A stretch of 64,000 nt of DNA from Spirochaetales bacterium (GCA_016936555.1 JAFGXR010000049.1:1-64000); one strand, 5' to 3'. Positions 1 to 64,000 are shown, numbered from the stretch's first letter. The notes: generated from the sequence alone by a model not told the origin. Translations and numbers: made by a program.

Positions 1-55
1 TCAGCTCCTGTATCGGTGGTACGATTAAACCATAACTTATTAAAGGAGCTATTTG

Positions 56-1066
56 ATGAAAAAAGTAGTATTACTTGCACTCGTTGCTGTTCTCGCTGTT
101 TCTGTTTCTTTTGCAAACGGTCAGCAGGACGACGGAAAAATTGTTATCGGAGCCAACATTTACAACTTCGCTGACAACTTCATGAACGCAGCTATGAAAC
201 CCGTTCTGGAAAGCTATGCAGCTGAAAAAGGCGCTGAAATCCAGGTTGTTGACTCTGAAAACCAGCAGGCCAAACTGAATGACCAGGTTGACGTATTCAT
301 CACTAAAGGTGTTGACGTTCTGGCTATCAACCTTGTAGACCCCGCTGCTGCCAGCACAATTATCGGAAAAGCAAAAGCTGCCGGAATTCCTCTGGTTCTT
401 TTCAACAAAGAAGCAACAGAAGCAGGTGCTATGGCTTCTTACGACAAAGTCTGGTACGTAGGAACTGACTCCAAAGAATCAGGAATGATTCAGGGACAGA
501 TGATGGTAGCGGACTGGCAGTCTCACCCCGAGTGGGACAAAAACGGTGACGGAACAGTTCAGTACGTTATGCTGAAAGGTGAACCCGGACATCCCGATGC
601 CGAAGCAAGAACAAAATACTCTGTAGAAGCGTTCAAAGAAGCTGGACTTAAAGTTCAGCAGCTCGCTCTCGAAGCTGATCCCAACTGGTCCACACAGCAC
701 GGAAACGACAAGATGGCTGCATGGCTGACTTCCAGCTTCGCGAACGACATCGAACTTGTAATCTGTAATAACGATGCCATGGGATTCGGTGCCATCAACG
801 CTATGAAAGCAGCCGGCGTAAGACTCCCCATCTACTCTGTAGACGCTCTTGACCAGGCTCTGACTCACATCGCTGACGGCGAGCTTGACGGAACAGTTCT
901 CAACGACGGTGCCAACCAGGCTAAAGCGACGATCGACCTGGCTATCAACGCTGCCATGGGTAAAGACGTAACGGCCGGAACAGGCTGGACTCTTCAGAAA
1001 GACGGATCCAAAGCTGTCAGAGTTCCCTACGTTGCTGTAACTCCCGAAAACTATCAGGACTTCTGA
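56..1066 (+). CDS. mglB: Galactose/glucose-binding periplasmic protein MglB
   Basis: Periplasmic receptor of the MglBAC importer; binds D-galactose or D-glucose and hands it to MglC. The protein is 336 residues, close to E. coli MglB, and shares long stretches with it: DNFMN near the N-terminus (sugar contact), INLVDPAAA, YVGTDSKESG, LKGEPGHPDAEAR (His/Asp/Arg sugar ligands), NNDAM, GTVLND and VRVPYV. The EF-hand-like calcium loop DKNGDGTVQ is intact. An N-terminal signal peptide (MKKVVLLALVAVLAVSVSFA) lacks a lipobox Cys, so it should be a soluble secreted protein rather than a lipoprotein. I chose ATG 56, with AAAGGAG 7 nt upstream, over the in-frame TTG at 53. First gene of mglBAC; its promoter lies outside or at the edge of the window. 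Confidence 0.96.
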   Translation: MKKVVLLALVAVLAVSVSFANGQQDDGKIVIGANIYNFADNFMNAAMKPVLESYAAEKGAEIQVVDSENQQAKLNDQVDVFITKGVDVLAINLVDPAAASTIIGKAKAAGIPLVLFNKEATEAGAMASYDKVWYVGTDSKESGMIQGQMMVADWQSHPEWDKNGDGTVQYVMLKGEPGHPDAEARTKYSVEAFKEAGLKVQQLALEADPNWSTQHGNDKMAAWLTSSFANDIELVICNNDAMGFGAINAMKAAGVRLPIYSVDALDQALTHIADGELDGTVLNDGANQAKATIDLAINAAMGKDVTAGTGWTLQKDGSKAVRVPYVAVTPENYQDF

Positions 1067-1101
1067 TAAAAACGGAATAGACAGTCATAACTGTTTTAAT
1101 C

Positions 1102-1128
1102 GGGAACCGGCTTGTAAAGGCCGGTTCC
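1102..1128 (+). promoter_or_regulatory. Intercistronic hairpin between mglB and mglA
   Basis: A 9-bp perfect stem (GGAACCGGC at 1103-1111, GCCGGTTCC at 1120-1128) with an 8-nt loop follows mglB. No T-run follows, so it is unlikely to be a full terminator. Such hairpins after binding-protein genes often protect the upstream mRNA or attenuate read-through, which would give more MglB than MglA/C; that role is inference. Confidence 0.6.
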
Positions 1129-1182
1129 TGAATCATTGTCCACCCGGTCGGCGGGCTGTAGAAAAAGAGAGGGGTGTTTCAT

Positions 1183-2706
1183 TTGCACGAAGAATATTTA
1201 TTAAGTATCAAAGATGTATGCAAATCATTCTCCGGCGTTAAGGTCCTCAAGAATGTTTGTCTGAACATCAAGGCGGGAACTGTTCATTCCCTGATGGGAG
1301 AGAACGGAGCCGGTAAATCTACATTGATGAAATGCCTTTTCGGTATATATAAGCAGGATTCCGGAGAGTTCTTTCTCGATGGTGAGGCTTTTAACTTCAC
1401 CGATCCCAAACATGCATTGGAAAACGGTGTTTCCATGGTTCATCAGGAATTGAATCAGGTAACCAAGAGGACGATCTCCGACAACATATGGCTCGGTCGC
1501 TATCCCACTAAAGGGCCTTTTGTCGACGAGAAGAAGATGTATAATGATACGATGGCCCTTTTTAAAAGGCTGAATATCCATCTGGATCCCAGAACGAGAC
1601 TGGATAAGCTTTCGGTATCACAGCGGCAGATGGTGGAAATCGCCAAAGCTGTATCCTATGACGCTAAAGTCATTGTTCTCGACGAACCCACATCCTCCCT
1701 GACAGCTCATGAAGTCGAGATGCTCTTTGATATTATGAAAGTCCTTAAAAATGAAGGCGTCGGCATCGTCTACATTTCTCATAAGATGGAAGAGATTTTC
1801 GAAGTATCTGATGAAGTGACGGTATTGCGGGACGGTTTCTATATCGGAACTGAAGACATCGCCAATCTGACAATGGAGAAGATCGTCAATATGATGGTCG
1901 GGCGCGAACTGGAAGACCGTTTTCCTCCCAAGGAAAATGTTCCCGGCGATGTTCATATGGCGGTGAAGAACCTTTCCACCCGTTATGCTCCGGAAGTTCA
2001 CGATGTTAATTTTGAATTGAAACGGGGAGAGATCCTCGGTGTCGCCGGTCTGGTCGGAGCGGGGCGGACGGAAATGGTGGAAGCTCTTTTCGGCGCCAGA
2101 ACACTCAAAAGCGGCGAAATATATATAGATGGAAAAAAGATCGATAATTCGACACCTAATAAAGCGATTAAAAATCACTTCGCTCTCCTGACGGAAGAGA
2201 GAAGGGAGACGGGGATCTATCCCGTAGCCGATATCACTTTCAACTCCACGATATCGAACATTAAATCCTATAAAAACAGATTGGGTTATCTTGTCGATAA
2301 GAAGATGAAAGATGATACGGATGAGCAGATCCGGGCCATGAGGATTAAAACTCCGAACAGAAGGGAGAAAATCAGGTCTTTGAGCGGCGGGAACCAGCAG
2401 AAAGTCATTATCGGACGGTGGCTGCTGACCGATCCCGATATCCTTCTTCTCGATGAACCTACCAGGGGAATCGACGTCGGAGCCAAGTACGAAATTTATC
2501 AGCTGATAATCAACCTCGCCAAAAGAGGAAAATCCATAATCGTCGTTTCATCGGAGATGCCCGAACTCCTCGGAATTACCAATAGAATCATGGTCATGAG
2601 CAACGGCAGAGTTTCGGGAATCGTCAATACCGATGAAACCACACAGACAGAAATTTTCAACCTGTCGGCAAAATATCTTAATAATACCAGAGAGGCAGAG
2701 GTATGA
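1183..2706 (+). CDS. mglA: Galactose/methyl galactoside ABC transporter ATP-binding protein MglA
   Basis: Cytoplasmic ATPase of the Mgl importer, a tandem two-cassette protein of the sugar (CUT2) type. First cassette: Walker [10 protein letters not shown], signature VSQRQ, Walker [12 protein letters not shown]. Second cassette: degenerate P-loop [10 protein letters not shown], signature LSGGNQQK, Walker [13 protein letters not shown]. Length is about 507 residues, as in E. coli MglA. The start is uncertain: GTG 1174 sits inside the purine-rich GAGAGGGG (1167-1174), whereas the in-frame TTG at 1183 has that sequence at normal spacing, so I prefer TTG 1183. The stop overlaps the start of mglC, indicating translational coupling. 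Confidence 0.95.
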
Positions 2707-3734
2707 GTTCAGAAAATATTGTAAAGAAGTTATTTACCAAAAGCACCGATGAGTGGAAAGAGCTTCTTATAAACAACGCGATCTACATTGTTGTCGCCGC
2801 AATTATCCTATTCATAGTTATCAGGGAGCCTTCCTTTGTTTCGGTTCCCGTATTCAGAAATATTCTGACACAGTCTTCGGTACGCCTGATTCTGGCATAC
2901 GGGGTAGCGGGTATTATCATTCTTCAGGGAACCGACCTTTCGCTCGGCCGCCTTGTCGGATTCGCCGCCGTCGTATCAGGCTCTCTTCTCCAGAGACCCG
3001 ATTACGCCAACCGTTTTTTCCCCGATTTGCAGGCCCTTCCTCTCTTTGTTCCCCTGCTGATTGCCATGGTGGTCACAATCGTTCTCAGTGCGATTAACGG
3101 CTGGGTCGTTGCCCAGTTTAAAATCCATCCCTTTCTGGCGACGATGGGCATGATGATAACCGCTTACGGTATTCTCTCCATTTATTTCGCTTCGGGAGCG
3201 CCGGGACCGCAGCCGATCGGAGGGTTCGATAACCGTTACACAGATTTTGTAATCGGAACGACATTAGGTATTCCGAATCTCGTTATCTATGCGGCGCTTA
3301 CCAGTGTGGTTATATGGTTTCTCTGGAACAAAACAACTTTCGGGAAAAACATGTATGCCGTGGGGGGGAATCCCGAAGCGGCCAAAGTGTCGGGCGTTAA
3401 CGTTATGATCACGACCATCCTCGTATACATTCTGGCCGGAGCACTTTACGGCATCGGTGGATTTCTGGAAGCAGCCCGCATCGGAAGTGCCAACAACGGT
3501 ACCGGGTTCGGATACGAGCTCGATGCCATCGCGGCCTGTGTCGTCGGGGGAATCTCCTTCAGCGGGGGAATAGGAAAAGTTTCCGGAGCCATTATCGGTG
3601 TTCTTATGTTCACCATTATCAGTTACGGAATGACCTTTATGGGTCTTGATATGTACTACCAGTACATCATCAAGGGAATCATTATTGTAGCAGCCGTATC
3701 TCTGGATACGAAAAAATATTTGAAGAAGTCTTAA
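2703..3734 (+). CDS. mglC: Galactose/methyl galactoside ABC transporter permease MglC
   Basis: Membrane channel subunit of the Mgl importer (BPD_transp_2 family), 343 residues with about eight to ten hydrophobic segments. Family features include [22 protein letters not shown] near residues 60-85, the [12 protein letters not shown] loop that contacts the ATPase, and the GGxxxxGGIGxVSGAIIG motif toward the C-terminus. ATG overlaps the mglA stop by 4 nt (ATGA). Last gene of the operon, followed about 90 bp later by a strong terminator. Confidence 0.95.
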
Positions 3735-3820
3735 GCTAATTGACCGGTTGCCAGTTGGGATCGGCTCCCGGTCTTTGCAGGACTGAAATCGTTGTTAAAC
3801 TACTCCTTTTTTTTGATGCT

Positions 3821-3855
3821 GAAGCCGTTCTGTGTTACAGAGCGGCTTCTTTTTT
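3821..3855 (+). terminator. Rho-independent terminator of mglBAC
   Basis: A 13-bp stem (3821-3833 with 3837-3849, one G-T pair) with a GTT loop is followed by six T (3850-3855). The T-run abuts the stop codon of the convergent nadA gene. The opposite strand has no T-run, so it serves mgl only. Confidence 0.92.
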
Positions 3856-4783
3856 AAAGAGAGAGATCTTTTTCAATCATCCGGATGATCGGCTTCTTCG
3901 CCTTCTCTATGGTCTGTTCATCGAGAAGGATTTCCGTTTCATTCTTTTCAAGCGCATGGATGATATGGTCCAGTTCAATCATTTTCATATTCATACACAC
4001 CGCCTGTTCCGAAATGGGAATGAAAAGCTTATCGGGGTTCTCTTTCCGGAGCCTGTGAATGATTCCCAGTTCTGTCGCCACGATAATCTGCTTCGCATCG
4101 GTTTCTTTCGCGAAGCGCAGCATACCGCCCGTACTGAGAGCATGATCCGATAGCTCTATGACTTCGGGACGGCACTCGGGATGAACCATTGTCACCGCAT
4201 CGGGAAATTCCTTTTTCTTTTTGAGGATATCCTCGGGAGTCAGGCGCATATGGGTGGGGCAGAACCCTTTCCACAAAACGATATCCCGCCCGGTCTGTTT
4301 GGCCACATAGGCCCCCAGGTTTTTATCGGGCAGAAATAACACCTGTTTGTCTTCTGGAACAAGGGACACGATTTCGGCGGCATTGGCTGATGTGCAGCAG
4401 ACATCCACTTCGGTCTTCAATTCAGCGGTACTGTTTACATAGCAGACTGTTACGGCATCAGGATAATCCGCTTTGAATTTCTTTAAAGCCCCGGCTGTAG
4501 CCATATCGGCCATAGGGCAGCCGCTTTCCTTTACCGGATGGAGCACGGTTTTGTGAGGGCTGAGTATCTTGGCCGTTTCTGCCATAAATTGAACTCCGCA
4601 GAAGACAATGACATCTTCATTGATATCTCTTGCCTTGATGCTCAGTTCCAGGGAATCCCCAACGAAATCCGCCACATCCTGAACCTCTCCCAGAACGTAG
4701 TTGTGGGCTAGAATGATAGCGTTTTTTTCTTTTTTAAGTTTTTTTATTCTGTCGATCTTTTCCTGATTATACGGTTCAGACAT
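3854..4783 (-). CDS. nadA: Quinolinate synthase NadA
   Basis: Condenses iminoaspartate with dihydroxyacetone phosphate to quinolinate in de novo NAD synthesis; cytoplasmic, oxygen-sensitive [4Fe-4S] enzyme. It has 309 residues, the short form common outside enterobacteria. The three cluster ligands are Cys89 (SGCPMADM), Cys175 (GFCPTH) and Cys263 (EQAVCMNM), with spacing close to that of the Thermotoga enzyme. Other family blocks are AHNYV, GDSLELS, YVNSTAE, HPECRPEV and TELGI. GAGG precedes the ATG. nadB and nadC are not in the window. A dyad overlaps its likely -10 (separate entry), suggesting repression. Confidence 0.96.
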   Translation of the reverse strand: MSEPYNQEKIDRIKKLKKEKNAIILAHNYVLGEVQDVADFVGDSLELSIKARDINEDVIVFCGVQFMAETAKILSPHKTVLHPVKESGCPMADMATAGALKKFKADYPDAVTVCYVNSTAELKTEVDVCCTSANAAEIVSLVPEDKQVLFLPDKNLGAYVAKQTGRDIVLWKGFCPTHMRLTPEDILKKKKEFPDAVTMVHPECRPEVIELSDHALSTGGMLRFAKETDAKQIIVATELGIIHRLRKENPDKLFIPISEQAVCMNMKMIELDHIIHALEKNETEILLDEQTIEKAKKPIIRMIEKDLSL

Positions 4784-4876
4784 GATTTTTCCTCAATTCT
4801 TCAGCCAACGCCTATTGCGGATCGCACAAGGATGGCCTATTTTCTTTTCTACCGATTTGCCTTACTGCTTAAAAGG

Positions 4877-4927
4877 ATGCATAAAGGCGTTTTATGCATT
4901 TTAGCGATTACTTTATAGCGGTGTAAA
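4877..4927 (-). promoter_or_regulatory. Probable nadA promoter with overlapping dyad
   Basis: Read on the minus strand, TTTACA (4922-4927), an 18-bp spacer and TAAAAT (4898-4903) form a sigma70-type promoter facing nadA. A perfect 9-bp inverted repeat, ATGCATAAA (4877-4885) and TTTATGCAT (4891-4899), overlaps the -10 and presumed start site. That position suits a repressor operator; the regulator is unknown. Confidence 0.55.
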
Positions 4928-5000
4928 GCCTTTAAAAAAGAGAGCTTACAGTTGTTCCGTTCATTACTTATTTTTTTTATGAATCCTTCTGAAAAAAAAC

Positions 5001-5043
5001 TTGACTAAGCCGTATACTTTTGTAAACTATAGATATAGTCTAC
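5001..5043 (+). promoter_or_regulatory. Promoter and dyad operator of the Rrf2-cysK-metY operon
   Basis: TTGACT (5001-5006), a 16-bp spacer and TAAACT (5023-5028) make a plausible promoter. Over the -10 lies a 22-bp dyad with arms GTAAACTATA (5022-5031) and TATAGTCTAC (5034-5043), 9 of 10 positions complementary. A further half-like GTAGAC occurs at 5051-5056. The location fits autoregulation by the Rrf2 protein encoded 38 bp downstream (inference). Confidence 0.6.
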
Positions 5044-5080
5044 AAAAAAGGTAGACATAAAGAACTTTAAGGATGGAAAT

Positions 5081-5515
5081 ATGAAGTTATCAACCAGAAG
5101 CAGATATGCGGCCAGAGCTATTATCGAAATTGCAAAGCAGACAGGCGATAAGCCGATTACAAGGAAAAGTATCTGTGAAAGCCAGGAGATATCCTCCTCC
5201 TATCTGGAAAATATTTTAATTATATTGAAAAATCAGGGGATTATTAAAACGATAAGAGGCCCCAGAGGCGGCTATGCTCTGGCCCGGGATCCTCACGATA
5301 TTTCCATGTTCGAAATCGTAAGCGCATTTGAAGGATCCATTTCCGCCGTTCACTGTGTTGACGATCCGACAAACTGTCCCAGATATAAAAACTGCCCCAC
5401 AAAAGTCGTCTGGGAAGCCTTGATGAAATCCCAGAGAGATGTTCTCAAGAGTTTTACAATAGAAGATCTTATGAAACAGAATGAGAACGAGAAAAGTCCG
5501 GAATATCTGATCTGA
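5081..5515 (+). CDS. Rrf2-family regulator with Fe-S-type cysteines, probable sulfur/cysteine regulator
   Basis: A 144-residue winged-helix protein: MKLSTRSRYAARAI start, recognition helix around ISSSYLENILIILKN, wing GPRGGYALAR. Cys92, Cys99 and Cys105 form a CX6CX5C array at the same place as the cluster ligands of IscR (CX5CX5C), so it may bind an Fe-S cluster. It heads an operon with cysK and an OAH sulfhydrylase. In Bacillus the Rrf2 protein CymR controls cysteine metabolism with CysK, so a CymR-like role is the best context-based guess. The SD TAAGGATGG precedes the ATG, and a dyad covers its promoter. Confidence 0.88.
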   Translation: MKLSTRSRYAARAIIEIAKQTGDKPITRKSICESQEISSSYLENILIILKNQGIIKTIRGPRGGYALARDPHDISMFEIVSAFEGSISAVHCVDDPTNCPRYKNCPTKVVWEALMKSQRDVLKSFTIEDLMKQNENEKSPEYLI

Positions 5516-5551
5516 AATCAAAAAAAGAAAAGAGTGTGAAGAGGTGTCTCA

Positions 5552-6466
5552 ATGAGAATATATGATGATATTACTCAGCTGGTGGGTCATACCCCGCTGG
5601 TTCGAATAAATTCCATTTCCGGAGAAACCGGAAACGAAATTATAGGGAAAATGGAATCATTCAATCCTTTATCAAGCATCAAAGACAGAATTGCCCTTGC
5701 CATGATAGAGCAGGCCGAGAAAGAGGGCTTCCTGAAAAAAGGCGGTCTTATCGTCGAGCCTACAAGCGGCAATACGGGAATCGGTCTGGCCTTTGTCGCC
5801 GCAGCCCGCGGATATAAAATAATTCTGGTCATGCCCGATACCATGAGTATGGAGCGGCGGAATATTCTGTCGGCTCTCGGCGCCGAGCTTGTCCTTACTC
5901 CCGGTACGGCGGGTATGAAGGGGGCAATTGAAAAGGCCGGTGAAATTCTCCTGGAAAACCCCGGCAGCTTCATGCCCCAGCAGTTTGAGAATCCCGCCAA
6001 CCCTCAGATCCACAGAGTGACGACAGCAAAAGAAATCCTGGAGGACACGGAGGGTAAAGTCGATTATTTCGTAGCCGGAATCGGAACAGGAGGAACCATT
6101 ACCGGAACCGGAGAAATACTGAAAAAGGAAATTCCCGGTATCAGAGTTATAGCCGTGGAGCCTTACGGTTCGTCGGTTCTTTCGGGCATGTCTCCGGGGC
6201 CTCATAAGATTCAGGGAATCGGAGCCGGCTTTATCCCGAAAGTTCTCAACAGGGACATTATTGATGAAATCGTCCGGATCCCCTCCGACGATGCGGCCGA
6301 AACGACGAGAAATGTCGCAAAACAGGATGGGATCTTTCTGGGAATTTCCGCCGGAGCCGCGCTCACGGCGGCTAAGAGAATAGCTTCGGGCGAGAAAGGG
6401 AAGCGAATCGTTGTCATTCTCCCCGATAGCGGTGACCGCTATCTCTCCACATGGATATACAGTTGA
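5552..6466 (+). CDS. cysK: Cysteine synthase (O-acetylserine sulfhydrylase) CysK
   Basis: PLP enzyme that makes L-cysteine from O-acetylserine and sulfide in the cytoplasm. It has 304 residues, usual for the family. Lys44 in NPLSSIKDR binds PLP; PTSGNTGIG is the substrate loop; GTGGTITGTG binds the PLP phosphate; and GIGAGFIP precedes the C-terminal SAGAA block. It starts 36 bp after the Rrf2 gene and lies 10 bp from the next gene, so all three are probably one transcript. No serine acetyltransferase gene is in the window. Confidence 0.95.
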   Translation: MRIYDDITQLVGHTPLVRINSISGETGNEIIGKMESFNPLSSIKDRIALAMIEQAEKEGFLKKGGLIVEPTSGNTGIGLAFVAAARGYKIILVMPDTMSMERRNILSALGAELVLTPGTAGMKGAIEKAGEILLENPGSFMPQQFENPANPQIHRVTTAKEILEDTEGKVDYFVAGIGTGGTITGTGEILKKEIPGIRVIAVEPYGSSVLSGMSPGPHKIQGIGAGFIPKVLNRDIIDEIVRIPSDDAAETTRNVAKQDGIFLGISAGAALTAAKRIASGEKGKRIVVILPDSGDRYLSTWIYS

Positions 6467-6476
6467 AGGAAACAAT

Positions 6477-7751
6477 ATGAGTTACAAATTTAATACGAAG
6501 GCCATACATTCCGGAAATTACACCGATGAAACGGGAGCCCGCGCCGTTCCCGTCCACAGAACCAGCGCTTTTCTGTTCCGCGATGCCGAGCATGCCGCCA
6601 ACCTTTTTGCGCTGAAGGAACTGGGAAACATCTACACCAGACTCCAGAATCCCACACAGGATGTTCTGGAGAAGCGGGTTGCCGATCTCGAAGGGGGAGT
6701 CGCGGCTCTGGCCCTGGCTTCCGGAACCTCCGCGATTTTTTACACGGTAATCAACACCTGCGCCATGGGGGACGAGGTCGTGGCCGCTGTGAATTTATAC
6801 GGCGGAACTTTTACCATGTTCAAGGATATTCTTCCCGGCCTGGGAATCAGGGTCCGCTTTGTGAACCCCGTCAACCCGGAGGAGTTCGAAGAGGCGATTA
6901 ATGAGAAAACCAGGCTTCTCTATACGGAAGTGATCGGCAATCCCTCTCTCGATGTCGCTTCCATCAGGGATATAGCCGCTATTGCGGACAGGCACGGAAT
7001 CCCCCTGGCCGTGGACTCCACGTTTACGACTCCCTATCTGATCAGACCATTGGAGCAGGGAGCGCATATTGTTGTCCACTCCCTTACGAAGTGGATGGGA
7101 GGACACGGCACGGGCATCGGAGGAATTGTCGTGGACGGTGGAAAATTCGACTGGTCCGACAGGAGATTCAAACTCTATAGCGATCCGGAACCGTCATATC
7201 ACGATCTCAGATTCGGACACGATCTGGGAGATCTGCAGCAGCTGGCTTTTATCCTCCGCATGAGGCTGATCCCTCTCCGGAATCTCGGGGCCTGTATCAG
7301 TCCCGATAATGCCTGGATTTTCCTGCAGGGGCTGGAAACTCTCGCCCTTAGAATGGAAAGGCATTGCTCCAATGCCCTGGCTGTCGCCCGTTTTTTGAAA
7401 AAGCACCCCGAAGTCTCCTGGGTGAGATACCCCGGACTCGAAGATGATCCCGCTTATGGAACAGCTTCCCGGGAACTGGAGAACGGCTTCGGCGGCATGG
7501 TGGTTTTCGGAGTCAGGGAAGGGCGTGAAGGCGGTGAGCGTTTTATAAACAATCTGAAATTGTTTTCACACCTGGCCAATGTGGGGGATGCGAAAAGCCT
7601 GGCCATTCATCCCGCCAGCACAACACATTCCCAGCTTTCGGAAGACGATCTGAAAAAGGGCAGTATCGGACCCGATCTGATAAGACTCTCGGTCGGAATC
7701 GAACACATTGATGATCTTATTGAAGATCTCGATCAGGCTTTGAGCAGATAA
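6477..7751 (+). CDS. O-acetylhomoserine sulfhydrylase (MetY type, Cys/Met metabolism PLP family)
   Basis: PLP enzyme of the trans-sulfuration family, 424 residues. The long form, the FNTKAIHSG start and the insert around the KLYSDPEPSYHDL region are typical of O-acetyl-L-homoserine sulfhydrylases, which make homocysteine directly from sulfide. Lys205 in HSLTKWMGGHG binds PLP; YTRLQNPTQ and ASGTSAI are phosphate and ring contacts; SVGIEH is near the C-terminus. A cystathionine synthase/lyase activity cannot be excluded from sequence alone. Start chosen at ATG 6477 with AAGGA upstream; a longer reading frame from 6411 would overlap cysK. Confidence 0.9.
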   Translation: MSYKFNTKAIHSGNYTDETGARAVPVHRTSAFLFRDAEHAANLFALKELGNIYTRLQNPTQDVLEKRVADLEGGVAALALASGTSAIFYTVINTCAMGDEVVAAVNLYGGTFTMFKDILPGLGIRVRFVNPVNPEEFEEAINEKTRLLYTEVIGNPSLDVASIRDIAAIADRHGIPLAVDSTFTTPYLIRPLEQGAHIVVHSLTKWMGGHGTGIGGIVVDGGKFDWSDRRFKLYSDPEPSYHDLRFGHDLGDLQQLAFILRMRLIPLRNLGACISPDNAWIFLQGLETLALRMERHCSNALAVARFLKKHPEVSWVRYPGLEDDPAYGTASRELENGFGGMVVFGVREGREGGERFINNLKLFSHLANVGDAKSLAIHPASTTHSQLSEDDLKKGSIGPDLIRLSVGIEHIDDLIEDLDQALSR

Positions 7752-7759
7752 ATTCCTGA

Positions 7760-7790
7760 AAAGGGCTGATTTTTTTCAGCCCTTTCTTAT
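7760..7790 (+). terminator. Terminator after the cysK-metY operon
   Basis: AAAGGGCTGA (7760-7769) and TCAGCCCTTT (7776-7785) form a 10-bp perfect stem with a T6 loop, followed by a T-rich but interrupted tail. Confidence 0.8.
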
Positions 7791-7814
7791 TTATTTTGTT
7801 CTATAATCAATGTT

Positions 7815-8144
7815 ATGAAAGTTGCAGAAAAAAACGGAATCAGATTAATCTCTCTGGAAACGGATCATCTGGACGCCTTAAACTCCGATGAAATCAAAAA
7901 AAATATGATTTCCAATAGCGAAGGGGCCGATAAAGTCGTACTCAATCTTGGAAACATCTCCTTTATCGACAGCTCCGGGCTCGGAGCTATTTTAACTGTT
8001 TTCCGTCATATCGGGAGTTCTAACGGTCAAATGGTTATCGCGGAACCGAGAGAATCTGTCCGGGTTCTTTTCAAACTCGTCCGTTTGTCCCATATGATCA
8101 AGGTCTTTGACAGGGAGAGCGAAGCCATAGCAAGCCTGCAATGA
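7815..8144 (+). CDS. STAS-domain anti-sigma factor antagonist (RsbV/SpoIIAA-like)
   Basis: A 109-residue single STAS domain. FIDSSGLGAIL near residues 50-60 contains the serine(s) that a partner kinase phosphorylates in SpoIIAA/RsbV. The next gene, overlapping by ATGA, encodes both a PP2C phosphatase and an RsbW-like kinase domain, so the two genes form a self-contained partner switch; its downstream target is not in view. A TATAAT ends 7 nt before the ATG and no Shine-Dalgarno sequence is visible, so the mRNA may be leaderless. Confidence 0.88.
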   Translation: MKVAEKNGIRLISLETDHLDALNSDEIKKNMISNSEGADKVVLNLGNISFIDSSGLGAILTVFRHIGSSNGQMVIAEPRESVRVLFKLVRLSHMIKVFDRESEAIASLQ

Positions 8145-10294
8145 AAAAGCGCTATAGAGATTTTAATATCGCTCTGAAGTCTCATGTGGGCAGACAGATG
8201 TTTACTTCGGTTCCTCTGCTTTTCTTTTTTCTATCATTTATTTTTCTCGTTCAATCGGTTTTTTTTGTTTTTTATGAGTTGAATGATAAGGGGCTTTTCC
8301 CTCTTGAAGCTTCCCTGACCGGTTTTGTTCTTTTTTCATCTGTGGCTTTTATGCTCAGAAGAAAATCTCATTCTAACCACTATACTTTACTCAATTTGAT
8401 TCTGCTTCTGATTTTCTATATTATCCAGCTCTATCTCATCGTGTTTCTCCAGATCCGTTATCTCTGGAGCCTTCTCCTTCTGGTGCAGATTCTTTTCAGC
8501 TATTATCTGCTCAACTACCGGTTCTTTTTTTCTTTTTCCCTGCTGAATATTCTTATCTATTCCTATTATCTGGTGATTCATCTGTCTAATAAATTTCCCC
8601 TCGATTCACTTCTCGCAATGGTTTTTTCCCTTTTTCTATCATTTCTCATTCACAGAGACAGACGGAAATCCCTTATAACTCTGGCAGATTCCTACGAGAT
8701 TCAGAAGGAGATCAATAACCGTTTCCGTCAGCTGGAAGAAAACATAAGCCAGGTTTTTCTCCTGGTTTCAGCTCAGATGGATCAGGTCTTTTATGTGAGT
8801 TCCGCTTTCGAAAAACTGATGAAAATCTCCCGTGATGAATTTATAGCCGAACCGGCTGTCTGGCGGGATTTTATCTATCAGGGAGACCGTCTCCGGGTCG
8901 ATCTGGAAATAGATTCAGCCATACAGGATCATAAGGCCAGGGATTTCGATTTCAGGCTGGAGGGCCGGGAGGGAATGAGCTGGCTCCGGTTTCAGATTTT
9001 TCCTGTCAGAACGGCTCCCGAAAGGGACGTTAACCGTTTCGCCATTATCGTCGATGATATCACCGAAAGCAAAATGGCGGAGCTCAAGCTTGCGGAAGCC
9101 CGGTCTCTCGATGGAGAAATGGCGGCCCGCATTCAAAAAAACCTCTTGTTCTCCGATTTCGATGTTCCTTTGAAAGGAGTCGACGGAGCTGCCGAATCCA
9201 TTCCGTCACTCGATGTGGGGGGGGATTATTACGATATCTACAACTTTTCCCCCCATATCGTCGATATTATCATAGCCGACGTCATGGGAAAGGGTCGGAT
9301 CGCGGCTCTACTGGGAGCGGCATCGAAAAGCGCATTTATGAAAGCGCGCCTCGATCTTACCGTTGCACAGCAAACGATTCCGCCGATTGACCGCATCGTC
9401 GCCGAAACATGCCGGTCCATATCCGGAGAATTGATGAAGATGGGTAAGTTTATAACTCTTCAGTATGCCAGGCTCGATATGGATAAGGAAACCTTTGAGT
9501 TCGTCGATAAAGGGCATACAAGCATTCTTCATTACTCTGCCCGCCAGAAATGCTTCTGGTCTCTTAAAGGCTGGAATATGCCCATGGGTTTCAATCCCGA
9601 CGAGAAGGAAATCATCAGCATAGTTCCCGTGGAGAAAGGAGATGTATTCTTTCTTTATTCCGACGGAATCATTGAGGCAGAAAATGAAGAAGGGGAACAA
9701 TTCGGAGAAAGACGTCTTGTTTATCTCCTGAAAAACAGTGTTCATCTGACTTCCAGCCAGATCATAAACAAAATCAAGAATATAATTTTCCATTATTCCA
9801 GTGCCGACAGCTATTCAGACGATATTACCTGTATTGCCTTGAAAACTCTGGAGGCCGGGGAACAGAAGGCCCTAAGGAGCATCATTCTCGAAGGCAGACG
9901 GGAGTCTCTCCAGAATCTCCGGTCCTTCGCGGCGGATTATCTTGATCATGAGTTTTCAGGAATACTTCCGGATCTCAGAGATGCCCTCATCATCGCCCTG
10001 AACGAAGCCGTCGCCAATGTCATCGAGCATAATTATGAAAAGGATCCCCTGCTGGAAGGCCGGGAGATCTTTCTCGAAGCGGAGCGGAAGGGAAATTACT
10101 GCTGTTTCAGATTGTACTGGGATGGCCATGAATTTGACTGGTCTGTCGTCAGAGCTCCCGATCTTAGCGAGTTGAAAGGGGGGGGCTATGGAGTTTCTCT
10201 TATGAAGGAGATTATGGACTCCTTAAGCTACTCCTCCAATATAGATGGCGTGCAGCAGCTCATCCTGATCAAGGAGATTTTTTCACTTGAATAA
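8141..10294 (+). CDS. Membrane SpoIIE/RsbU-type phosphatase fused to RsbW-like kinase domain
   Basis: A 717-residue protein. Five or six hydrophobic segments occupy about 20-170, followed by a short coiled coil, a PAS-like domain (about 200-310) and a PP2C/SpoIIE phosphatase (about 335-570) with metal ligands in VGGDYYD (Asp362), IADVMGKG (Asp380), YSDG and SDD. A C-terminal HATPase_c_2 domain follows (about 580-715; N-box NEAVANVIEHNY, G-box GGGYGVSLM). It should both dephosphorylate and phosphorylate the STAS partner encoded just upstream. The N-terminal membrane part looks like a sensor of unknown input. The end overlaps the convergent phosphohydrolase gene by 12 bp with no terminator. Confidence 0.9.
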   Translation: MKKRYRDFNIALKSHVGRQMFTSVPLLFFFLSFIFLVQSVFFVFYELNDKGLFPLEASLTGFVLFSSVAFMLRRKSHSNHYTLLNLILLLIFYIIQLYLIVFLQIRYLWSLLLLVQILFSYYLLNYRFFFSFSLLNILIYSYYLVIHLSNKFPLDSLLAMVFSLFLSFLIHRDRRKSLITLADSYEIQKEINNRFRQLEENISQVFLLVSAQMDQVFYVSSAFEKLMKISRDEFIAEPAVWRDFIYQGDRLRVDLEIDSAIQDHKARDFDFRLEGREGMSWLRFQIFPVRTAPERDVNRFAIIVDDITESKMAELKLAEARSLDGEMAARIQKNLLFSDFDVPLKGVDGAAESIPSLDVGGDYYDIYNFSPHIVDIIIADVMGKGRIAALLGAASKSAFMKARLDLTVAQQTIPPIDRIVAETCRSISGELMKMGKFITLQYARLDMDKETFEFVDKGHTSILHYSARQKCFWSLKGWNMPMGFNPDEKEIISIVPVEKGDVFFLYSDGIIEAENEEGEQFGERRLVYLLKNSVHLTSSQIINKIKNIIFHYSSADSYSDDITCIALKTLEAGEQKALRSIILEGRRESLQNLRSFAADYLDHEFSGILPDLRDALIIALNEAVANVIEHNYEKDPLLEGREIFLEAERKGNYCCFRLYWDGHEFDWSVVRAPDLSELKGGGYGVSLMKEIMDSLSYSSNIDGVQQLILIKEIFSLE

Positions 10295-11341
10295 CAGTTC
10301 AAGACGAATGGGATTATGATCGGTGTATTTAAAATCCAGATCGATCGTCTTCACACTTTTCACTTCAAGGTTCGGAGATATGAGAAAACCATCAATGAGG
10401 GAAGTGAAAGTCTTTCCCTTTTCATAGGGAGCCGCCAGAGAGCGGTTTGTCGGCGCCGAATCGTCGGTGCCCCAGGTCCAGCCTTCCATGATCCAGTCGG
10501 AGGGCAGAGACTGGTAGAAATCAGGTGCTTCTTCTGCTGTTTTGAATGTGTCTCCGTTTGTACCGGGCATATAACTGTTCCAGTCTCCCCCTATTATGAC
10601 ATATTTACCCTCTCTGTATTCATTCTCCGCCAGTTCTTTCAGATAGACGAGCTGATCTTTTTTAAGAAAACCGCCTTTATCATAAGCCGAGAGATGGGCG
10701 TTTATAAAAACTATGTCCCTGTTTCCGGGGCCTTGTATTGTTGATACGAGCAGACAGCGGTCCAGAAAGAAAACGCTTTTGGGCCATTTATAGTTTCCCG
10801 GCAGGGAATATCTCCGGGACCCTGTAAAAGGGTAGCGGGAGAAGATCGAGAGACCGGAATAAACGGAGCCGTACTGGGTCCCCACAATGGTCGGAGAGGG
10901 GATGTACTTTACTTTATAGTTTGGAGCGAAGGTTGCACTGTAGCCTTTGAGAAGTTCAGAGGTTATCTGATACTGATCGTTTTTATAGGATCGGGTGCTC
11001 TTTCTGTCCATTTCCTGAAAAAAATAAATATCGGCAGCTGTTCTTCCGATCAGGGATTCTATCCCTTTCCAGTTCTCCCGGTATTCGGACTCCGATGCCC
11101 TGACGCCTGTTCCGCCGTCCATAAAGAAATCCATATTCTCCCCGAGTCCGCCGTACCCGATATTCCAGTTGAGAATTGTCAGACTCTCCTGAACGGGGCT
11201 GCCTCCGGGCTGGTTTGAAATCTCAGCGGCTTCGCTTTCTCCCGGCCTGTAATCCGTAACGGTCAGCCAGAGAACCAGGCCTCCGAGAATCAGCACGAAT
11301 GAAAGCAATATGTAGGCGATTATTAATAGTATTTTTCTCAT
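10283..11341 (-). CDS. Membrane-anchored endonuclease/exonuclease/phosphatase family protein
   Basis: A 352-residue EEP-fold hydrolase with one N-terminal membrane segment (about 4-26), so the catalytic domain is probably outside the cytoplasmic membrane. Family blocks: LNWNIGYGG, FFQEMD (metal Glu), NAHLSAYD, IGGDWNS (Asp/Asn), and the terminal YTDHNPI with the catalytic His. The substrate (phospholipid, nucleic acid or inositol phosphate) cannot be told. I start at 11341 (MRKILL), where the membrane segment begins, rather than at 11440; the longer frame adds an unconvincing 33-residue leader overlapping the divergent deoD remnant. Confidence 0.85.
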   Translation of the reverse strand: MRKILLIIAYILLSFVLILGGLVLWLTVTDYRPGESEAAEISNQPGGSPVQESLTILNWNIGYGGLGENMDFFMDGGTGVRASESEYRENWKGIESLIGRTAADIYFFQEMDRKSTRSYKNDQYQITSELLKGYSATFAPNYKVKYIPSPTIVGTQYGSVYSGLSIFSRYPFTGSRRYSLPGNYKWPKSVFFLDRCLLVSTIQGPGNRDIVFINAHLSAYDKGGFLKKDQLVYLKELAENEYREGKYVIIGGDWNSYMPGTNGDTFKTAEEAPDFYQSLPSDWIMEGWTWGTDDSAPTNRSLAAPYEKGKTFTSLIDGFLISPNLEVKSVKTIDLDFKYTDHNPIRLELLFK

Positions 11342-11428
11342 TGTTCCATTATTCTTCTCTAAGCGGGAACATGTCAACTTTAAAATAGCCGTATTAAAAT
11401 GGACTGACAGAAAGACAGGGAGGATTAG

Positions 11429-11773
11429 ATGAGTGTACATATAGGAGCCCCGGCCGGGGTCGTCGCAGAAACGGTTCTTATGCCCGGCGATCCGCTAAGG
11501 GTCCGGTTCATTGCCGGTAATATTCTCTCTTCAGACACGTTCTATCACGACAATCCGGACCACTGGAAAAAGTGGGCCGAATACGGGGTTCTGGCCGTTG
11601 AGATGGAGTCGGCAGCACTCTATACTCTGGCTGCGAAATACGGAGTCCGGGCACTGACTGTCTGCACAGTCAGCGACAATCTGGCAACGGGAGAGTTCAC
11701 CTCATCGGAAGAAAAAGAAAAGTCTTTTACCGACATGATGGATCTGGCTCTGGAGACCGCTCTCCATCTGTGA
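11429..11773 (+). pseudogene. deoD: Purine nucleoside phosphorylase DeoD with a large internal in-frame deletion
   Basis: The 114-residue frame begins like DeoD ([20 protein letters not shown], then DPLR) and ends like DeoD ([37 protein letters not shown]), but normal DeoD has about 235 residues. The first part ends near family residue 35 and continues at about residue 150, so roughly 120 codons are missing in frame, including the central sheet and the phosphate-binding Arg/Ser region (around 87-90). The ribose and base contacts (MES, SDN) remain. It should be inactive. SD AGGGAGGA and start are intact. A collapsed or mis-assembled read is the alternative explanation. Confidence 0.85.
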
Positions 11774-11790
11774 AGATATGAGGGATTTCC

Positions 11791-12234
11791 CTATTTTTCC
11801 AGATCCATGATTTTGCCGACGCGCCGCTCGTGACGGCCCCCTTCGAATTCCGTCTCCATATACTTGTCGACCATATCGGTTACGGAGTCCTGATATTTGA
11901 TCCGTCCGCCGAAGGCTATGACATTGGCATTGTTGTGGAGTTTGCTCATTTCCGCGGCGAATATATCCTGCGGAAGAGCGCAGCGGATGCCGTCCATTTT
12001 ATTGGCTGAAATGGAAATGCCGATCCCCGTTCCGCAGAGCAGAATCCCGAACATATAATCGCCGGCCAGGAGCTCCCTGCACAGTTCCTCGGCTTTATCG
12101 GGATAGTCCACAGCTTCTTCTTCTCCTACACCGAGATCTCGTACTTCAAAGCCTTTTTTTTCAAGATGGGAGACTATTGTGTTTTTCAGTTCCACAGCAC
12201 CGTGATCATTTCCGATTAATATTGGTTGAGACAT
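11791..12234 (-). CDS. rpiB: Ribose-5-phosphate isomerase B
   Basis: Interconverts ribose-5-phosphate and ribulose-5-phosphate in the pentose phosphate pathway. It has 147 residues, as expected. The GNDHGA start, Cys67 in LLCGTGIGISI (catalytic base and anion hole), HNNANVIAFGGR and the C-terminal FEGGRHERRV are diagnostic of RpiB/LacAB. ATG 12234 follows GAGGAAAGGA; an upstream extension to 12387 has no family support. Confidence 0.95.
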   Translation of the reverse strand: MSQPILIGNDHGAVELKNTIVSHLEKKGFEVRDLGVGEEEAVDYPDKAEELCRELLAGDYMFGILLCGTGIGISISANKMDGIRCALPQDIFAAEMSKLHNNANVIAFGGRIKYQDSVTDMVDKYMETEFEGGRHERRVGKIMDLEK

Positions 12235-12537
12235 ATATTTTCCTTTCCTCTTCAATTTATTAAAAAAATACAGGCTTTTTCCAAAATAATTAATACTGTG
12301 AGAAAGATCTTTATATTTTTCCTGATTTTTATTGCCCCATATCTCCTGTTTCCCTCTGAAAAAAGATAGAGGCGACGGATTTCTCAAAAATTACATTCAG
12401 GGACTTCTTCTGCGGAAGCAACTTCTCCGGATTGTCTGCATCGCCCGTTTCAGAAGAGAAAATCTGTAACTTTTCCGATGCCTTTTCCTTTAATTAGTAG
12501 TATATTCTGAACGAAAACATTACAGGAGTTGTATCTT
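12235..12537 (+). other. Intergenic region between divergent rpiB and the Bax-inhibitor gene
   Basis: About 300 bp without a supported gene. It carries AT-rich stretches near both start codons, where promoters are expected, and a TATATT at 12501-12506 ahead of the + strand gene, but I find no -35/-10 pair worth naming and no hairpin. Confidence 0.5.
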
Positions 12538-13236
12538 ATGAACGAAAACTATGCATATGCTGAACAGAGTGCTGTTCGCGAAAGAACCATATTGAAGAAT
12601 GTCTATGTCTGGATGTCAGCGGGACTTTTTCTGACGGCTGTCGTGGCCAGGATGTTTGTTCAGACATCGCTTTTTTACAGTCTGGTTTCCAATCAGTTTC
12701 TTTTCTTCGGCCTGATTATCGCTGAACTGTTTCTTGTGGTACGCCTCTCTTCGAGAATCATGTCCATGTCGGTCGCCCAGGCTGCGGGAACCTTCGCCGC
12801 CTATTCCATTCTCAACGGAATCACCCTGTCCACTATTTTCGTGGCTTACCGGATCGGAACCATCTATACGGCTTTTTTCGTCACCGCCGGTACCTTCGCC
12901 GTCATGAGCCTCTGGGCTGTTACGACAAAGAGGGATCTTTCGGGACTGGGCCATTTTCTCATGATGGGGCTTCTCGGGGTTATAATCGCTTCGCTTGTAA
13001 ACTTTTTTATTGGCAGCTCATCTCTCAACTACATGATATCCTACGCCGGCGTTGCTATCTTTACTCTCCTGACAGCATATGATACGCAGAAAATAAAAGC
13101 CATGAGCCGTCAGATGAGTTATTCTGTTGATGAGGCGACCTACACGAGAATTTCCATTATGGGTGCTCTCCGTCTCTATCTGGACTTCATCAATATGTTC
13201 CTCTTTGTTCTGAGAATCATGGGCAGACGAAACTGA
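12538..13236 (+). CDS. Bax inhibitor-1/YccA family membrane protein
   Basis: A 232-residue integral membrane protein with seven hydrophobic segments, typical of bacterial BI-1 (YbhL/YccA, TMBIM) proteins that act as pH-sensitive calcium leak channels or modulate FtsH. NGITLSTIF and the C-terminal AYDTQKIK...ALRLYLDFINMF block with its conserved Asp are family hallmarks. ATG 12538 has AGGAG 9 nt upstream; the TTG at 12529 is too close to it. The stop overlaps the next ATG (TGATG). Confidence 0.93.
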   Translation: MNENYAYAEQSAVRERTILKNVYVWMSAGLFLTAVVARMFVQTSLFYSLVSNQFLFFGLIIAELFLVVRLSSRIMSMSVAQAAGTFAAYSILNGITLSTIFVAYRIGTIYTAFFVTAGTFAVMSLWAVTTKRDLSGLGHFLMMGLLGVIIASLVNFFIGSSSLNYMISYAGVAIFTLLTAYDTQKIKAMSRQMSYSVDEATYTRISIMGALRLYLDFINMFLFVLRIMGRRN

Positions 13237-14540
13237 TGCAGGATCATGTAAAAAAACTGGCGGAGGATCTCGCTTCCTTTATAGAAGCGTCTCCTTCGGC
13301 TTTTCATGCTGTCAGCGTCCTGGAAGAGCGCTTGAAATCCCGGGGTTTTATAGCTCTTGACGAGAAAGAAGCCTGGAGTCTGCAGCGCGGCGGACGCTAT
13401 TATGTCAAAAGAAACGGCAGTTCCCTTGCCGCATTTATTCCCGGAAAGAAGCCTCTCTGGGAATCGGGATTTCATATCGCCGGCGCCCATACCGACAGCC
13501 CCTCATTCCGGATTAAAAAAGAGGGGGCATCCCTTCAGGGGGGGATTCTCCGCATGTCGGTGGAGACCTACGGCGGACCCATCATTTCCACCTGGCTCGA
13601 CAGGAATCTCTCGCTGGCTGGAAGAGTCGTCACGGCAGCGGGTACGGTAACCGTCGATCTTAAGGACCCCGTCGCCATCATCATGAATCAGGCGATTCAT
13701 ATGAACCGCGATATGAACAAGGGTGTCGAGTACAACAAGCAGACTCATCTCCAGGCCGCTTTCACCATTGCGGAACAGGGAGATGAACGGTCTCCGGCGG
13801 AACTTTTTAAAGCCCTTGTCGCAGAGAAAGCCGGACTGGACGCCGATTCCATACTGGATATGGAGCTATTTCTCTACGATGTGCAGAAACCACTTATTTC
13901 CGGCATGAGAGGCGAGTTCATCAGCTCCTCACGGATCGATAATCTGGCTATGTGCCACAGCATCGTCGAAGCCATCGGAGAAGCAGAACTGCAGGATCAC
14001 AGCTCTCTGGCCGTTTTTTTCGATAATGAAGAGATCGGCAGCCGGACTCTTCAGGGCGCCGATTCCTCTTTTCTGAGGGATCTGCTCGACAGATTAACAG
14101 CAGTAACAGGCGGGAAGGGCGATGATTCCTACAGAGCCCGGGCTCTCTCGTTCTCCATCAGCGCTGACGGAGCCCATGCCCATCATCCCAATTATCCCGA
14201 ATCCCATGACCCCGCCTACGCGCCGAAAATCGGGGGGGGGCCGGTCATTAAAATAAGTTCCACCTACCGGTATTCTACCACGGCAGAAACGGCGGCTCTC
14301 TTCAAAAAGCTCTGTAAATCCGAAGATGTTCCCGTTCAGGAGCTTATCAACCGCTCCGATATCCCCTCGGGATCCACGATCGGAACCATGACTTCGGCTC
14401 TGACGGGCATCGCCTCCGTCGATGTGGGGTCGCCCATGTTCGCCATGCACAGCATAAGGGAAACAGCGGGAGTCCGGGATCACGAATACATGACCCGGGT
14501 ATTGAAGAGATTCTACAACTGTGATTTAAATAGTCTCTGA
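13236..14540 (+). CDS. M18 family zinc aminopeptidase
   Basis: A 434-residue cytoplasmic aminopeptidase, probably aspartyl or broad neutral in preference like ApeB. Zinc ligands and catalytic residues lie in AGAHTDSP (His85, Asp87), FDNEEIGSRT, and SADGAHAHHPNYPESH; a near-C-terminal MHSIRE supplies the last ligand. Length agrees with PF02127 members. Overlaps the preceding gene by 1 nt and is followed after 2 nt by the carboxypeptidase gene, so the three are likely co-transcribed. Confidence 0.94.
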   Translation: MQDHVKKLAEDLASFIEASPSAFHAVSVLEERLKSRGFIALDEKEAWSLQRGGRYYVKRNGSSLAAFIPGKKPLWESGFHIAGAHTDSPSFRIKKEGASLQGGILRMSVETYGGPIISTWLDRNLSLAGRVVTAAGTVTVDLKDPVAIIMNQAIHMNRDMNKGVEYNKQTHLQAAFTIAEQGDERSPAELFKALVAEKAGLDADSILDMELFLYDVQKPLISGMRGEFISSSRIDNLAMCHSIVEAIGEAELQDHSSLAVFFDNEEIGSRTLQGADSSFLRDLLDRLTAVTGGKGDDSYRARALSFSISADGAHAHHPNYPESHDPAYAPKIGGGPVIKISSTYRYSTTAETAALFKKLCKSEDVPVQELINRSDIPSGSTIGTMTSALTGIASVDVGSPMFAMHSIRETAGVRDHEYMTRVLKRFYNCDLNSL

Positions 14541-14542
14541 CT

Positions 14543-15751
14543 ATGAGCATTTTCAAAAGACTATTACTGTTTCCCTTATTCATTATATTTCTCTTACCGC
14601 TCCGGGCCCTTGAAAAGGGTCCGGAGCTGGTCGCGGAATCGGCTGTCCTCTACGATTTTTCGACAGGGAGGATTCTCTTCGACAAAAACGGGGAGGTGTC
14701 TATTCCTCCGGCTTCCATGACCAAGCTGGTTACCCTTTACCTCGGATGGCAATATCTTCAAAAGGGCGGATCTCCTGATGAGCCAGTGGAGATCACTTCG
14801 ACCGGTTCCTCTTTTTCAAGACCACCGGGTTCGTCTCTCATGCTTCTGGAGGAGGGGCAGAATGTTTCTTTTCTCCGGGTCATGACCGGTTTGGCCGTTG
14901 CCTCGGGAAATGATGCCGCTTATGCCCTGGCGGAACACATCAGCGGTAAGCCCGAAGTGTTTGTCGATCGGATGAATGCTCTGGTGAGTTCCCTGGGATA
15001 TAAAAACATGCATTTTGTCGATCCCGACGGCTGGAGCGCTGAAAACAGGGTAACGGCACTGGACTACGCCGGTTTCTCCGCGGACTATATCAAAGCTTTT
15101 CCTGATGCTCTCAAAGAGGTTCACAGCGTTAAAACCTTTGTGTATCCCGAAGCGGCGAATCTTCCGGCTGTCGGCGCCAGAATCGTCACTCCCCGGGAGA
15201 AGGATAATACGAACAAACTGCTCGGGCGGGTCGAGGGAGTTGACGGCCTGAAAACAGGTTATATTGACGAATCGGGATTTAATTTTACAGCGACGGCCAA
15301 AAGAGGTATCACCCGGTTTATCGCTGTTATTATGGGTATAAAAGATGTTCCCTATTTACAGGGAATAGAGTTACGGGCCGATGAAGCGGCGGAGCTTCTC
15401 GAGTACGGTTTCAGAAATTACAAGACCATCGATCCCGATGCTCCGCAGCTGGAACCTGTTTTCCTCTGGGAGGGAAAAGCCGATGAAATCGCCGTCAATA
15501 TGATCGGCGATCCCATATTTACTCTATCGGTAGATGAGATGACCAGTTTTTCCCGTGAAATCGATATTCCGGCGGAACTGACGGCACCGCTCCCCGAAGG
15601 AGCCGTCGTAGGGGAGGTCCGGTACAGAACCGCAGATGGAGTTCTGGCCAGTTTTCCCCTTGTGACCGATGGCGCCGCTGAAAAGGGAAACATCTTCAAG
15701 GTCCTCTGGCACAGAACGGTAAAACTCTACAGAAGGCTTACGAATCCATGA
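14543..15751 (+). CDS. D-alanyl-D-alanine carboxypeptidase (PBP5/DacA family)
   Basis: Trims the terminal D-Ala from peptidoglycan pentapeptides in the periplasm. It has 402 residues with an N-terminal signal peptide (residues 1-22). The three serine-hydrolase motifs are SMTK (Ser58, Lys61), SGND and KTG in GLKTGYIDESGF. The C-terminal third resembles the PBP5 beta domain; I see no clear amphipathic anchor, and the end is basic. It overlaps the convergent ABC-F gene by 14 bp. Confidence 0.92.
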   Translation: MSIFKRLLLFPLFIIFLLPLRALEKGPELVAESAVLYDFSTGRILFDKNGEVSIPPASMTKLVTLYLGWQYLQKGGSPDEPVEITSTGSSFSRPPGSSLMLLEEGQNVSFLRVMTGLAVASGNDAAYALAEHISGKPEVFVDRMNALVSSLGYKNMHFVDPDGWSAENRVTALDYAGFSADYIKAFPDALKEVHSVKTFVYPEAANLPAVGARIVTPREKDNTNKLLGRVEGVDGLKTGYIDESGFNFTATAKRGITRFIAVIMGIKDVPYLQGIELRADEAAELLEYGFRNYKTIDPDAPQLEPVFLWEGKADEIAVNMIGDPIFTLSVDEMTSFSREIDIPAELTAPLPEGAVVGEVRYRTADGVLASFPLVTDGAAEKGNIFKVLWHRTVKLYRRLTNP

Positions 15752-17618
15752 GTTCGGCCAGCTCCTCCCAGCGGTTCATTTTAATCTCCAGATCTGTTTC
15801 TATCATGCCGTAACGGCGGTGAGCCTCGGCCATCTTATCCGGATCCGGAGCCGCCGATGCGAAATAGTTTTCCAGGCTGATCTTCTCTTCTTCAAGAGAC
15901 TCAATTTCACTTTCGATCCGCGAAAACTCCTCTTTCTCCCGGAATCCCGCTTTTTTCTTTTTTTCGGTCCGGACGCGGGTTGAAGCTTTTTCCTGCTGAA
16001 TCTGTTTTTTCTCTTCCCGCTTCTCCTCTTCGAGGAACTGCCGGTATTCGCTGTAGTTGCCGGCAAAACCCCTGATATGGCCTGTCCCGTCGAAAATAAA
16101 GAGAAAATCAGTCACTCTGTCCAGAAAATAGCGGTCGTGGGATACGACGATCAGACACCCCGTATACTCCATCAGAAAATCCTCGATCAGAGAGAGTGTG
16201 CGGATATCGAAGTCATTTGTCGGCTCATCGAGAATGAGGAAGTTCGGATTCTGCAGAATGATGCTGATGAGGTAAAGGCGCCTTTTTTCCCCTCCCGAAA
16301 GATCGGAAAGAGCCGTAAAGTGGAGGCTTTTGGGAAAGAGAAACCGTTCGAGCAATTGAGCCGGTGTATAGGTTGTCCCGTCATCGCTTTTTATCAGTTC
16401 CGCCTTATCCTTCAGGTATTCGAGGACTTTCATATCACCGGGCATTTGCGCCGTAAGCTGATCGAAGTATCCGAAGTGGGTATTGATCCCCCTGTTGACC
16501 GATCCGCTGTCGCTGGAGAGCCTTTCGGTCAGCAGATTGAGAAATGTGGATTTACCGCTGCCGTTCGGCCCGACTATGCCGATCCGTTCGCCTCTGCGGA
16601 ATTTATAGCTGAAGGGGGGGATCACCTCCCGTCCCCCGAATGATTTGGAGATATTGATCAGGTCGACGACTCGTTTTCCGAGACGGCGCTGGTAAACGGA
16701 GAATTCGGCTGACTGCACTTCCTCGCTGGTCTGTCTGTCCATCATATCGAAAACGCGGTTTTTTCTGCCCCGGTCTTTTCCCGTTCTGGCCCTGGGGCCT
16801 CTCTGGAGCCACTCCATTTCCCTTTTCAGAATGGTGTTGAGTCTTTCCTGTTCCCTCTTCTCCACAGCTTCACGCACGGCTCTGCTCTGGAGATAGCGGC
16901 TGTAGTTGCCGTCGTACCGGTAGAGCGATTCATTGTCGATTTCCAGAATTCCCGTACACAGTTCGTCGAGAAAATAGCGGTCGTGTGTTACCAGTACAAC
17001 CGCCATGGAGCTTTTTTTCAGGTAATCCTGAAGCCAGACGATCGTATCTATATCCAGATGGTTGGTCGGTTCGTCAAGAAAGAGGAGATCCCCGCCCGCG
17101 ACAAAGGCGTGGACAATAGCCACTTTCTTGAGCATCCCGCCGGAAAGAGTTCCCATTTTTAAGTGGCGGTTATCAATTCCCAGTTCCGTCAGGAGAGAGT
17201 TTATCCTGCTTTCCAGTTCCCAGCAGCCCAGTCTTTCCATTTCAGCCTGAAGTCTGTCATAGCGGTCGTGGGCCTCCTGGCCGTCGTCAACGGCAAGTCT
17301 CTCCGCCGCCTTCTCATAATCCCGGACCGTTCTCATCAGAGGAGAATCCCTGTTCAGGATATGTTCAATGATGCTGTGATCCCTGTCGAAATCGTCGTGC
17401 TGATGGAGATAGGCTATGCGGCATTCCCTGTTCCGGGAAATTGTCCCGCCGTCTATCTCCTCCTCTCCGGCCAGTATGCGGAGAAGTGTTGATTTTCCGC
17501 AGCCGTTAATTCCTATAAGAGCCAGCTTTTCCCCTTCGTCGATACCGAAGGATATATTGTCCAGAAGCGTCCGTCCGCTCCGTATTCTGGTGACAGAATC
17601 TACTGATATCAAGTTCAT
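15738..17618 (-). CDS. ABC-F family ATPase, Uup-like
   Basis: A soluble tandem ABC ATPase (626 residues) without membrane domains; ABC-F proteins act on the ribosome. Cassette 1: GINGCGKST, TLSGGMLKK, LLFLDEPTNHLD. Cassette 2: GPNGSGKST, LSGGEKRR, FLILDEPTNDFD. A basic linker lies between them and a roughly 90-residue charged coiled coil (about 530-626) ends the protein, as in Uup rather than EttA. EttA/Uup roles in translation or transposon excision are known for relatives; its own function is not shown here. Confidence 0.88.
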   Translation of the reverse strand: MNLISVDSVTRIRSGRTLLDNISFGIDEGEKLALIGINGCGKSTLLRILAGEEEIDGGTISRNRECRIAYLHQHDDFDRDHSIIEHILNRDSPLMRTVRDYEKAAERLAVDDGQEAHDRYDRLQAEMERLGCWELESRINSLLTELGIDNRHLKMGTLSGGMLKKVAIVHAFVAGGDLLFLDEPTNHLDIDTIVWLQDYLKKSSMAVVLVTHDRYFLDELCTGILEIDNESLYRYDGNYSRYLQSRAVREAVEKREQERLNTILKREMEWLQRGPRARTGKDRGRKNRVFDMMDRQTSEEVQSAEFSVYQRRLGKRVVDLINISKSFGGREVIPPFSYKFRRGERIGIVGPNGSGKSTFLNLLTERLSSDSGSVNRGINTHFGYFDQLTAQMPGDMKVLEYLKDKAELIKSDDGTTYTPAQLLERFLFPKSLHFTALSDLSGGEKRRLYLISIILQNPNFLILDEPTNDFDIRTLSLIEDFLMEYTGCLIVVSHDRYFLDRVTDFLFIFDGTGHIRGFAGNYSEYRQFLEEEKREEKKQIQQEKASTRVRTEKKKKAGFREKEEFSRIESEIESLEEEKISLENYFASAAPDPDKMAEAHRRYGMIETDLEIKMNRWEELAELMDS

Positions 17619-17640
17619 GAGAAAAGTCTACATAAAAAAA

Positions 17641-17669
17641 TTGAATTAAGATACAAGATGGTTGATAAT
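17641..17669 (+). promoter_or_regulatory. Sigma70-type promoter of the chemotaxis operon
   Basis: TTGAAT (17641-17646), a 17-bp spacer and GATAAT (17664-17669) lie 41 bp before the first che gene, whose SD AGGAG ends 9 nt before its ATG. No sigma28 (TAAA...GCCGATAA) promoter is visible, so transcription is probably housekeeping. Confidence 0.6.
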
Positions 17670-17709
17670 TAATCTAAATTGCTCAGTCGACTTTCGAGGA
17701 GAAAAACCT

Positions 17710-18969
17710 ATGATCATTAGTTTGAGCGCCGCTCTTATTTTTTTGCTCTCCCTGGTGGCGTTCTTTATTGATTCGCTTCTGCTTAAAATTGCGCTTTCCC
17801 TCTTTCTTCTCATCCTTCTGTTCCTATCTTTCTTGACCGGAAGGAAGGGGATAACGACGTCACCGGACCTGAAAACTGATACAGCCCCGGGGGATGATGA
17901 AGTTAAAAAACTGAAAGAGAGGCTCCGGGACGTCGAGAATTCCTATCGGACTATTGAGAAGGAAAACCGTGAAAACAGGGAAAAACTTGAAACTCTTGTG
18001 GAAAGCGCCTCATATCTGAGTGCAGCCCTGCCCATGATGAAAGAGCTGGCGGGGCTTGTCATCGATAAAACAGAGGAATCAGCCCTCAATCTGACGGAAA
18101 ATATCTTCAGAATTTCAAATCAGAGTTCCCGGGTTGGAATCCATATCAGCGATTTTCTCAACGATCTGTTCTCCGGTGATAAAAGCCTGAAAAGCAATAT
18201 TGAAATTCTGGGTAGCGAAATGAACAGAATCAATGCGCTCATCGAGGATTTCACCGCCATCAGCAAGCGCTATACCCAGGATATGAAACAGATCGATGAT
18301 AATGTGAAAACCATTAAAGGCTTTCTCGACGGCATTCGCGATGTCTCGGACCGTACAGGTCTACTCGCGATTAATTCGTCCATTGAAGCAGCGCGTGTCG
18401 GGAACGCCGGGAAGGGATTTTCCGTTCTGGCGGGAGAGATCCAGGGACTCGCCAGATCTTCTAAAGAGATCTCCCTGCAGATAGAGGATGTCATAGCCGG
18501 CATATCCGACAGGGTGGATGAATCCTTTCAGGCCCTTGAGTCGGAAATTAACATGACACTGGATCAACTCAATAAAACCCGGGGGGACCTGCAGGAAATT
18601 TCATCGAGTCTCGATGAGAAAATCGCTGATGTCGAAGTTCATGTCAAGGATTCCGATTCCCTGTCCAAAACCGTTACGGAAGAACTGGGCAACGTTACGG
18701 TCAATATGCAGTATCAGGATATTACAAGGCAGATCCTGGAACATATTATAAGCACCCTGTATTTCTACCGGACCGGGATGGAGGAGAAAGAGCCGCTTCT
18801 GCTGGCAGCTTCGGAAAAGAGAGAAAAAAGACAGGAGATACTGGAAAAAATCAGCTCCTACTTTACTATTGAAGATGAATGGAGGCTTTTCGGACTCCAG
18901 GTCAAGAAGGAAGCTGCTTCGGAAAGTAACCGGGAAGAAGAGTTCAAAGGCAATGTAGAGATGTTCTGA
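17710..18969 (+). CDS. Membrane-anchored MCP-like signalling protein without sensor domain
   Basis: A 419-residue protein with two hydrophobic segments at the extreme N-terminus (about 2-44) and then only cytoplasmic coiled coil; there is no periplasmic ligand domain. Residues about 215-255 form a chemoreceptor tip (GLLAINSSIEAARVGNAGKG, then FSVLAGEIQ and LARSS) that binds CheA/CheW in receptors. Near residue 335 it has QYQDITRQILEH; Asp and Gln are spaced as in the catalytic DxxxQ of CheZ. It is the first gene of the che operon, 20 bp before cheA. It may organise signalling clusters, dephosphorylate CheY-P, or both (inference). Confidence 0.75.
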   Translation: MIISLSAALIFLLSLVAFFIDSLLLKIALSLFLLILLFLSFLTGRKGITTSPDLKTDTAPGDDEVKKLKERLRDVENSYRTIEKENRENREKLETLVESASYLSAALPMMKELAGLVIDKTEESALNLTENIFRISNQSSRVGIHISDFLNDLFSGDKSLKSNIEILGSEMNRINALIEDFTAISKRYTQDMKQIDDNVKTIKGFLDGIRDVSDRTGLLAINSSIEAARVGNAGKGFSVLAGEIQGLARSSKEISLQIEDVIAGISDRVDESFQALESEINMTLDQLNKTRGDLQEISSSLDEKIADVEVHVKDSDSLSKTVTEELGNVTVNMQYQDITRQILEHIISTLYFYRTGMEEKEPLLLAASEKREKRQEILEKISSYFTIEDEWRLFGLQVKKEAASESNREEEFKGNVEMF

Positions 18970-18989
18970 CAGGAGATTTTGCAGGAAAT

Positions 18990-21491
18990 ATGACAGCGGA
19001 AAGTTTTTTTGTCACATTAGGCGATTCACTCAATTCCTTCACTCCCGGCGATCTGGTGGGAACCATGGAGCTGAAGGAATTGGTCGATGAGGGAAGAGAC
19101 TATTATCCCTCCGGAGAAAAAGCTCTGTTTCTCGATCTTTCGGCGCTGCTCCACTGCTATATTCTGGAAGGTGAAAATGATGAGCTGAATAAGCAGTTCC
19201 AATCGATAAAGGAGCGCATTGTCCTGATCGGCCATTCAGAACCTGTTGCCGATTCGCCGGAAAGAGAAGCGGTGAAAAATACGGTTCCTCTCTGCCCCAA
19301 TCCCGTGAGGATTGATGACAGGGAAGTTCTGGATTCCTTTCTGCAGGAATCCCATGACCATCTCGATACGATTGAAGAGAGGATCCTGGCGCTCGAAACG
19401 AATCCCGATGCGGATCTCATTGATGATATTTTCCGGTCCATGCATACGATTAAAGGCGTGGCTTCCTTTATCGGGCTGAATAATATCAAAAACATCAGTC
19501 ATACCCTGGAGTCTCTTCTCGACAGGCTCCGCGATAATGAGCTGGCCGTCGATTCCGATCTTATCAATGTTCTGCTGGACGGGACGGATATTTTATCCGG
19601 ACTCATAGGGAATATCGAGCAGGAGGCCGAGGAAAAAAGAGACAGCGGCAACGAAATGCTTCTCTGTGAGCCGCCGGTCGATATCTCTCTTCTCGTAGAG
19701 AAAATTGCCCGGATCGGAAATGATGATGGAAAAATGGTTCCCCAGAAGCCCGCCGAGGCTCCGGTACCTTCCGATTCTGTCGACGATCTGATTACCGGTG
19801 AAATGATTCAGAAATTCATTGAAGAGACATCGGATCTCATAGACAGCGCGGAGCATGAAATCCTTGAGCTCGAAAACGGCTCTCCTGAAATGGAACATGT
19901 TGACCGCGCTTTCAGAAAACTCCATACGATAAAAGGAAATGCAGGTTTTTTCGGGTTCGCCTCAATTGAAGAGACGGCTATGGAAACCGAATCGCTTCTC
20001 GATGAAATACGAAAGGGCATCAGGGAAGCCGATCACAGAAATGTCTCTCTTCTCCTTAAGGAATTCGATATTATCAGAGCGCGCCTTTCCTCTCCGGTTG
20101 AGGACCGGGACGGCGGATCTGAAAAGACGGAAAATTACAAGCCGATCGGGGAAGTTCTTGCTGATCTGGGGGTCTCCCGTGAGGATATTGAGCACGCGGC
20201 CAATCTGCAGAACAAGAAACTCGGTGAAATTCTCGTCGAAGAAGGGGTCGTTTCCGAGGGCATACTCGATAAGGCGCTTCAATCGCAGGGCAGAACCGCC
20301 GGCGATCTGCCATCTATTTCGGTCAAGAGAAAGGATATCCGGATCGATATGGAAAAACTGGACCGCCTCTTCGATATGGTGGGTGAACTGATTACCGCCG
20401 AAGCCATGGTTGTCGACTCGGAAGATCTGAAAGGTCTCGAATTGAGGGATTTTCAGAAGTCGGCCCTCCATCTTTCGAAGATCACCAGGGAAATTCAGAG
20501 CATTACCATGTCCATGAGAATGATACCCCTGGAGGGGTTATTCAATAAAATGAAACGGCTTGTCCGCGATCTGTCCAGGAAAATGGATAAGCCCGTACAA
20601 CTTCAAATCAGCGGGGCCGATACGGAGATGGACCGCAATGTCATAGAGGAGATCTCCGATCCTCTGGTTCATATTATCCGCAACGCCATCGACCATGGTT
20701 TGGAGAACCGATCGGAGAGGAGCGGAAAAGGGAAGCCTCCCGTCGGGACAGTTAAGCTGAACGCCCGCTATGAGGGAAACGAGATATGGATTACCGTCAG
20801 CGATGACGGAGCGGGTCTCAACCGCAAGGGCATCGTAATACATGCGCTTGAGAAGGGGCTTTTAGGCGAAGGGGCCGAAAGCCTGCCCGATGAAGATATC
20901 TGGAAGCTGATATTCGAACCCGGTTTCTCCACGATGGAGAAAGTCTCGGAAATCTCCGGACGGGGAGTCGGCATGGACGTGGTCAAGAAGAACATTGAAA
21001 AACTCCGCGGCCGCATTGATATCAATACGGAATGGGGGAAAGGGACCGATATGGTTCTCCGCATACCTTTGACTCTGGCCATCATAGATGCCATCAGCTG
21101 CAGAGTCGCCACTATGACGCTGGCCTTTCAGTCCTCCGATGTCATAGAGTTCCTCAAGTACTCCGATGATCTTTTCACCCATACGGGACAGGGAAACCGC
21201 GTCATAAACCTCAGATCCGAAATTATACCTGTTATTGATCTGCGGGAGTTCTATAATATAAAAAGAGACCGGCAGAAGGACGAGACAGAGGTCATCGTTG
21301 TCATCACCGCGGGCGGTGTCAAATCGGCGCTCGTAGTCGATTCCATTCTGGGTAGCAAGCAGATGGTTGTTAAAGCCCTGCCGGAACTTCTCGAGGAGAC
21401 AAGAGCTATTTCGGGCTGCAGCGTTCTTGGAACCGGCGATGTCTGCCTCATCGTCGATGCGGCGGCTTTAATAGGGGAAACACTTGAATAG
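18990..21491 (+). CDS. cheA: Chemotaxis histidine kinase CheA with two HPt domains
   Basis: An 833-residue CheA. Order: an unassigned N-terminal region (1-85), HPt1 with His152 (SMHTIKG), HPt2 with His312 (KLHTIKG), a short helical domain at about 383-435 (GEVLADLG, KKLGEILVEEGVVSEG) resembling MshEN/GspE-N repeats, dimerisation (about 446-510), HATPase (N-box IIRNAIDHG, G boxes DDGAG and GRGVGMD), and a C-terminal CheW-like domain (about 700-833). Two complete HPt domains and the inserted repeat are unusual. It phosphorylates CheY and CheB encoded downstream. Confidence 0.95.
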   Translation: MTAESFFVTLGDSLNSFTPGDLVGTMELKELVDEGRDYYPSGEKALFLDLSALLHCYILEGENDELNKQFQSIKERIVLIGHSEPVADSPEREAVKNTVPLCPNPVRIDDREVLDSFLQESHDHLDTIEERILALETNPDADLIDDIFRSMHTIKGVASFIGLNNIKNISHTLESLLDRLRDNELAVDSDLINVLLDGTDILSGLIGNIEQEAEEKRDSGNEMLLCEPPVDISLLVEKIARIGNDDGKMVPQKPAEAPVPSDSVDDLITGEMIQKFIEETSDLIDSAEHEILELENGSPEMEHVDRAFRKLHTIKGNAGFFGFASIEETAMETESLLDEIRKGIREADHRNVSLLLKEFDIIRARLSSPVEDRDGGSEKTENYKPIGEVLADLGVSREDIEHAANLQNKKLGEILVEEGVVSEGILDKALQSQGRTAGDLPSISVKRKDIRIDMEKLDRLFDMVGELITAEAMVVDSEDLKGLELRDFQKSALHLSKITREIQSITMSMRMIPLEGLFNKMKRLVRDLSRKMDKPVQLQISGADTEMDRNVIEEISDPLVHIIRNAIDHGLENRSERSGKGKPPVGTVKLNARYEGNEIWITVSDDGAGLNRKGIVIHALEKGLLGEGAESLPDEDIWKLIFEPGFSTMEKVSEISGRGVGMDVVKKNIEKLRGRIDINTEWGKGTDMVLRIPLTLAIIDAISCRVATMTLAFQSSDVIEFLKYSDDLFTHTGQGNRVINLRSEIIPVIDLREFYNIKRDRQKDETEVIVVITAGGVKSALVVDSILGSKQMVVKALPELLEETRAISGCSVLGTGDVCLIVDAAALIGETLE

Positions 21492-21500
21492 GAAGGGAAT

Positions 21501-22013
21501 ATGGAAGCAGTAAAACAGAGCGAAGATGACATTTTTCTGGCTGATGACGACGATGATCTCCAGAGCCAGAACAAATATCTGCTTTTCAATCTGGGCAATG
21601 AAGTATTCGGATTGGAAATCGGCAGCATTATTCAGATAGTCGAAATGCAGAAGATTACGGAAGTTCCCGATATGCCGCCCTACATAAAGGGAGTGATCAA
21701 TCAGCGGGGCAAAGTCATACCCTTAATGGATTTGAGACTGCGTTTCGGCATGCCCGAAAGGGATTACGATGACAGGAACTGCATTATAATCGTGAACATT
21801 CATAACTCCTTCATCGGCCTCATTGTCGATACAGTCGCGGAAGTCCATGATATCGATGATAAGAATATCGATCCCTCGCCGGGCTTTAAAAGCAGCACTC
21901 TGAAGGAAAAATACATAAGCGGCCTGGGAAAAATAGGGGAGGATGTGAAAATCCTTCTCGATGTGGAGAAGATCATAACACAGGATGATCTCGAACAGGC
22001 TGGCGCATCATGA
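21501..22013 (+). CDS. cheW: Chemotaxis coupling protein CheW
   Basis: A 170-residue adaptor that joins receptors to CheA. After an acidic N-terminal tail of about 20 residues it shows the CheW fold blocks FGLEIGSIIQIVEM, GVINQRGKVIPLMDLR and GLIVDTVAEV. It sits 9 bp after cheA and overlaps cheR by 4 bp (ATGA), so expression is coupled. Confidence 0.95.
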   Translation: MEAVKQSEDDIFLADDDDDLQSQNKYLLFNLGNEVFGLEIGSIIQIVEMQKITEVPDMPPYIKGVINQRGKVIPLMDLRLRFGMPERDYDDRNCIIIVNIHNSFIGLIVDTVAEVHDIDDKNIDPSPGFKSSTLKEKYISGLGKIGEDVKILLDVEKIITQDDLEQAGAS

Positions 22014-22852
22014 TAATGCTGGATATTGATGACAAGGAATTTAAAAAAATCTCTGAACTGGTCTACAGCCGCTTCGGGATCAATCTGACAGAGAAAAAGA
22101 AGGCGCTGGTCAGAGGCCGGCTCAACAAATTAATCGTCAATCTCGGTTTTACATCTTTTTCCCAGTACTTTGACTATGTTCAGGAGGACAAATCGGGACA
22201 GCGGCTCCTCGATATGGTCGATAAAATCTCCACCAATCACTCTTATTTTTTCCGGGAAAGCGATCATTTTACCTATTTGTCCGACACGGTCCTTCCCCAG
22301 ATCTGTTCCAGCACTGAGCGGCGGCCCGATAACCAGCTCAGGATCTGGTGTGCCGGCTGTGCGAACGGTCAGGAAGCCTACACTCTGGCTATGGTCCTCA
22401 AAGAGTACTTCAGCAAACACAGCAGTCCTCTCAAGCCGGCTATACTGGCGACTGATATTTCCATTTCGGCACTTGAAACGGCTGTGGCCGGTCATTACAC
22501 CGAGGACGGCCTGTCGGGAATACCCGCTGAACTGAAGCGCCGTTATTTTGAGGTGGAAAAAGACGGCTCAGCCACGGCGAAAAAGGAATTGAAAGATCTG
22601 ATTCTTTTTAAAAGACTGAATTTTATGAACGACAGTTTCCCCTTTAAAAGCCGTTTCGATGTCGTTTTCTGCCGCAATGTCATGATTTATTTCGACAATG
22701 TCACCAAGGAAACCCTGGTCAACAAATTCCACCGCTATATGCTTGATACCTCCTGGCTTTTCATCGGCCATTCCGAAACGCTCGGACGGAACAACAGCAA
22801 TTTCCGCTATATCAAACCCTCAACATATCTACGTGTCGGAGCCGGTGGTTGA
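22010..22852 (+). CDS. cheR: Chemotaxis protein methyltransferase CheR
   Basis: SAM-dependent methylation of receptor glutamates. It has 280 residues: an N-terminal helical domain (about 1-80, FGINLTEKK, STNHSYFFRE) and a Rossmann domain with the SAM loop WCAGCANGQEAYT and the VVFCRNVMIYFD block. The usual C-terminal SETL/GHSE region is present (FIGHSETLG). No C-terminal pentapeptide-dependent extension is seen. Overlaps cheW and cheB. Confidence 0.95.
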   Translation: MIMLDIDDKEFKKISELVYSRFGINLTEKKKALVRGRLNKLIVNLGFTSFSQYFDYVQEDKSGQRLLDMVDKISTNHSYFFRESDHFTYLSDTVLPQICSSTERRPDNQLRIWCAGCANGQEAYTLAMVLKEYFSKHSSPLKPAILATDISISALETAVAGHYTEDGLSGIPAELKRRYFEVEKDGSATAKKELKDLILFKRLNFMNDSFPFKSRFDVVFCRNVMIYFDNVTKETLVNKFHRYMLDTSWLFIGHSETLGRNNSNFRYIKPSTYLRVGAGG

Positions 22853-23895
22853 AGAAAAAAATAAAAGTCCTGATTATTGACGATTCCGCTCTTGCCAGGG
22901 ACATTTTATCAAAAGGGCTCTCACGCTATGATGATCTGGAAGTTGTCGGCACAGCCGCCGATGTGTACGAAGGCAGGGATAAAATCGTCTTTCTGGAACC
23001 CGATGTCCTGACTCTTGATATCGAAATGCCCAGAATGGACGGGGTGGAATTTCTGAGGAGGCTTATCCCCCAGTACCCCATTCCCGTAATAGTTGTCTCT
23101 TCACTGTCGTCGGCCAATGCCAGAGTAACCCTCGATGCTCTGGATTTCGGAGCGGTTGATTATATTCAGAAGCCCTCTTCCCGGTTCGGCAACAAATTGA
23201 CCGACATGATGGACGAGCTGCACAGCAAACTCGTTTATGCTTCATCCGTCGATGTAAACCGCATCCGGAGAAATTACAATTATAAGGTAAAACGCTCCAG
23301 TACGGTTCTGACAGGATCAACCGGGAAAGTTATCGTCATAGGCGCTTCGACGGGAGGAACAGTGGCTATCAGAAAAATCGTAGAGGAATTTCCTCCCGAT
23401 ATTCCCGGCTGCGTCATCGTACAGCATATGCCCGAGGGGTTTACGAAAATGTTCGCCGAGAAGCTGAACCAGAGCTGCCGCGTCGAGGTCAAGGAAGCGG
23501 AAAGCGGCGACAGAATCATCAGGGGGCGGGTGCTCGTAGCTCCCGGGAATAAGCAGCTTTATATTCTGCGAAGCGGTGCGGACTACATCGTACAGTGCAG
23601 GGAGGAAGAGCGCATTAACGGTCATTGCCCCTCCGTGGAGCCGCTTTTCGATTCGGCAGCCCGATATTGCGGATCCAATGCCGTCGGCGTCATGCTGACC
23701 GGTATGGGCGCCGACGGCGCCGACGCCATGGTCCGTCTCAGGGAATCCGGTGCCAGAACCATGGCCCAGGACCGGGAAACCTCTGTCGTTTTCGGTATGC
23801 CCGGCGAGGCTTTCAAGAGAGGCGGCGCCGAAATCCTTGTCCCTATCGATAAGATCGCCGGGACGATTCTGCGCTTTCTGGGGGAAATGTCGTGA
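22849..23895 (+). CDS. cheB: Chemotaxis response regulator / protein-glutamate methylesterase CheB
   Basis: Removes methyl groups from, or deamidates, chemoreceptors when phosphorylated by CheA. 348 residues: receiver domain (IIDDS, phospho-acceptor Asp57 in LDIEMPRMDG) and esterase domain with Ser in IGASTGG, His in QHMPEGFT and Asp in MLTGMGADG. It starts at TTG 22849, overlapping the cheR stop, with GGAG 7 nt upstream; no other start keeps the first receiver strand. Confidence 0.95.
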   Translation: MKKKIKVLIIDDSALARDILSKGLSRYDDLEVVGTAADVYEGRDKIVFLEPDVLTLDIEMPRMDGVEFLRRLIPQYPIPVIVVSSLSSANARVTLDALDFGAVDYIQKPSSRFGNKLTDMMDELHSKLVYASSVDVNRIRRNYNYKVKRSSTVLTGSTGKVIVIGASTGGTVAIRKIVEEFPPDIPGCVIVQHMPEGFTKMFAEKLNQSCRVEVKEAESGDRIIRGRVLVAPGNKQLYILRSGADYIVQCREEERINGHCPSVEPLFDSAARYCGSNAVGVMLTGMGADGADAMVRLRESGARTMAQDRETSVVFGMPGEAFKRGGAEILVPIDKIAGTILRFLGEMS

Positions 23896-24371
23896 ACCTG
23901 CTGGAAGTCGGAATAGGCGGGCTGGAAGTTTCAGCCGATAGAGACAGCGCGATAAAAACCTATGCTCTCGGGTCCTGTGTGGCGTTGATTATTTATGACA
24001 AGGTGAACCGCATTGGGGGGATGATTCATATCGCTCTTCCCGATTCGGAAATCAATAGGGAAAAAGCTGAAAAAATGCCGGCTTATTTTGCCGATACGGG
24101 ATTGCCTCTTCTCTTTCAGAAAATGAATGAAAACGGGGCGAAACGATCGAGCAGCTGGATCAAACTGGCCGGAGGGGCATCGGTCATAAAAAGCTGCGAA
24201 TCCTTCGACATAGGTAAGCGGAATATTCTTGCAGTCAGGAAAATCCTCTGGAACAAAAAACTCGGCATAGCCAAAGAAGATGTAGGGGGCGATTACAGCC
24301 GCACGGTCTCACTTAACATAGAAGACGGTACGGTAACCATTTCCAATTCGGGAAAGAACTGGGAATTATAG
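23892..24371 (+). CDS. cheD: Chemoreceptor glutamine deamidase CheD
   Basis: Deamidates receptor glutamines; in Bacillus it also binds CheC. 159 residues with catalytic Cys29 (ALGSCVAL), His46 (GGMIHIALP) and the AGGAS turn. It starts at GTG 23892 inside the cheB stop. CheD here lies near cheX rather than cheC. Confidence 0.94.
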   Translation: MNLLEVGIGGLEVSADRDSAIKTYALGSCVALIIYDKVNRIGGMIHIALPDSEINREKAEKMPAYFADTGLPLLFQKMNENGAKRSSSWIKLAGGASVIKSCESFDIGKRNILAVRKILWNKKLGIAKEDVGGDYSRTVSLNIEDGTVTISNSGKNWEL

Positions 24372-24384
24372 ACGGGTGGGAACA

Positions 24385-24777
24385 ATGGCTTACGAAAAAA
24401 TAATGATTGTAGACGATTCGGCTACATCGCGGATGATTATCAGGCGGTGTTTTCATATTGCGGGGTATGAAAAATCAGAATACACCGAAGCTGAAGACGG
24501 GCTGGCGGCGCTTCATCTTCTTAAAGACAATCCCGTGGATCTTATCGTTTCGGATCTGAACATGCCCCGGATGGATGGAACGACCTTTATACGCCGTCTG
24601 AAGATGAAAGAGGGAGCCTCCCGGATCCCGGTTATCGTTATCTCCAGTATGGGGAACGATGCTGTGAGAGAAGAATTGGAGGGAACCGGGGTCCTTGCGG
24701 TCATCAGAAAGCCCCTGTCCCCCGCCAAGATACTGGAAGCCCTGGGAGAAGGGGAAGGAGACGGCGATGAGTTTTAG
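24385..24777 (+). CDS. cheY: Chemotaxis response regulator CheY
   Basis: A single receiver domain of 130 residues; phospho-CheY should bind the flagellar switch. Asp10/Asp11 (IVDDS), Asp57 (VSDLNMPRMDG), a conserved Ser in VISS and Lys in RKPLSP form the active site. I use ATG 24385 (GGTGG 5 nt upstream) rather than GTG 24376. The 3' end overlaps the start of cheX. Confidence 0.9.
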   Translation: MAYEKIMIVDDSATSRMIIRRCFHIAGYEKSEYTEAEDGLAALHLLKDNPVDLIVSDLNMPRMDGTTFIRRLKMKEGASRIPVIVISSMGNDAVREELEGTGVLAVIRKPLSPAKILEALGEGEGDGDEF

Positions 24778-25222
24778 CGAACAGGATGTCTCCGCGGCTT
24801 TTAATGATGCTGTGATCAGAACATTTGCCGAAATGGCTTTTATTGACGTCATCCCCGAACATCACCACGAAGGAAAAATCAGTTACACCGGAATCATGGG
24901 GCTGGAGTTCAGCCATCCGGGACGGGGTCATATTCTTTTCTACATGACAAAAGACTGCAAGAAGCAGCTGGTGGAAAACATTTACGGGGAGGAGTGGATC
25001 CGTCTCAGCGATATGGAGATCGATGACTGTCTGCTCGAATTACTGAATGTCCTGGCGGGAGAGTTTCTGAAAAATCTCTATGGTGACAATGACAAAGTCG
25101 CCATGTCCTTTCCGAGGCTTTATTTTGATGAAGATACGGTTCCCGGCCGTCCCGGTCAGCTCAAATTTGTCTACAATGGAGAAGGGGCTCTCTTTTTCGC
25201 AAGACTGGGACTGGAAGATTAA
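24767..25222 (+). CDS. cheX: CheX-family CheY-P phosphatase
   Basis: A 151-residue CheC/CheX/FliY-family protein, the expected CheY-P phosphatase of spirochaetes. The signature ExxN is Glu91-Leu-Leu-Asn94 in LLELLNVLAGEF; the helix pair and the C-terminal GEGALFFARL strand fit CheX. ATG 24767 has AAGGAG 7 nt upstream and lies inside cheY, giving coupled translation. No terminator is apparent after it. Confidence 0.88.
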   Translation: MSFSEQDVSAAFNDAVIRTFAEMAFIDVIPEHHHEGKISYTGIMGLEFSHPGRGHILFYMTKDCKKQLVENIYGEEWIRLSDMEIDDCLLELLNVLAGEFLKNLYGDNDKVAMSFPRLYFDEDTVPGRPGQLKFVYNGEGALFFARLGLED

Positions 25223-25290
25223 GGTCCCGCAATCTTCACAAGCCCTGATAAATGGTATAGTATGATCCGGAATATTTTTGAGGAGACACC

Positions 25291-26100
25291 ATGAATCAGG
25301 ACCAGGTAAAAGCACTTCTTCTTGAACTTGACGGAGACGTCGAGGACTTTACACTGATTTTTTCCGGAAAGCTGAGCAAAAAAGTCGACGGACTGTACCA
25401 TCCGGAAAAGCAGGAAATTATCATACATAATAAAAACTTCACGGAGGAGAATCCTCTGGTCTATACGGCAATTCATGAGTTTGCCCATCATATCCAGTTC
25501 ACCAGGAAGGATATGGAAGTGACCAGCCGTTCCCATACGGTTATGTTCTGGGATATTTTCCATAAGCTGCTGATCAAAGCCGAAGAGAAGGGTATCTACA
25601 AAAATCTCTTCGCCACGGACGAGCGCTTTATCAAGCTTACGGAAAAAATCAAATCCAAATACCTTCACACGAACGGCGAGCTGATGAAAGAGTTCGGAAA
25701 GCTTCTCATCGAAGCCCTCGATCTGTGCCAGCAGAATCATGCCAACTTCGAGGACTACGTGGACCGGGAGCTGGGACTCAACCGGACGGCTGCCAAATCG
25801 ATTATGAAAGTCTATGCCATGGACGTGAATCCCGATATCGGGTTCGACAATATGAAAATCGTCGCGGGGATCAAAGAGGAAAAACAGCGGAAAGTCGCAG
25901 AGAAAGCCTTTGAAGAGGGAAAAAGCCCCGATATGGTCAAAGCTGAAATAAGGGAGTCCAAAGGGGAGCCCGAAGTGACTCTTCCCAGACTGGAAGCCCA
26001 GAAAAGACGGATCGAAAAAAGCATTCAGGGCCTTCAGCAGAAACTGGCCGATGTTGAAATGCAGATCGATGAGTTCAGGCACGAACAGGGAGAGGATTAA
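25291..26100 (+). CDS. HExxH zinc-metallopeptidase-like protein of unknown role
   Basis: A 269-residue protein without a signal peptide. HEFAHH at residues 62-67 is an HExxH zinc site, followed 16 residues later by SHTVMFWDIFH, arranged like the third His of SprT/WLM/YgjP-type zincins. From about 220 to the end it is a charged coiled coil. The gene has its own SD (GAGGAG) after the che operon and lies 6 bp before udk. I do not recognise a named family; it may be a cytosolic protease or a zinc-binding scaffold. Confidence 0.6.
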   Translation: MNQDQVKALLLELDGDVEDFTLIFSGKLSKKVDGLYHPEKQEIIIHNKNFTEENPLVYTAIHEFAHHIQFTRKDMEVTSRSHTVMFWDIFHKLLIKAEEKGIYKNLFATDERFIKLTEKIKSKYLHTNGELMKEFGKLLIEALDLCQQNHANFEDYVDRELGLNRTAAKSIMKVYAMDVNPDIGFDNMKIVAGIKEEKQRKVAEKAFEEGKSPDMVKAEIRESKGEPEVTLPRLEAQKRRIEKSIQGLQQKLADVEMQIDEFRHEQGED

Positions 26101-26106
26101 GAACAG

Positions 26107-26748
26107 ATGATGAACAGACCGCAGCTAATAGGAATTACAGGGGGATCGGGCTCCGGAAAGACGACTATCGTCAGAAAAATTTCGGAAATCATTCCCGATT
26201 TCGTCTTCATCCCCCAGGACAATTACTACAAATCGGCGGAGTTCATCTCCAACAGCAATATCACCGCCTTCAACTTCGACCATCCGGAAGCCTTCGACAC
26301 GGAACTGCTCCGCGATCAGCTGACCGCTTTGAGAAACGGCAATTCCGTGGATATGCCCCAGTATGATTTCGTTCACCACAGAAGAAAAGAGGAAACGATT
26401 CATGTCGAGCCCAAGAATGTGATCATTCTGGAAGGAATCATGGTCCTGACGGACAAGAGAATCCGCGATATCCTCGATCTGAAGATTTATGTCGACACGC
26501 CCGATGACATCCGCTTTATCCGGAGACTGCAGCGCGACGTCGAGGAGAGAGGAAGAACCCACGATTCGGTCATAAATCAGTATCTGAATGTGGTCCGTCC
26601 CGGCCATTACGAGTTTATCGAGCCTACCAAGAATTACGCCGATATCATCATCCCCGAAGGGGGCTTCAATACGGGAGCTCTTCAGGTTCTCGCGTCTTTT
26701 ATGAAAGATATAGCCGAAAACGGCAATATCACCGCTTCAGGTAACTGA
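26107..26748 (+). CDS. udk: Uridine kinase
   Basis: Phosphorylates uridine and cytidine in pyrimidine salvage. 213 residues with P-loop GGSGSGKTT, the PQDNYY substrate loop, FDHPEAFD, MPQYDFVHHRR and LEGIMVL, all diagnostic of Udk. Two adjacent ATG codons (26107, 26110) are possible starts. It overlaps the convergent methyltransferase gene by 20 bp. Confidence 0.93.
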   Translation: MMNRPQLIGITGGSGSGKTTIVRKISEIIPDFVFIPQDNYYKSAEFISNSNITAFNFDHPEAFDTELLRDQLTALRNGNSVDMPQYDFVHHRRKEETIHVEPKNVIILEGIMVLTDKRIRDILDLKIYVDTPDDIRFIRRLQRDVEERGRTHDSVINQYLNVVRPGHYEFIEPTKNYADIIIPEGGFNTGALQVLASFMKDIAENGNITASGN

Positions 26749-27445
26749 TTTTTCTGAAAACTTTTTCCATATGCCGGGCTTCCCTCGGACTGAGGGCTGC
26801 CCGGGATAGAATATCCCTGAAATAGGACCTCGTATCAAAGCGGTCCGGTTTGTCAAAATAGCCGATTTCATCGAGGCTCTCCATAATCGTATCGGCCAGC
26901 CCTTCAATGGTTGCGAGCTCAACAGGTTTGAAGCGGCCCACTTTTTTTTCGCCCCGGCGATAGAAGACATAAGCCAGGACCTGAATGGCCTGGGCCAGGT
27001 TGAGCGAGGGGTTTTCCGGCGATGAGGGAATATGGCAGGCGGTGGTGCAGGCTGCCAGTTCCTCTCCGTTGAGCCCGTTCCTCTCGTTTCCGAAAACCAG
27101 AGCTATTGTTCCCTCTGCCGTTTCGGCGGCTTTGTCCGCCAGTTCTTCGGGAAGGTAGGAAAAGCTCTTCCTTCTGTTCCCTCTCCTCCTGGTCACACCG
27201 GCAGCCATGGTCGTGTTTCTCAGCGCTTCCGGAAGAGTCGCGCAGAACTCCGCTTTTTCGAAAATAGGGAAGGCATGAATGGCCATTCCCTTCACTTCTT
27301 TCAGATTCAACTCCGATATATCGCCTACTATGGCGAGACGGCTCAGTCCCATATTTTCCATTGTCCGACAGACGGAACCGACATTCCGACCCCCTTCGGG
27401 GCGGCACAATACTATTTTGATTCGATCGAGGAATGAATGGCTCAT
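26729..27445 (-). CDS. SpoU/TrmD-superfamily RNA 2'-O-methyltransferase, TrmJ-like
   Basis: A 238-residue SPOUT methyltransferase. NVGSVCRTMENMG, VFGNERNGLNGEEL and IPSSPENPSLNLAQAIQV are the knotted SAM-site motifs of the TrmH/TrmJ group, and the C-terminal helical extension resembles TrmJ, which methylates position 32 of tRNAs. The exact RNA target is uncertain. Start is ambiguous: ATG 27445 (MSHSFLD) or ATG 27463; neither has a clear SD. Confidence 0.85.
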   Translation of the reverse strand: MSHSFLDRIKIVLCRPEGGRNVGSVCRTMENMGLSRLAIVGDISELNLKEVKGMAIHAFPIFEKAEFCATLPEALRNTTMAAGVTRRRGNRRKSFSYLPEELADKAAETAEGTIALVFGNERNGLNGEELAACTTACHIPSSPENPSLNLAQAIQVLAYVFYRRGEKKVGRFKPVELATIEGLADTIMESLDEIGYFDKPDRFDTRSYFRDILSRAALSPREARHMEKVFRKISYLKR

Positions 27446-27597
27446 AAGTTTTATGTATAGCATGGAAACGGCTGTATTCCTATCGTTTTTAAATGGCAGC
27501 CCTGACGGAAGTTTTGAAATATTATGTCAGACAATCTGAAAAACCATTATGCGTTATTGAGGATAATGGTGTATAATAAGCCGGTGAGGATTTAATT

Positions 27598-28683
27598 ATG
27601 AAAAAAATAACAACTTTTGTGCTTTTGGCTCTGTTCACATTTCACCTGACTGCAACAGGACAGAATGAAAGCTCTGCCGGAAGTCTGCAGTCTGAACCTC
27701 TGGTCATCACCGATTCATCAGAGAACAGTGTTACGCTTGATAAGTTGCCGGAAAGAATTACCTTTTCGGGGAAAGCATCCAATCTTGTAGCCGATGTCCT
27801 CTATATGTTTCCCGAAGCGGCAAACCGGATTGTCGGTGTCGGAAATACAGATCAGTTCAACGGACCCTTTGCTGCTCTTCTCGATCCGGATTTCGACAGT
27901 AAACTCTTTTTCGAACACAGCGCCGGTCCGGAACAGCTCGCTGCGTCCCGCCCCGATCTGATTATTCTTAAAAACTATCTGAAAAGCTCTCTCGGAGACC
28001 CTCTCGGTCAACTAGATATTCCCGTTCTGTATCTGAATCTGGAATCACCGGAGTTTTATGAAAAGGATTTAAGAGTTCTCGGAGAGGTATTCGGAAATCC
28101 CGGCAGAGCTGAACAGCTGATCAGTTACTACAGAAAGGGCATAAGCTACGTCACTGAAAGAACGTCGGAACTGACCGAAAGGCCTTCCGTTCTCTTTCTC
28201 TATCATTCGACTAAAGACGGAGTTGCAGCTTTTAACACTCCGCCGAAAGAGTGGATACAGACCCGCATGGTCGAAATGGCCGGTGGTAACCCCGTCTGGA
28301 CGGATTCTCATCAGGGAGGAAACTGGAGCAAAGTCAATATGGAACAGATTGCCGCCTGGAATCCCGATCAGGTTTATATCGTCGCCTATAAGGAAAATGT
28401 CGATGAAGTTCTGAGCGAGATGTATTCTTCACCGCAGTGGATGGAGATGAAAGCCACCCGGTCAGGCCGGATCAAAGCCTTCCCTGTCGATTTCTACAGC
28501 TGGGACCAGCCGGACAGCCGCTGGATTCTGGGGCTCCAGTGGCTCGGGAAAATGATTCATCCCGAACTCTTCGGGGATCTGGATATCGAGCAGATGACAA
28601 GGAGCTTTTTCAGGGATCTTTACAATCTCTCTGATGAGCAGTTTAATCGGGAAATCGCCACGAGACTGGGGTGGACAAACTGA
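27598..28683 (+). CDS. Periplasmic metal-chelate-binding protein of an ABC importer
   Basis: A 361-residue class III (Peripla_BP_2) binding protein, as used for siderophores, haem, cobalamin or metal ions. N-terminal signal peptide (about 1-20) without lipobox; VTLDKLPERI and SRPDLIILKN are family blocks. The ligand cannot be told. TATAAT at 27572-27577 and SD GAGGA precede the ATG. First gene of a three-gene operon with a FecCD permease and an ATPase. Confidence 0.86.
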   Translation: MKKITTFVLLALFTFHLTATGQNESSAGSLQSEPLVITDSSENSVTLDKLPERITFSGKASNLVADVLYMFPEAANRIVGVGNTDQFNGPFAALLDPDFDSKLFFEHSAGPEQLAASRPDLIILKNYLKSSLGDPLGQLDIPVLYLNLESPEFYEKDLRVLGEVFGNPGRAEQLISYYRKGISYVTERTSELTERPSVLFLYHSTKDGVAAFNTPPKEWIQTRMVEMAGGNPVWTDSHQGGNWSKVNMEQIAAWNPDQVYIVAYKENVDEVLSEMYSSPQWMEMKATRSGRIKAFPVDFYSWDQPDSRWILGLQWLGKMIHPELFGDLDIEQMTRSFFRDLYNLSDEQFNREIATRLGWTN

Positions 28684-29657
28684 AGAAGCTGGTTTATCTC
28701 TTTCTCTTTCTCATCGGGCTTATCGCCCTGTCTCTTTTTACAGGGCGATACCCTGCGCCGGGGCTTATGAACCCGAAACTGCTTCAGACCGATGCTCTGG
28801 CGCTTAAACTGGTGGTCAATCTCAGGATGCCGAGAATCCTAACCTCATTGCTGCTTGGCTCTGTACTGGCCGGTTCGGGCCTTGTCTTTCAAATGATTTT
28901 CTCCAATCCACTGGTGGAACCGGGTTTTCTCGGTGTATCCCAGGGGGCGGCTTTCGGCGCGGCCTTTGCCATTATCTTTTTCGGTTCATCGCTTATTCTC
29001 ATACAGAGTTCCGCTGCGTTCTTTGCTATGGCCGGTCTGGCCGTTTCCTATTTTATCGCCAGGCGGATCCGTTACGGCGGCTGGATTCTCAGGCTTATTC
29101 TTTCGGGAATCGCCGTCTCGGCGCTCTTTTCCGCAGGACTGGGACTGATGAAATTTGCAGCCGATCCCATGAGTCAGCTTCCGGAAATTACATTCTGGCT
29201 TCTCGGGGGGCTCTGGAGTGTTACCTGGCGGGATTTTTTTATAATCCTTCCCGTTTCGGCCCTCTCTCTGATCATTACTTTTTTAATGAGATGGAAACTG
29301 AATATTCTCAATCTCGATGATGAAACCGCCTATTCCCTGGGAATTTCACCGGAACGGGACAGGATTCTTTTCCTTTTTACAGCTACAGCCGCTACGGCAG
29401 CGGTTATTTCGGTCAGTGGTATCGTCAACTGGGTCGGTCTTATTGTACCTCATCTGGCCAGGCGCTATTTCAGATCTGACACAAGATACAGCGTACCTGC
29501 CGCCATGATGATGGGGGCCATTTTCACCCTTGTCTGCGATACCATCGCCAGGACCTTTTTTTCAGGAGAGATTCCTCTCGGTATACTCACCTCTCTGATA
29601 GGCGCCCTTCTGTTTCTTATTGTTCTCACGGGAAAACAGGTGGAGGCCGGCCGATGA
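28671..29657 (+). CDS. FecCD/BtuC-type ABC permease for iron or metal chelate
   Basis: A 328-residue inner-membrane protein with about nine or ten hydrophobic segments. NLRMPRILTSLLLGS, SNPLVEPGFLGVSQGA, GIVNWVGLIVPHLAR and the terminal IPLGILTSLIGA are hallmarks of the FecCD family. It starts at GTG 28671, 13 bp inside the binding-protein gene, and its stop overlaps the ATPase start (ATGA). Confidence 0.92.
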   Translation: MDKLKKLVYLFLFLIGLIALSLFTGRYPAPGLMNPKLLQTDALALKLVVNLRMPRILTSLLLGSVLAGSGLVFQMIFSNPLVEPGFLGVSQGAAFGAAFAIIFFGSSLILIQSSAAFFAMAGLAVSYFIARRIRYGGWILRLILSGIAVSALFSAGLGLMKFAADPMSQLPEITFWLLGGLWSVTWRDFFIILPVSALSLIITFLMRWKLNILNLDDETAYSLGISPERDRILFLFTATAATAAVISVSGIVNWVGLIVPHLARRYFRSDTRYSVPAAMMMGAIFTLVCDTIARTFFSGEIPLGILTSLIGALLFLIVLTGKQVEAGR

Positions 29658-30430
29658 ATGAATCGATCATCCGCCTCGATCAGATCCGGTTCCATTACAG
29701 CGGCGAAGAGCGGAATATTCTGAACGAATTGTCGCTCCAAATCGGAAAAGGAGATATCGTAGCCATTCTGGGACCCAACGGAGTGGGGAAGACGACGCTG
29801 CTTCATTTGATTCTGGGCTGGCTTAGGCCCGAAGAGGGAACCATTTTTCTCAATGAAAGAGCAATTAGTGATTACCGACGGAAAGAAATGGGGAAGCTGA
29901 CCGGGCTGGTACCCCAGGATGAACATATCACTTTCGAATATTCCCTGCTCGAATACGTTCTTCACGGGAGATATCCCCATCTCCGCTCTCTCGAATCTCC
30001 CGGTCCTGAGGACAGGAAAATCGCTCAGAGGGCTTTGGAACGGGTCGGAATGGGAGAACTGGCGGACCGGCCGGTCACTCACCTCTCCGGAGGGGAAAAG
30101 CAGCTTGTTCTTATTGCCAGGTCTCTGACCCAGGATCCTGCGGTCATTCTTTTAGACGAGCCGATGAGCAATCTCGACATAGCCAATAAACTGATAATTA
30201 TCAATATTCTGCGGTCCCTGAAAAGAGAAGGCGTAACGGTATTGTTTACGACCCATGAACCGGAAATCGCCGCGACGCTCTGCGATTCCGTCATTCTTAT
30301 GGGCAGGGACAAACATATCGAACAGGGAAAGTCCGGTGATATTCTCACGGGAGAAGCCCTGAGCCGCATCTATCGGGTTCCCGTAAAAATCGTCCGGGCC
30401 GAAGGGAAATCATTTATTCAATGGTATTGA
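29654..30430 (+). CDS. ABC transporter ATP-binding protein for iron or metal chelate
   Basis: A 258-residue FepC/BtuD-type ATPase: Walker A GPNGVGKTT, Q-loop LVPQDE, signature HLSGGEKQL, Walker B VILLDEPMSNLD, H-loop TTHEPE. It energises the permease encoded just upstream. It overlaps the convergent NTPase gene by 17 bp. Confidence 0.93.
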   Translation: MNESIIRLDQIRFHYSGEERNILNELSLQIGKGDIVAILGPNGVGKTTLLHLILGWLRPEEGTIFLNERAISDYRRKEMGKLTGLVPQDEHITFEYSLLEYVLHGRYPHLRSLESPGPEDRKIAQRALERVGMGELADRPVTHLSGGEKQLVLIARSLTQDPAVILLDEPMSNLDIANKLIIINILRSLKREGVTVLFTTHEPEIAATLCDSVILMGRDKHIEQGKSGDILTGEALSRIYRVPVKIVRAEGKSFIQWY

Positions 30431-30944
30431 AAAGATCCGGGTTCTCTCTGTTCCGCAGACTGACGGATATGATCCGGCATGGACTCTCATGCACATAGTC
30501 CGATTTGAACAGGTTTATAAGCTCCGGGCGTATAACGACGAAGATCTCTCCGGTCAGCGCCGCTTTATCCAGTTCAGGTAGAATAGGGTAAAAACCGGCT
30601 TTCCTTTTAAGTTCCAGAGGTCCTATCTCATCGAGAAAAAAAATATTCCGGTTCTGTTTCAGAGACTCCTCAATGATCGAAAGAGCTTTTTCAAAGCCTT
30701 TGCTGCTGAAAGAAAAGGGTCCGTGAACCGGTCCTTTCAAAGCTCTGTCTGTCCTGGCGAGTTCCCACAAATCATTATTTGCTATGTTTTTGGCGGAAAA
30801 TCCGCATTTTCTGCCCAGGTCATCTTTTATGGCAGGCGTCAGAATCCCCTCAGGATGGATTCCCGACAGTATGAGACGGTTGATAAACGAGAGTAGAGCT
30901 GTTGTTTTTCCGATCCCTCTGGGACCTGTCACGATGTGAAGCAT
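30414..30944 (-). CDS. THEP1-type nucleoside-triphosphatase (NTPase_1)
   Basis: A 176-residue P-loop NTPase: Walker A GPRGIGKTT, and Walker B FFLDEIGPLEL, the typical DEIGxLE of the THEP1/DUF265 family. Members hydrolyse NTPs with low specificity; their cellular role is unclear. It starts 6 bp after the MFS gene ends on the same strand, so the two are probably co-transcribed. Confidence 0.8.
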   Translation of the reverse strand: MLHIVTGPRGIGKTTALLSFINRLILSGIHPEGILTPAIKDDLGRKCGFSAKNIANNDLWELARTDRALKGPVHGPFSFSSKGFEKALSIIEESLKQNRNIFFLDEIGPLELKRKAGFYPILPELDKAALTGEIFVVIRPELINLFKSDYVHESPCRIISVSLRNRENPDLFNTIE

Positions 30945-30950
30945 GGCTCT

Positions 30951-32288
30951 TTACCCCATTCCTCTGGTGCGCTCTCTCAGTCCGAAGAGCTCGCTCAGCG
31001 ATTGCCTGAGGCTTTTCGCACCCAGTCTCTCCATTCCGGCTGCAAAGAAAAACGAAACTACGAGAAGAACGGCCAGACCTCCGAAAAGCCAGGCATGACT
31101 GACTCTCGGATCCATTCCGGCCGGACCCTGCAGAAAATCGAGAAGAACGCCGGCTGAAGTCGCTCCGGCCGTTCCGGAAATTCCCGTTGCCAGAAACTGA
31201 AGAATTCCGAAATTCAGCTGCTGCTCCGGTTCGATCATCGAAAAGAAATAGAGCTGGGTCGTATTGTCCGAACCGTTCAGACCCATGGTCGACAGGTAGA
31301 AAAGAGTGATCAGGAACATCCAGGAGAGCCAGTTCCCCAGGACCGGTACAAAGACGATTGTCACGGAAGAGCCTGTCATAAGAATAATCCAGATCATAAG
31401 CATCGGCTTGGCGCCCAGGCGATCGAGAAACTTCCGGCTTATAAAGCCCATTGAAATCGCTCCGAGGCTTCCGGCTACAGTCAGCAGAAGAATATGTTTG
31501 TCCGAGAGCGAATAGACATCTTTTGCATAAACCAGAATGAAAGGCCTGAGCGTCCCTCCCACAAACCCGACGGTCAGAAGGGTCAGAAAATAGCGACGGA
31601 ATTTCACCTCTCCGACAGCGCTTTTCAGACAGGTCAGCAATTCCTGATCATGGTGGCCTTCCGGTCTCTTTATTTCAGGCAGACGGGACAGGGTGTATAC
31701 CCCTATATATCCGAGCCCGATACCAATGGCGAAGCTGACCATATAGCGCTCCAGGGGAGCATCATCGCCCATAAAAAAGGCGACGATAACCGAACCGGCT
31801 AGAATTGCGGCATCGGTGAGGATCCGGGAAAGAGAAAGATAGCTGCCCCGGTCCTCTCCTCTGGAAATTTCCGTCAGCAGGGGGGAGTAACTGACAAGCC
31901 CGGCGCCCCGGAGCATCTGAAATCCAAGGTAGCCCCAGACAACGATCCACAGAGCCGTATGGATTGAACCGGGCCGGCCCGACATGGCGATAAACGGGGC
32001 CATGAGAATCGGACTTATGGCGATATACCGGACCATCCAGGCCAGGGTAAAGGCTTTCGCCATTCCAATTTTCCCGGAGAGGAGTCTGCCCAGAGGCATA
32101 ATGAAATAGGATATATGGAAAAAGCTGGAAACCAGTCCGACCATGGTCTTGCTCGCGCCGAGGCGAATGATGAAAAGAATAATGACGTTTCCCGCCAGGA
32201 ACTGGAAGGAAAAGGTATTGATAACCGAAAAAGCCAGCCACCAGAACCGGCCGGATTTCTTTTCCTCGGGGCTGTAATATCCATTCAT
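30951..32288 (-). CDS. Major facilitator superfamily transporter
   Basis: A 445-residue membrane protein with about twelve hydrophobic segments. The N-terminal half has the MFS layout with a loop FHISYFIMPLGRLLSGK equivalent to the motif between helices 2 and 3, and a central hydrophilic loop (about 205-230). The substrate is unknown. No clear SD precedes the ATG. It precedes the THEP1 gene; DUF554 is divergent. Confidence 0.8.
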   Translation of the reverse strand: MNGYYSPEEKKSGRFWWLAFSVINTFSFQFLAGNVIILFIIRLGASKTMVGLVSSFFHISYFIMPLGRLLSGKIGMAKAFTLAWMVRYIAISPILMAPFIAMSGRPGSIHTALWIVVWGYLGFQMLRGAGLVSYSPLLTEISRGEDRGSYLSLSRILTDAAILAGSVIVAFFMGDDAPLERYMVSFAIGIGLGYIGVYTLSRLPEIKRPEGHHDQELLTCLKSAVGEVKFRRYFLTLLTVGFVGGTLRPFILVYAKDVYSLSDKHILLLTVAGSLGAISMGFISRKFLDRLGAKPMLMIWIILMTGSSVTIVFVPVLGNWLSWMFLITLFYLSTMGLNGSDNTTQLYFFSMIEPEQQLNFGILQFLATGISGTAGATSAGVLLDFLQGPAGMDPRVSHAWLFGGLAVLLVVSFFFAAGMERLGAKSLRQSLSELFGLRERTRGMG

Positions 32289-32331
32289 GGGACCAGTGTA
32301 TCAACCAAATCATCAATTGTATATGTATAGA

Positions 32332-32361
32332 AATAAAAAAGGGGGATTCCTCTTTTTTATT
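32332..32361 (+). other. Hairpin between the divergent MFS and DUF554 genes
   Basis: AATAAAAAAGGGG (32332-32344) pairs with CCTCTTTTTTATT (32349-32361), 13 bp with one G-T pair and a GATT loop. It looks like a terminator on either strand, yet lies between divergent start codons, 20 bp before DUF554. It may isolate the promoters or act in the DUF554 leader. Confidence 0.5.
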
Positions 32362-32381
32362 CTTTATGACATTCTGTGAAT

Positions 32382-33086
32382 ATGAATTTTCCCATGTTCG
32401 GCAACATCGTCAACGCTCTGGCTATTATAGCCGGCAGCCTCTCAGGCTTTTTCCTCTTCCGCGGCAGAATGAAGGGTGAGATGAATGACTCTCTGATCAA
32501 AGCGACGGCTCTGGCCATATTGTTGATCGGGCTGAAGAACGCCTGGTCCGGTGAGGATATGCTTCTGATCATTTTCTCTCTGGTCATCGGAACCTTTATC
32601 GGGGAATGGATCGGAATCGAGGGACGGCTCGAAAAGCTGGGACAGTTTGTCGAGTCAAAAGTGAAGGGCGATAACATCGCCAGGGGATTTGTAACGGCCA
32701 GCCTTCTCTACTGCGTCGGATCCATGGCCATTCTCGGTTCCCTCGAAGGGGGACTGAAGAATCAGCATGATATTCTTCTGGCCAAAGCCGTGCTCGACGG
32801 TGTCATCTCCATCATGTTTACTTCGACTCTGGGCATCGGTGTCATATTCTCGGCTCTTCCCGTATTCCTCTATCAGGGAGCCATTGTCCTGGGGGCGGTT
32901 TTTGTCAAGGATCTGCTGACCGATCAGGTTATCGCCAATCTGAGCGGGGTAGGGGGACTGCTGATTGCGGCGCTGGCCTTCAACCAGCTGGAAGTAAAGA
33001 AAATACGGGTGGGAAATATGCTGCCGGCAGTTTTTGTGCCTGTTTTTTATGAATTGATTTTGAATGCTATCAGAGCAAAAGGATAA
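32382..33086 (+). CDS. DUF554 family membrane protein
   Basis: A 234-residue protein with six or seven hydrophobic segments: GNIVNALAIIAGSLSG start, LLIGLKNAW, GTFIGEWIGIE, SLLYCVGSMAILGSLEGGL and SGVGGLLIAALAFNQL match the DUF554 (YdfK) family. Function is unknown; distant similarity to transporters has been proposed for the family. ATG 32382 (GTG 32376 in frame) lacks a visible SD. Confidence 0.88.
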   Translation: MNFPMFGNIVNALAIIAGSLSGFFLFRGRMKGEMNDSLIKATALAILLIGLKNAWSGEDMLLIIFSLVIGTFIGEWIGIEGRLEKLGQFVESKVKGDNIARGFVTASLLYCVGSMAILGSLEGGLKNQHDILLAKAVLDGVISIMFTSTLGIGVIFSALPVFLYQGAIVLGAVFVKDLLTDQVIANLSGVGGLLIAALAFNQLEVKKIRVGNMLPAVFVPVFYELILNAIRAKG

Positions 33087-33088
33087 AA

Positions 33089-33130
33089 AAAACCCTGAAA
33101 AATCAATCGGGATTGAAAATTCAGGGTTTT
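33089..33130. terminator. Bidirectional terminator between DUF554 and the lipoprotein gene
   Basis: AAAACCCTGAA (33089-33099) and TTCAGGGTTTT (33120-33130) form an 11-bp stem with a 20-nt loop. T-runs lie on both sides, so it can serve both convergent genes. Confidence 0.8.
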
Positions 33131-33147
33131 CTCACTTGAACGGCTTT

Positions 33148-33522
33148 TTAGTAATAAGACAGTGTTCCGATAGAAGAAACAGTTAAATAGTAATCAATAT
33201 AACCGATATCAACAGAACTGCTGTTCAGATAGCTGTAATATAAAACGTTTGAACCATCTGACAGCCAGTCCTCGACATAAAAGTCATAGGTTCCCGCATA
33301 GGGCAACACAAAAGTTGTAACCCCTCCGGATGAAAGCCAATGTACACCTTCTGTCCAGTATGTGCTTGCTGAATTCTTATACCAGATATTTACAGAATAA
33401 GAATTATTGTTGGTAACCTGTACTGTGATGGCCCCGTCACCGACTAAAAAACATCCTGACAAAGAAAACAGCAGCGCACCGACCGCTAATACCTTAATAA
33501 ATAATGAAAACCTCTTTTTCAT
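33148..33522 (-). CDS. Small secreted lipoprotein of unknown function
   Basis: A 124-residue protein with a type II signal peptide; lipobox LSGC near residue 24. The mature part is rich in Tyr, Ser, Asn and Trp and in alternating hydrophobic residues (TVQVTNNNSYSVNIWY), suggesting a small beta-sandwich. No family recognised. ATG 33522 follows a strong SD (TTGGAGGAAAT); a longer frame starts at 33579 but lacks these features. Confidence 0.8.
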   Translation of the reverse strand: MKKRFSLFIKVLAVGALLFSLSGCFLVGDGAITVQVTNNNSYSVNIWYKNSASTYWTEGVHWLSSGGVTTFVLPYAGTYDFYVEDWLSDGSNVLYYSYLNSSSVDIGYIDYYLTVSSIGTLSYY

Positions 33523-33609
33523 ATTTCCTCCAAAGTGTTTATATATCCATATTATATATTCCCTGTATTTAAATTTCATAGAGAGAACGTAAAAAAATAA
33601 AAAAAAAGA

Positions 33610-35103
33610 TTACTTCAATCCGTATTTTCTGTACCAGTTCTCCAGGGTCTGATAATTCTCTATTCCGAGGAGCCGCGCCGCCCGGGAGGTGTTGTTGTGA
33701 CTCTGCTCCTGTGCCCGTTTCAGCCATTTCACTTTATACTCGTCCACCACTTTTATAAGATCGAAACCGGGCGGGATATGGGAAAAGTCTTCCCCGGCAT
33801 CTTCTTTCCGGTTTGTCAGAAGGGACTTGAGGGCTTCTTCTTCCGTAATAACCGGATTCTCAGCCCAGATAATGAGGCGCATCAGGGTGTTTTTCAGCTC
33901 CCGGACGTTCCCCGGCCAGCTGTGGGCGGCCAGAACTTTCAGGGCTTCTTCGCTTAAGGTCCGGTCCTCCCAGTTCCCGGGGATCTCTTTTGAGAACTGG
34001 CCGTTCAATTCCTCAAGGAAGGAACGGATCAGAAGGGCCGGATCGCCGCCCCGTTGCCGCAAGGGAGGCATATCAAGAATCCCTACGGCCAGCCTGTGAA
34101 AAAGATCCTCTCTGAACCGCCCTTCTCTTATCTCCCTTCCCAGATCCTTATTGGTCGCCGCTATGACCCGTATATCCACATTCCGGTCTTTAACATCTCC
34201 GACCGGCCTTATCCGGCTGTTATTCAGGGCTCTGAGGAGTTTAACCTGCGAACTGAGGGGCAGTTCACCAATTTCATCGAGAAAGAGAGTGCCCCCGTCA
34301 GCCTGTTTCAGGAAGCCATCATGGTCCGAATCCGCTCCGGTGAAGGCGCCTTTTCTGTATCCGAAAAACTCCGATTCAACCAGCTCCGCCGGAATGGCTC
34401 CGCAATTGACGGCAATGAAAGGGCCTCTGCGCCCCGAAGCTTTATGTATTCCCCTGGAAATCAATTCCTTTCCCGTTCCCGACTCACCGAAGATAAGAAC
34501 CGGAACGGAAAAGCGGGAAATCCTTATGGCATTATGGACAAGCATTTTCATTGCATCGCAGCTATGTACAAGGTCATCGAAATATTTGTCGCGGTCCGCG
34601 TCATCGATTCTTTTGAAAGCATTGGATATAAAATCAGCTTTGATTTTAAATGGTATGGAAACCTCTTTCAGACCCGATTCTCTGGAGGTTTCTATAAGAT
34701 CCGCCGGAAATTCACCTGATGACAGAATGATCCAGATAGAAGCCATGGCGGGTGTTCCCGGGCTGAGATGAAAGGTTCTCTTTTCCTCATTGCGGTTTTC
34801 TTTGAGAACCGTGGAAACATTGCCGTAAATGGATGAGAAATCGGTCGGACCGGTCAGCTCTATATTGAAAAGCTGAATATCTAAATTTTTCAGATTTTGA
34901 TTCCGTTTTTTCATTAATCCCAGAATCCAGGGGATGTAGCTGCCTTCCTCTCCGGCAGGCCAGTTTGATAGAATTCTCACTCTGCTGTACCGGCCGCTCA
35001 GAACAGCCTGGGCAAGAGGGCCCGGAGCCGATTCATCTTTCTCCTTGTAACAGTTTATATCGGTCCGGCCTATCCAGGAATAAAGGGTTTCGATTTTGTC
35101 CAT
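33610..35103 (-). CDS. Sigma54-dependent activator with CARF/RtcR-like N-terminal domain
   Basis: A 497-residue enhancer-binding protein. Residues about 1-165 contain FHLSPGTPAMASIWIIL (Ser-Pro-Gly-Thr-Pro at 114-118), as in the N-terminal nucleotide-sensing domain of RtcR and related CARF domains. The AAA+ domain (about 180-405) has GESGTGKE (206-213), GAFTGA (252-257, sigma54 contact), FLDEIGELP and the arginine-rich FREDLFHRL. A Fis-type HTH (about 455-497, TSRAARLLGI) ends it. No rtcA/rtcB and no -24/-12 promoter were seen nearby, so its target is unknown. Confidence 0.85.
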   Translation of the reverse strand: MDKIETLYSWIGRTDINCYKEKDESAPGPLAQAVLSGRYSRVRILSNWPAGEEGSYIPWILGLMKKRNQNLKNLDIQLFNIELTGPTDFSSIYGNVSTVLKENRNEEKRTFHLSPGTPAMASIWIILSSGEFPADLIETSRESGLKEVSIPFKIKADFISNAFKRIDDADRDKYFDDLVHSCDAMKMLVHNAIRISRFSVPVLIFGESGTGKELISRGIHKASGRRGPFIAVNCGAIPAELVESEFFGYRKGAFTGADSDHDGFLKQADGGTLFLDEIGELPLSSQVKLLRALNNSRIRPVGDVKDRNVDIRVIAATNKDLGREIREGRFREDLFHRLAVGILDMPPLRQRGGDPALLIRSFLEELNGQFSKEIPGNWEDRTLSEEALKVLAAHSWPGNVRELKNTLMRLIIWAENPVITEEEALKSLLTNRKEDAGEDFSHIPPGFDLIKVVDEYKVKWLKRAQEQSHNNTSRAARLLGIENYQTLENWYRKYGLK

Positions 35104-35132
35104 ACTTCACTATAGAAGCATCTTTGTGGATA

Positions 35133-35148
35133 TACAATAAATATTGTA
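35133..35148. promoter_or_regulatory. Perfect 16-bp palindrome between divergent regulator and GGDEF-EAL genes
   Basis: TACAATA-AA-TATTGTA lies 30 bp upstream of the sigma54 activator start and 58 bp upstream of the GGDEF-EAL start. The position suggests an operator shared by the divergent genes; no protein can be assigned. Confidence 0.45.
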
Positions 35149-35206
35149 ATGGAGAAAAAAAACATCTATTGCAAAAAGAATCACAGGAATTATAATTTTA
35201 GAGAGT

Positions 35207-38200
35207 ATGTTTAAAAAATTTTCTAACTCATCCATAAAAACAAAACTGCTATTTACTATAATCCCTCTTCTTCTCTCTCTCGTATTTATCAGACAGACTG
35301 TTCTCCTTTCCAATATTAATAGAAATCTCTCTATTGAACTGGAAAGCCGGCTCAACCATTCCAACGAACTCATTTACAATCTCGTGGACGAGACCTTCAC
35401 AAGTTCGCTGAAAAACTACCTGAGAGGAATGGCCGATGATGCTGTTTTCAGTTTCGAAGCCGTTTTCAATGCCTATAAGCGGGGCGTTATCCCTCTTGAA
35501 ACAGCTATGAAAAACCTGAAACAGGGACTGTCGGTTCGTGTGATCGGTGACTCCGGTTATTTTTTTGTTCTCGATAAGGAAGGGAATAATATCTATCATC
35601 CTTTCGAGGAGTATATCGGGATGAATTTCAGTTCTTTCGATTTCATTGCAGAACAGCTGAAGGTCCGTGAAGGCTACCGGGAATATCGATGGCAGAATCC
35701 CGATGAAGATTCCCCCAGCGAGAAAGCCATGTATACACGGTATTTCGATCCTATGGACTGGATAATCGGCATTGCTGCATATAAAGAGGAATTTCCCGAT
35801 ATGATCGACTTCGAACACATCAGGGAAAATCTCTTTAAAGAAGGCAACGGTTCCGATTCCTATTTTGTTCTGAGATCCGATGGGGAGATTCTTCTTCATC
35901 CCAAGCTGTCCGGTCAGAATATTGCAGATATCGATAGATTTCAGGAAATGATGAGCATCTTTTCCGATTACAAGGAGAAAAACATTACCTCCGGGTATAT
36001 GAATCTGGACGTAAAGGAGCCCGAAAGGGGAACTGTTGTCAAATACAAACTCTCCTACTCATGGATTCCCGACTTCGACTGGGTGATAATTTCGTCCTTG
36101 GCCGTGGATGATTTTTACAAACCCCTCAGGGATCTCAATCTTATATTTACTATGTATGATCTTGTTCTCATTGCAACAGTATCGGGAGCACTTATTATCC
36201 TTTTCAATTTTTTACTCAAACCCCTGAAAAGATTTACGGCAGGATTACTGGAACGGGAAGAGTTTAATGATACCGATTTCAAGCAGCAGGGAGATGAAGT
36301 CAAAATCGCCGGAAAGGTTTTTCAGTTCTACACTGAACAGATCGGAAGAGACAAAGCCGAATTGAAGAAAGCGGTGGAGGAAAACCGCTTACTCGCCGAG
36401 TTCCCCTATCAGATCAGTCAGCCTGTCATCAGAATTGATGCTGATTATATTTGCAACTTTATGAATGAGCAGGCTCAGAAAGATCTCTATCCGCTGCAGG
36501 TCGGTGCCAATATTCCCGATTTTCTTGGAGAAGAAGTCGAACAGCTTCTGTTGGTCAGAGAGTCTGAGCCTTTAGAAAAGGAAATTCTCGGGAAACTTTA
36601 TGAAATCCGTTCGACATCCATCCCGGAGCATCAGGACAGGTACCTCCATTTTTTTGATCTCACTTCGAAGAAGCGGCTGACGACGCTTCAATCGGTATGG
36701 CATCATGTCTTCGATTCATCCATTGAGGGTATTTCAATTACCGATGATAAAGGAGTCGTTGAGAGAGTCAATAAAAGCTTTACCCAGATTACAGGTTATG
36801 AAGAGGGGGATATTCTCGGAAGACCGATAAAAATTCTTAAATCGCAGCGCCAGGATGATCCATTTTACACAGAGATGTGGAATTCCCTGATCTCTTCAGG
36901 TCACTGGGAAGGGAAAATCTGGAACAGAAAGAAAAACGGGGAAATCTATCCCGAATGGCTTTCCATATCGGGATTTACAGATGCCAGAACAGGCTTGCAG
37001 AAATACATGGGAATTTTTCATGATATCAGCGAGATGTATGAGAAAGAAAAAGAAATAGAGTTCATGTATACTCATGATTCTCTCACCAAACTCCCTGGCC
37101 GGGGTATTTTTTATGATCGTTTAACACAGATGGTCTCTTCATCGAAAAGAACAAGGGAAACCTGTGCCGTAATTATAATGGACATCTACAGGTTCAGCCG
37201 AATTAATGACTATATCGGTATGAACGGAGGAGATTCTGTTCTGATTCAGTTAAGCCGGAAACTGCAGGAGACACTCCGTCAGGAAGATACCATCGCCCGC
37301 CTCGGATCTGATCATTTCGGACTGCTGCTGCCCCGGCTGAGCAGCAATGAGCAGAGCATTGATATCATCACCCGCCTGCAGAAAACGCTCAGCACATCCA
37401 TTTCCATCGGTGGAAAAACCGTCAGGCCCGTGGTTAATATGGGGATCAGTCTGTATCCTGCCGATGGCGAGACGACGGAAACTCTCATTTCGAAAGCCAA
37501 TGTGGCTCTGGAGAAAACGAAACAGCTTAAACCGGGCAATTTCAACTTTTATGACTCCAATACCCAGACTGAGCTTTCCAATTGGGCGGAGTATGAAGAG
37601 TCGCTGAAAATAGCATTGGAAAAAAAGGAATTCGTACTTCAATATCAACCGAAGGTCAGTTTCGCTTCGGGAGATCTCGATGGATTTGAGGCGCTTATCC
37701 GCTGGAACCGCGGTAGTTCCGGTTTCGTTTCTCCGGGATGGTTTGTTCCGAAACTGGAAGAGAACGGAATGATTGTCGAAGTGGGGTTCTGGATCATCGA
37801 AGAAGTCTGTTCTTTCATCAATAAAATGTCGGAGAATTTTTCCCGCAGTTTTAAAGTGGGAATCAATATTTCGGCAAAACAGTTTATAAACAGCGGATTC
37901 ATCGATGATATTCTCCGCATTTTGGGGAATAGCCAGGTTGAACCGCGATTTGTCGATCTGGAGATAACGGAAAACATTGCCGCGACAGAGGTCTCCAAGG
38001 CGATTGAGACGATCAGAATCCTGAGAGAAAAGGGATTTTCCATATCCATTGATGACTTCGGAACGGGATATTCATCGCTTAAATATCTGAAAGAACTCCA
38101 GTTCAATACTCTGAAAATCGATAAATCATTTGTCGATCCGCTACCCGGTGATGACAAGAGCCTTTCCATTGTGCGGTCTATCATCGATCTGGCGAAAAAT

Positions 38201-38371
38201 CTGGAAAAAAAGATTGTCGTTGAAGGTGTGGAAACAGAGGAGCAGGCCAGGCTTTTTAAAGATCTGGAATGCGATATCCTGCAGGGGTATTTCTTCAGCA
38301 GGCCTCTTAGCGAATCCGATGCTCTGAAGCTGGCTGCAGAAATGGACAGGGACGTCAAACCGGTAGTATAA
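35207..38371 (+). CDS. Cache-PAS-GGDEF-EAL cyclic-di-GMP signalling protein
   Basis: A 1054-residue membrane protein: TM1 (about 15-32), a large extracytoplasmic double-Cache sensor (about 35-305), TM2 (about 308-335), two PAS-like regions (about 395-490 and 500-610), a GGDEF domain (about 620-780) and an EAL domain (about 795-1045). The cyclase motif reads RLGSDHF, so synthesis of c-di-GMP is unlikely. The EAL domain keeps EALIRW, the NISAKQF region, DDFGTGYSSL and EGVET, so it should hydrolyse c-di-GMP. The degenerate GGDEF may bind GTP as a regulator. SD-like AGAGAG precedes the ATG. Confidence 0.9.
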   Translation: MFKKFSNSSIKTKLLFTIIPLLLSLVFIRQTVLLSNINRNLSIELESRLNHSNELIYNLVDETFTSSLKNYLRGMADDAVFSFEAVFNAYKRGVIPLETAMKNLKQGLSVRVIGDSGYFFVLDKEGNNIYHPFEEYIGMNFSSFDFIAEQLKVREGYREYRWQNPDEDSPSEKAMYTRYFDPMDWIIGIAAYKEEFPDMIDFEHIRENLFKEGNGSDSYFVLRSDGEILLHPKLSGQNIADIDRFQEMMSIFSDYKEKNITSGYMNLDVKEPERGTVVKYKLSYSWIPDFDWVIISSLAVDDFYKPLRDLNLIFTMYDLVLIATVSGALIILFNFLLKPLKRFTAGLLEREEFNDTDFKQQGDEVKIAGKVFQFYTEQIGRDKAELKKAVEENRLLAEFPYQISQPVIRIDADYICNFMNEQAQKDLYPLQVGANIPDFLGEEVEQLLLVRESEPLEKEILGKLYEIRSTSIPEHQDRYLHFFDLTSKKRLTTLQSVWHHVFDSSIEGISITDDKGVVERVNKSFTQITGYEEGDILGRPIKILKSQRQDDPFYTEMWNSLISSGHWEGKIWNRKKNGEIYPEWLSISGFTDARTGLQKYMGIFHDISEMYEKEKEIEFMYTHDSLTKLPGRGIFYDRLTQMVSSSKRTRETCAVIIMDIYRFSRINDYIGMNGGDSVLIQLSRKLQETLRQEDTIARLGSDHFGLLLPRLSSNEQSIDIITRLQKTLSTSISIGGKTVRPVVNMGISLYPADGETTETLISKANVALEKTKQLKPGNFNFYDSNTQTELSNWAEYEESLKIALEKKEFVLQYQPKVSFASGDLDGFEALIRWNRGSSGFVSPGWFVPKLEENGMIVEVGFWIIEEVCSFINKMSENFSRSFKVGINISAKQFINSGFIDDILRILGNSQVEPRFVDLEITENIAATEVSKAIETIRILREKGFSISIDDFGTGYSSLKYLKELQFNTLKIDKSFVDPLPGDDKSLSIVRSIIDLAKNLEKKIVVEGVETEEQARLFKDLECDILQGYFFSRPLSESDALKLAAEMDRDVKPVV

Positions 38372-38378
38372 TCTGAAT

Positions 38379-38795
38379 ATGGCAAATCAGACTCATGGAG
38401 ATTTTGTTCTACAGCGTTATGAAGATATCATTTATCTGAAATTGTCAGGTTCGACCAATCTTGAATTGTTTAAAGAACTTCAGACCGGATTGAGGCGTTT
38501 CGATAGAGAAATGGAAGGTCACGAATGGGCCCTTGTTGTGGATTTCACCGATTGGAACCTGGCTCCGCCTGATTTTTTTCAAGCGGCGCTTCAGCACGAC
38601 CGGGATACGAAGAATAACAGCTCGAGACCGAAGCTCCAGATTATTATCAGTCATTCATTTCTGCAGAATAATATTTTGCAGAACATGAATAGGGAGTCGG
38701 ATGTTCATATGGAACGGCTATTCTTATCCTCGATCGATGAAGCCCGCAGCGAACTTAAAAAAATCGGTTATTCTGGAGAACTCCCGAATTATTAA
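38379..38795 (+). CDS. Hypothetical STAS-like protein
   Basis: A 138-residue cytoplasmic protein; LQRYEDIIYLKLSG and EWALVVDFTDWNLAPPDFF resemble the strand-helix pattern of SpoIIAA-like/STAS domains, but no phosphoserine motif is evident. It starts 7 bp after the c-di-GMP gene. A TATAAT (38367-38372) that overlaps the preceding stop codon lies 6 nt before the ATG and there is no SD, so it may also have its own leaderless transcript. Confidence 0.6.
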   Translation: MANQTHGDFVLQRYEDIIYLKLSGSTNLELFKELQTGLRRFDREMEGHEWALVVDFTDWNLAPPDFFQAALQHDRDTKNNSSRPKLQIIISHSFLQNNILQNMNRESDVHMERLFLSSIDEARSELKKIGYSGELPNY

Positions 38796-38875
38796 TTTTA
38801 AAATCAAGCTCACTTCTTGCGTATTGTTTTTGAAAATTCAAGACTTTGTGTAGAGAGGTTCTGAGTTATGAGAGT

Positions 38876-39829
38876 CTACTCATCGAGATTCTGATGACTC
38901 AGTATGGCCCTGATCGAATCTATGAGAAAACGGGAGAAAGTTTTTTCCGTAAGAGTGGGAATTTTATCCATAAGCTGAACCAGGGAAATCGTGTTGATAA
39001 TCCCCTCCGATCCCGATTCGACAGCTATCAGATTACCGGCATCCAGATCCTTTTTTACCAGATGTGATGAGAGAACTCCGAGCCCGCAGTGATTCATGAT
39101 CGATGAAGCCACAGCCTCGTGATTATCAACTGTGAGAACCCGGTTAAGTTTGACTTTTTTCTTGGGAAAGTGATTTTCAAACCAGTGCCTGACCAGAGAC
39201 ATCTCTTCGTCATAACAGATGTAATTCTGTTTAATCAGAGAGGGAAAGGATACATCGCCTTTCAGCTTTTTATTAAAATAATCCTTTGAACAGGCCAGAA
39301 TTACTTCTTCCCAGGCCACAGGTTCGAAGTGGAGATAATCGGTTATCTCCCGGTCTGTTTTATCGGTCAAAAACTCATCGAGCAGTACGAAATCGATACT
39401 TCCATCTTTGAGAAGCGGGAGCAATGTTTCCGGCTTTCCGAATTTGATTGAGAATGTTACATCGGGGTATCTGGTTCTGAAATCAGCCATTATCAAGGAA
39501 AGATACGTCTTCCCGAACTCTGCCGGCGCCCCGATCCTGATTTCTCCGAAAGGATAATCCTTGGACTGGAGGAGTTCCCGATTATATGCCGCCAGACCGT
39601 TCATGAATGACTCTGTCAGCTCGAACAACCGTTCCGCAGCAGCTGTGGGGACGAGTTTTTTGTGAAGCCGGGTAAAAAGGGCGCTCTTCAGATCGCTTTC
39701 AAGTTTCTGAATATTCTGACTGACTGCCGATTGAGTCACATTGAGCTTTTCCGAAGCGCCGGTAATACTTTTTTCCGAATAAACGAAATAGAAGACTCTC
39801 AAACGATCCCAGCTTTGTAGCATTAGCAT
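38876..39829 (-). CDS. LysR-family transcriptional regulator
   Basis: A 317-residue LTTR. The N-terminal winged helix is clear (RLRVFYFVYSEKSITGASEK, then LNVTQSAVSQNIQKLE and LFTR), followed by an effector-binding domain (about 90-300) with IRIGAPAEFG and LPLLKDGSIDFVLLDE. It is divergent from a 52-residue membrane-protein gene across about 100 AT-rich bp, the normal position for a LysR target. The inducer is unknown. Two starts three codons apart are possible (39829, 39823). Confidence 0.9.
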   Translation of the reverse strand: MLMLQSWDRLRVFYFVYSEKSITGASEKLNVTQSAVSQNIQKLESDLKSALFTRLHKKLVPTAAAERLFELTESFMNGLAAYNRELLQSKDYPFGEIRIGAPAEFGKTYLSLIMADFRTRYPDVTFSIKFGKPETLLPLLKDGSIDFVLLDEFLTDKTDREITDYLHFEPVAWEEVILACSKDYFNKKLKGDVSFPSLIKQNYICYDEEMSLVRHWFENHFPKKKVKLNRVLTVDNHEAVASSIMNHCGLGVLSSHLVKKDLDAGNLIAVESGSEGIINTISLVQLMDKIPTLTEKTFSRFLIDSIRAILSHQNLDE

Positions 39830-39928
39830 AACTTAATCATAAACTTATTTTATATAATTTTACTAATTAAATATTTTTTTATATTATATAGACGAAAGAT
39901 AAAAAAATCCTTGAAAGGAGATAAGAGT

Positions 39929-40087
39929 ATGAGTGTAAAAGAATTATTCGTTCCCGAAGACAGCAGATTCGATTCAGTCCCCGGAATTGATTCACATATT
40001 AATATAACAGCACAGGATGTCGTAAAATCGACAATCTGGATTTCGGCTGCCGTCCTCATTTTCGCTTACTTGAGCAAGCTTATTTAG
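39929..40087 (+). CDS. 52-residue tail-anchored membrane protein
   Basis: A short frame with a very good SD (AAAGGAG, 8 nt before ATG) and its own terminator. The protein begins MSVKELFVPEDSRFDSVPGI and ends in one hydrophobic helix (TIWISAAVLIFAYLSKLI), so the N-terminal 33 residues should face the cytoplasm or periplasm from a C-terminal anchor. Not recognised. Divergence from the LysR gene suggests that LysR controls it. Confidence 0.75.
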   Translation: MSVKELFVPEDSRFDSVPGIDSHINITAQDVVKSTIWISAAVLIFAYLSKLI

Positions 40088-40098
40088 ATACTATCACA

Positions 40099-40135
40099 AA
40101 ACCGGAGATCTACTTCTCCGGTTTCCTTCCTTTTT
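40099..40135 (+). terminator. Terminator after the 52-residue membrane-protein gene
   Basis: AAACCGGAGA (40099-40108) and TCTCCGGTTT (40115-40124) form a perfect 10-bp stem with a 6-nt loop, followed by TCCTTCCTTTTT. It overlaps the end of the convergent VF530 gene. Confidence 0.85.
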
Positions 40136-40370
40136 CCCACCAGCGTTCGTCGTTTTTCGCGTAATCCAGATCGAGGTATAGATCCTCGACTTTTTTTCTT
40201 GCCCAACCGGTTCTCCGGAGGAACTTCAGGCTCGATTTGATGGATGGATCGTAATTGAAACAATCAATTCTGATATGAGAGCCAAGCCTCTCCCAGCCGA
40301 AATATTCGACTAGCCGTTCGAGTATCATCTGCAGCGTTACACCGTGAAGGGGGTCTTTCGTTTGCGACAT
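40110..40370 (-). CDS. VF530 (DUF2132) family DNA-binding protein
   Basis: An 86-residue protein that matches VF530 along its length: [22 protein letters not shown], then [19 protein letters not shown] and [13 protein letters not shown]. The family has a HeH-like helical fold and is thought to bind DNA. It lies 12 bp downstream of the UPF0303 gene on the same strand, so the two are probably one transcript. Confidence 0.9.
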
Positions 40371-40382
40371 TCCAGGTCCCGC

Positions 40383-40847
40383 TTATCCGTTTTTTCTCAG
40401 ATAGGATTCTATTGTCTCGACGACTGCTCGATGGTCCTCTTCCTGTGCCAGTCCCGAGACAGTTATCGTTCCGACCGGACCGGTTCCTTTCAGATATATG
40501 GGAAAGCATCCGCCGTGAGGAGCAAAATCGGCTTCGGCTATCATATATTTCTCCTCGAGAGTTTTTCCACTTTCTTTCAGTTCTTTTCCTATAAGGAGAG
40601 AACTGCGGCCGAACCGGTTCACGAGGTTGGTTTTCCGGCGAACCCAGTTGTCGTTATCCGCCGAAGTTCCGTCAAAACTGTAATGGAAGAGCTGGTGTCC
40701 GTTCCTTGATATATCGATGGTTATGGACAGATTCTCTTTGCGCCCTTTCTCCACAAGCATGGAACCGATTTCCCATGCCGTTTCCGATGAAAAGTAATTG
40801 AACCGGAGTGACTTCTCCTGTTCCTGAATTTCATTTATTGTATACAT
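40383..40847 (-). CDS. UPF0303 / heme-degrading (HbpS-like) domain protein
   Basis: A 154-residue protein of the UPF0303 group (PF03928-like): NYFSSETAWEIG, GRSSLLIGKEL, ADFAPHGGCFPI and the C-terminal GTITVSGLAQEEDH. Biochemistry is thin; relatives have been linked to heme or protein stress. TATAAT (minus strand, 40854-40859) lies 6 nt before the ATG and no SD is seen, suggesting a leaderless mRNA. Divergent from DUF89 with only 26 bp between starts. Confidence 0.85.
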   Translation of the reverse strand: MYTINEIQEQEKSLRFNYFSSETAWEIGSMLVEKGRKENLSITIDISRNGHQLFHYSFDGTSADNDNWVRRKTNLVNRFGRSSLLIGKELKESGKTLEEKYMIAEADFAPHGGCFPIYLKGTGPVGTITVSGLAQEEDHRAVVETIESYLRKNG

Positions 40848-40873
40848 ATCAATATTATATAACGGATAAGATT

Positions 40874-41989
40874 ATGAATGAACAGATTATGACTTCAAAA
40901 GAGGGTTCTTTCGCCAGATTTACCATTGAGAGCAGAGTGCCTGAAATTCTGAAAGGTCTTCGGGAAAATAATCCATTCACTCCATCAACAGGACTGAAAC
41001 TTAAAGAACTTCAGGATTCCATACCCAACGGCAGATTGCTTCCCCTGAATCCGGATTATCCTTTTTCATCACCTATCAATCAGGTACTCGAGGAACACCC
41101 CGATTACAATTGGCTGAACGCGCCGTTTCTTTTCGTTGAAAATTACCTGTATCATTGCATAGCCGATTCCTGCGGATACTTTGAAAACGGGTTTGATTAT
41201 TTCCTCTATAAAAAAGAAGCTGATATCCGAAGGAATCTCGATAAAGTGGCCGGATATCTTCATGATATTGAATCTGTCGATACTTTTCCGGAAATTTGTC
41301 TGCTCAATCTTATGGGGAATAAAGCTGATCTCAGTCAAAGTGATTCCTATTATTCCGCTCAAGCCACTTCACAGCTGCTTATCGATCATCGGGACAATGC
41401 CTCTGAAAAAATCGCAGCCTGCAAACAGGTCGATATTGTTCTGGATAATGCAGGTGAGGAACTCTTTTTCGACCTTCTTCTGGTACAGTGGTTATTTAAA
41501 AAAGGGGGAGTCCAACAGATAAGACTCCACTTTAAATCCATGCCCTATTTTGTTTCCGACGCCCTGATTTCAGATTACCGGCTCCTGCTGAATCTGTTAT
41601 CGGAGCGCGATGATACGCTCTGGTTTGTCACGGAGATGAATAACTATGAGAAGAAAGGAAAACTGATTCTGGAGAGTGATCCTTTCTGGAGCAGCGGGCA
41701 ATTATATTCCTCTTTGTCCGGGAATTTATATTCCCATCTTATCCATTCCGATTTGATCATTTTCAAAGGGGATCTGAATTACAGAAGGCTTGTCGGGGAT
41801 CATTACTGGCCTTATGAGAAGGAAACGGCTTCTCTGATCAACTATTTTAAAACGGATGTTCTTATCAGCCGGATTTTAAAATGCGAGGTGATGGCGGGAG
41901 TTGCTCCGGAAATGATTCCCCATAGGGAAACGACCGATTGGATGTATAGCGGGAACTACGGTCAGATTGAATTTGTCGAAGCGAAATAA
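40874..41989 (+). CDS. DUF89/ARMT1-like metal-dependent damage-control phosphatase
   Basis: A 371-residue protein. VDIVLDNAGEELFFDLLL and DLIIFKGDLNYRRLVGD are the two signature blocks of the DUF89 fold, whose Asp, Asn and Asp residues bind a divalent metal. Family members hydrolyse phosphometabolites such as fructose-1-phosphate and damaged pantetheine phosphates. ATG 40874 has GGATAAG upstream; a longer frame from 40808 runs into the divergent gene. Confidence 0.85.
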   Translation: MNEQIMTSKEGSFARFTIESRVPEILKGLRENNPFTPSTGLKLKELQDSIPNGRLLPLNPDYPFSSPINQVLEEHPDYNWLNAPFLFVENYLYHCIADSCGYFENGFDYFLYKKEADIRRNLDKVAGYLHDIESVDTFPEICLLNLMGNKADLSQSDSYYSAQATSQLLIDHRDNASEKIAACKQVDIVLDNAGEELFFDLLLVQWLFKKGGVQQIRLHFKSMPYFVSDALISDYRLLLNLLSERDDTLWFVTEMNNYEKKGKLILESDPFWSSGQLYSSLSGNLYSHLIHSDLIIFKGDLNYRRLVGDHYWPYEKETASLINYFKTDVLISRILKCEVMAGVAPEMIPHRETTDWMYSGNYGQIEFVEAK

Positions 41990-42129
41990 TCCGGGTTAAA
42001 ATTTTATGAATAGATTCGGGAAACAAAAAACAATATCCCCCATCGGGAAGACAATTACAGTGTAGAAAACATGATGCTGCAGTTTCATCAGTCTTTGAAG
42101 TAAGACCGGATCTGCAGGCATTCTCCTCT
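41990..42129 (+). other. Intergenic region between DUF89 gene and the integration site
   Basis: No gene, promoter or convincing terminator is visible. It is probably the original chromosomal flank of the tRNA-Pro integration site. Confidence 0.4.
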
Positions 42130-42178
42130 AAAACGATCGGGCTGAGTGGATTTGAACCACCGACCCCATTTCCCCCAG
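42130..42178 (-). repeat. att scar A: 3' half of tRNA-Pro
   Basis: 48 of 49 positions match tRNA-Pro 45873-45921, including 8 bp of 3' flank (AAAACGAT), the acceptor 3' strand, T-arm and anticodon loop. It marks the outer end of the island. Confidence 0.9.
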
Positions 42179-42180
42179 TC

Positions 42181-42453
42181 AAGGAAAGTTATTCTACTGA
42201 TTTTCCTGTAATTTCTTTAATTGTATATTATGTAATGGTTTATTGTAATATGTTTTTCTTTCTTTTTCCTAGATTTTCGTCTATTTTCGCTAAATTTCAC
42301 TAACAAATCCACTAACATTCGAGAAAGTCTAATATATATAGTGGAAAATAATAAATATATGTAAAACTAACATAATTAAATAATATATTTAATAGAGATG
42401 ACTTTATTACTAAAACACTTATGTACATTTTATTGAATTAAGGAGGTGAAATA
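42181..42453 (+). other. AT-rich non-coding segment inside the island
   Basis: Roughly 270 bp with very high A+T and no open frame of note. The end carries AAGGAGGTGA, the SD of the small winged-helix gene, so its promoter must lie here. Confidence 0.5.
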
Positions 42454-42648
42454 ATGGTTACTGTAACATCGAAAGTTGAACGATTTGTGAAATGGCAGAA
42501 TCCCGGTACAGTATTCTCATTCAATACTGTTGTTTCCCGTCTTGAAGTCAATCAAAAAGATACGGTCAATCATGCTCTGAAGAAACTTGTCGAAGCGAAT
42601 GAAATCGTTCATGTGAAGAAGGGGATTTATGCCCGGCATAGCGGATAA
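42454..42648 (+). CDS. Small winged-helix protein, AbiEi-N-terminus-like
   Basis: A 64-residue single wHTH domain: VERFVKWQNPGTVFSFNTVV, helix-turn-helix about 25-50, and a wing ending VHVKKGIYAR. It resembles the N-terminal DNA-binding domain of AbiEi or DUF6088 antitoxins but has no C-terminal effector part. A near-consensus SD (AAGGAGGTGA) precedes the ATG. It may be a stand-alone repressor or the start of a truncated antitoxin. Confidence 0.6.
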   Translation: MVTVTSKVERFVKWQNPGTVFSFNTVVSRLEVNQKDTVNHALKKLVEANEIVHVKKGIYARHSG

Positions 42649-42693
42649 TCAGGAATATGGGTTGTCCGTATTCACTTTTTCCGGAGTCGGCTG

Positions 42694-42804
42694 TCAGCAT
42701 GAAATAGATTTGCCTGGAATCATCCATGGGATCTGATAAATTGGCTCGGTTTTTTTCATCCCTTTAGGTTTTCGGGCGAATAAAGTAAAAGGTTTGGGTT
42801 CCAT
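42694..42804 (-). pseudogene. Truncated tyrosine integrase start (copy 1)
   Basis: After SD GAGGAG the frame reads MEPKPFTLFARKPKGMKKTE then PIYQI and soon stops at 42694-42696. A parallel piece in copy 2, in another frame, gives KPIYQVRFRDPSTGERF, the usual N-terminal strand region of phage-type integrases. Only about 37 codons remain; no catalytic R-H-R-Y part exists here. Confidence 0.6.
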
Positions 42805-42957
42805 TTTTTCTCCTCGGGATCATAGTTGGAGAAAAAAAGAAGTGCAAAATCGGAATTTCAGTTGGTCGCACTTTTGGTCGCAACAAAAAAAAGTCATATA
42901 GAAAAAGAATTAAATCCTTACCCTATATGACTTTAAGAGTCGGGCTGCGTGGATTTG
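42733..42957 (-). repeat. 225-bp direct repeat, copy 1
   Basis: Aligns with 45459-45684 at roughly 90% identity by eye. On the minus strand it holds the end of the tRNA scar, a terminator, two TTGGTCGCA motifs 12 bp apart (42862-42870 and 42874-42882 on the plus strand), an SD and the integrase start codon. Confidence 0.85.
42884..42934 (-). terminator. Element-borne terminator behind att scar B
   Basis: On the minus strand AAAGTCATATAG (42923-42934 region) pairs perfectly over 12 bp with CTATATGACTTT (42890-42901), followed by eight T. Standing just after the tRNA 3' end, it would have ended the tRNA-Pro transcript when this element was adjacent to the gene. Confidence 0.75.
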
Positions 42958-42985
42958 AACCACCGACCCCATGTCCCCCAGACAT
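42941..42985 (-). repeat. att scar B: 3' part of tRNA-Pro
   Basis: 44 of 45 positions match tRNA-Pro 45881-45925 (one change at 42948). It spans acceptor 3' strand to the anticodon stem. Its flank (GACTTTAAGAGT) matches scar C, not the intact gene. Confidence 0.9.
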
Positions 42986-43195
42986 ATATCCTTATACTAT
43001 AAGGAATTACATGATTCTGCTTGTTTCTGCTATTTCCTTTGAGACAAAGAGAATAGGGTGCAACCCCTTCTGTTGGGTTCTGTTCGGATTTGTTATGTTT
43101 TGCACTCCAAACTGTGTCGTATTTAGTGTCGTCTTCCAATATGACTTATAAGACTCTGCTTTGGAGACAGAATGATTTGATGTATACTGAAGCTT
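42986..43195 (+). other. Gap between att scar B and the excisionase-like gene
   Basis: About 200 bp without a supported gene. A minus-strand frame covers it but ends in the tRNA scar and resembles nothing known. Confidence 0.4.
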
Positions 43196-43723
43196 ATGTA
43201 TGATTCATATCGGCTCAGAGATAACCTTGAAAGTTTGCTGGATGGTATCCGGGAAGAAATGCTGCGTAAGAAGAAGGAAGACCGTATATCCTTTCTTAAA
43301 ATTGAGATCCAGAAGTGGGAACAGAAGGTATTAGGCGACCGAGTACAATTCCGTCGTCTGTTACAAGAAGGGGAATTGAACATAGACCCGGAAGTATTTG
43401 AGAATGAACTGGATGAAGAGGAATTGGCCATTGGAAGAATCTACCTTTGGATCAATGCTATGGAGTCCGGTAATGATATCTTTGAATCTGATTCTAAAAT
43501 GGAGGATAAAGGTGATATTCAAGATGAAAACACTCTAACTTTTGAACCAGATCCAACAAATCAGTACATGGATATCCATCAAGTTGCAAAATATCTCCAG
43601 GTTTCTGAGAGTTATATCTACCGGCTCAGTTCGGAAGGAGAAATCCCCAGGATCAAGATGGGGAATCTTATCCGCTTTGACAAAGATGAAATTGATAAGT
43701 GGATGCGAAGGAAGAGGGGGTAA
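43196..43723 (+). CDS. Excisionase-family helix-turn-helix protein
   Basis: A 175-residue protein. The N-terminal 90 residues are charged and helical (RDNLESLLDGIREEMLRKKK). The last 55 (YMDIHQVAKYLQVSESYIYR, then KMGNLIRFDKDEIDKWM) form an HTH_17/MerR-like domain of the excisionase type. It probably served as a recombination directionality factor or regulator of the element. No clear SD precedes the ATG at 43196. Confidence 0.75.
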   Translation: MYDSYRLRDNLESLLDGIREEMLRKKKEDRISFLKIEIQKWEQKVLGDRVQFRRLLQEGELNIDPEVFENELDEEELAIGRIYLWINAMESGNDIFESDSKMEDKGDIQDENTLTFEPDPTNQYMDIHQVAKYLQVSESYIYRLSSEGEIPRIKMGNLIRFDKDEIDKWMRRKRG

Positions 43724-43742
43724 TAAATATCTCCTTCTACAT

Positions 43743-44591
43743 TCATTCCTTCAAATCCTGAAATATGGGAAATAAGTATTCCCGCAGTTTCTCTGTGACA
43801 TTAGAAAAATCAATATGGTCAGCCTTAATCCGGTTCAGGAATGCCTTCCATAATTGGAGATTACGAGCATCAGTGCTAAAACTTTCCTGAAACAGTGCAG
43901 GCTCCTGGGGGAGGAGGGTTTGTCTCCTCTCAAAAGTCAATCTGATTGCTTCTTTCAAAATATCAGTATTTATCTTCTTGTTTACCAGGATGTCGTATAT
44001 ATCATAAAAATCTTTCATCCTGCTGTTGCGGATATCCAGAACAATCATCGCTTCAAACTTCTCTGCTATTACCGATTCCAGTGAGTATGCCGATACCCTG
44101 AATGTTTCTGAATCTAGAAGTAGGGGATAATCCATCAGAACCGGTTCCGGAAAGATTATATCGCCAAAGCCAATGTCGAGTTTCAGATTTGTTCGGATAG
44201 AACCTAGTCGGCATAGAACTTTGAGCCTCTGACCATGGTAATCGGCTCCCTCCTAGATCTCCTGAAAGGTCATTGAGTCTGTATCAAAAGATAAGCCGTC
44301 TTCAAGCGGAATGGTGAGGATCTCGGACAATATGGCTTTCAGCTGTTCAGAATCATTTGGGATATTCAAACCCAGTAAATCAATGTCCATTGTGGGACGG
44401 CTTGTAAAACCGGAGATTGAATAGAGAAGGAGACCACCTTTGAGATAGAAAGCTTCGGTGTACTTCGATTGTCCAATCCTCCTGAGTATTCCTTCCTGCA
44501 TATAAAGGCGGGATATCAGCATAAAGTCTTTCTTCTCTCTTCTGGACAGATTAAGAAGCTTTGCCTGGATTGACGCTGCCGGATTCTTCAT
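43743..44591 (-). pseudogene. abiEii: AbiEii nucleotidyltransferase toxin interrupted by a nonsense codon
   Basis: One frame of 283 codons encodes an AbiEii/AbiGii toxin. The N-terminal part has YLKGGLLLYSISGF and the catalytic RPTMDIDLLGL; the C-terminal part has the AEKFEAM and RMKDFYDIYDI blocks. A TAG at 44253-44255 splits it (MTFQEI, stop, EGADYHGQR); relatives usually have Lys or Gln there. Both halves stay in the same frame, so this is a single substitution, from AAG or CAG. The N-terminal fragment alone lacks the C-terminal domain and should be non-toxic unless the codon is suppressed. The start overlaps the antitoxin stop (ATGA). Confidence 0.88.
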
Positions 44592-45199
44592 AGCAGCACG
44601 TCCAGATAGTGATTGAGTACAGTTTCGATCCGAAGCTGCTGCGCATAGCTGTTTAGTGTGTTTAGATCCTTCTGCTTGCTTATCATATACTCTTTGAGCA
44701 CTTCCTTCATAATATCCATTCCTATTCTGTTTCTGAATCGTACGGTGTCACAGACGACTCTTTCCCTGTCGTATATGTCTATCATTTCCCCCGATTCAGC
44801 TTTGACTTCAGTGCGCCCAAGTGCCAGAATATTCTCTGATATGTGATACAGTTTGATGGGAGGATATTCCGGTAATACAACCTTTCTTCCCCGTTCAATT
44901 GCAATGTGTGTTTCCGGGGGATTCCAGGTTGTCAGCTCATAGAAGGAGAGTGCTGTTCCCATGCAGATGATTCCATCCGGAACTGTGAGAAGTGCTTCCT
45001 TAAGAACGGTATAATTATCCATTTCTGCCAGGCTGTAAAGACCGTGTTTGAGCTTAATGATGGAGCCTTCATCGACAAGTTGCTGGAGATATTTGTGGTG
45101 GATTCCACTGTAACGAATATCCTGGGTCCTTGCGTAGCCGGAATGTTCCGTAAAGACTTCTTTAATCCGCTTTCGTGTTTCATCGGTCATGTATGACAT
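44588..45199 (-). CDS. abiEi: AbiEi family antitoxin/transcriptional regulator
   Basis: A 203-residue antitoxin of the type IV AbiE system: N-terminal wHTH (GYARTQDIRYSGIHHKYLQQ, then IIKLKHGLYSL) and a C-terminal domain (AESGEMIDIYDRERVVCDTV). AbiEi proteins repress their own promoter and neutralise AbiEii without direct contact. An inverted repeat lies just upstream. The frame is intact although its toxin is broken. ATG 45199 or 45190; no clear SD. Confidence 0.88.
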   Translation of the reverse strand: MSYMTDETRKRIKEVFTEHSGYARTQDIRYSGIHHKYLQQLVDEGSIIKLKHGLYSLAEMDNYTVLKEALLTVPDGIICMGTALSFYELTTWNPPETHIAIERGRKVVLPEYPPIKLYHISENILALGRTEVKAESGEMIDIYDRERVVCDTVRFRNRIGMDIMKEVLKEYMISKQKDLNTLNSYAQQLRIETVLNHYLDVLL

Positions 45200-45203
45200 T
45201 ATA

Positions 45204-45229
45204 TACTACATGTGTCTGTATGTGTAGTA
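45204..45229 (-). promoter_or_regulatory. Inverted repeat upstream of abiEi, probable autorepressor site
   Basis: TACTACA (45204-45210) and TGTAGTA (45223-45229) are perfect arms around a 12-bp spacer, 5 bp from the abiEi start. CAGTACCTAA-like direct repeats follow at 45226-45234 and 45262-45270. AbiEi relatives bind inverted repeats in their own promoter. Confidence 0.55.
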
Positions 45230-45352
45230 CCTAATGTCCCGGAGGGGCGGTATATAAGTTCAGTACCTAAAGACGTTATTGACCAGTAGACCAAAGAGAA
45301 GAAACAATATGTCTGGAGTATTGAATGGAACAGAGAACAATATACCGGATAA

Positions 45353-45529
45353 TCACTTACATTCAGAAATAGCAGATGAGACATCCCAGAAGGCTGTACA
45401 GGGTAGATTAAATAATAGGTGAAAACCGTTCTCCCGTACTCGGGTCTCTGAATCTGACCTGATAAATTGGCTTGTTTTTTTCATTGCCTTCGATTTCCGG
45501 GGGAACAAAGTATAGGGTTCTGGTTCCAT
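45353..45529 (-). pseudogene. Truncated, frameshifted tyrosine integrase start (copy 2)
   Basis: The frame opens MEPEPYTLFPRKSKAMKK after SD GAGGAG. A one-base loss relative to copy 1 then shifts it: the other frame continues KNKPIYQVRFRDPSTGERF before a stop. The sequence leaves integrase homology within about 45 codons. Confidence 0.6.
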
Positions 45530-45684
45530 TTTTCTCTCCTCGGGATCAAAGTTGGAGAAAAAAAGAAGTGCAAAATCGGTATTTCAGTTGGTCACACTTT
45601 TGGTCGCACCAAAAAAAAAGCCATATAGAAAAAGAATTAAATCCTTATCCTATATGACTTTAAGAGTCGGGCTGAGTGGATTTG
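45459..45684 (-). repeat. 225-bp direct repeat, copy 2
   Basis: Counterpart of 42733-42957. The terminator stem here has one mismatch and the first arm motif reads TTGGTCACA, so it has decayed independently. It ends in att scar C (45668-45684), which keeps only 17 bp of perfect tRNA-Pro match. Confidence 0.85.
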
Positions 45685-45804
45685 CACCCCATTCGTAGTC
45701 ATCCTGACTACTCATTCCGTGCCCCAGACTTCCGCTGCCGCCGACCTCCCTGTCGGCTTTTCCTCGCTGGCTCGGCGCTTCAGTCTGTTCAAATCCTCTC
45801 AGCC
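45670..45804. other. GC-rich, highly structured element built on a tRNA-Pro scar
   Basis: A 135-bp unit closed by a 15-bp inverted repeat (GGCTGAGTGGATTTG at 45670-45684; CAAATCCTCTCAGCC at 45790-45804; 14 of 15 pairs). Inside are a perfect 7-bp hairpin (GTAGTCA 45695-45701, TGACTAC 45705-45711) and a second arm (CAGACT 45725-45730, AGTCTG 45782-45787) holding GCCGAC/GTCGGC (45740-45745, 45752-45757). It is clearly more GC-rich than the island. No coding sense is evident. Confidence 0.6.
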
Positions 45805-45835
45805 TCTTTGATTTAATCCTGAATAGTTTTTGAGC

Positions 45836-45871
45836 AAAAAAAAAGACTGGAAATTAAACTTTCCAGTCTTT
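45836..45871 (-). terminator. Terminator of tRNA-Pro
   Basis: On the minus strand a perfect 12-bp stem (arms 45842-45853 and 45860-45871) with a 6-nt loop is followed by a T-run, starting 9 nt after the tRNA. Confidence 0.88.
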
Positions 45872-45879
45872 CAAAACGA

Positions 45880-45953
45880 TCGGGCTGAGTGGATTTGAAC
45901 CACCGACCCCATGTCCCCCAGACATGTACGCTAAACCCCTGCGCTACAGCCCG
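45880..45953 (-). tRNA. tRNA-Pro (anticodon GGG)
   Basis: A complete 74-nt cloverleaf on the minus strand: acceptor CGGGCTG/CAGCCCG, D-stem GCGC/GCGT, anticodon stem CATGT/ACATG with loop CTGGGGG (anticodon GGG), T-stem GGTGG/CCACT with loop TTCAAAT, discriminator A. CCA is not encoded. It is the target gene of the adjacent island. Confidence 0.93.
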
Positions 45954-46032
45954 TTTTATTACGAGACTGACTATAGCATACTTGCAAAAAAACATGCAAG
46001 ATTATTTTGAAAAAAAAGATAAAAATGAAAAG

Positions 46033-46314
46033 CTAACTATTCTGGCTTTCGCGATCCCTTTTCGGTCCTTTTTCAATCGCCATGCTGACCCGGAGCTGCC
46101 GGCCGTCCAGTTCCTGGCTGTCTATGTTTTCCATAGCTGCTTTGGCTTCCACTTCGCTGGCCATTTTTACGAAGGAAAAGCCGCGGAATTTTCCCGAATA
46201 TTTGTCGCTGACCATGCTGACCGATTCAACCGTACCGAATTCGGCAAATACCGATTCAAGCGCTTCAGCCGATGTTCTGTAGTTAATGTTCCCTACGTAG
46301 AGCTTCTTACCCAT
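46033..46314 (-). CDS. RRM-domain RNA-binding protein
   Basis: A 93-residue protein made of one RNA recognition motif: RNP2 KLYVGNI near residue 5 and RNP1 KFRGFSFVKM near residue 45, with a short basic tail (GPKRDRESQNS). Small bacterial RRM proteins of this type are often cold-responsive. A good sigma70 promoter faces it. SD GGAAGGA lies about 10 nt before the ATG. Confidence 0.92.
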   Translation of the reverse strand: MGKKLYVGNINYRTSAEALESVFAEFGTVESVSMVSDKYSGKFRGFSFVKMASEVEAKAAMENIDSQELDGRQLRVSMAIEKGPKRDRESQNS

Positions 46315-46352
46315 GTGAATTAAATCCTTCCTTTTTCGATTGCTATTCCATA

Positions 46353-46381
46353 AGTCTAAGAAGCTGAAATTTGCCTGTCAA
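46353..46381 (-). promoter_or_regulatory. Sigma70 promoter of the RRM gene
   Basis: Minus strand: TTGACA (46376-46381), 17-bp spacer, TAGACT (46353-46358), leaving a leader of about 32 nt. Confidence 0.7.
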
Positions 46382-46467
46382 ATTTTATTTATTTTTTTAT
46401 AGAAATATTGATATTGACGTAAAATTCTACTGTATAAATAGATATTATTACTATTAAGGGTTGATGA

Positions 46468-46514
46468 CCTGCCCGAAACTGTATAGATATTAACTTTTCC
46501 GGGTATCGGGCAGG
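46468..46514. other. Inverted repeat downstream of the U32 gene
   Basis: CCTGCCCGA (46468-46476) and TCGGGCAGG (46506-46514) are perfect arms with a 29-nt loop, just beyond the U32-family stop codon. No T-run follows on either strand, so a simple terminator is doubtful; an mRNA 3' end structure is possible. Confidence 0.45.
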
Positions 46515-46522
46515 ATCTCAGA

Positions 46523-47737
46523 TCAGGGGGCGTAATAATCCGGTCTGGATGACTTCTTTCTTATAATAAATCCCTCTTCAAGAGGCGTGTCAGTTTTTAT
46601 CGTGTAGGTTTTTCCGTGGTCCGCTTTGTCTGCTTTCTCACCTTTCTCATCAAAGATGTCAAAGTTTTCGCATTTGACATAGAGCAGATCCGGACCGATA
46701 AACTCCAGTTCATCGGACAAGAGGATCTGGTTCTTCACATCAATCGACCATGTTCCGTCTTCCTGTTTATTTCCAACGGAGCCGAGAAAGGCGTACTGTC
46801 TCTCGTACATCTTTGTCGTCGATTCCTCAACATCATCCTTACCGAAGTAGAAGCCTGTAGTAAACTCTCTGTGGCTCACCTTGAACAGCTCCTCTCTGAA
46901 TCCCTCGAGATCGGGAATGACCATACCCATTTTGCTGTCGATCATTTTCCTGTAGGCTCTGGTGACTACTGCCGCGTAATAGATGGATTTCATTCTTCCC
47001 TCTATTTTAAGCGAATCGATCCCTGCATCCTTCAGTTCCTGGATGTAATCGATCATACAGAGATCTTTGGAGGACATGATGGTTGTGAAGTTCTCGCCTT
47101 CTTCGACCGGGTAGAATTCACCCGGTCTTTCCTTTTCCTCCAGAACGCGGTAGTTCCAGCGGCAGGAATGAGCACAGGAGCCCTGATTGGCTGATCGGTC
47201 GGTCATCATTTTACTCAGGAAGCAGCGCCCGGAGTAAGCCATGCACATAGCGCCGTGAACAAAGGTTTCCAGTTCGAGATCGGGAACAGTCTCTTTTATA
47301 TTCCTGATATCTTTCAAAGGGGTTTCTCTTCCCAGGATGACCCGTGAAAACCCCATGTCCCGATAGATTTTAGCTGCTTCACCGTTAACACAGTTAGCCT
47401 GTGTGGAGAGATGCAGTTCTCTGTCGGGAAAGTGTTTTTTCAAGAGGGGCATGATTCCGATATCGCTGATGATAAAGGCATCGAAGGGATAATCGGCGAA
47501 CTGGTCGATCTCCCGTTCCAGCTTCCGAAGATCATCGTGATGAAAGAAGATATTCAAAGCACAGTAAAGTTTTTTTTCTCCCTTGATCTTCCTCATATAG
47601 GATGCTTCATCCCGTCCGAAGTTATCCGCTTTGGCGCGGAGCGAAAAGTTTTTTATTCCGATGTACGCCGCGTCGGCGCCGTACTGGTAAACGTATTTGA
47701 GTTTTTCTATATTTCCCGCAGGGGCCAGTAATTCCAT
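46523..47737 (-). CDS. Peptidase U32 family protein (TrhP/YegQ-like)
   Basis: A 404-residue protein starting MELLAPAGNIEKLKYVYQYG, with AAYIGIKNFSLRAKADNF, LHLSTQANCVN, FVHGAMCMAYSGRCFLS and GSCAHSCRW. The clustered cysteines suit an iron-sulfur cluster. Though named peptidases, several U32 proteins (TrhP, RlhA) hydroxylate RNA; TrhP makes 5-hydroxyuridine at tRNA wobble position 34 from prephenate. That activity is inferred by family. ATG 47737 fits the conserved start; a frame from 47761 is longer. Confidence 0.88.
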   Translation of the reverse strand: MELLAPAGNIEKLKYVYQYGADAAYIGIKNFSLRAKADNFGRDEASYMRKIKGEKKLYCALNIFFHHDDLRKLEREIDQFADYPFDAFIISDIGIMPLLKKHFPDRELHLSTQANCVNGEAAKIYRDMGFSRVILGRETPLKDIRNIKETVPDLELETFVHGAMCMAYSGRCFLSKMMTDRSANQGSCAHSCRWNYRVLEEKERPGEFYPVEEGENFTTIMSSKDLCMIDYIQELKDAGIDSLKIEGRMKSIYYAAVVTRAYRKMIDSKMGMVIPDLEGFREELFKVSHREFTTGFYFGKDDVEESTTKMYERQYAFLGSVGNKQEDGTWSIDVKNQILLSDELEFIGPDLLYVKCENFDIFDEKGEKADKADHGKTYTIKTDTPLEEGFIIRKKSSRPDYYAP

Positions 47738-47815
47738 AGCCCTATATATAACGCTTCTCATATGTAAAGGTCAATGTTAAGATAGAGGCGTTAAAACAAT
47801 TACAGGGAGCAGTCC

Positions 47816-48226
47816 ATGGACATTAACGAAGAGGAAGTGACGGAAAAAGAAGCGGAGCTCATGCGCGAACTGGAGGAGTTCAAAAAGGAAAAAGAACGGG
47901 TCAGAAATCTTCTGGGCAGTATAGGCGGATCCCGTCAGAACAGAAGGGAGCAGCTGATCAACATGGCGTTTCTGGCCATCGTGCTTGTCTTTTTCACACT
48001 GGAGCTGACAACTCATTTTCTCCCGTCCTATATCTCCCTGGAAATCGGCGTTCTCCTCGTGTCCATTAAGATCATCATGCTTATCCACAGTGCCAGTAAA
48101 GCGAATCATTTCTCATTCTGGATTCTCAATTCCATCGAATTCCGGATGAACGAGATAAACAAGCGCACCATCTCCATGGAGAAGGAACTGAACAGGATTA
48201 AAAAAGAGATGAATCTTCCCGATTAA
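47816..48226 (+). CDS. Hypothetical coiled-coil membrane protein
   Basis: 136 residues: an acidic N-terminal coiled coil (about 1-40), two hydrophobic segments (about 50-68 and 74-92), and a C-terminal coiled coil (about 105-132). No known family recognised. SD AGGGAG precedes the ATG. It is divergent from the U32 gene and followed by a metallophosphoesterase gene. Confidence 0.7.
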   Translation: MDINEEEVTEKEAELMRELEEFKKEKERVRNLLGSIGGSRQNRREQLINMAFLAIVLVFFTLELTTHFLPSYISLEIGVLLVSIKIIMLIHSASKANHFSFWILNSIEFRMNEINKRTISMEKELNRIKKEMNLPD

Positions 48227-48268
48227 TTTTTTTTAAACAATCAGTCCGAATCATTCGATCATCTATAT

Positions 48269-49003
48269 ATGTCTCTCTTTAGGATTGCCCAGGTCAGCGA
48301 TATACATATCACTCTCAAAGAGGATGAAGCCGCCGAGGGGATCGATGTCGTCGGGAATTTCAACAGAATTCTCGAACAGGTCGTTTCCTGGTCTCCGGAC
48401 CTCCTGGTTCTGACGGGGGATTTGTGCTTTACCCGCAACGACGCGAAGGTCTACGAGTATGTCAAAGCTAAACTCGACAGCACCGGACTGGATTATATGG
48501 TCATTGCGGGTAATCATGATAAATCAGCGCCGCTGGCGAAGGCTTTCGGCTATGAGATGTCGGGCCGGGATCTCTACGCGGTCCGGGAAATACCCGGTTA
48601 CAGACTGATCTTCGGAGACAGTTCCCGTCACAGGGTCAGCGGCCCCCACCTCGAGCGGCTGCGGAAGGATCTCCATACGGCCTCAAAACCGGTTCTCTTC
48701 ATACATCATCCCCCGGCAAAAGCCGGAGTCCCTTTTATGGACCGCAAATATCCCCTTATGAATATGGACCAGTTGCAGGAGACCCTCTACACCTATCCCG
48801 GACGGGTGCCTGTATTCTGCGGGCACTACCACAATGGGAAAGAATATTCCTTCGGCAATCTGGATATTTTTATGACACCCTCAACTTACTTCCAGATTTC
48901 CGATCAGACTCCCGAATTCGCCATATCCTCCCGGGATATCGGCTGGAGATCCATTGTGCTCTCCCATAAGATTGAAACGGAAGTTCATTACATCAGCTTG
49001 TAA
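48269..49003 (+). CDS. Calcineurin-like metallophosphoesterase
   Basis: A 244-residue dimetal phosphoesterase with the full motif set: AQVSDIHI, LTGDLC, AGNHD, IHHPPA, CGHYHNG. It resembles CpdA-type 3',5'-cyclic nucleotide phosphodiesterases in size and start, but the substrate is not shown. No SD is visible before ATG 48269. Confidence 0.87.
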   Translation: MSLFRIAQVSDIHITLKEDEAAEGIDVVGNFNRILEQVVSWSPDLLVLTGDLCFTRNDAKVYEYVKAKLDSTGLDYMVIAGNHDKSAPLAKAFGYEMSGRDLYAVREIPGYRLIFGDSSRHRVSGPHLERLRKDLHTASKPVLFIHHPPAKAGVPFMDRKYPLMNMDQLQETLYTYPGRVPVFCGHYHNGKEYSFGNLDIFMTPSTYFQISDQTPEFAISSRDIGWRSIVLSHKIETEVHYISL

Positions 49004-49034
49004 AAATAGGATTTTATCGCGTATCCTCTAATCT

Positions 49035-49670
49035 ATGGAAAAAAAACTCAATATCATATATGCGGGGCGGATGTCCTACGAAGATGGGCTGGAACTACAG
49101 CTCAAAACCCAGAAGGAAAGGATGGAGGGGAAAATAGACGACACTTTGATCCTTCTGGAACACAATCCCGTTATCACGACGGGCCGCCGCGACCAGAGCC
49201 ATAATATTTTTGTCGATCCCGAAAAAGTCGGGGCGGAATTCGTTAAAACCACGAGAGGCGGCGAGGTTACCTATCACGGGCCGGGACAGATCGTCGGATA
49301 TATCTTTATCAATATCAGGGATTACCGTAAGGGAATCAAAAGCTTTGTCAACGATCTGGAGGAGGTCTTTATCACTCTGCTCCGGGAAGAATTCGGAATT
49401 GAAGCGGGACGGGATGACAAACACAGAGGAGCCTGGGTGGGCGATTCAAAGATCACCGCTATCGGTCTTGCTGTCAACCGGGACATCACCATGCACGGAT
49501 TCGCTTTCAACGTTAAACCGGACCTCAGCCATTTTCAGTGGATCGTTCCCTGCGGGATTCAGGATAAAGGGGTCACGTCGCTGGAAAAACTGCTCGGACG
49601 GGAACCCGATTTGGAAGAGGTGCAGCAGCTGGTCATCAGGCACTTCAAAAAAATCTTTAATTACCAGTAG
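49035..49670 (+). CDS. lipB: Octanoyltransferase LipB
   Basis: Transfers octanoyl from ACP to lipoyl domains, the first step of lipoate synthesis. 211 residues with RGGEVTYHGPGQIVGY, catalytic Lys139 (DSKITAIGLAV) and Cys173 (IVPCGI). lipA is not in the window. The start has no clear SD. Confidence 0.95.
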   Translation: MEKKLNIIYAGRMSYEDGLELQLKTQKERMEGKIDDTLILLEHNPVITTGRRDQSHNIFVDPEKVGAEFVKTTRGGEVTYHGPGQIVGYIFINIRDYRKGIKSFVNDLEEVFITLLREEFGIEAGRDDKHRGAWVGDSKITAIGLAVNRDITMHGFAFNVKPDLSHFQWIVPCGIQDKGVTSLEKLLGREPDLEEVQQLVIRHFKKIFNYQ

Positions 49671-49737
49671 ATTTTTTTAAGGAATTCGCACTTTTAGTTT
49701 CGCATATATTATTCTTTATTTATAAGAGGGTATTGCT

Positions 49738-51936
49738 GTGAAATTGAAGTCATTAAGCTTAAAAACTAAAACATTTATATTATCGATCATACTTCCTGTT
49801 GCTCTTATTCTGATTCTCGTATCCTATATTTTTTTTGCTGTATTTATGAACAGCATGGACAGTGCCAGATCGGAACTGCAGTATTCCTCCTTCGGAGTCC
49901 GGGATTCCATTGTAATAGAGCTGTCAGAGAGCTTTGAATTACTGAGAAATATCGCTTTGAATTCTCTTACGAAAAGAGTTGCAGAGAGAATGAATTCTGT
50001 TCCCGCAGGACTGGATAATGATGATTACAGGGGACTGGATGAATTTGATGACCTCAAAGAGCTTATGTCTGTTGCCCGCGAGGGAACAAGCGCCGAACTG
50101 GTTTATGTTGCCGCAACGGCTTCTACCGGATTGATTCTTTCAGGCGACGTTCAGCTGGGTGAAGGATTTGACGTCAGGAAGAGAGACTATTATCAGGGGG
50201 CTTTCGGGAATCCCGGGGAAATAGTTATCAGCGAGCCCCGAGTTTCTGCGGAAGAAACGGCAGAACCGAAAATCGTTATCACAGCTGCCCGCAATATTCC
50301 CGGGGATAATAATAAAAGCGCCGGGATTGTCGCACTCAATTATACATTTGACCCGATCATTCAAATACTGCGGGATTTTGAAAAGATGCTCGGCATCAGT
50401 ATAACTCTGATTGATACGGCCGGAGAGTACGTTCTCTGGTATGAGAATGACGGAGGAGCCTATTTCTTCGATCCGAAGAATATTATCAACCTGTCTCAGA
50501 TGGCCGGAGCATTAGGTTATTCCACCGAATCGATAGATAATCTTGTTGAATCGATAATTGAACTGGATACTTTTGCCTTTGACGGCAATTCTCCCAATGG
50601 CATCTCTATAAACCAGTCCGTTCACATTCCTGGTACAAGATGGGCTATGATTATATCCATATCCAGAGAGGTCTTTGTTCGGGAAGTCGCTCAGACGCTG
50701 GTTCCGCCGTTTTTAACCTTTCTGATTATATTTATTGTGCTTCAGGTCGTGGTCTATATAATTTCCATGAGAAGTATGGTTCGCCCTCTTATCCGGTTCG
50801 GAAAAAGGCTGGAGGCTCTATCCGAAGCGGATGCCGATCTGACTGTCTCTGTTGATATGAAACGGGATGATGAGATCGGTAAAGTAGCCGATTCCTTCAA
50901 CCGCTTTGTCGAAAAACTCAGGCACCTGATGGTGGAAGTCAAAAAGGCTATCGGCGAGACCGACAGTATCAAAGTGAATGTGTCGGCTTCAACCGAAGAA
51001 ACATCTGCTTCTGTAGAACAGATCAGCGCCAATCTGGGATCGATAAACCGGCAGATCGAAACTCTGGACAACAATATTAATGAAAATGTCTCAGCGATAG
51101 AGCAGGTCACGCGCAATATCAATTCCGTTGATGATCAGATTATAAATCAATCGGCTATGGTCGAGGAATCAACGGCGGCCATAACGGAAATGATCGCATC
51201 GCTGAAAAACGTCAATACGGTTGCCCACAATAAACGGGAGACCACAGAGGAGCTGTCCAAAGTAGCCGGAGAAGGGAAAAACATGATAGACGAGACGGCA
51301 GCCAATTTTAAAACCGTCGTCACTTACATCGATCAGATCCATGAAATGACCAACTCGATAAACGGCATTGCCTCTCAGACAAACCTGCTCTCTATGAACG
51401 CGGCTATAGAAGCCGCCCACGCGGGAGATGCCGGGAAGGGGTTTGCCGTTGTCGCCGAGGAGATCAGAAAACTGGCTACTTCGGCGGGTGAATCGTCCCA
51501 GGCGATTTCTCAGCTGATTAAAAATATAACGGAATCGGTTGATCAAACTGATAAAAATGTCATGGCCACTTCCAGAACGTTCGAAAAAATAACAAAAGAA
51601 GTTCAGGATACGGTCAATGCCTTTTCCGAGATTGAGCAGTCTGTCGCCGAACTCAATACGGGGGGGCAACAGATCCTCGATTCCTCGAATCAGATTAATG
51701 AAGCCACGGTCAATATCAGAAACGGGTCCGGTGAAATCAAATCCGGTACCGAATTGATGCTCGCCTCCTCGACGACGATCAAGGAGATTTCAAAGAAAGT
51801 TTCGCTGGGGATGGATGAATCGAATCGCGGAGCCATGGAAATTGTCAAAACGATGCAGCAGATGATTGAACTTGTTCAGAGCCTGGATCGGGTTGTAGAA
51901 GAATTGAAAAAGGATTTCAATCAATTCAGAACGTAA
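49738..51936 (+). CDS. Methyl-accepting chemotaxis protein with dCache sensor
   Basis: A 732-residue chemoreceptor: TM1 (about 12-35), double-Cache periplasmic domain (about 40-300), TM2 (about 318-342), HAMP (about 345-400), and a signalling domain with the tip [38 protein letters not shown] follows the tip. It should feed the CheA/CheW system encoded at 19-22 kb. GTG start with GAGGG upstream. Ligand unknown. Confidence 0.93.
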
Positions 51937-51942
51937 AGACAG

Positions 51943-51976
51943 AATAAAAAGGGGACTGCTCATTCTGCAGCCCCTT
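51943..51976 (-). terminator. Terminator of lon
   Basis: On the minus strand a stem of 10 pairs with one bulged base (51949-51959 and 51967-51976) is followed by TTTTTATT, directly after the lon stop. It also lies after the convergent chemoreceptor gene. Confidence 0.75.
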
Positions 51977-51982
51977 CATCAT

Positions 51983-54334
51983 TTATTCCTCGTCAAAAAT
52001 CAGCTTGAATACTTCGCCGATCTCTTTCACAGGATGGAATTCAATACCTTCTCTCACGTATTCGGGGATATCATCGAGGTCTCTCTCATTGGGCTTGGGG
52101 ATGATTATCTTTTCGATTTTCATTCTCCGTGCCGCAATGGTTTTTTCCTTCAGTCCGCCGATGGGCAGAACTTTCCCGGTTAAGGAGAGCTCTCCGGTCA
52201 TGGCCAGATGTTTCCGTACTTTTCTACCCGTGATGAGGGAGAGAAAAGCCGTTGCCATGGTTATACCCGCTGAAGGACCGTCTTTCGGTGTAGCCCCTTC
52301 GGGAATATGAAGATGGATGATGTGTTTTTCGAAGAACTCCGGATCCACATCGTAATCGACGGATATGGATTTCACATAGGAGAATGCGATATCGGCCGAT
52401 TCCTTCATGACATCTCCCATCTGTCCCGTGAGTTTCAGTCCCCCCTTGCCTGGCAGAGCGATCGCTTCGAGAATCAGAGTGTCTCCCCCGAAATTGGTCC
52501 AGGCCAGCCCCACAGCCATGCCGGGCTTGGTAATCTGTTTGGATACTTCTTCGCGGAAAGGCGCTTTTTTCAGATATTCCTCAAGGTTTTTCTTTTCTAT
52601 GACATGGGGCACTTCGCCTTTGCCCAGTACGACTTTATGGGCCACTTTCCTGTGAATCCGGTCGATGGCTTTTTCAAAGGAGCGCATGCCTGCATCGCGG
52701 GCATAACCGTCGGCAATGGCGTGGAGAGCCGTTTTATAGTAGCGGATATGTTTCGGTTCCAGTCCGTGCTTTTTCAGAGATTTGGGAATGATGTATTTCC
52801 GGGCTATCTCTATTTTTTCATCTTCAATGTATCCGGCCAGTCTGATAATCTCCATCCTGTCCATAAGGGGGCGGGGAATCGTATCCAGCGTATTGGCGGT
52901 GCAGATAAAGAGAATGTGAGACAGGTCGAAAGGCAGATCCAGGTAATGGTCGCGGAATTCCGCATTCTGCTCAGGATCAAGGGCTTCAAGCAAAGCCGAG
53001 GAGGGGTCGCCCTGAATACTCGAGGAGAGTTTGTCGATCTCGTCGATCATGAAAACAGGGGCCTGGCTCTTGACGATTTTCAGGCCCTGTATCAGCTTTC
53101 CGGGCATGGCGCCCACATAGGTCCGCCTGTGTCCCTTAATTTCCGCTTCATCGCGCATGCCGCCTACGGAAAAACGGAAGAATTCCCGGTTCAGAGCCCG
53201 CGCTATGGACTTTCCGATCGATGTCTTCCCGACTCCCGGAGGGCCGACCAGACAGACAATAGAGCCTTTATTATCATTTTTCAGTTTTCGAACTGAAAGA
53301 TACTCTATGATCCGCTCTTTCACATCCTCCAGGCCGTAATGGTCTTCATCGAGAATCTCCTGGCCCCGTTCTATATTGATTTCATCGGGCTTCGGAGCTT
53401 CCCAGGGCAGATTGACGATGGTGTCCAGGTAATTTCTGGTTACGATAAACTCGGAGGATGAAGGATCCATCAGGGAAAACTTTTCCAGTTCGCTCTCTAC
53501 CTGTTCCTTGATCTCACCTTCGAAATTGAGGGTATCGATTTTTTCCTTGAATTTCAGGTGTTCGCTGCTCTTGGAATCGATCGGTTCGCCCAGCTCTTTT
53601 TTAATGGCTTTGATCTCTTCCCGGAGGAAGTATTCCCTCTGGCTCTTTTCGATCTTCTCATTGATCTGGGCTGTCAGCTTCCTCTGAATTCTCAGCAGTT
53701 CCTGTTCCTTCTTTATAAAGATGAGAACTTTTTCCATTCTCTCTTTTATGTTGATGGTATTGAGGATCTCCTGCTGCTGGTTCCTGTCTATATTGAGGAT
53801 CGATGTGATGAAGTCGGCGATCTTCCCGGGGTGGTCCACATTGACCATATTGAGCCGCATCTCTTCGGAGAAGAGCGGGTTGTTGTCGGAAATGGTTTTC
53901 ATTTCTGCAATGAGTGAGCGGGTCATGGCTTTTATTTCATCGGGAGCTGCAGTTTCATCATCGTCTATATAGCGGACTTTCGCCGAAATCGGCGATTGCC
54001 CCTGAGAAAACTCTTTCACTTCAAACCGTTTGATGGTGGAGATGAAGATATTGATTCCCCCGTCGGGGAGATTGATTTTCTTGACGATTTTGGCAACGGT
54101 TCCGATTTTGTGCAGATCCTGGGCGTCGGGAATCTCTATGTTCTCATCCTTGACCATCAGGAGCCCGATCATCATCTCCGCTTTCATGGCGCTTTCGATA
54201 ATCTGCATATCATCGCTTGCCGTTATCATAATGGGGGTAAAAACGCCGGGAAAGAGAGGTTTTCCCACGAGGGGGATAATCAATAGATCTTCGGGCAGTA
54301 CTGTTTCTTTTTTTTCAACTTCGTTGTCAGACAT
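51983..54334 (-). CDS. lon: ATP-dependent protease Lon
   Basis: A 783-residue cytoplasmic AAA+ protease. N-terminal substrate domain (LIIPLVGKPLFPGVFTPI, about 10-205), AAA+ module with GPPGVGKTS and FMIDEIDKL, and the proteolytic domain with Ser in KDGPSAG and Lys in GLKEKTIAA. Length is typical. SD AAGGA precedes the ATG. No CIRCE element or obvious heat-shock promoter was seen upstream. Divergent from recO. Confidence 0.97.
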   Translation of the reverse strand: MSDNEVEKKETVLPEDLLIIPLVGKPLFPGVFTPIMITASDDMQIIESAMKAEMMIGLLMVKDENIEIPDAQDLHKIGTVAKIVKKINLPDGGINIFISTIKRFEVKEFSQGQSPISAKVRYIDDDETAAPDEIKAMTRSLIAEMKTISDNNPLFSEEMRLNMVNVDHPGKIADFITSILNIDRNQQQEILNTINIKERMEKVLIFIKKEQELLRIQRKLTAQINEKIEKSQREYFLREEIKAIKKELGEPIDSKSSEHLKFKEKIDTLNFEGEIKEQVESELEKFSLMDPSSSEFIVTRNYLDTIVNLPWEAPKPDEINIERGQEILDEDHYGLEDVKERIIEYLSVRKLKNDNKGSIVCLVGPPGVGKTSIGKSIARALNREFFRFSVGGMRDEAEIKGHRRTYVGAMPGKLIQGLKIVKSQAPVFMIDEIDKLSSSIQGDPSSALLEALDPEQNAEFRDHYLDLPFDLSHILFICTANTLDTIPRPLMDRMEIIRLAGYIEDEKIEIARKYIIPKSLKKHGLEPKHIRYYKTALHAIADGYARDAGMRSFEKAIDRIHRKVAHKVVLGKGEVPHVIEKKNLEEYLKKAPFREEVSKQITKPGMAVGLAWTNFGGDTLILEAIALPGKGGLKLTGQMGDVMKESADIAFSYVKSISVDYDVDPEFFEKHIIHLHIPEGATPKDGPSAGITMATAFLSLITGRKVRKHLAMTGELSLTGKVLPIGGLKEKTIAARRMKIEKIIIPKPNERDLDDIPEYVREGIEFHPVKEIGEVFKLIFDEE

Positions 54335-54413
54335 AGACTATCCTTTCTTTTTGTAACAGTCTCCTGTTATACTCAATTTTAGTTCAGCGATTATATCAAC
54401 CACAAGAGAAAAT

Positions 54414-55163
54414 ATGAAGAGGATTCAAAGATCGGAATTAATAGTTTTAAAAAGTGAAAAAAGCGGGGAGAACCACAGACTGGTAACCCTTTTCACTTCC
54501 AACTCCCAAATCATCCGCGCCCTGGCCTTCGGTGCCGCGGGCTCGAAAAGCCCTATGAGAGGGCTGACGACGCCTTTCTGCCTCTGCGAGGGTGAACTCT
54601 ACCACGATCCGGTCAAGGATCTGTGGCGCGTCACCCATCTATCGGGTAAAGATCTCTACGACGGAATCCGCTCCGATCTTAAAAAATTCTACACAATTTC
54701 TCTACTTGCAGAAATAATACTAAAATCTTACGGCGGCGGCGATGAAAAAGCGTATGCGCTCTTTGAAAAAACCATCCGTTTTATAGATCGGGCCCGGGAA
54801 AACGCGGATGTGGAGAAACTTCTGGCTTTTTATCTCTGGCGCTATCTGAAAATGAGCGGCGTTATATCCGACCCCTGGGAATGTGAAAGCTGCGGACGTA
54901 CGGTCGGCCGGAGTGAATCGGTCTTTTATACAGGGGACGGACAATTCTCCTGTTCGTCCTGTTCAAAAGAATTGTCCAATGAATTGAATCATCAGGCGTT
55001 AAACTACCTGTATATAACCTCGGGAATGACTTATGAAGAGGCTCTTACCGAGGAAACAGGTGAAATGGTTCTGGCCCCGGTAAAAAAATGTCTTATACTT
55101 ATAGCACAGAGCCTGATCGGGTACCCTCTGAAAACTCTTGAAACCGGCTCTATGTTTATTTGA
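54414..55163 (+). CDS. recO: DNA repair protein RecO
   Basis: Loads RecA with RecR in RecF-pathway repair. 249 residues: N-terminal OB fold (VLKSEKSGENHRLVTLFT), helical domain, and a zinc site of Cys157, Cys160 (CESC), Cys180 and Cys183 (CSSC). SD AAGAG before ATG. Confidence 0.92.
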   Translation: MKRIQRSELIVLKSEKSGENHRLVTLFTSNSQIIRALAFGAAGSKSPMRGLTTPFCLCEGELYHDPVKDLWRVTHLSGKDLYDGIRSDLKKFYTISLLAEIILKSYGGGDEKAYALFEKTIRFIDRARENADVEKLLAFYLWRYLKMSGVISDPWECESCGRTVGRSESVFYTGDGQFSCSSCSKELSNELNHQALNYLYITSGMTYEEALTEETGEMVLAPVKKCLILIAQSLIGYPLKTLETGSMFI

Positions 55164-55193
55164 TTTACATTGACAAATTTTATTGTTTGTTTG

Positions 55194-55222
55194 TATGACA
55201 ATGGTGGATCATCGTGGTATAA
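55194..55222 (+). promoter_or_regulatory. Strong promoter for the pdp-recJ operon
   Basis: ATGACA (55194-55199), a 17-bp spacer and TATAAT (55217-55222), 62 bp before the pdp start. Confidence 0.7.
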
Positions 55223-55284
55223 TGCTTTTTCACCAGATAATAAAGTATAAGCGGAAACCCTCAAGGGGTTAAGAAGGAGTGTAT

Positions 55285-56595
55285 ATGAGAGCTGTTGATA
55301 TCATAATGAAAAAAAGAATGGGAGAAGAACTGTCTCAGGAGGAAATACACTTCCTCATCAGCGGTTATGTCGACGGGTCCATTCCCGAATATCAGATCTC
55401 AGCCTGGCTGATGGCTGTTTATTTCAAAGGGATGACTTTCGAAGAGACGGGATATCTCACCAGAGAGATGATCGCCTCAGGCGAAGTGCTCGATCTGGAA
55501 GGCATTCCCGGTCCTCTTGTGGACAAACATTCCACCGGCGGAGTGGGCGATAAGGTTTCCATTATTCTGGCTCCCCTGGCTGCAGCCTGCGGTGTAAGGG
55601 TCCCCATGATGAGCGGCCGCGCACTGGGTCATACGGGCGGGACACTGGACAAACTCGATACCATTCCCGGCTTTACCACCGAGATTGATATCAAACAATT
55701 CCGGAGCAATCTCATGGGGTCGGGCATGGCTATGACCGGACAGAGTAAAGAGGTTGTTCCCGCAGATAAAAAGATGTATGCTCTTAGAGATGTTACAGCT
55801 ACCGTCGAATCGGTTCCCCTTATAACGGCCAGTATTCTCAGCAAGAAGTTCGCCGAAGGAGCGGAATCTCTTGTATTCGACGTGAAATGCGGCTCCGGCG
55901 CCTTTATGAAAAACATGGAGGAGGCGGAGAGACTGGCCACGTCCCTGGTCGAAACGGGACGGAGTCTCGGTCGCAAAGTCGTAGCTGTCATTACGAGAAT
56001 GGATGAACCGCTTGGTCACATGGTCGGAAATTTCCTGGAGATTGAAGAGAGTATGGACTGCCTGCAAGGCAGAGGTCCCGATGATCTGATGGAAGTAACC
56101 TTCAGGCTGACAGCCTGGATGCTCGTTGCCGGAGGTATCTGCAGAGATATCGACTCGGCTCTGGCCATGTGCCGCGAAAAAATAGAAAGCGGCGAAGCCT
56201 GGGAAAAATTTCTGCTCAATGTCAAAGAGCAGGGAGGTGATCCCGGGGCGCTGCAGAAGGGATATGGGACGTTCCGGTCCTCCAGTAAAGTTGAACTGAA
56301 AGCTGAATCAGACGGTATCGTCCAGGAAATAGATGCTTTCGAAACCGGTATGACCGGTGTTATGATCGGAGTGGGACGGAATAAAACAACCGATGATGTT
56401 CTTCCCTATGTGGGAATTGAACTGAAGAAGAAGTGCGGCGATGCGGTCATAACCGGTGAAACTCTTTGCATCATCTATACGGAGGATGAGGGGAAAAATG
56501 CCGATGCACTGGCCAAAATGCGGGGCGCCTATAAAATCGGTCCTGAACCATATGTAAAAACTCACTTGATTTTGAAGGAAATTAAAGCAATTTAA
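55285..56595 (+). CDS. Pyrimidine-nucleoside (thymidine) phosphorylase
   Basis: Splits thymidine or uridine with phosphate in nucleoside salvage. 436 residues: MRAVDIIMKK start, DKHSTGGVGDKVS (phosphate loop), MMSGRALGHTGGTLDKL, and KCGSGAFM. Length and motifs fit both DeoA and the broader-specificity Pdp; Pdp-like enzymes are usual in this length class. ATG 55285 with AAGGAG 5 nt upstream is preferred over GTG 55279. Confidence 0.93.
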   Translation: MRAVDIIMKKRMGEELSQEEIHFLISGYVDGSIPEYQISAWLMAVYFKGMTFEETGYLTREMIASGEVLDLEGIPGPLVDKHSTGGVGDKVSIILAPLAAACGVRVPMMSGRALGHTGGTLDKLDTIPGFTTEIDIKQFRSNLMGSGMAMTGQSKEVVPADKKMYALRDVTATVESVPLITASILSKKFAEGAESLVFDVKCGSGAFMKNMEEAERLATSLVETGRSLGRKVVAVITRMDEPLGHMVGNFLEIEESMDCLQGRGPDDLMEVTFRLTAWMLVAGGICRDIDSALAMCREKIESGEAWEKFLLNVKEQGGDPGALQKGYGTFRSSSKVELKAESDGIVQEIDAFETGMTGVMIGVGRNKTTDDVLPYVGIELKKKCGDAVITGETLCIIYTEDEGKNADALAKMRGAYKIGPEPYVKTHLILKEIKAI

Positions 56596-56621
56596 GATCC
56601 TTCGACAGTTTCTTAAGGATC
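56596..56621 (+). promoter_or_regulatory. Hairpin sequestering the recJ ribosome-binding site
   Basis: GATCCTT (56596-56602), immediately after the pdp stop codon, pairs perfectly with AAGGATC (56615-56621), which contains the recJ SD AAGGA. Translation of pdp would open it, coupling recJ to pdp (inference). Confidence 0.5.
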
Positions 56622-56625
56622 ATGC

Positions 56626-58734
56626 ATGATATGGAACAAGAAGGATATAGATTCGGTCAAAGTCAGGGAGATCGCCTCCCTCTTTGATCTCGACCTGCTG
56701 ACCGCTTCCATCTTTGCCAGACGGGGGATAACCGAGCCGGAGCAGTTCCGGTTCTTTCTCGAGAAAGATTTCCGATTTCTCCACAACTCCTTCCGGCTGC
56801 AATCGATGGAGGAAGCAGTCGATCGAATAATGATGGCCGTTTCCGAAGAGGAAAAAGTCATGGTTTTCGGAGACCGCGATGTCGACGGTATCACCTCTAC
56901 GGTTATTATGACCCAGATGCTCCGGTCGCTCGGTCTCGAGACGCGCTGGGCTGTTCCGGTCGGTGAAGATGATTACGGACTCTCCATAGCCGCTGTCGAG
57001 GATTTCGCACGTGACAGCGGAACCCTGATCATAACCGTGGACTGCGGAATTTCCGCTTATGACGAAATAAAAAGAGCTGCGGAACTGGGAATCGATGTCC
57101 TGGTTCTCGATCACCACAATCCCAGGGAAGGGGAGGAACTGCCTCCCGCCTTTGCCATCGTCAATCCGAAACGGGATGATGATGATTACCCTTTCAAGGG
57201 TCTGGCAGGCTGCGGTATTGCCGTCAAGACGGTCTGGGCTCTCTGTCTGGGGAAAACTGACCAGTACAATCAGCGCTATACCATGATCAATGTCGGCAGA
57301 AAAGCTGAGAATCTCAGGTTTGAAGCTGTCAAGGTTGAAAATCTCATGATTGTCAGCCGTCTCGATCTTGATCCCCGTGCGGAAGGAGCCTATGGGAAGA
57401 TCGTTGACTTCCTCTCCGGCGAAGCTCTGTTTGTCTATGACAGTCCGGCTCAGCTCCGGATACTCCGGGAAGAACTTTTCGGTCATGCCGTCGATATTTC
57501 TCTCTACGATCTGAAACCGGAACTGACCGCCCTTTTCCCCAAACTGAAAGACGATACGCTCGACTCGCTCAGCGCCAGAAGCCGTTTCGCCCGATACCAG
57601 GAGGGGGACGATTCTCCCGGTCAGGTTCTGGCCAATCTGTTTATATCCTATATGCTGAAAAAAAATGAGGATCACTTTCAGCCTTTTGCCAAATCCCTTG
57701 ATCTGGCGGCTCTGGGGACTGTCGCCGATCTGATGCCGCTTCTCGATGAAAACCGGATACTGGTCGCCAAAGGGGTCGAGCTGCTCAACAGAACGGAACG
57801 GCCGGGCCTTCAGGAGCTGTTGCTCAAACTCGATCAGCGCGGCCGGAATATACGCACCGGAGATATTTCCTGGCAGATTACGCCTGTTATTAATTCAGCC
57901 GGGAGAATGGGCGAAGCCGATGCGGCCGTCAGGCTCTTTCTCTCGGAGGATCCCGAGGAAATCCATGTTCTTACCGATAAACTCCTGGAAATGAACAAGC
58001 GCAGAAGAGCGCTCGGAGAAGAAGCCTGGACGCGCGTCTTCGCCAGAGCTCCCGAAGTGCTGGAAAAATACAGAAAAAAACTCATTATACTCGTCGATGA
58101 GGAAATCCCCCGGGGGATAACGGGGATTCTGGCTTCCCGGCTCTCCCAGGCTTTTAAGGTTCCGGCGGTTGTCCTGACATCTCAGGGCGGAACGGTAACC
58201 GGTTCGATGAGAAGCCTGCCCGGTATCAGCGTAAACGATTTCCTGCAGAGCCTCTCCGATCTGTTCCTCGATTACGGCGGGCACGATCTGGCTGCGGGAT
58301 TTTCTCTGAAGGAGAAAAATCTTGACCGACTTCTCGAAGAGGCTGTAAAAAAGCTCGATCAGCTCGACAGTAAAAAGCCCAGGGAGGAATCTGTCGATAT
58401 CGATGCGGAACTTCCTCCTGAATATCTGACGCCCGATCTGGAGAAAATCCTCGATATTTTCGAGCCCTACGGAGAAAAAAACCGTCCCCTTGTTTTTATG
58501 TCGAAAAAGGTGAAAATTGCCGATGTAAATATTATCGGTAAGACCGGTGATCATCTCCGTCTGCTCATTGACAGCGGAGAGTTCAAGTGGCCCGCCGTTT
58601 TCTGGAACGGAGCGGAGCAGTACGGAAAACTCTTCGAAAAAAATGATACGGTGGATATTGTTTACCACATCAACCGAAATTTTTTCCAGAGCCGCGAGAC
58701 TCTGCAATTATCCATACTGGACTTGAAGAAATGA
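56626..58734 (+). CDS. recJ: Single-stranded-DNA exonuclease RecJ
   Basis: A 5'-3' exonuclease of recombination and mismatch repair. 702 residues, longer than the 577 of E. coli. DHH-domain motifs: GDRDVDG (82-88; the usual Tyr is Arg), VDCGIS, LDHHNP, and GLAGCGIAVK. DHHA1 and OB regions follow (GSMRSLPGISVNDFLQ, YGGHDLAAGFSL). An insert of roughly 120 residues (about 215-330) between the DHH motifs and ALGTVADLMPL accounts for the extra length. Its stop overlaps the M23 gene (ATGA). Confidence 0.93.
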   Translation: MIWNKKDIDSVKVREIASLFDLDLLTASIFARRGITEPEQFRFFLEKDFRFLHNSFRLQSMEEAVDRIMMAVSEEEKVMVFGDRDVDGITSTVIMTQMLRSLGLETRWAVPVGEDDYGLSIAAVEDFARDSGTLIITVDCGISAYDEIKRAAELGIDVLVLDHHNPREGEELPPAFAIVNPKRDDDDYPFKGLAGCGIAVKTVWALCLGKTDQYNQRYTMINVGRKAENLRFEAVKVENLMIVSRLDLDPRAEGAYGKIVDFLSGEALFVYDSPAQLRILREELFGHAVDISLYDLKPELTALFPKLKDDTLDSLSARSRFARYQEGDDSPGQVLANLFISYMLKKNEDHFQPFAKSLDLAALGTVADLMPLLDENRILVAKGVELLNRTERPGLQELLLKLDQRGRNIRTGDISWQITPVINSAGRMGEADAAVRLFLSEDPEEIHVLTDKLLEMNKRRRALGEEAWTRVFARAPEVLEKYRKKLIILVDEEIPRGITGILASRLSQAFKVPAVVLTSQGGTVTGSMRSLPGISVNDFLQSLSDLFLDYGGHDLAAGFSLKEKNLDRLLEEAVKKLDQLDSKKPREESVDIDAELPPEYLTPDLEKILDIFEPYGEKNRPLVFMSKKVKIADVNIIGKTGDHLRLLIDSGEFKWPAVFWNGAEQYGKLFEKNDTVDIVYHINRNFFQSRETLQLSILDLKK

Positions 58735-59660
58735 ACAGATTTGTCATAACCATACTCATCCTGCTCCTGTTTCAGGGCTTGTATGCCCAGCACTTATTTA
58801 CCGACAGATCGGCCAGGAGGGGTGAAATCCTGAATGCTTATGTCTATCCTGTGGAAGGTATTGAATCGAGCCGCTTCTCCCTCGTAGGCAGTGATGGCCG
58901 GCCTGTTTCGGTCAGCGACGGTTTTCTGATGAGTGAAGGTGATAAATCCATTATCGCCGCCCTGCTCGGAATCCCATCGGATATCGAGCCCGGAAAGTAC
59001 ACCTTGAAAGTATTCTGCGAAACTGCGAAGGGATCCGAACAGTTCACCAAACCCCTTTTTGTAACGGCCAGAGACTTCATGGAAATGGATATCACTCTGA
59101 ACAGCACCATGACAGAACTCAGAACGAGTGAAGACCCCCGGAAAGCCGAACAGTCGAGGGAGCTCTGGGCACTTCTCAGTTCCTTTGATGGAGAAGCGGA
59201 CTATTGGGACGGCAGCTTCGACTGCCCGGTGGAAAATTATTTCGAATCGGCTTTTTACGGTGACAGAAGACGCTATCTTTACAGCGACGGAACCTCCAGC
59301 CAGTCCCTCCATTACGGCTCGGATCTGGCAGCAGTGGTCGGAGAGCCTGTCCTTGCTCCCGCTGATGGAAAGGTCGTTATGGCTGAATTCAGAATCCTCA
59401 CGGGGAACACGGTGGTCCTTGAGCATCTTCCCGGAGTATACACGCTCTATTACCATATGGATACCATGGGTGTTCAGACCGGCAAGATGGTTGCCCGGGG
59501 GGAAATGCTCGGTGTCGTCGGAAAAACCGGTCTGGTTACGGGAGCCCATCTTCACTGGGAATTGCGGGTTTCCGGAATTCCCGTCGATCCTCTTCGCTTT
59601 ATGGAGGTTCCCCTGATTGACAAAAACGAGATTATGGATATTATAGAATCCATCCATTGA
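58731..59660 (+). CDS. M23 family metallopeptidase (LytM domain)
   Basis: A 309-residue secreted protein: signal peptide (about 1-19), a beta-rich N-terminal region (about 20-130), and a C-terminal M23 domain with LHYGSDLAA and GAHLHWEL holding the zinc ligands His, Asp and His. It probably cuts peptidoglycan cross-links or acts as an activator. Overlaps recJ by 4 bp and precedes rpsU by 19 bp. Confidence 0.9.
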   Translation: MNRFVITILILLLFQGLYAQHLFTDRSARRGEILNAYVYPVEGIESSRFSLVGSDGRPVSVSDGFLMSEGDKSIIAALLGIPSDIEPGKYTLKVFCETAKGSEQFTKPLFVTARDFMEMDITLNSTMTELRTSEDPRKAEQSRELWALLSSFDGEADYWDGSFDCPVENYFESAFYGDRRRYLYSDGTSSQSLHYGSDLAAVVGEPVLAPADGKVVMAEFRILTGNTVVLEHLPGVYTLYYHMDTMGVQTGKMVARGEMLGVVGKTGLVTGAHLHWELRVSGIPVDPLRFMEVPLIDKNEIMDIIESIH

Positions 59661-59679
59661 AAGAGGGGGGTGATGTAAC

Positions 59680-59892
59680 ATCGCCAATATTAAAGTTTAC
59701 GACGACGAACCATTGGAGAAAGCGGTAAAGCGCTTCAAGAGAATGGTTGAGAAAGAAGGTATTATCCGCGAGTTCAAAAAACGCGAATACTTCGAAAAAC
59801 CGTCGACGATCAAAAACCGCAAGAACAAAGCTTTAAGACGCAAACTTGCAAAAAAGCTTCGTAAAGTAAACGGTGGATCGAAAAGCTATTAA
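59680..59892 (+). CDS. rpsU: 30S ribosomal protein S21, apparent ATC start codon
   Basis: The frame encodes a full 70-residue S21: (M)[18 protein letters not shown], then [17 protein letters not shown] and a basic tail. The codon before GCC is ATC (59680-59682); the next in-frame codon upstream giving a stop is TGA at 59671-59673, and no ATG, GTG or TTG lies between. The first internal ATG (codon 22) would remove the conserved N-terminus. GAGGGGGGTGA lies about 8 nt before ATC, a good SD for that codon. An out-of-frame ATG-TAA at 59673-59678 precedes it. A strong terminator follows. Confidence 0.88.
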
Positions 59893-59898
59893 GAAAGC

Positions 59899-59926
59899 AA
59901 GACTGGCGAAAGCCGGTCTTTTTTTT
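59899..59926 (+). terminator. Terminator of rpsU
   Basis: AAGACTGGC (59899-59907) and GCCGGTCTT (59912-59920), one G-T pair, GAAA tetraloop, then T8. Confidence 0.92.
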
Positions 59927-60029
59927 CCCCCCGATGGGCACCCGATCCCCCCTTCGAATCCTGCCATAAGAAAAATCTTGCTTATTCTGCTTAACTTTGA
60001 TTCACACCCTGTGATAAGATAGCCCAGTC

Positions 60030-60479
60030 ATGTTTCATTTTACAGTGGGAGCGCTTGTAAGCGGAGCTCTGTTGCTGACAATCTATTTCATACTCTCGGG
60101 AAAGCGCAATCCTGTGGATTACAGAAGGTGGATCCAACTGAACCGCCTTGTGTCTCAGAAGGATTTCGAGTATCTGCTGATAGATATACGTCCGGAAAGA
60201 GAGTTCGAGAGAGCCCATATTCCCACGGCTGTCAGTATCCCTTTTGAGAAATTAATTTCATCACTTCCTGTGGAAAATATGTTTTTAACTATAATTGTAT
60301 ATGGGGGGAAGGGAAATCAACCGGTCAGAGCGGCCCGTTATCTGAGCAGCAGCGGTTATTTCAATGTCACCTGTTTCGGGAGCGTTTCCCGCTGGAAAGG
60401 GGAACTGGCCAGAATCGGTTATAAGGGAGATAAACATATTGAATATTCCGAAAAAGGGAGAGCTGATTTCCCGGTTTGA
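60030..60479 (+). CDS. Membrane-anchored rhodanese-like protein lacking the catalytic Cys
   Basis: 149 residues: one N-terminal hydrophobic segment (about 5-23) and a rhodanese domain (LLIDIRPEREFERAHIPTAV, KGNQPVRAARYLSSSGY). The active-site loop reads YGGKGNQ, with Gly92 where a sulfurtransferase has Cys, so it is not expected to be enzymatically active. It overlaps the start of the M16C gene by about 40 bp. Confidence 0.82.
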   Translation: MFHFTVGALVSGALLLTIYFILSGKRNPVDYRRWIQLNRLVSQKDFEYLLIDIRPEREFERAHIPTAVSIPFEKLISSLPVENMFLTIIVYGGKGNQPVRAARYLSSSGYFNVTCFGSVSRWKGELARIGYKGDKHIEYSEKGRADFPV

Positions 60480-63390
60480 AGTTCTATCTATTGATAAGCT
60501 CGATGAATACCGCAGCGTCGCCATTCATCTCGAACATATTAAAACAGGGTGCAAAGTCTATAAGATCATCAACGAAGATGAGGAGAATCTCTTCTCATTT
60601 ACTTTCAGAACGCCGCCGTCCGACAATAGCGGCGTCGCTCATATCCTGGAACATACCGTTTTGTGCGGTTCGGAAAAATTTCCCGTAAAGGATCCATTCC
60701 TGTCCATGGCCAAGGGAAGCATGAATACTTTTCTCAATGCCATGACCTTTCCCGATAAAACCATGTATCCGGCGGGAAGCGCTGTGGAACAGGATTATTT
60801 CAATCTCATGCATGTTTACGGCGATGCGGTGTTTTTTCCGCTTCTGAAAGAACACATGTTCCGTCAGGAAGGACATCGTCTGGAAATTGACGAAGAGGGC
60901 AGACTCTACCGCACCGGTATCGTCTTCAATGAAATGAAAGGCAGCTACAGCTCAGTCGAGTCCATTGCCGCCGAGTGGTCAGGCCGGTCTCTTTTTCCCG
61001 ACAACACTTACGGATACGATTCGGGAGGAGATCCCGATGAAATTCCCGAACTGACTTATCAGCAGTTCGTCAGTTTTCACAATACTTACTACCACCCCTC
61101 CAATTGTCTGATTTCCCTTTACGGCAACAGCGATCTGAAAAAAAATCTCGATTTCATCGATGAGAACTTTCTCTCCCGCTTTGATGGGCACCGCCTTATC
61201 GATTCGGAAGTCCGCCCGCAGAAAATGTGGAGCGAACCTGTGTACATGGAGAAGTTCTGGCCTTCGGCGCCCGAAGACGAGAACCTGTCGGGAAAGACGA
61301 CCCATACGCTTAACTGGCGGCTGTTTCCTGTCACCGAACCGGAAAAAGTGATCGAAACACAGATCGTCGCCGAAGTTCTTATGGGCAATGCCGGATCTCC
61401 GCTTCTCAAGGCTCTTCAGCAGTCCGAAGTGGGAGAGGATGTCTCTCCGGTCAGCGGACTGGAAATGGAACTGCAGGATCTGATTTTTACCGCTGCCGTT
61501 CGGGGATCGGACCCGGAAAAAAGAGATGATTTCGTCAGACTCGTATTTGAAACATTAAATGAGGTCGTAGATAAAGGCATCGATGACGATCTGATAGAAG
61601 GGGCCATTCATGCCGTTGAATTCCGGGTACGCGAAATCCGCGGGGGAGGTCCCTTCGGACTGAGGCTGATAAGAAAACAGCTTCGCGGATGGCTTCACGG
61701 AGCCGGTCCTTCGAGGACTCTCAGGTTTAACCGGTATATCGAGCAGGTCCGGAAAAACTGCCGTACAAAAGGATATCTGGAAAATCTGATAAAAGAGCTT
61801 TTCCTCGAGAACCGTCACTATTCGGTCGTGACTGTCCGTCCTGATCCATCGATGCAGCAGGAAGCCGACGCCCGCCATGCCGAGGCCATGGATAGGCTGA
61901 AAGAATCCATGAGCAAAGCTGATCTGGAGGATCTGGAGAGAAAGAACCGGGAACTGAAAGAGTATCAGGAAACTCCGGATCCCGAGGAAGCGAGAGATTC
62001 CATACCCTCCCTGAGCCGCAAAGATGTTCCCCACGATATTCTGACCATTCCCACGGTCAAGGGGCTTTCCAGGGGCATTCACTGGTACAGGCATGAGCTC
62101 TTTACCAACGGAATCATCTATTGCGATATGGGATTCACCATGGACAGCCTTGCTCCGGAGCTGATTATCTGGATGCCCCTGTTCTGCAAAGCCCTTTCTT
62201 CCATGGGCATGAAAGGAATTCCCTACGATGAAACCGCCCGGCTCTTATCGCTCCACACCGGCGGCTTCGGCTGTTCTCTCGAAGCGAGCAGCACGCTTGT
62301 CGACGACCGGATGCTGAAAGTCATTTATGTCCGTTTTAAAATGCTCAGCGAGCAGAGGGACGCGGGTCTTGAACTTGTCTCCCGATTGATCAGAGAAATC
62401 GACTTTACCGACCTGGACCGTTTGAAGGATCTTATTCTGGAAATCCGGAATGATTATAAATCATCGATTATACCTTCGGGGCATTCTTATGCAATGATGC
62501 GGTCGGGATGCCGGTTTTCCGAAGCTTCGGCCCTGGAGGAAAGCTGGTACGGCATCACTCAGCTCGAGCATCTCGCTTCCGTATCTGATGATCTTTCGGC
62601 GGAGGCTCTCGGGGAAATCGCCGGAATCCTGAATAAGGTGCGATCCTCCCTGTTTAACCGCGAAGCCATTAAAATCAATGTTACTGCTCCCATAGGAGAA
62701 GGGGATGCTGTCGTCTCGACCCTGATTGAAGATCTGAACAGTCTCGAGGCGGGGGAATTCCGCGAATCTCCGCTGCCCCGGTTGTTCCGTCATGACGATG
62801 AAGCCGAGGGTTTATCCGTACCGTCGACTGTTTCCTACGTCTCCCTGTCCATTCCCGGAAGCAGATTGGGGACGAAAGAGCACGCTTCGTCTCTGCTTCT
62901 CTCCCATCTTCTTAAAACGGGCTATTTGTGGGAGCAGATCCGCATGAGGGGAGGGGCGTACGGCGCCTTTGCCTCGATCTCCGGTCTCGAAGGCGTTTTC
63001 TCATTCGGTTCATACCGCGATCCCAATATCGTAAAAACTCTGGAAGCCTATAAAAAGAGTCTGGAATTCATGACAGAAAATGTCTCTGATGATGATCTGG
63101 AGAAAGCTCTGATCGGTATGGTGGGCAAAGAGCTCCGTCCTCTCTCCCCGGCAGAATCCGGCATAGTCTCTTTCAAAAGGGATCTGCTGGGGATTACCGA
63201 TGAAATCCGTCAGAAGAAAAGGGATTATCTGCTGGAAACTTCGGTTTCAGATATTAAAAAGGCGGCTTCCGACCTTCTGGAAAGATGGGATGAAGCCGTT
63301 ATAACAGTCATTTCGGGAAGCGACGCTTTAACGGGAGCCGCTGCCGATATCCCCGCTCTGGAGGGAAGGATCAGGGATCTTCCCCAGTAG
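60439..63390 (+). CDS. M16C family zinc metalloprotease (presequence protease-like)
   Basis: A 983-residue pitrilysin-fold protease with the inverted zinc motif HILEH (His68, Glu71, His72) and GSMNTFLNAMTFPDKTMYP, as in PreP/Cym1. These enzymes degrade short peptides inside a closed chamber. The full two-half structure is present, ending GGAYGAFASISG. I chose TTG 60439 (AAGGGAGA 8 nt upstream); the ATG at 60364 lies deep in the rhodanese gene. The 3' end overlaps the convergent membrane-protein gene by 63 bp. Confidence 0.9.
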   Translation: MNIPKKGELISRFEVLSIDKLDEYRSVAIHLEHIKTGCKVYKIINEDEENLFSFTFRTPPSDNSGVAHILEHTVLCGSEKFPVKDPFLSMAKGSMNTFLNAMTFPDKTMYPAGSAVEQDYFNLMHVYGDAVFFPLLKEHMFRQEGHRLEIDEEGRLYRTGIVFNEMKGSYSSVESIAAEWSGRSLFPDNTYGYDSGGDPDEIPELTYQQFVSFHNTYYHPSNCLISLYGNSDLKKNLDFIDENFLSRFDGHRLIDSEVRPQKMWSEPVYMEKFWPSAPEDENLSGKTTHTLNWRLFPVTEPEKVIETQIVAEVLMGNAGSPLLKALQQSEVGEDVSPVSGLEMELQDLIFTAAVRGSDPEKRDDFVRLVFETLNEVVDKGIDDDLIEGAIHAVEFRVREIRGGGPFGLRLIRKQLRGWLHGAGPSRTLRFNRYIEQVRKNCRTKGYLENLIKELFLENRHYSVVTVRPDPSMQQEADARHAEAMDRLKESMSKADLEDLERKNRELKEYQETPDPEEARDSIPSLSRKDVPHDILTIPTVKGLSRGIHWYRHELFTNGIIYCDMGFTMDSLAPELIIWMPLFCKALSSMGMKGIPYDETARLLSLHTGGFGCSLEASSTLVDDRMLKVIYVRFKMLSEQRDAGLELVSRLIREIDFTDLDRLKDLILEIRNDYKSSIIPSGHSYAMMRSGCRFSEASALEESWYGITQLEHLASVSDDLSAEALGEIAGILNKVRSSLFNREAIKINVTAPIGEGDAVVSTLIEDLNSLEAGEFRESPLPRLFRHDDEAEGLSVPSTVSYVSLSIPGSRLGTKEHASSLLLSHLLKTGYLWEQIRMRGGAYGAFASISGLEGVFSFGSYRDPNIVKTLEAYKKSLEFMTENVSDDDLEKALIGMVGKELRPLSPAESGIVSFKRDLLGITDEIRQKKRDYLLETSVSDIKKAASDLLERWDEAVITVISGSDALTGAAADIPALEGRIRDLPQ

Positions 63391-64000
63391 CTTGAACTTT
63401 CTGAGTCCGGCCGGAATGATCGGGCTCAGAACAAAGAGGAGCGGGAAAAACACGATAATCTCAACCATATTGTCCTGATGTACCGGTGTGAAGATCTTGA
63501 TAGCAATCATGATTGCCGAGGAAAAAACCTGAATCAGCCAAAGAATTTCCATTCTCCTGCGCCATGGTTCTCCTCTTCTGATATAGAATACAGCCGCGGG
63601 AATGATGAAGAGAGCCAAGGGGTTGAGCATAAAAAGATTGAGATTGTAGTAGGCGTAACTGTGATCGGTAAAGCCCGCCAGAAAAAGGAGAACCGATCCG
63701 GTAACGCCAATGAGTAAAGCCGCGGCGATATTCACGGCTCCATAGAGCTTCCGGCCTTTCTCAAAACTTCTGAAATGTAGAAACAAAATGAGGGCGGACA
63801 GGGCCAGTCCGATCAACAGAGCCTGAATAAAAGGCCTCTCGTATTTTGCCGGCACCGGAACTCTGCCCTCGGCTTTATTCAGAATGTTTATTTCACTGAC
63901 AAGAGGTATCAGTTCTCCCCGGCTGTTCCGGTAGGAAAAAGAACTGACAAAATCTTCCATAACGGCCGGGAGAAACATTTCCTGCCATAAATTTATTTTC
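63328..64000 (-). CDS. C-terminal part of a membrane protein, possibly DUF4105-like
   Basis: The reading frame runs open to the window edge, so the 5' end is missing. About 224 residues are visible: a soluble stretch (FLPAVMEDFVSSFSYRNSRG), then five hydrophobic segments and a basic tail. The arrangement (soluble domain, then five-helix membrane part) recalls DUF4105/Lnb-like proteins, but the evidence is weak. Confidence 0.5.
   Translation of the reverse strand, partial: KINLWQEMFLPAVMEDFVSSFSYRNSRGELIPLVSEINILNKAEGRVPVPAKYERPFIQALLIGLALSALILFLHFRSFEKGRKLYGAVNIAAALLIGVTGSVLLFLAGFTDHSYAYYNLNLFMLNPLALFIIPAAVFYIRRGEPWRRRMEILWLIQVFSSAIMIAIKIFTPVHQDNMVEIIVFFPLLFVLSPIIPAGLRKFKLLGKIPDPSLQSGDIGSGSR

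Follow-up and report, generated by a model that had tools for sequence, protein, structure and literature searches.

Background

Elements that carry tyrosine integrases and target tRNA genes can be stacked at a single tRNA, where they are recognised by direct copies of the tRNA 3' end, an integrase adjoining the tRNA and cargo in between. The usual attachment core of an integrase begins at the anticodon arm and runs on to the end of the tRNA. A different kind of sequence found next to tRNA genes is RtT (RF00391; rttR of the tyrT operon), which has been known for decades as an RNA at tRNA genes of E. coli and is still poorly understood. RtT occurs as tandem units behind the tRNA, and the E. coli tyrT locus reads as an inverted arm, GGGGAAGGAT, a folded core and a direct end, ATCCTTCCCCCACCACCA; a tandem GA motif has been reported in it (PMC7657543). 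Two further systems bear on the locus described here: the CsrA-titrating CsrB/RsmZ RNAs (clan CL00106), which carry multiple GGA motifs in hairpin loops and for which CAGGA(U/A/C)G is the CsrB repeat (PMC7652899), and the AbiE type IV toxin-antitoxin systems, with adjacent AbiEi and AbiEii genes.

We analysed a tRNA-Pro(GGG) locus in a stretch of 64,000 nucleotides from a Spirochaetales bacterium (GCA_016936555.1, JAFGXR010000049.1:1-64000), hereafter the window. Stacked, eroded integrations at this tRNA are real and of an already known kind. In our preferred reading, to which we give a probability of about 0.78, the locus is a composite, in which an integration hot spot is joined by a separate spirochaete tRNA-tail unit lying between the tRNA and the elements.

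Results

Partial tRNA copies and element ends

The intact tRNA-Pro(GGG), the sole tRNA of the window, is followed by three partial copies of itself (A, B and C) and by two long repeats, flanked by chromosomal genes:

46033-46314, minus strand: chromosomal RRM gene upstream of tRNA-Pro(GGG), syntenic in G001-G003
45880-45953, minus strand: intact tRNA-Pro(GGG) (ARAGORN; Rfam tRNA model, 57.7 bits; L001)
45836-45872, minus strand: terminator-like hairpin and U-run between tRNA-Pro(GGG) and the tail unit, seen in the sequence
45667-45685, minus strand: copy C, read as the direct (distal) arm of the tail unit, joined to the element flank
45440-45672, minus strand: element end 1, a terminator-like flank and integrase 5' end (repeat search)
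45411-45529, minus strand: broken integrase start 1, MEPEPYTLFPRK..., with a frameshift and then a stop
42940-42985, minus strand: copy B, the tRNA 3' part from anticodon arm to end (repeat search)
42730-42945, minus strand: element end 2, flank and integrase 5' end (repeat search)
42733-42804, minus strand: broken integrase start 2, MEPKPFTLFARKPKGMKKTEPIYQ, after which the sequence is unrelated
42137-42181, minus strand: copy A, distal attachment copy with the chromosomal flank CGATCGTTTTAGAGG (repeat search; relative G002)
40808-41989, plus strand: chromosomal ARMT1-like gene beside copy A, conserved in G002

The initial annotation had counted three partial copies of the tRNA 3' half and ascribed them to stacked insertions at tRNA-Pro. 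This holds for A and B, both of which span the anticodon arm to the 3' end: in the repeat search, copy A has 96% identity with the tRNA across 52 nt (42130-42181), and copy B is 85% identical over the 52-nt register 42933-42984 and 96% identical over 42940-42988. It is not supported for copy C, in which no more than the final ~18 nt of the tRNA are kept and which is preceded by sequence of a palindromic unit. The flanks sort as had been described, the ten-base CGATCGTTTT being common to copy A and the intact gene, and the element-type flank CCGACTCTTAAAGTCATATAG, which has a terminator-like hairpin of its own, common to B and C.

The direct repeats of about 225 bp were likewise recovered, at 42730-42945 and 45440-45672 (216-233 bp, 89% identical), and in the genome they are confined to the tRNA-Pro(GGG) locus (whole-genome search, E = 1e-75). 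They run into MEPEPYTLFPRK... and MEPKPFTLFARK..., both similar to the start of an integrase, and both starts are indeed dead: on the copy C side the frame is lost in a poly-A run and a stop follows after ~40 codons, and on the copy B side the homology ends after ~24 codons. The long repeats are element ends carrying the broken 5' ends of predicted integrase genes, and copies A and B look like attachment-site copies left by integrases.

Relatives bear this out. In G002, the closest relative, tRNA-Pro(GGG) is followed by an 85%-identical flank and then by an intact 399-aa phage integrase, while its copy A, 98% identical over 56 bases (L018 8576-8631), has the chromosomal flank and lies near the ARMT1-like gene; the two element ends are on different contigs, and we infer the element between them. 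The window's terminator is not the same as the chromosomal terminator that follows copy A in G002. Another integrase (REPYTLFPK...), C-terminally truncated and with a related start, stands at tRNA-Pro(GGG) in G001, like G002 a congener, and in both G001 and G002 the element directly adjoins the tRNA. Similar broken starts were found behind tRNA-Pro(CGG) in G280, tRNA-Met in G239 and tRNA-Val in G142. None of the congeners compared had a clean empty tRNA-Pro site; G006, of another genus, has no partial copy near its tRNA-Pro, and a phage search with the integrase start gave no match. With the integrases of G002 and G001 at hand, at least two eroded, integrase-bearing insertions can be upheld for the window, with C removed as a third scar. 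The locus shows the tRNA 3' direct repeat at both ends (A, B) and an integrase beside the tRNA, and it differs from the described stacked elements in that both window integrases are broken, the intact one being in G002. An integrase might act in trans on the window elements, so the island need not be frozen, as the initial annotation held it to be.

Cargo of the elements

The cargo consists of four genes or gene remnants:

44588-45199, minus strand: AbiEi antitoxin, full length (PADLOC AbiEi, E = 2.9e-59; Pfam AbiEi_4)
43743-44591, minus strand: AbiEii toxin gene, interrupted by a single in-frame TAG (44253-44255)
43196-43723, plus strand: HTH_17 or AlpA-like (excisionase-like) gene
42454-42648, plus strand: 64-aa winged-helix ORF, an AbiEi N-terminal fragment (PADLOC AbiEi, E = 8.7e-9)

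The antitoxin gene reported earlier is kept in full. Adjacent to it is the AbiEii gene, which the initial annotation had overlooked along with the inverted tRNA 3'-end copy at 45787-45806, and which is recognised on either side of the in-frame stop. The arrangement is that of an AbiE system, but the toxin gene is interrupted and the second AbiEi is an N-terminal fragment only: the supposed orphan winged-helix gene aligns by its residues 3-61 to 2-59 of the 205 residues of AbiEi (PADLOC). The gene called excisionase-like is better described as HTH_17 (E = 1.7e-13), its AlpA match being marginal.

Copy C as the arm of a structured tRNA-tail unit

An inverted arm lies ~120 nt from copy C, with hairpins in between:

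45787-45806, minus strand: inverted arm, the inverted tRNA-Pro 3' end (GAGGCTGAGAGGATTTGAAC on the minus strand; repeat search)
45676-45798, with arms 45667-45806, minus strand: structured tRNA-tail unit, R1 positions 1-122, 43.5 bits (covariance model, fold)

Such units, ~120 nt long, have a common layout: the inverted T-loop and T-stem 3' half of the host tRNA, a conserved core of ~90 nt with three hairpins, and the direct tRNA 3' end, behind which the tRNA terminator is often repeated. On a single strand, the two arms taken from the tRNA close off the entire fold. Two units stand in tandem behind tRNA-Pro in G018, of another genus, and by blast the middle part also occurs behind tRNA-Leu, tRNA-Met and others, where the outer arms match the end of that tRNA. 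Judged by its sequence context, copy C is the distal arm of such a unit and not a third integration scar; what precedes it is part of the palindromic unit, which sets it apart from the half-tRNAs A and B.

The structure was assessed with the window unit held out, both from R1, a covariance model of units from other genomes, and from A2, an alignment of 16 tail units by sequence. The A2 structure has 35 pairs in six helices and is formed in 91% of cells. Doubly changed cells number 97, as against 30.5 in shuffled alignments and 7-25 in slid controls. A further 67 distinct rows aligned to R1 (A4), an alignment that leans towards the structure, gave 592 doubly changed cells against 172 when shuffled.

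Distribution of the units

R1 matches were found in 141 of the 395 genomes of the class, representing 63 of 133 genera, most of the genomes sampled being draft metagenome assemblies; three further genomes from other classes in the phylum sample have R1 matches with tRNA neighbours or tRNA-type arms. A tRNA lies upstream on the same strand in 115 of 129 distinct unit contexts, with 23 tRNA types represented, and many of the contexts without an upstream tRNA are near contig ends. First units begin at a median gap of 53 nt from the tRNA; a T-run (at least 5 T) lies between tRNA and unit in 62 of the 78, and 58 of the 78 are followed by an exact repeat of the tRNA end. At five loci, the unit is bracketed by 40 identical bases of terminator region. 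In the genome of the window, units follow Pro(GGG), Gly(TCC), Asp(GTC), Val(TAC) and Arg(CCG); those at Asp, Val and Arg score weakly but have the right position and arms.

Scores below ~25 bits with R1 need other support, loci picked by the short pattern alone scoring 17-24 bits. A search of 84,980 genomes with the exact middle-part pattern returned 21 loci, of which 17 are in Spirochaetia assemblies, nearly all of these 17 directly behind a tRNA. The four non-spirochaete loci (Leisingera, Rhodobacteraceae, Ruegeria, Selenomonadales) have no tRNA nearby, score 17-24 bits and were rejected; three of the four share one coding-like sequence. Nine matches to the H1 pattern in viral contigs, none near a tRNA, were also set aside, their 17-24 bits marking the floor for weak R1 scores. 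A plasmid search with the palindrome gave no match.

The initial annotation had named repeats at non-tRNA loci without integrases in relatives as evidence against its reading; this is borne out in part for copy C, whose unit stands behind many tRNAs with no integrase, and not for A and B.

Host matching and probable insertion

Arms fit the tRNA they follow better than shuffled tRNAs, the inverted arm agreeing at 10.24 of 12 positions against 8.43 in shuffles (sd 0.13, maximum 8.91 in 2000 shuffles) and the direct arm at 8.09 of 10 against 6.33 with shuffled tRNAs (sd 0.13); the rows are not independent, and the gap to the shuffles is wide. Cores can be up to 92% identical on different tRNAs that carry different arms (L054 Met, L055 Pro), and as a test of mobility, nearest neighbours by core similarity gave a mixed picture, 24 being from the same genome on another tRNA and 25 from another genome on the same tRNA.

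Filled and empty sites exist within one genus. The tRNA-Gly site upstream of the trigger factor gene is filled in G015 and G018 and empty in G006, G032 and G034, the filled sites being set apart by ~140 bases together with a repeated stretch, at least 17 bases long, of the tRNA end; the cores of the two tRNA-Gly units are 88% identical. Judged by reading translations, the genes beyond the units are mostly ordinary chromosomal ones without integrases. In G280, G239 and the window, the order is tRNA, unit, integrase start.

Comparison with RtT and CsrB-type RNAs

No known Rfam family was above threshold for the tail units, and we found no description of them in the literature searched. Like RtT, they stand behind tRNAs, end in a tRNA 3' copy and occur in tandem, in the same layout as the E. 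coli tyrT locus. The core differs, however, and the spirochaete units are found in Spirochaetota, where 23 tRNA types were seen; in most cases a terminator-like T-run separates the unit from its tRNA, whereas in E. coli no terminator precedes the units. The RtT model found none of the spirochaete units at E up to 10, while E. coli copies score 133-138 bits, and R1 with filters off found no match among RtT sequences. The tail unit is thus RtT-like in its predicted layout, and its score lies below the gathering score of the RtT family.

The H2 and H3 loops mostly read CAGGA(U/C/A)G, and CAGGA[ACT]G occurs 0.80 times per unit against 0.06 in dinucleotide shuffles. In A2, GGA is present in the H1 loop of 94% of units, in H2 of 100% and in H3 of 69%; GGA occurs ~6.6 times per unit. 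Multiple GGA motifs in loops are a feature of the CsrB/RsmZ RNAs, from which the units differ in being attached to tRNA genes and in having 2-3 loops per unit; the clan models gave weak matches to the units (best E 0.33-1.5), far below gathering. As raw genus counts that ignore phylogeny, csrA is present in 59 of 63 genera with units and 46 of 70 others; in G000 itself, the search for csrA gave no match.

Discussion

The history of the locus can be pictured as follows. Elements with tyrosine integrases would have entered beside the 3' end of tRNA-Pro(GGG) at least twice, leaving A and B as attachment copies together with two element ends whose integrase starts are broken, and their AbiE-type toxin-antitoxin cargo would have decayed in place. 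New units are presumably created when a copy is inserted or duplicated at a tRNA 3' end, with the arms then brought back into agreement with the host tRNA. In the window, the unit may have preceded the element, which would then have used the distal arm, C, for its entry; or the element may have gone in next to the tRNA, the situation in G002, with the unit added between the two afterwards.

It could instead be held that A, B and C are all attachment scars of stacked integrations, with the palindrome at C a chance remnant. In line with this, C adjoins the element flank without a gap, just as B does, but the sequence before C is recognised at 43.5 bits by a model from other genomes, its far end has a matching inverted arm, and the unit occurs behind 23 tRNA types, mostly without integrases, and we regard this account as very improbable. 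Somewhat less improbable, and still quite unlikely, is that the units serve as spare attachment sites, drawing integrases off the tRNA gene and its terminator. The element does start at the distal arm of a unit rather than at the tRNA in the window, G280 and G239; against this, these are three cases only, the elements of G002 and G001 lie directly at the tRNA, the distal arm keeps ~17 nt of the tRNA end as compared with ~45 nt in A and B, and the unit may have inserted after the element. That the units are a distant branch of RtT, inherited since an ancestor of Proteobacteria and spirochaetes, is possible, though we would wager against it: the layout of the tyrT locus, from inverted arm through core to direct tRNA 3' end, in tandem, is the same, and GA pairs reminiscent of the tandem GA of RtT (PMC7657543) can be drawn beside H1 and H3, but the RtT model and R1 miss each other's sequences, and the E. 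coli units have no terminator in front of them.

The composite reading leaves the role of the units to be considered. They probably act as RNA tails through read-through or processing of the tRNA transcript, like RtT in E. coli; the terminator-like T-run in front of 62 of the 78 first units weighs against their transcription. Because of the GGA-bearing hairpin loops, CsrA binding is our best single guess for a function, a tentative one that the ~40 loops with CGA in place of GGA, the very stable stems and the lack of a csrA match in G000 itself speak against. About as likely is that the units are selfish repeats, non-autonomous and mobile or recombinational, without host function, their stems being a substrate for DNA recombination; we consider this a real possibility, short of an even chance. 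An example would be a folded single-strand site that mimics the tRNA 3' end and is moved by integrases acting at tRNA 3' ends; integron-like cassettes, with their folded single-strand attachment site, were also considered. The duplicated tRNA 3' end at filled sites, resembling an attachment core, the near-identical cores on different tRNAs and the integrase starts that follow units in the window, G280 and G239 all suit selfish repeats. On the other hand, most units have no adjacent integrase, some look vertically kept, such as those at tRNA-Gly in G015 and G018, and the strong compensatory change and conserved purine loops exceed what a terminal stem needs. A bolder proposal, which we think improbable and mention as speculation, is that the units form a large unnamed spirochaete family of mobile, host-matched RNA tails of ~120 nt, which renew their closing helix from the tRNA they insert behind and carry CsrB-like GGA hairpins, together titrating CsrA in step with tRNA transcription and read-through.

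The presence of filled and empty sites within one genus makes the spread of the units testable, and their action as RNA is testable too. Copy C also cautions against taking every partial tRNA copy near a tRNA for the scar of an integration. The units are a second family with the layout of RtT, with an unrelated-looking core; roughly half the spirochaete genera sampled have them, and they stand behind 23 tRNA types. This suggests a general and recurring design, in which the 3' end of the tRNA itself supplies the material for a structured tail.

Islands and broken integrases at tRNA genes

In three genera besides that of the window, broken integrase 5' ends lie downstream of tRNA-Pro(CGG), tRNA-Met and tRNA-Val. 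These integrases retain only the N-terminal ...IYYVRFRDP... region, as if the tRNA-proximal end survived preferentially during decay.

Broken integrase 5' ends (locus, positions within it)
L181 1984-2175
L182 1389-1481
L183 274-357

A large element probably also occupies tRNA-Pro(GGG), the tRNA of the window, in the closest relative, G002; it would span at least 40 kb, provided that two contig ends go together. Its cargo would include a type I restriction-modification system, HsdM and HsdS, identified by inspection, as well as transposase-like genes.

Stretches of the probable G002 element
L014 16799-19234
L018 8631-18001
L188
L189

In another genus (G018, L015 3696-5004), a gene assigned by inspection to the Fic family is flanked on one side by two tail units and on the other by a distal partial tRNA-Pro copy; this region is a small island that parallels the one in the window. 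In the window itself, the AbiEii reading frame is open but for one in-frame TAG (44253-44255), which may have arisen through faulty assembly or may be a mutation of recent date.

Spread of the tail units, and an RtT copy in E. coli

The tyrT-tyrV spacer of E. coli K-12 also holds a copy of RtT, the tyrT operon repeat (L080 1364-1495), which scores above the Rfam threshold and is without annotation in the K-12 record table. In the complete genomes G071 and G246, four to six tail units stand in tandem behind single tRNAs. Genomes beyond the class Spirochaetia also have tail units, behind tRNA-Leu(GAG), and the family therefore either predates the class or is mobile enough to cross its bounds.

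Tail units
L128 718-1597, long tandem array
L142 159-907, long tandem array
L130 732-1999, long tandem array
L184 858-999, outside the class, tRNA-Leu(GAG)
L186 911-1053, outside the class, tRNA-Leu(GAG)
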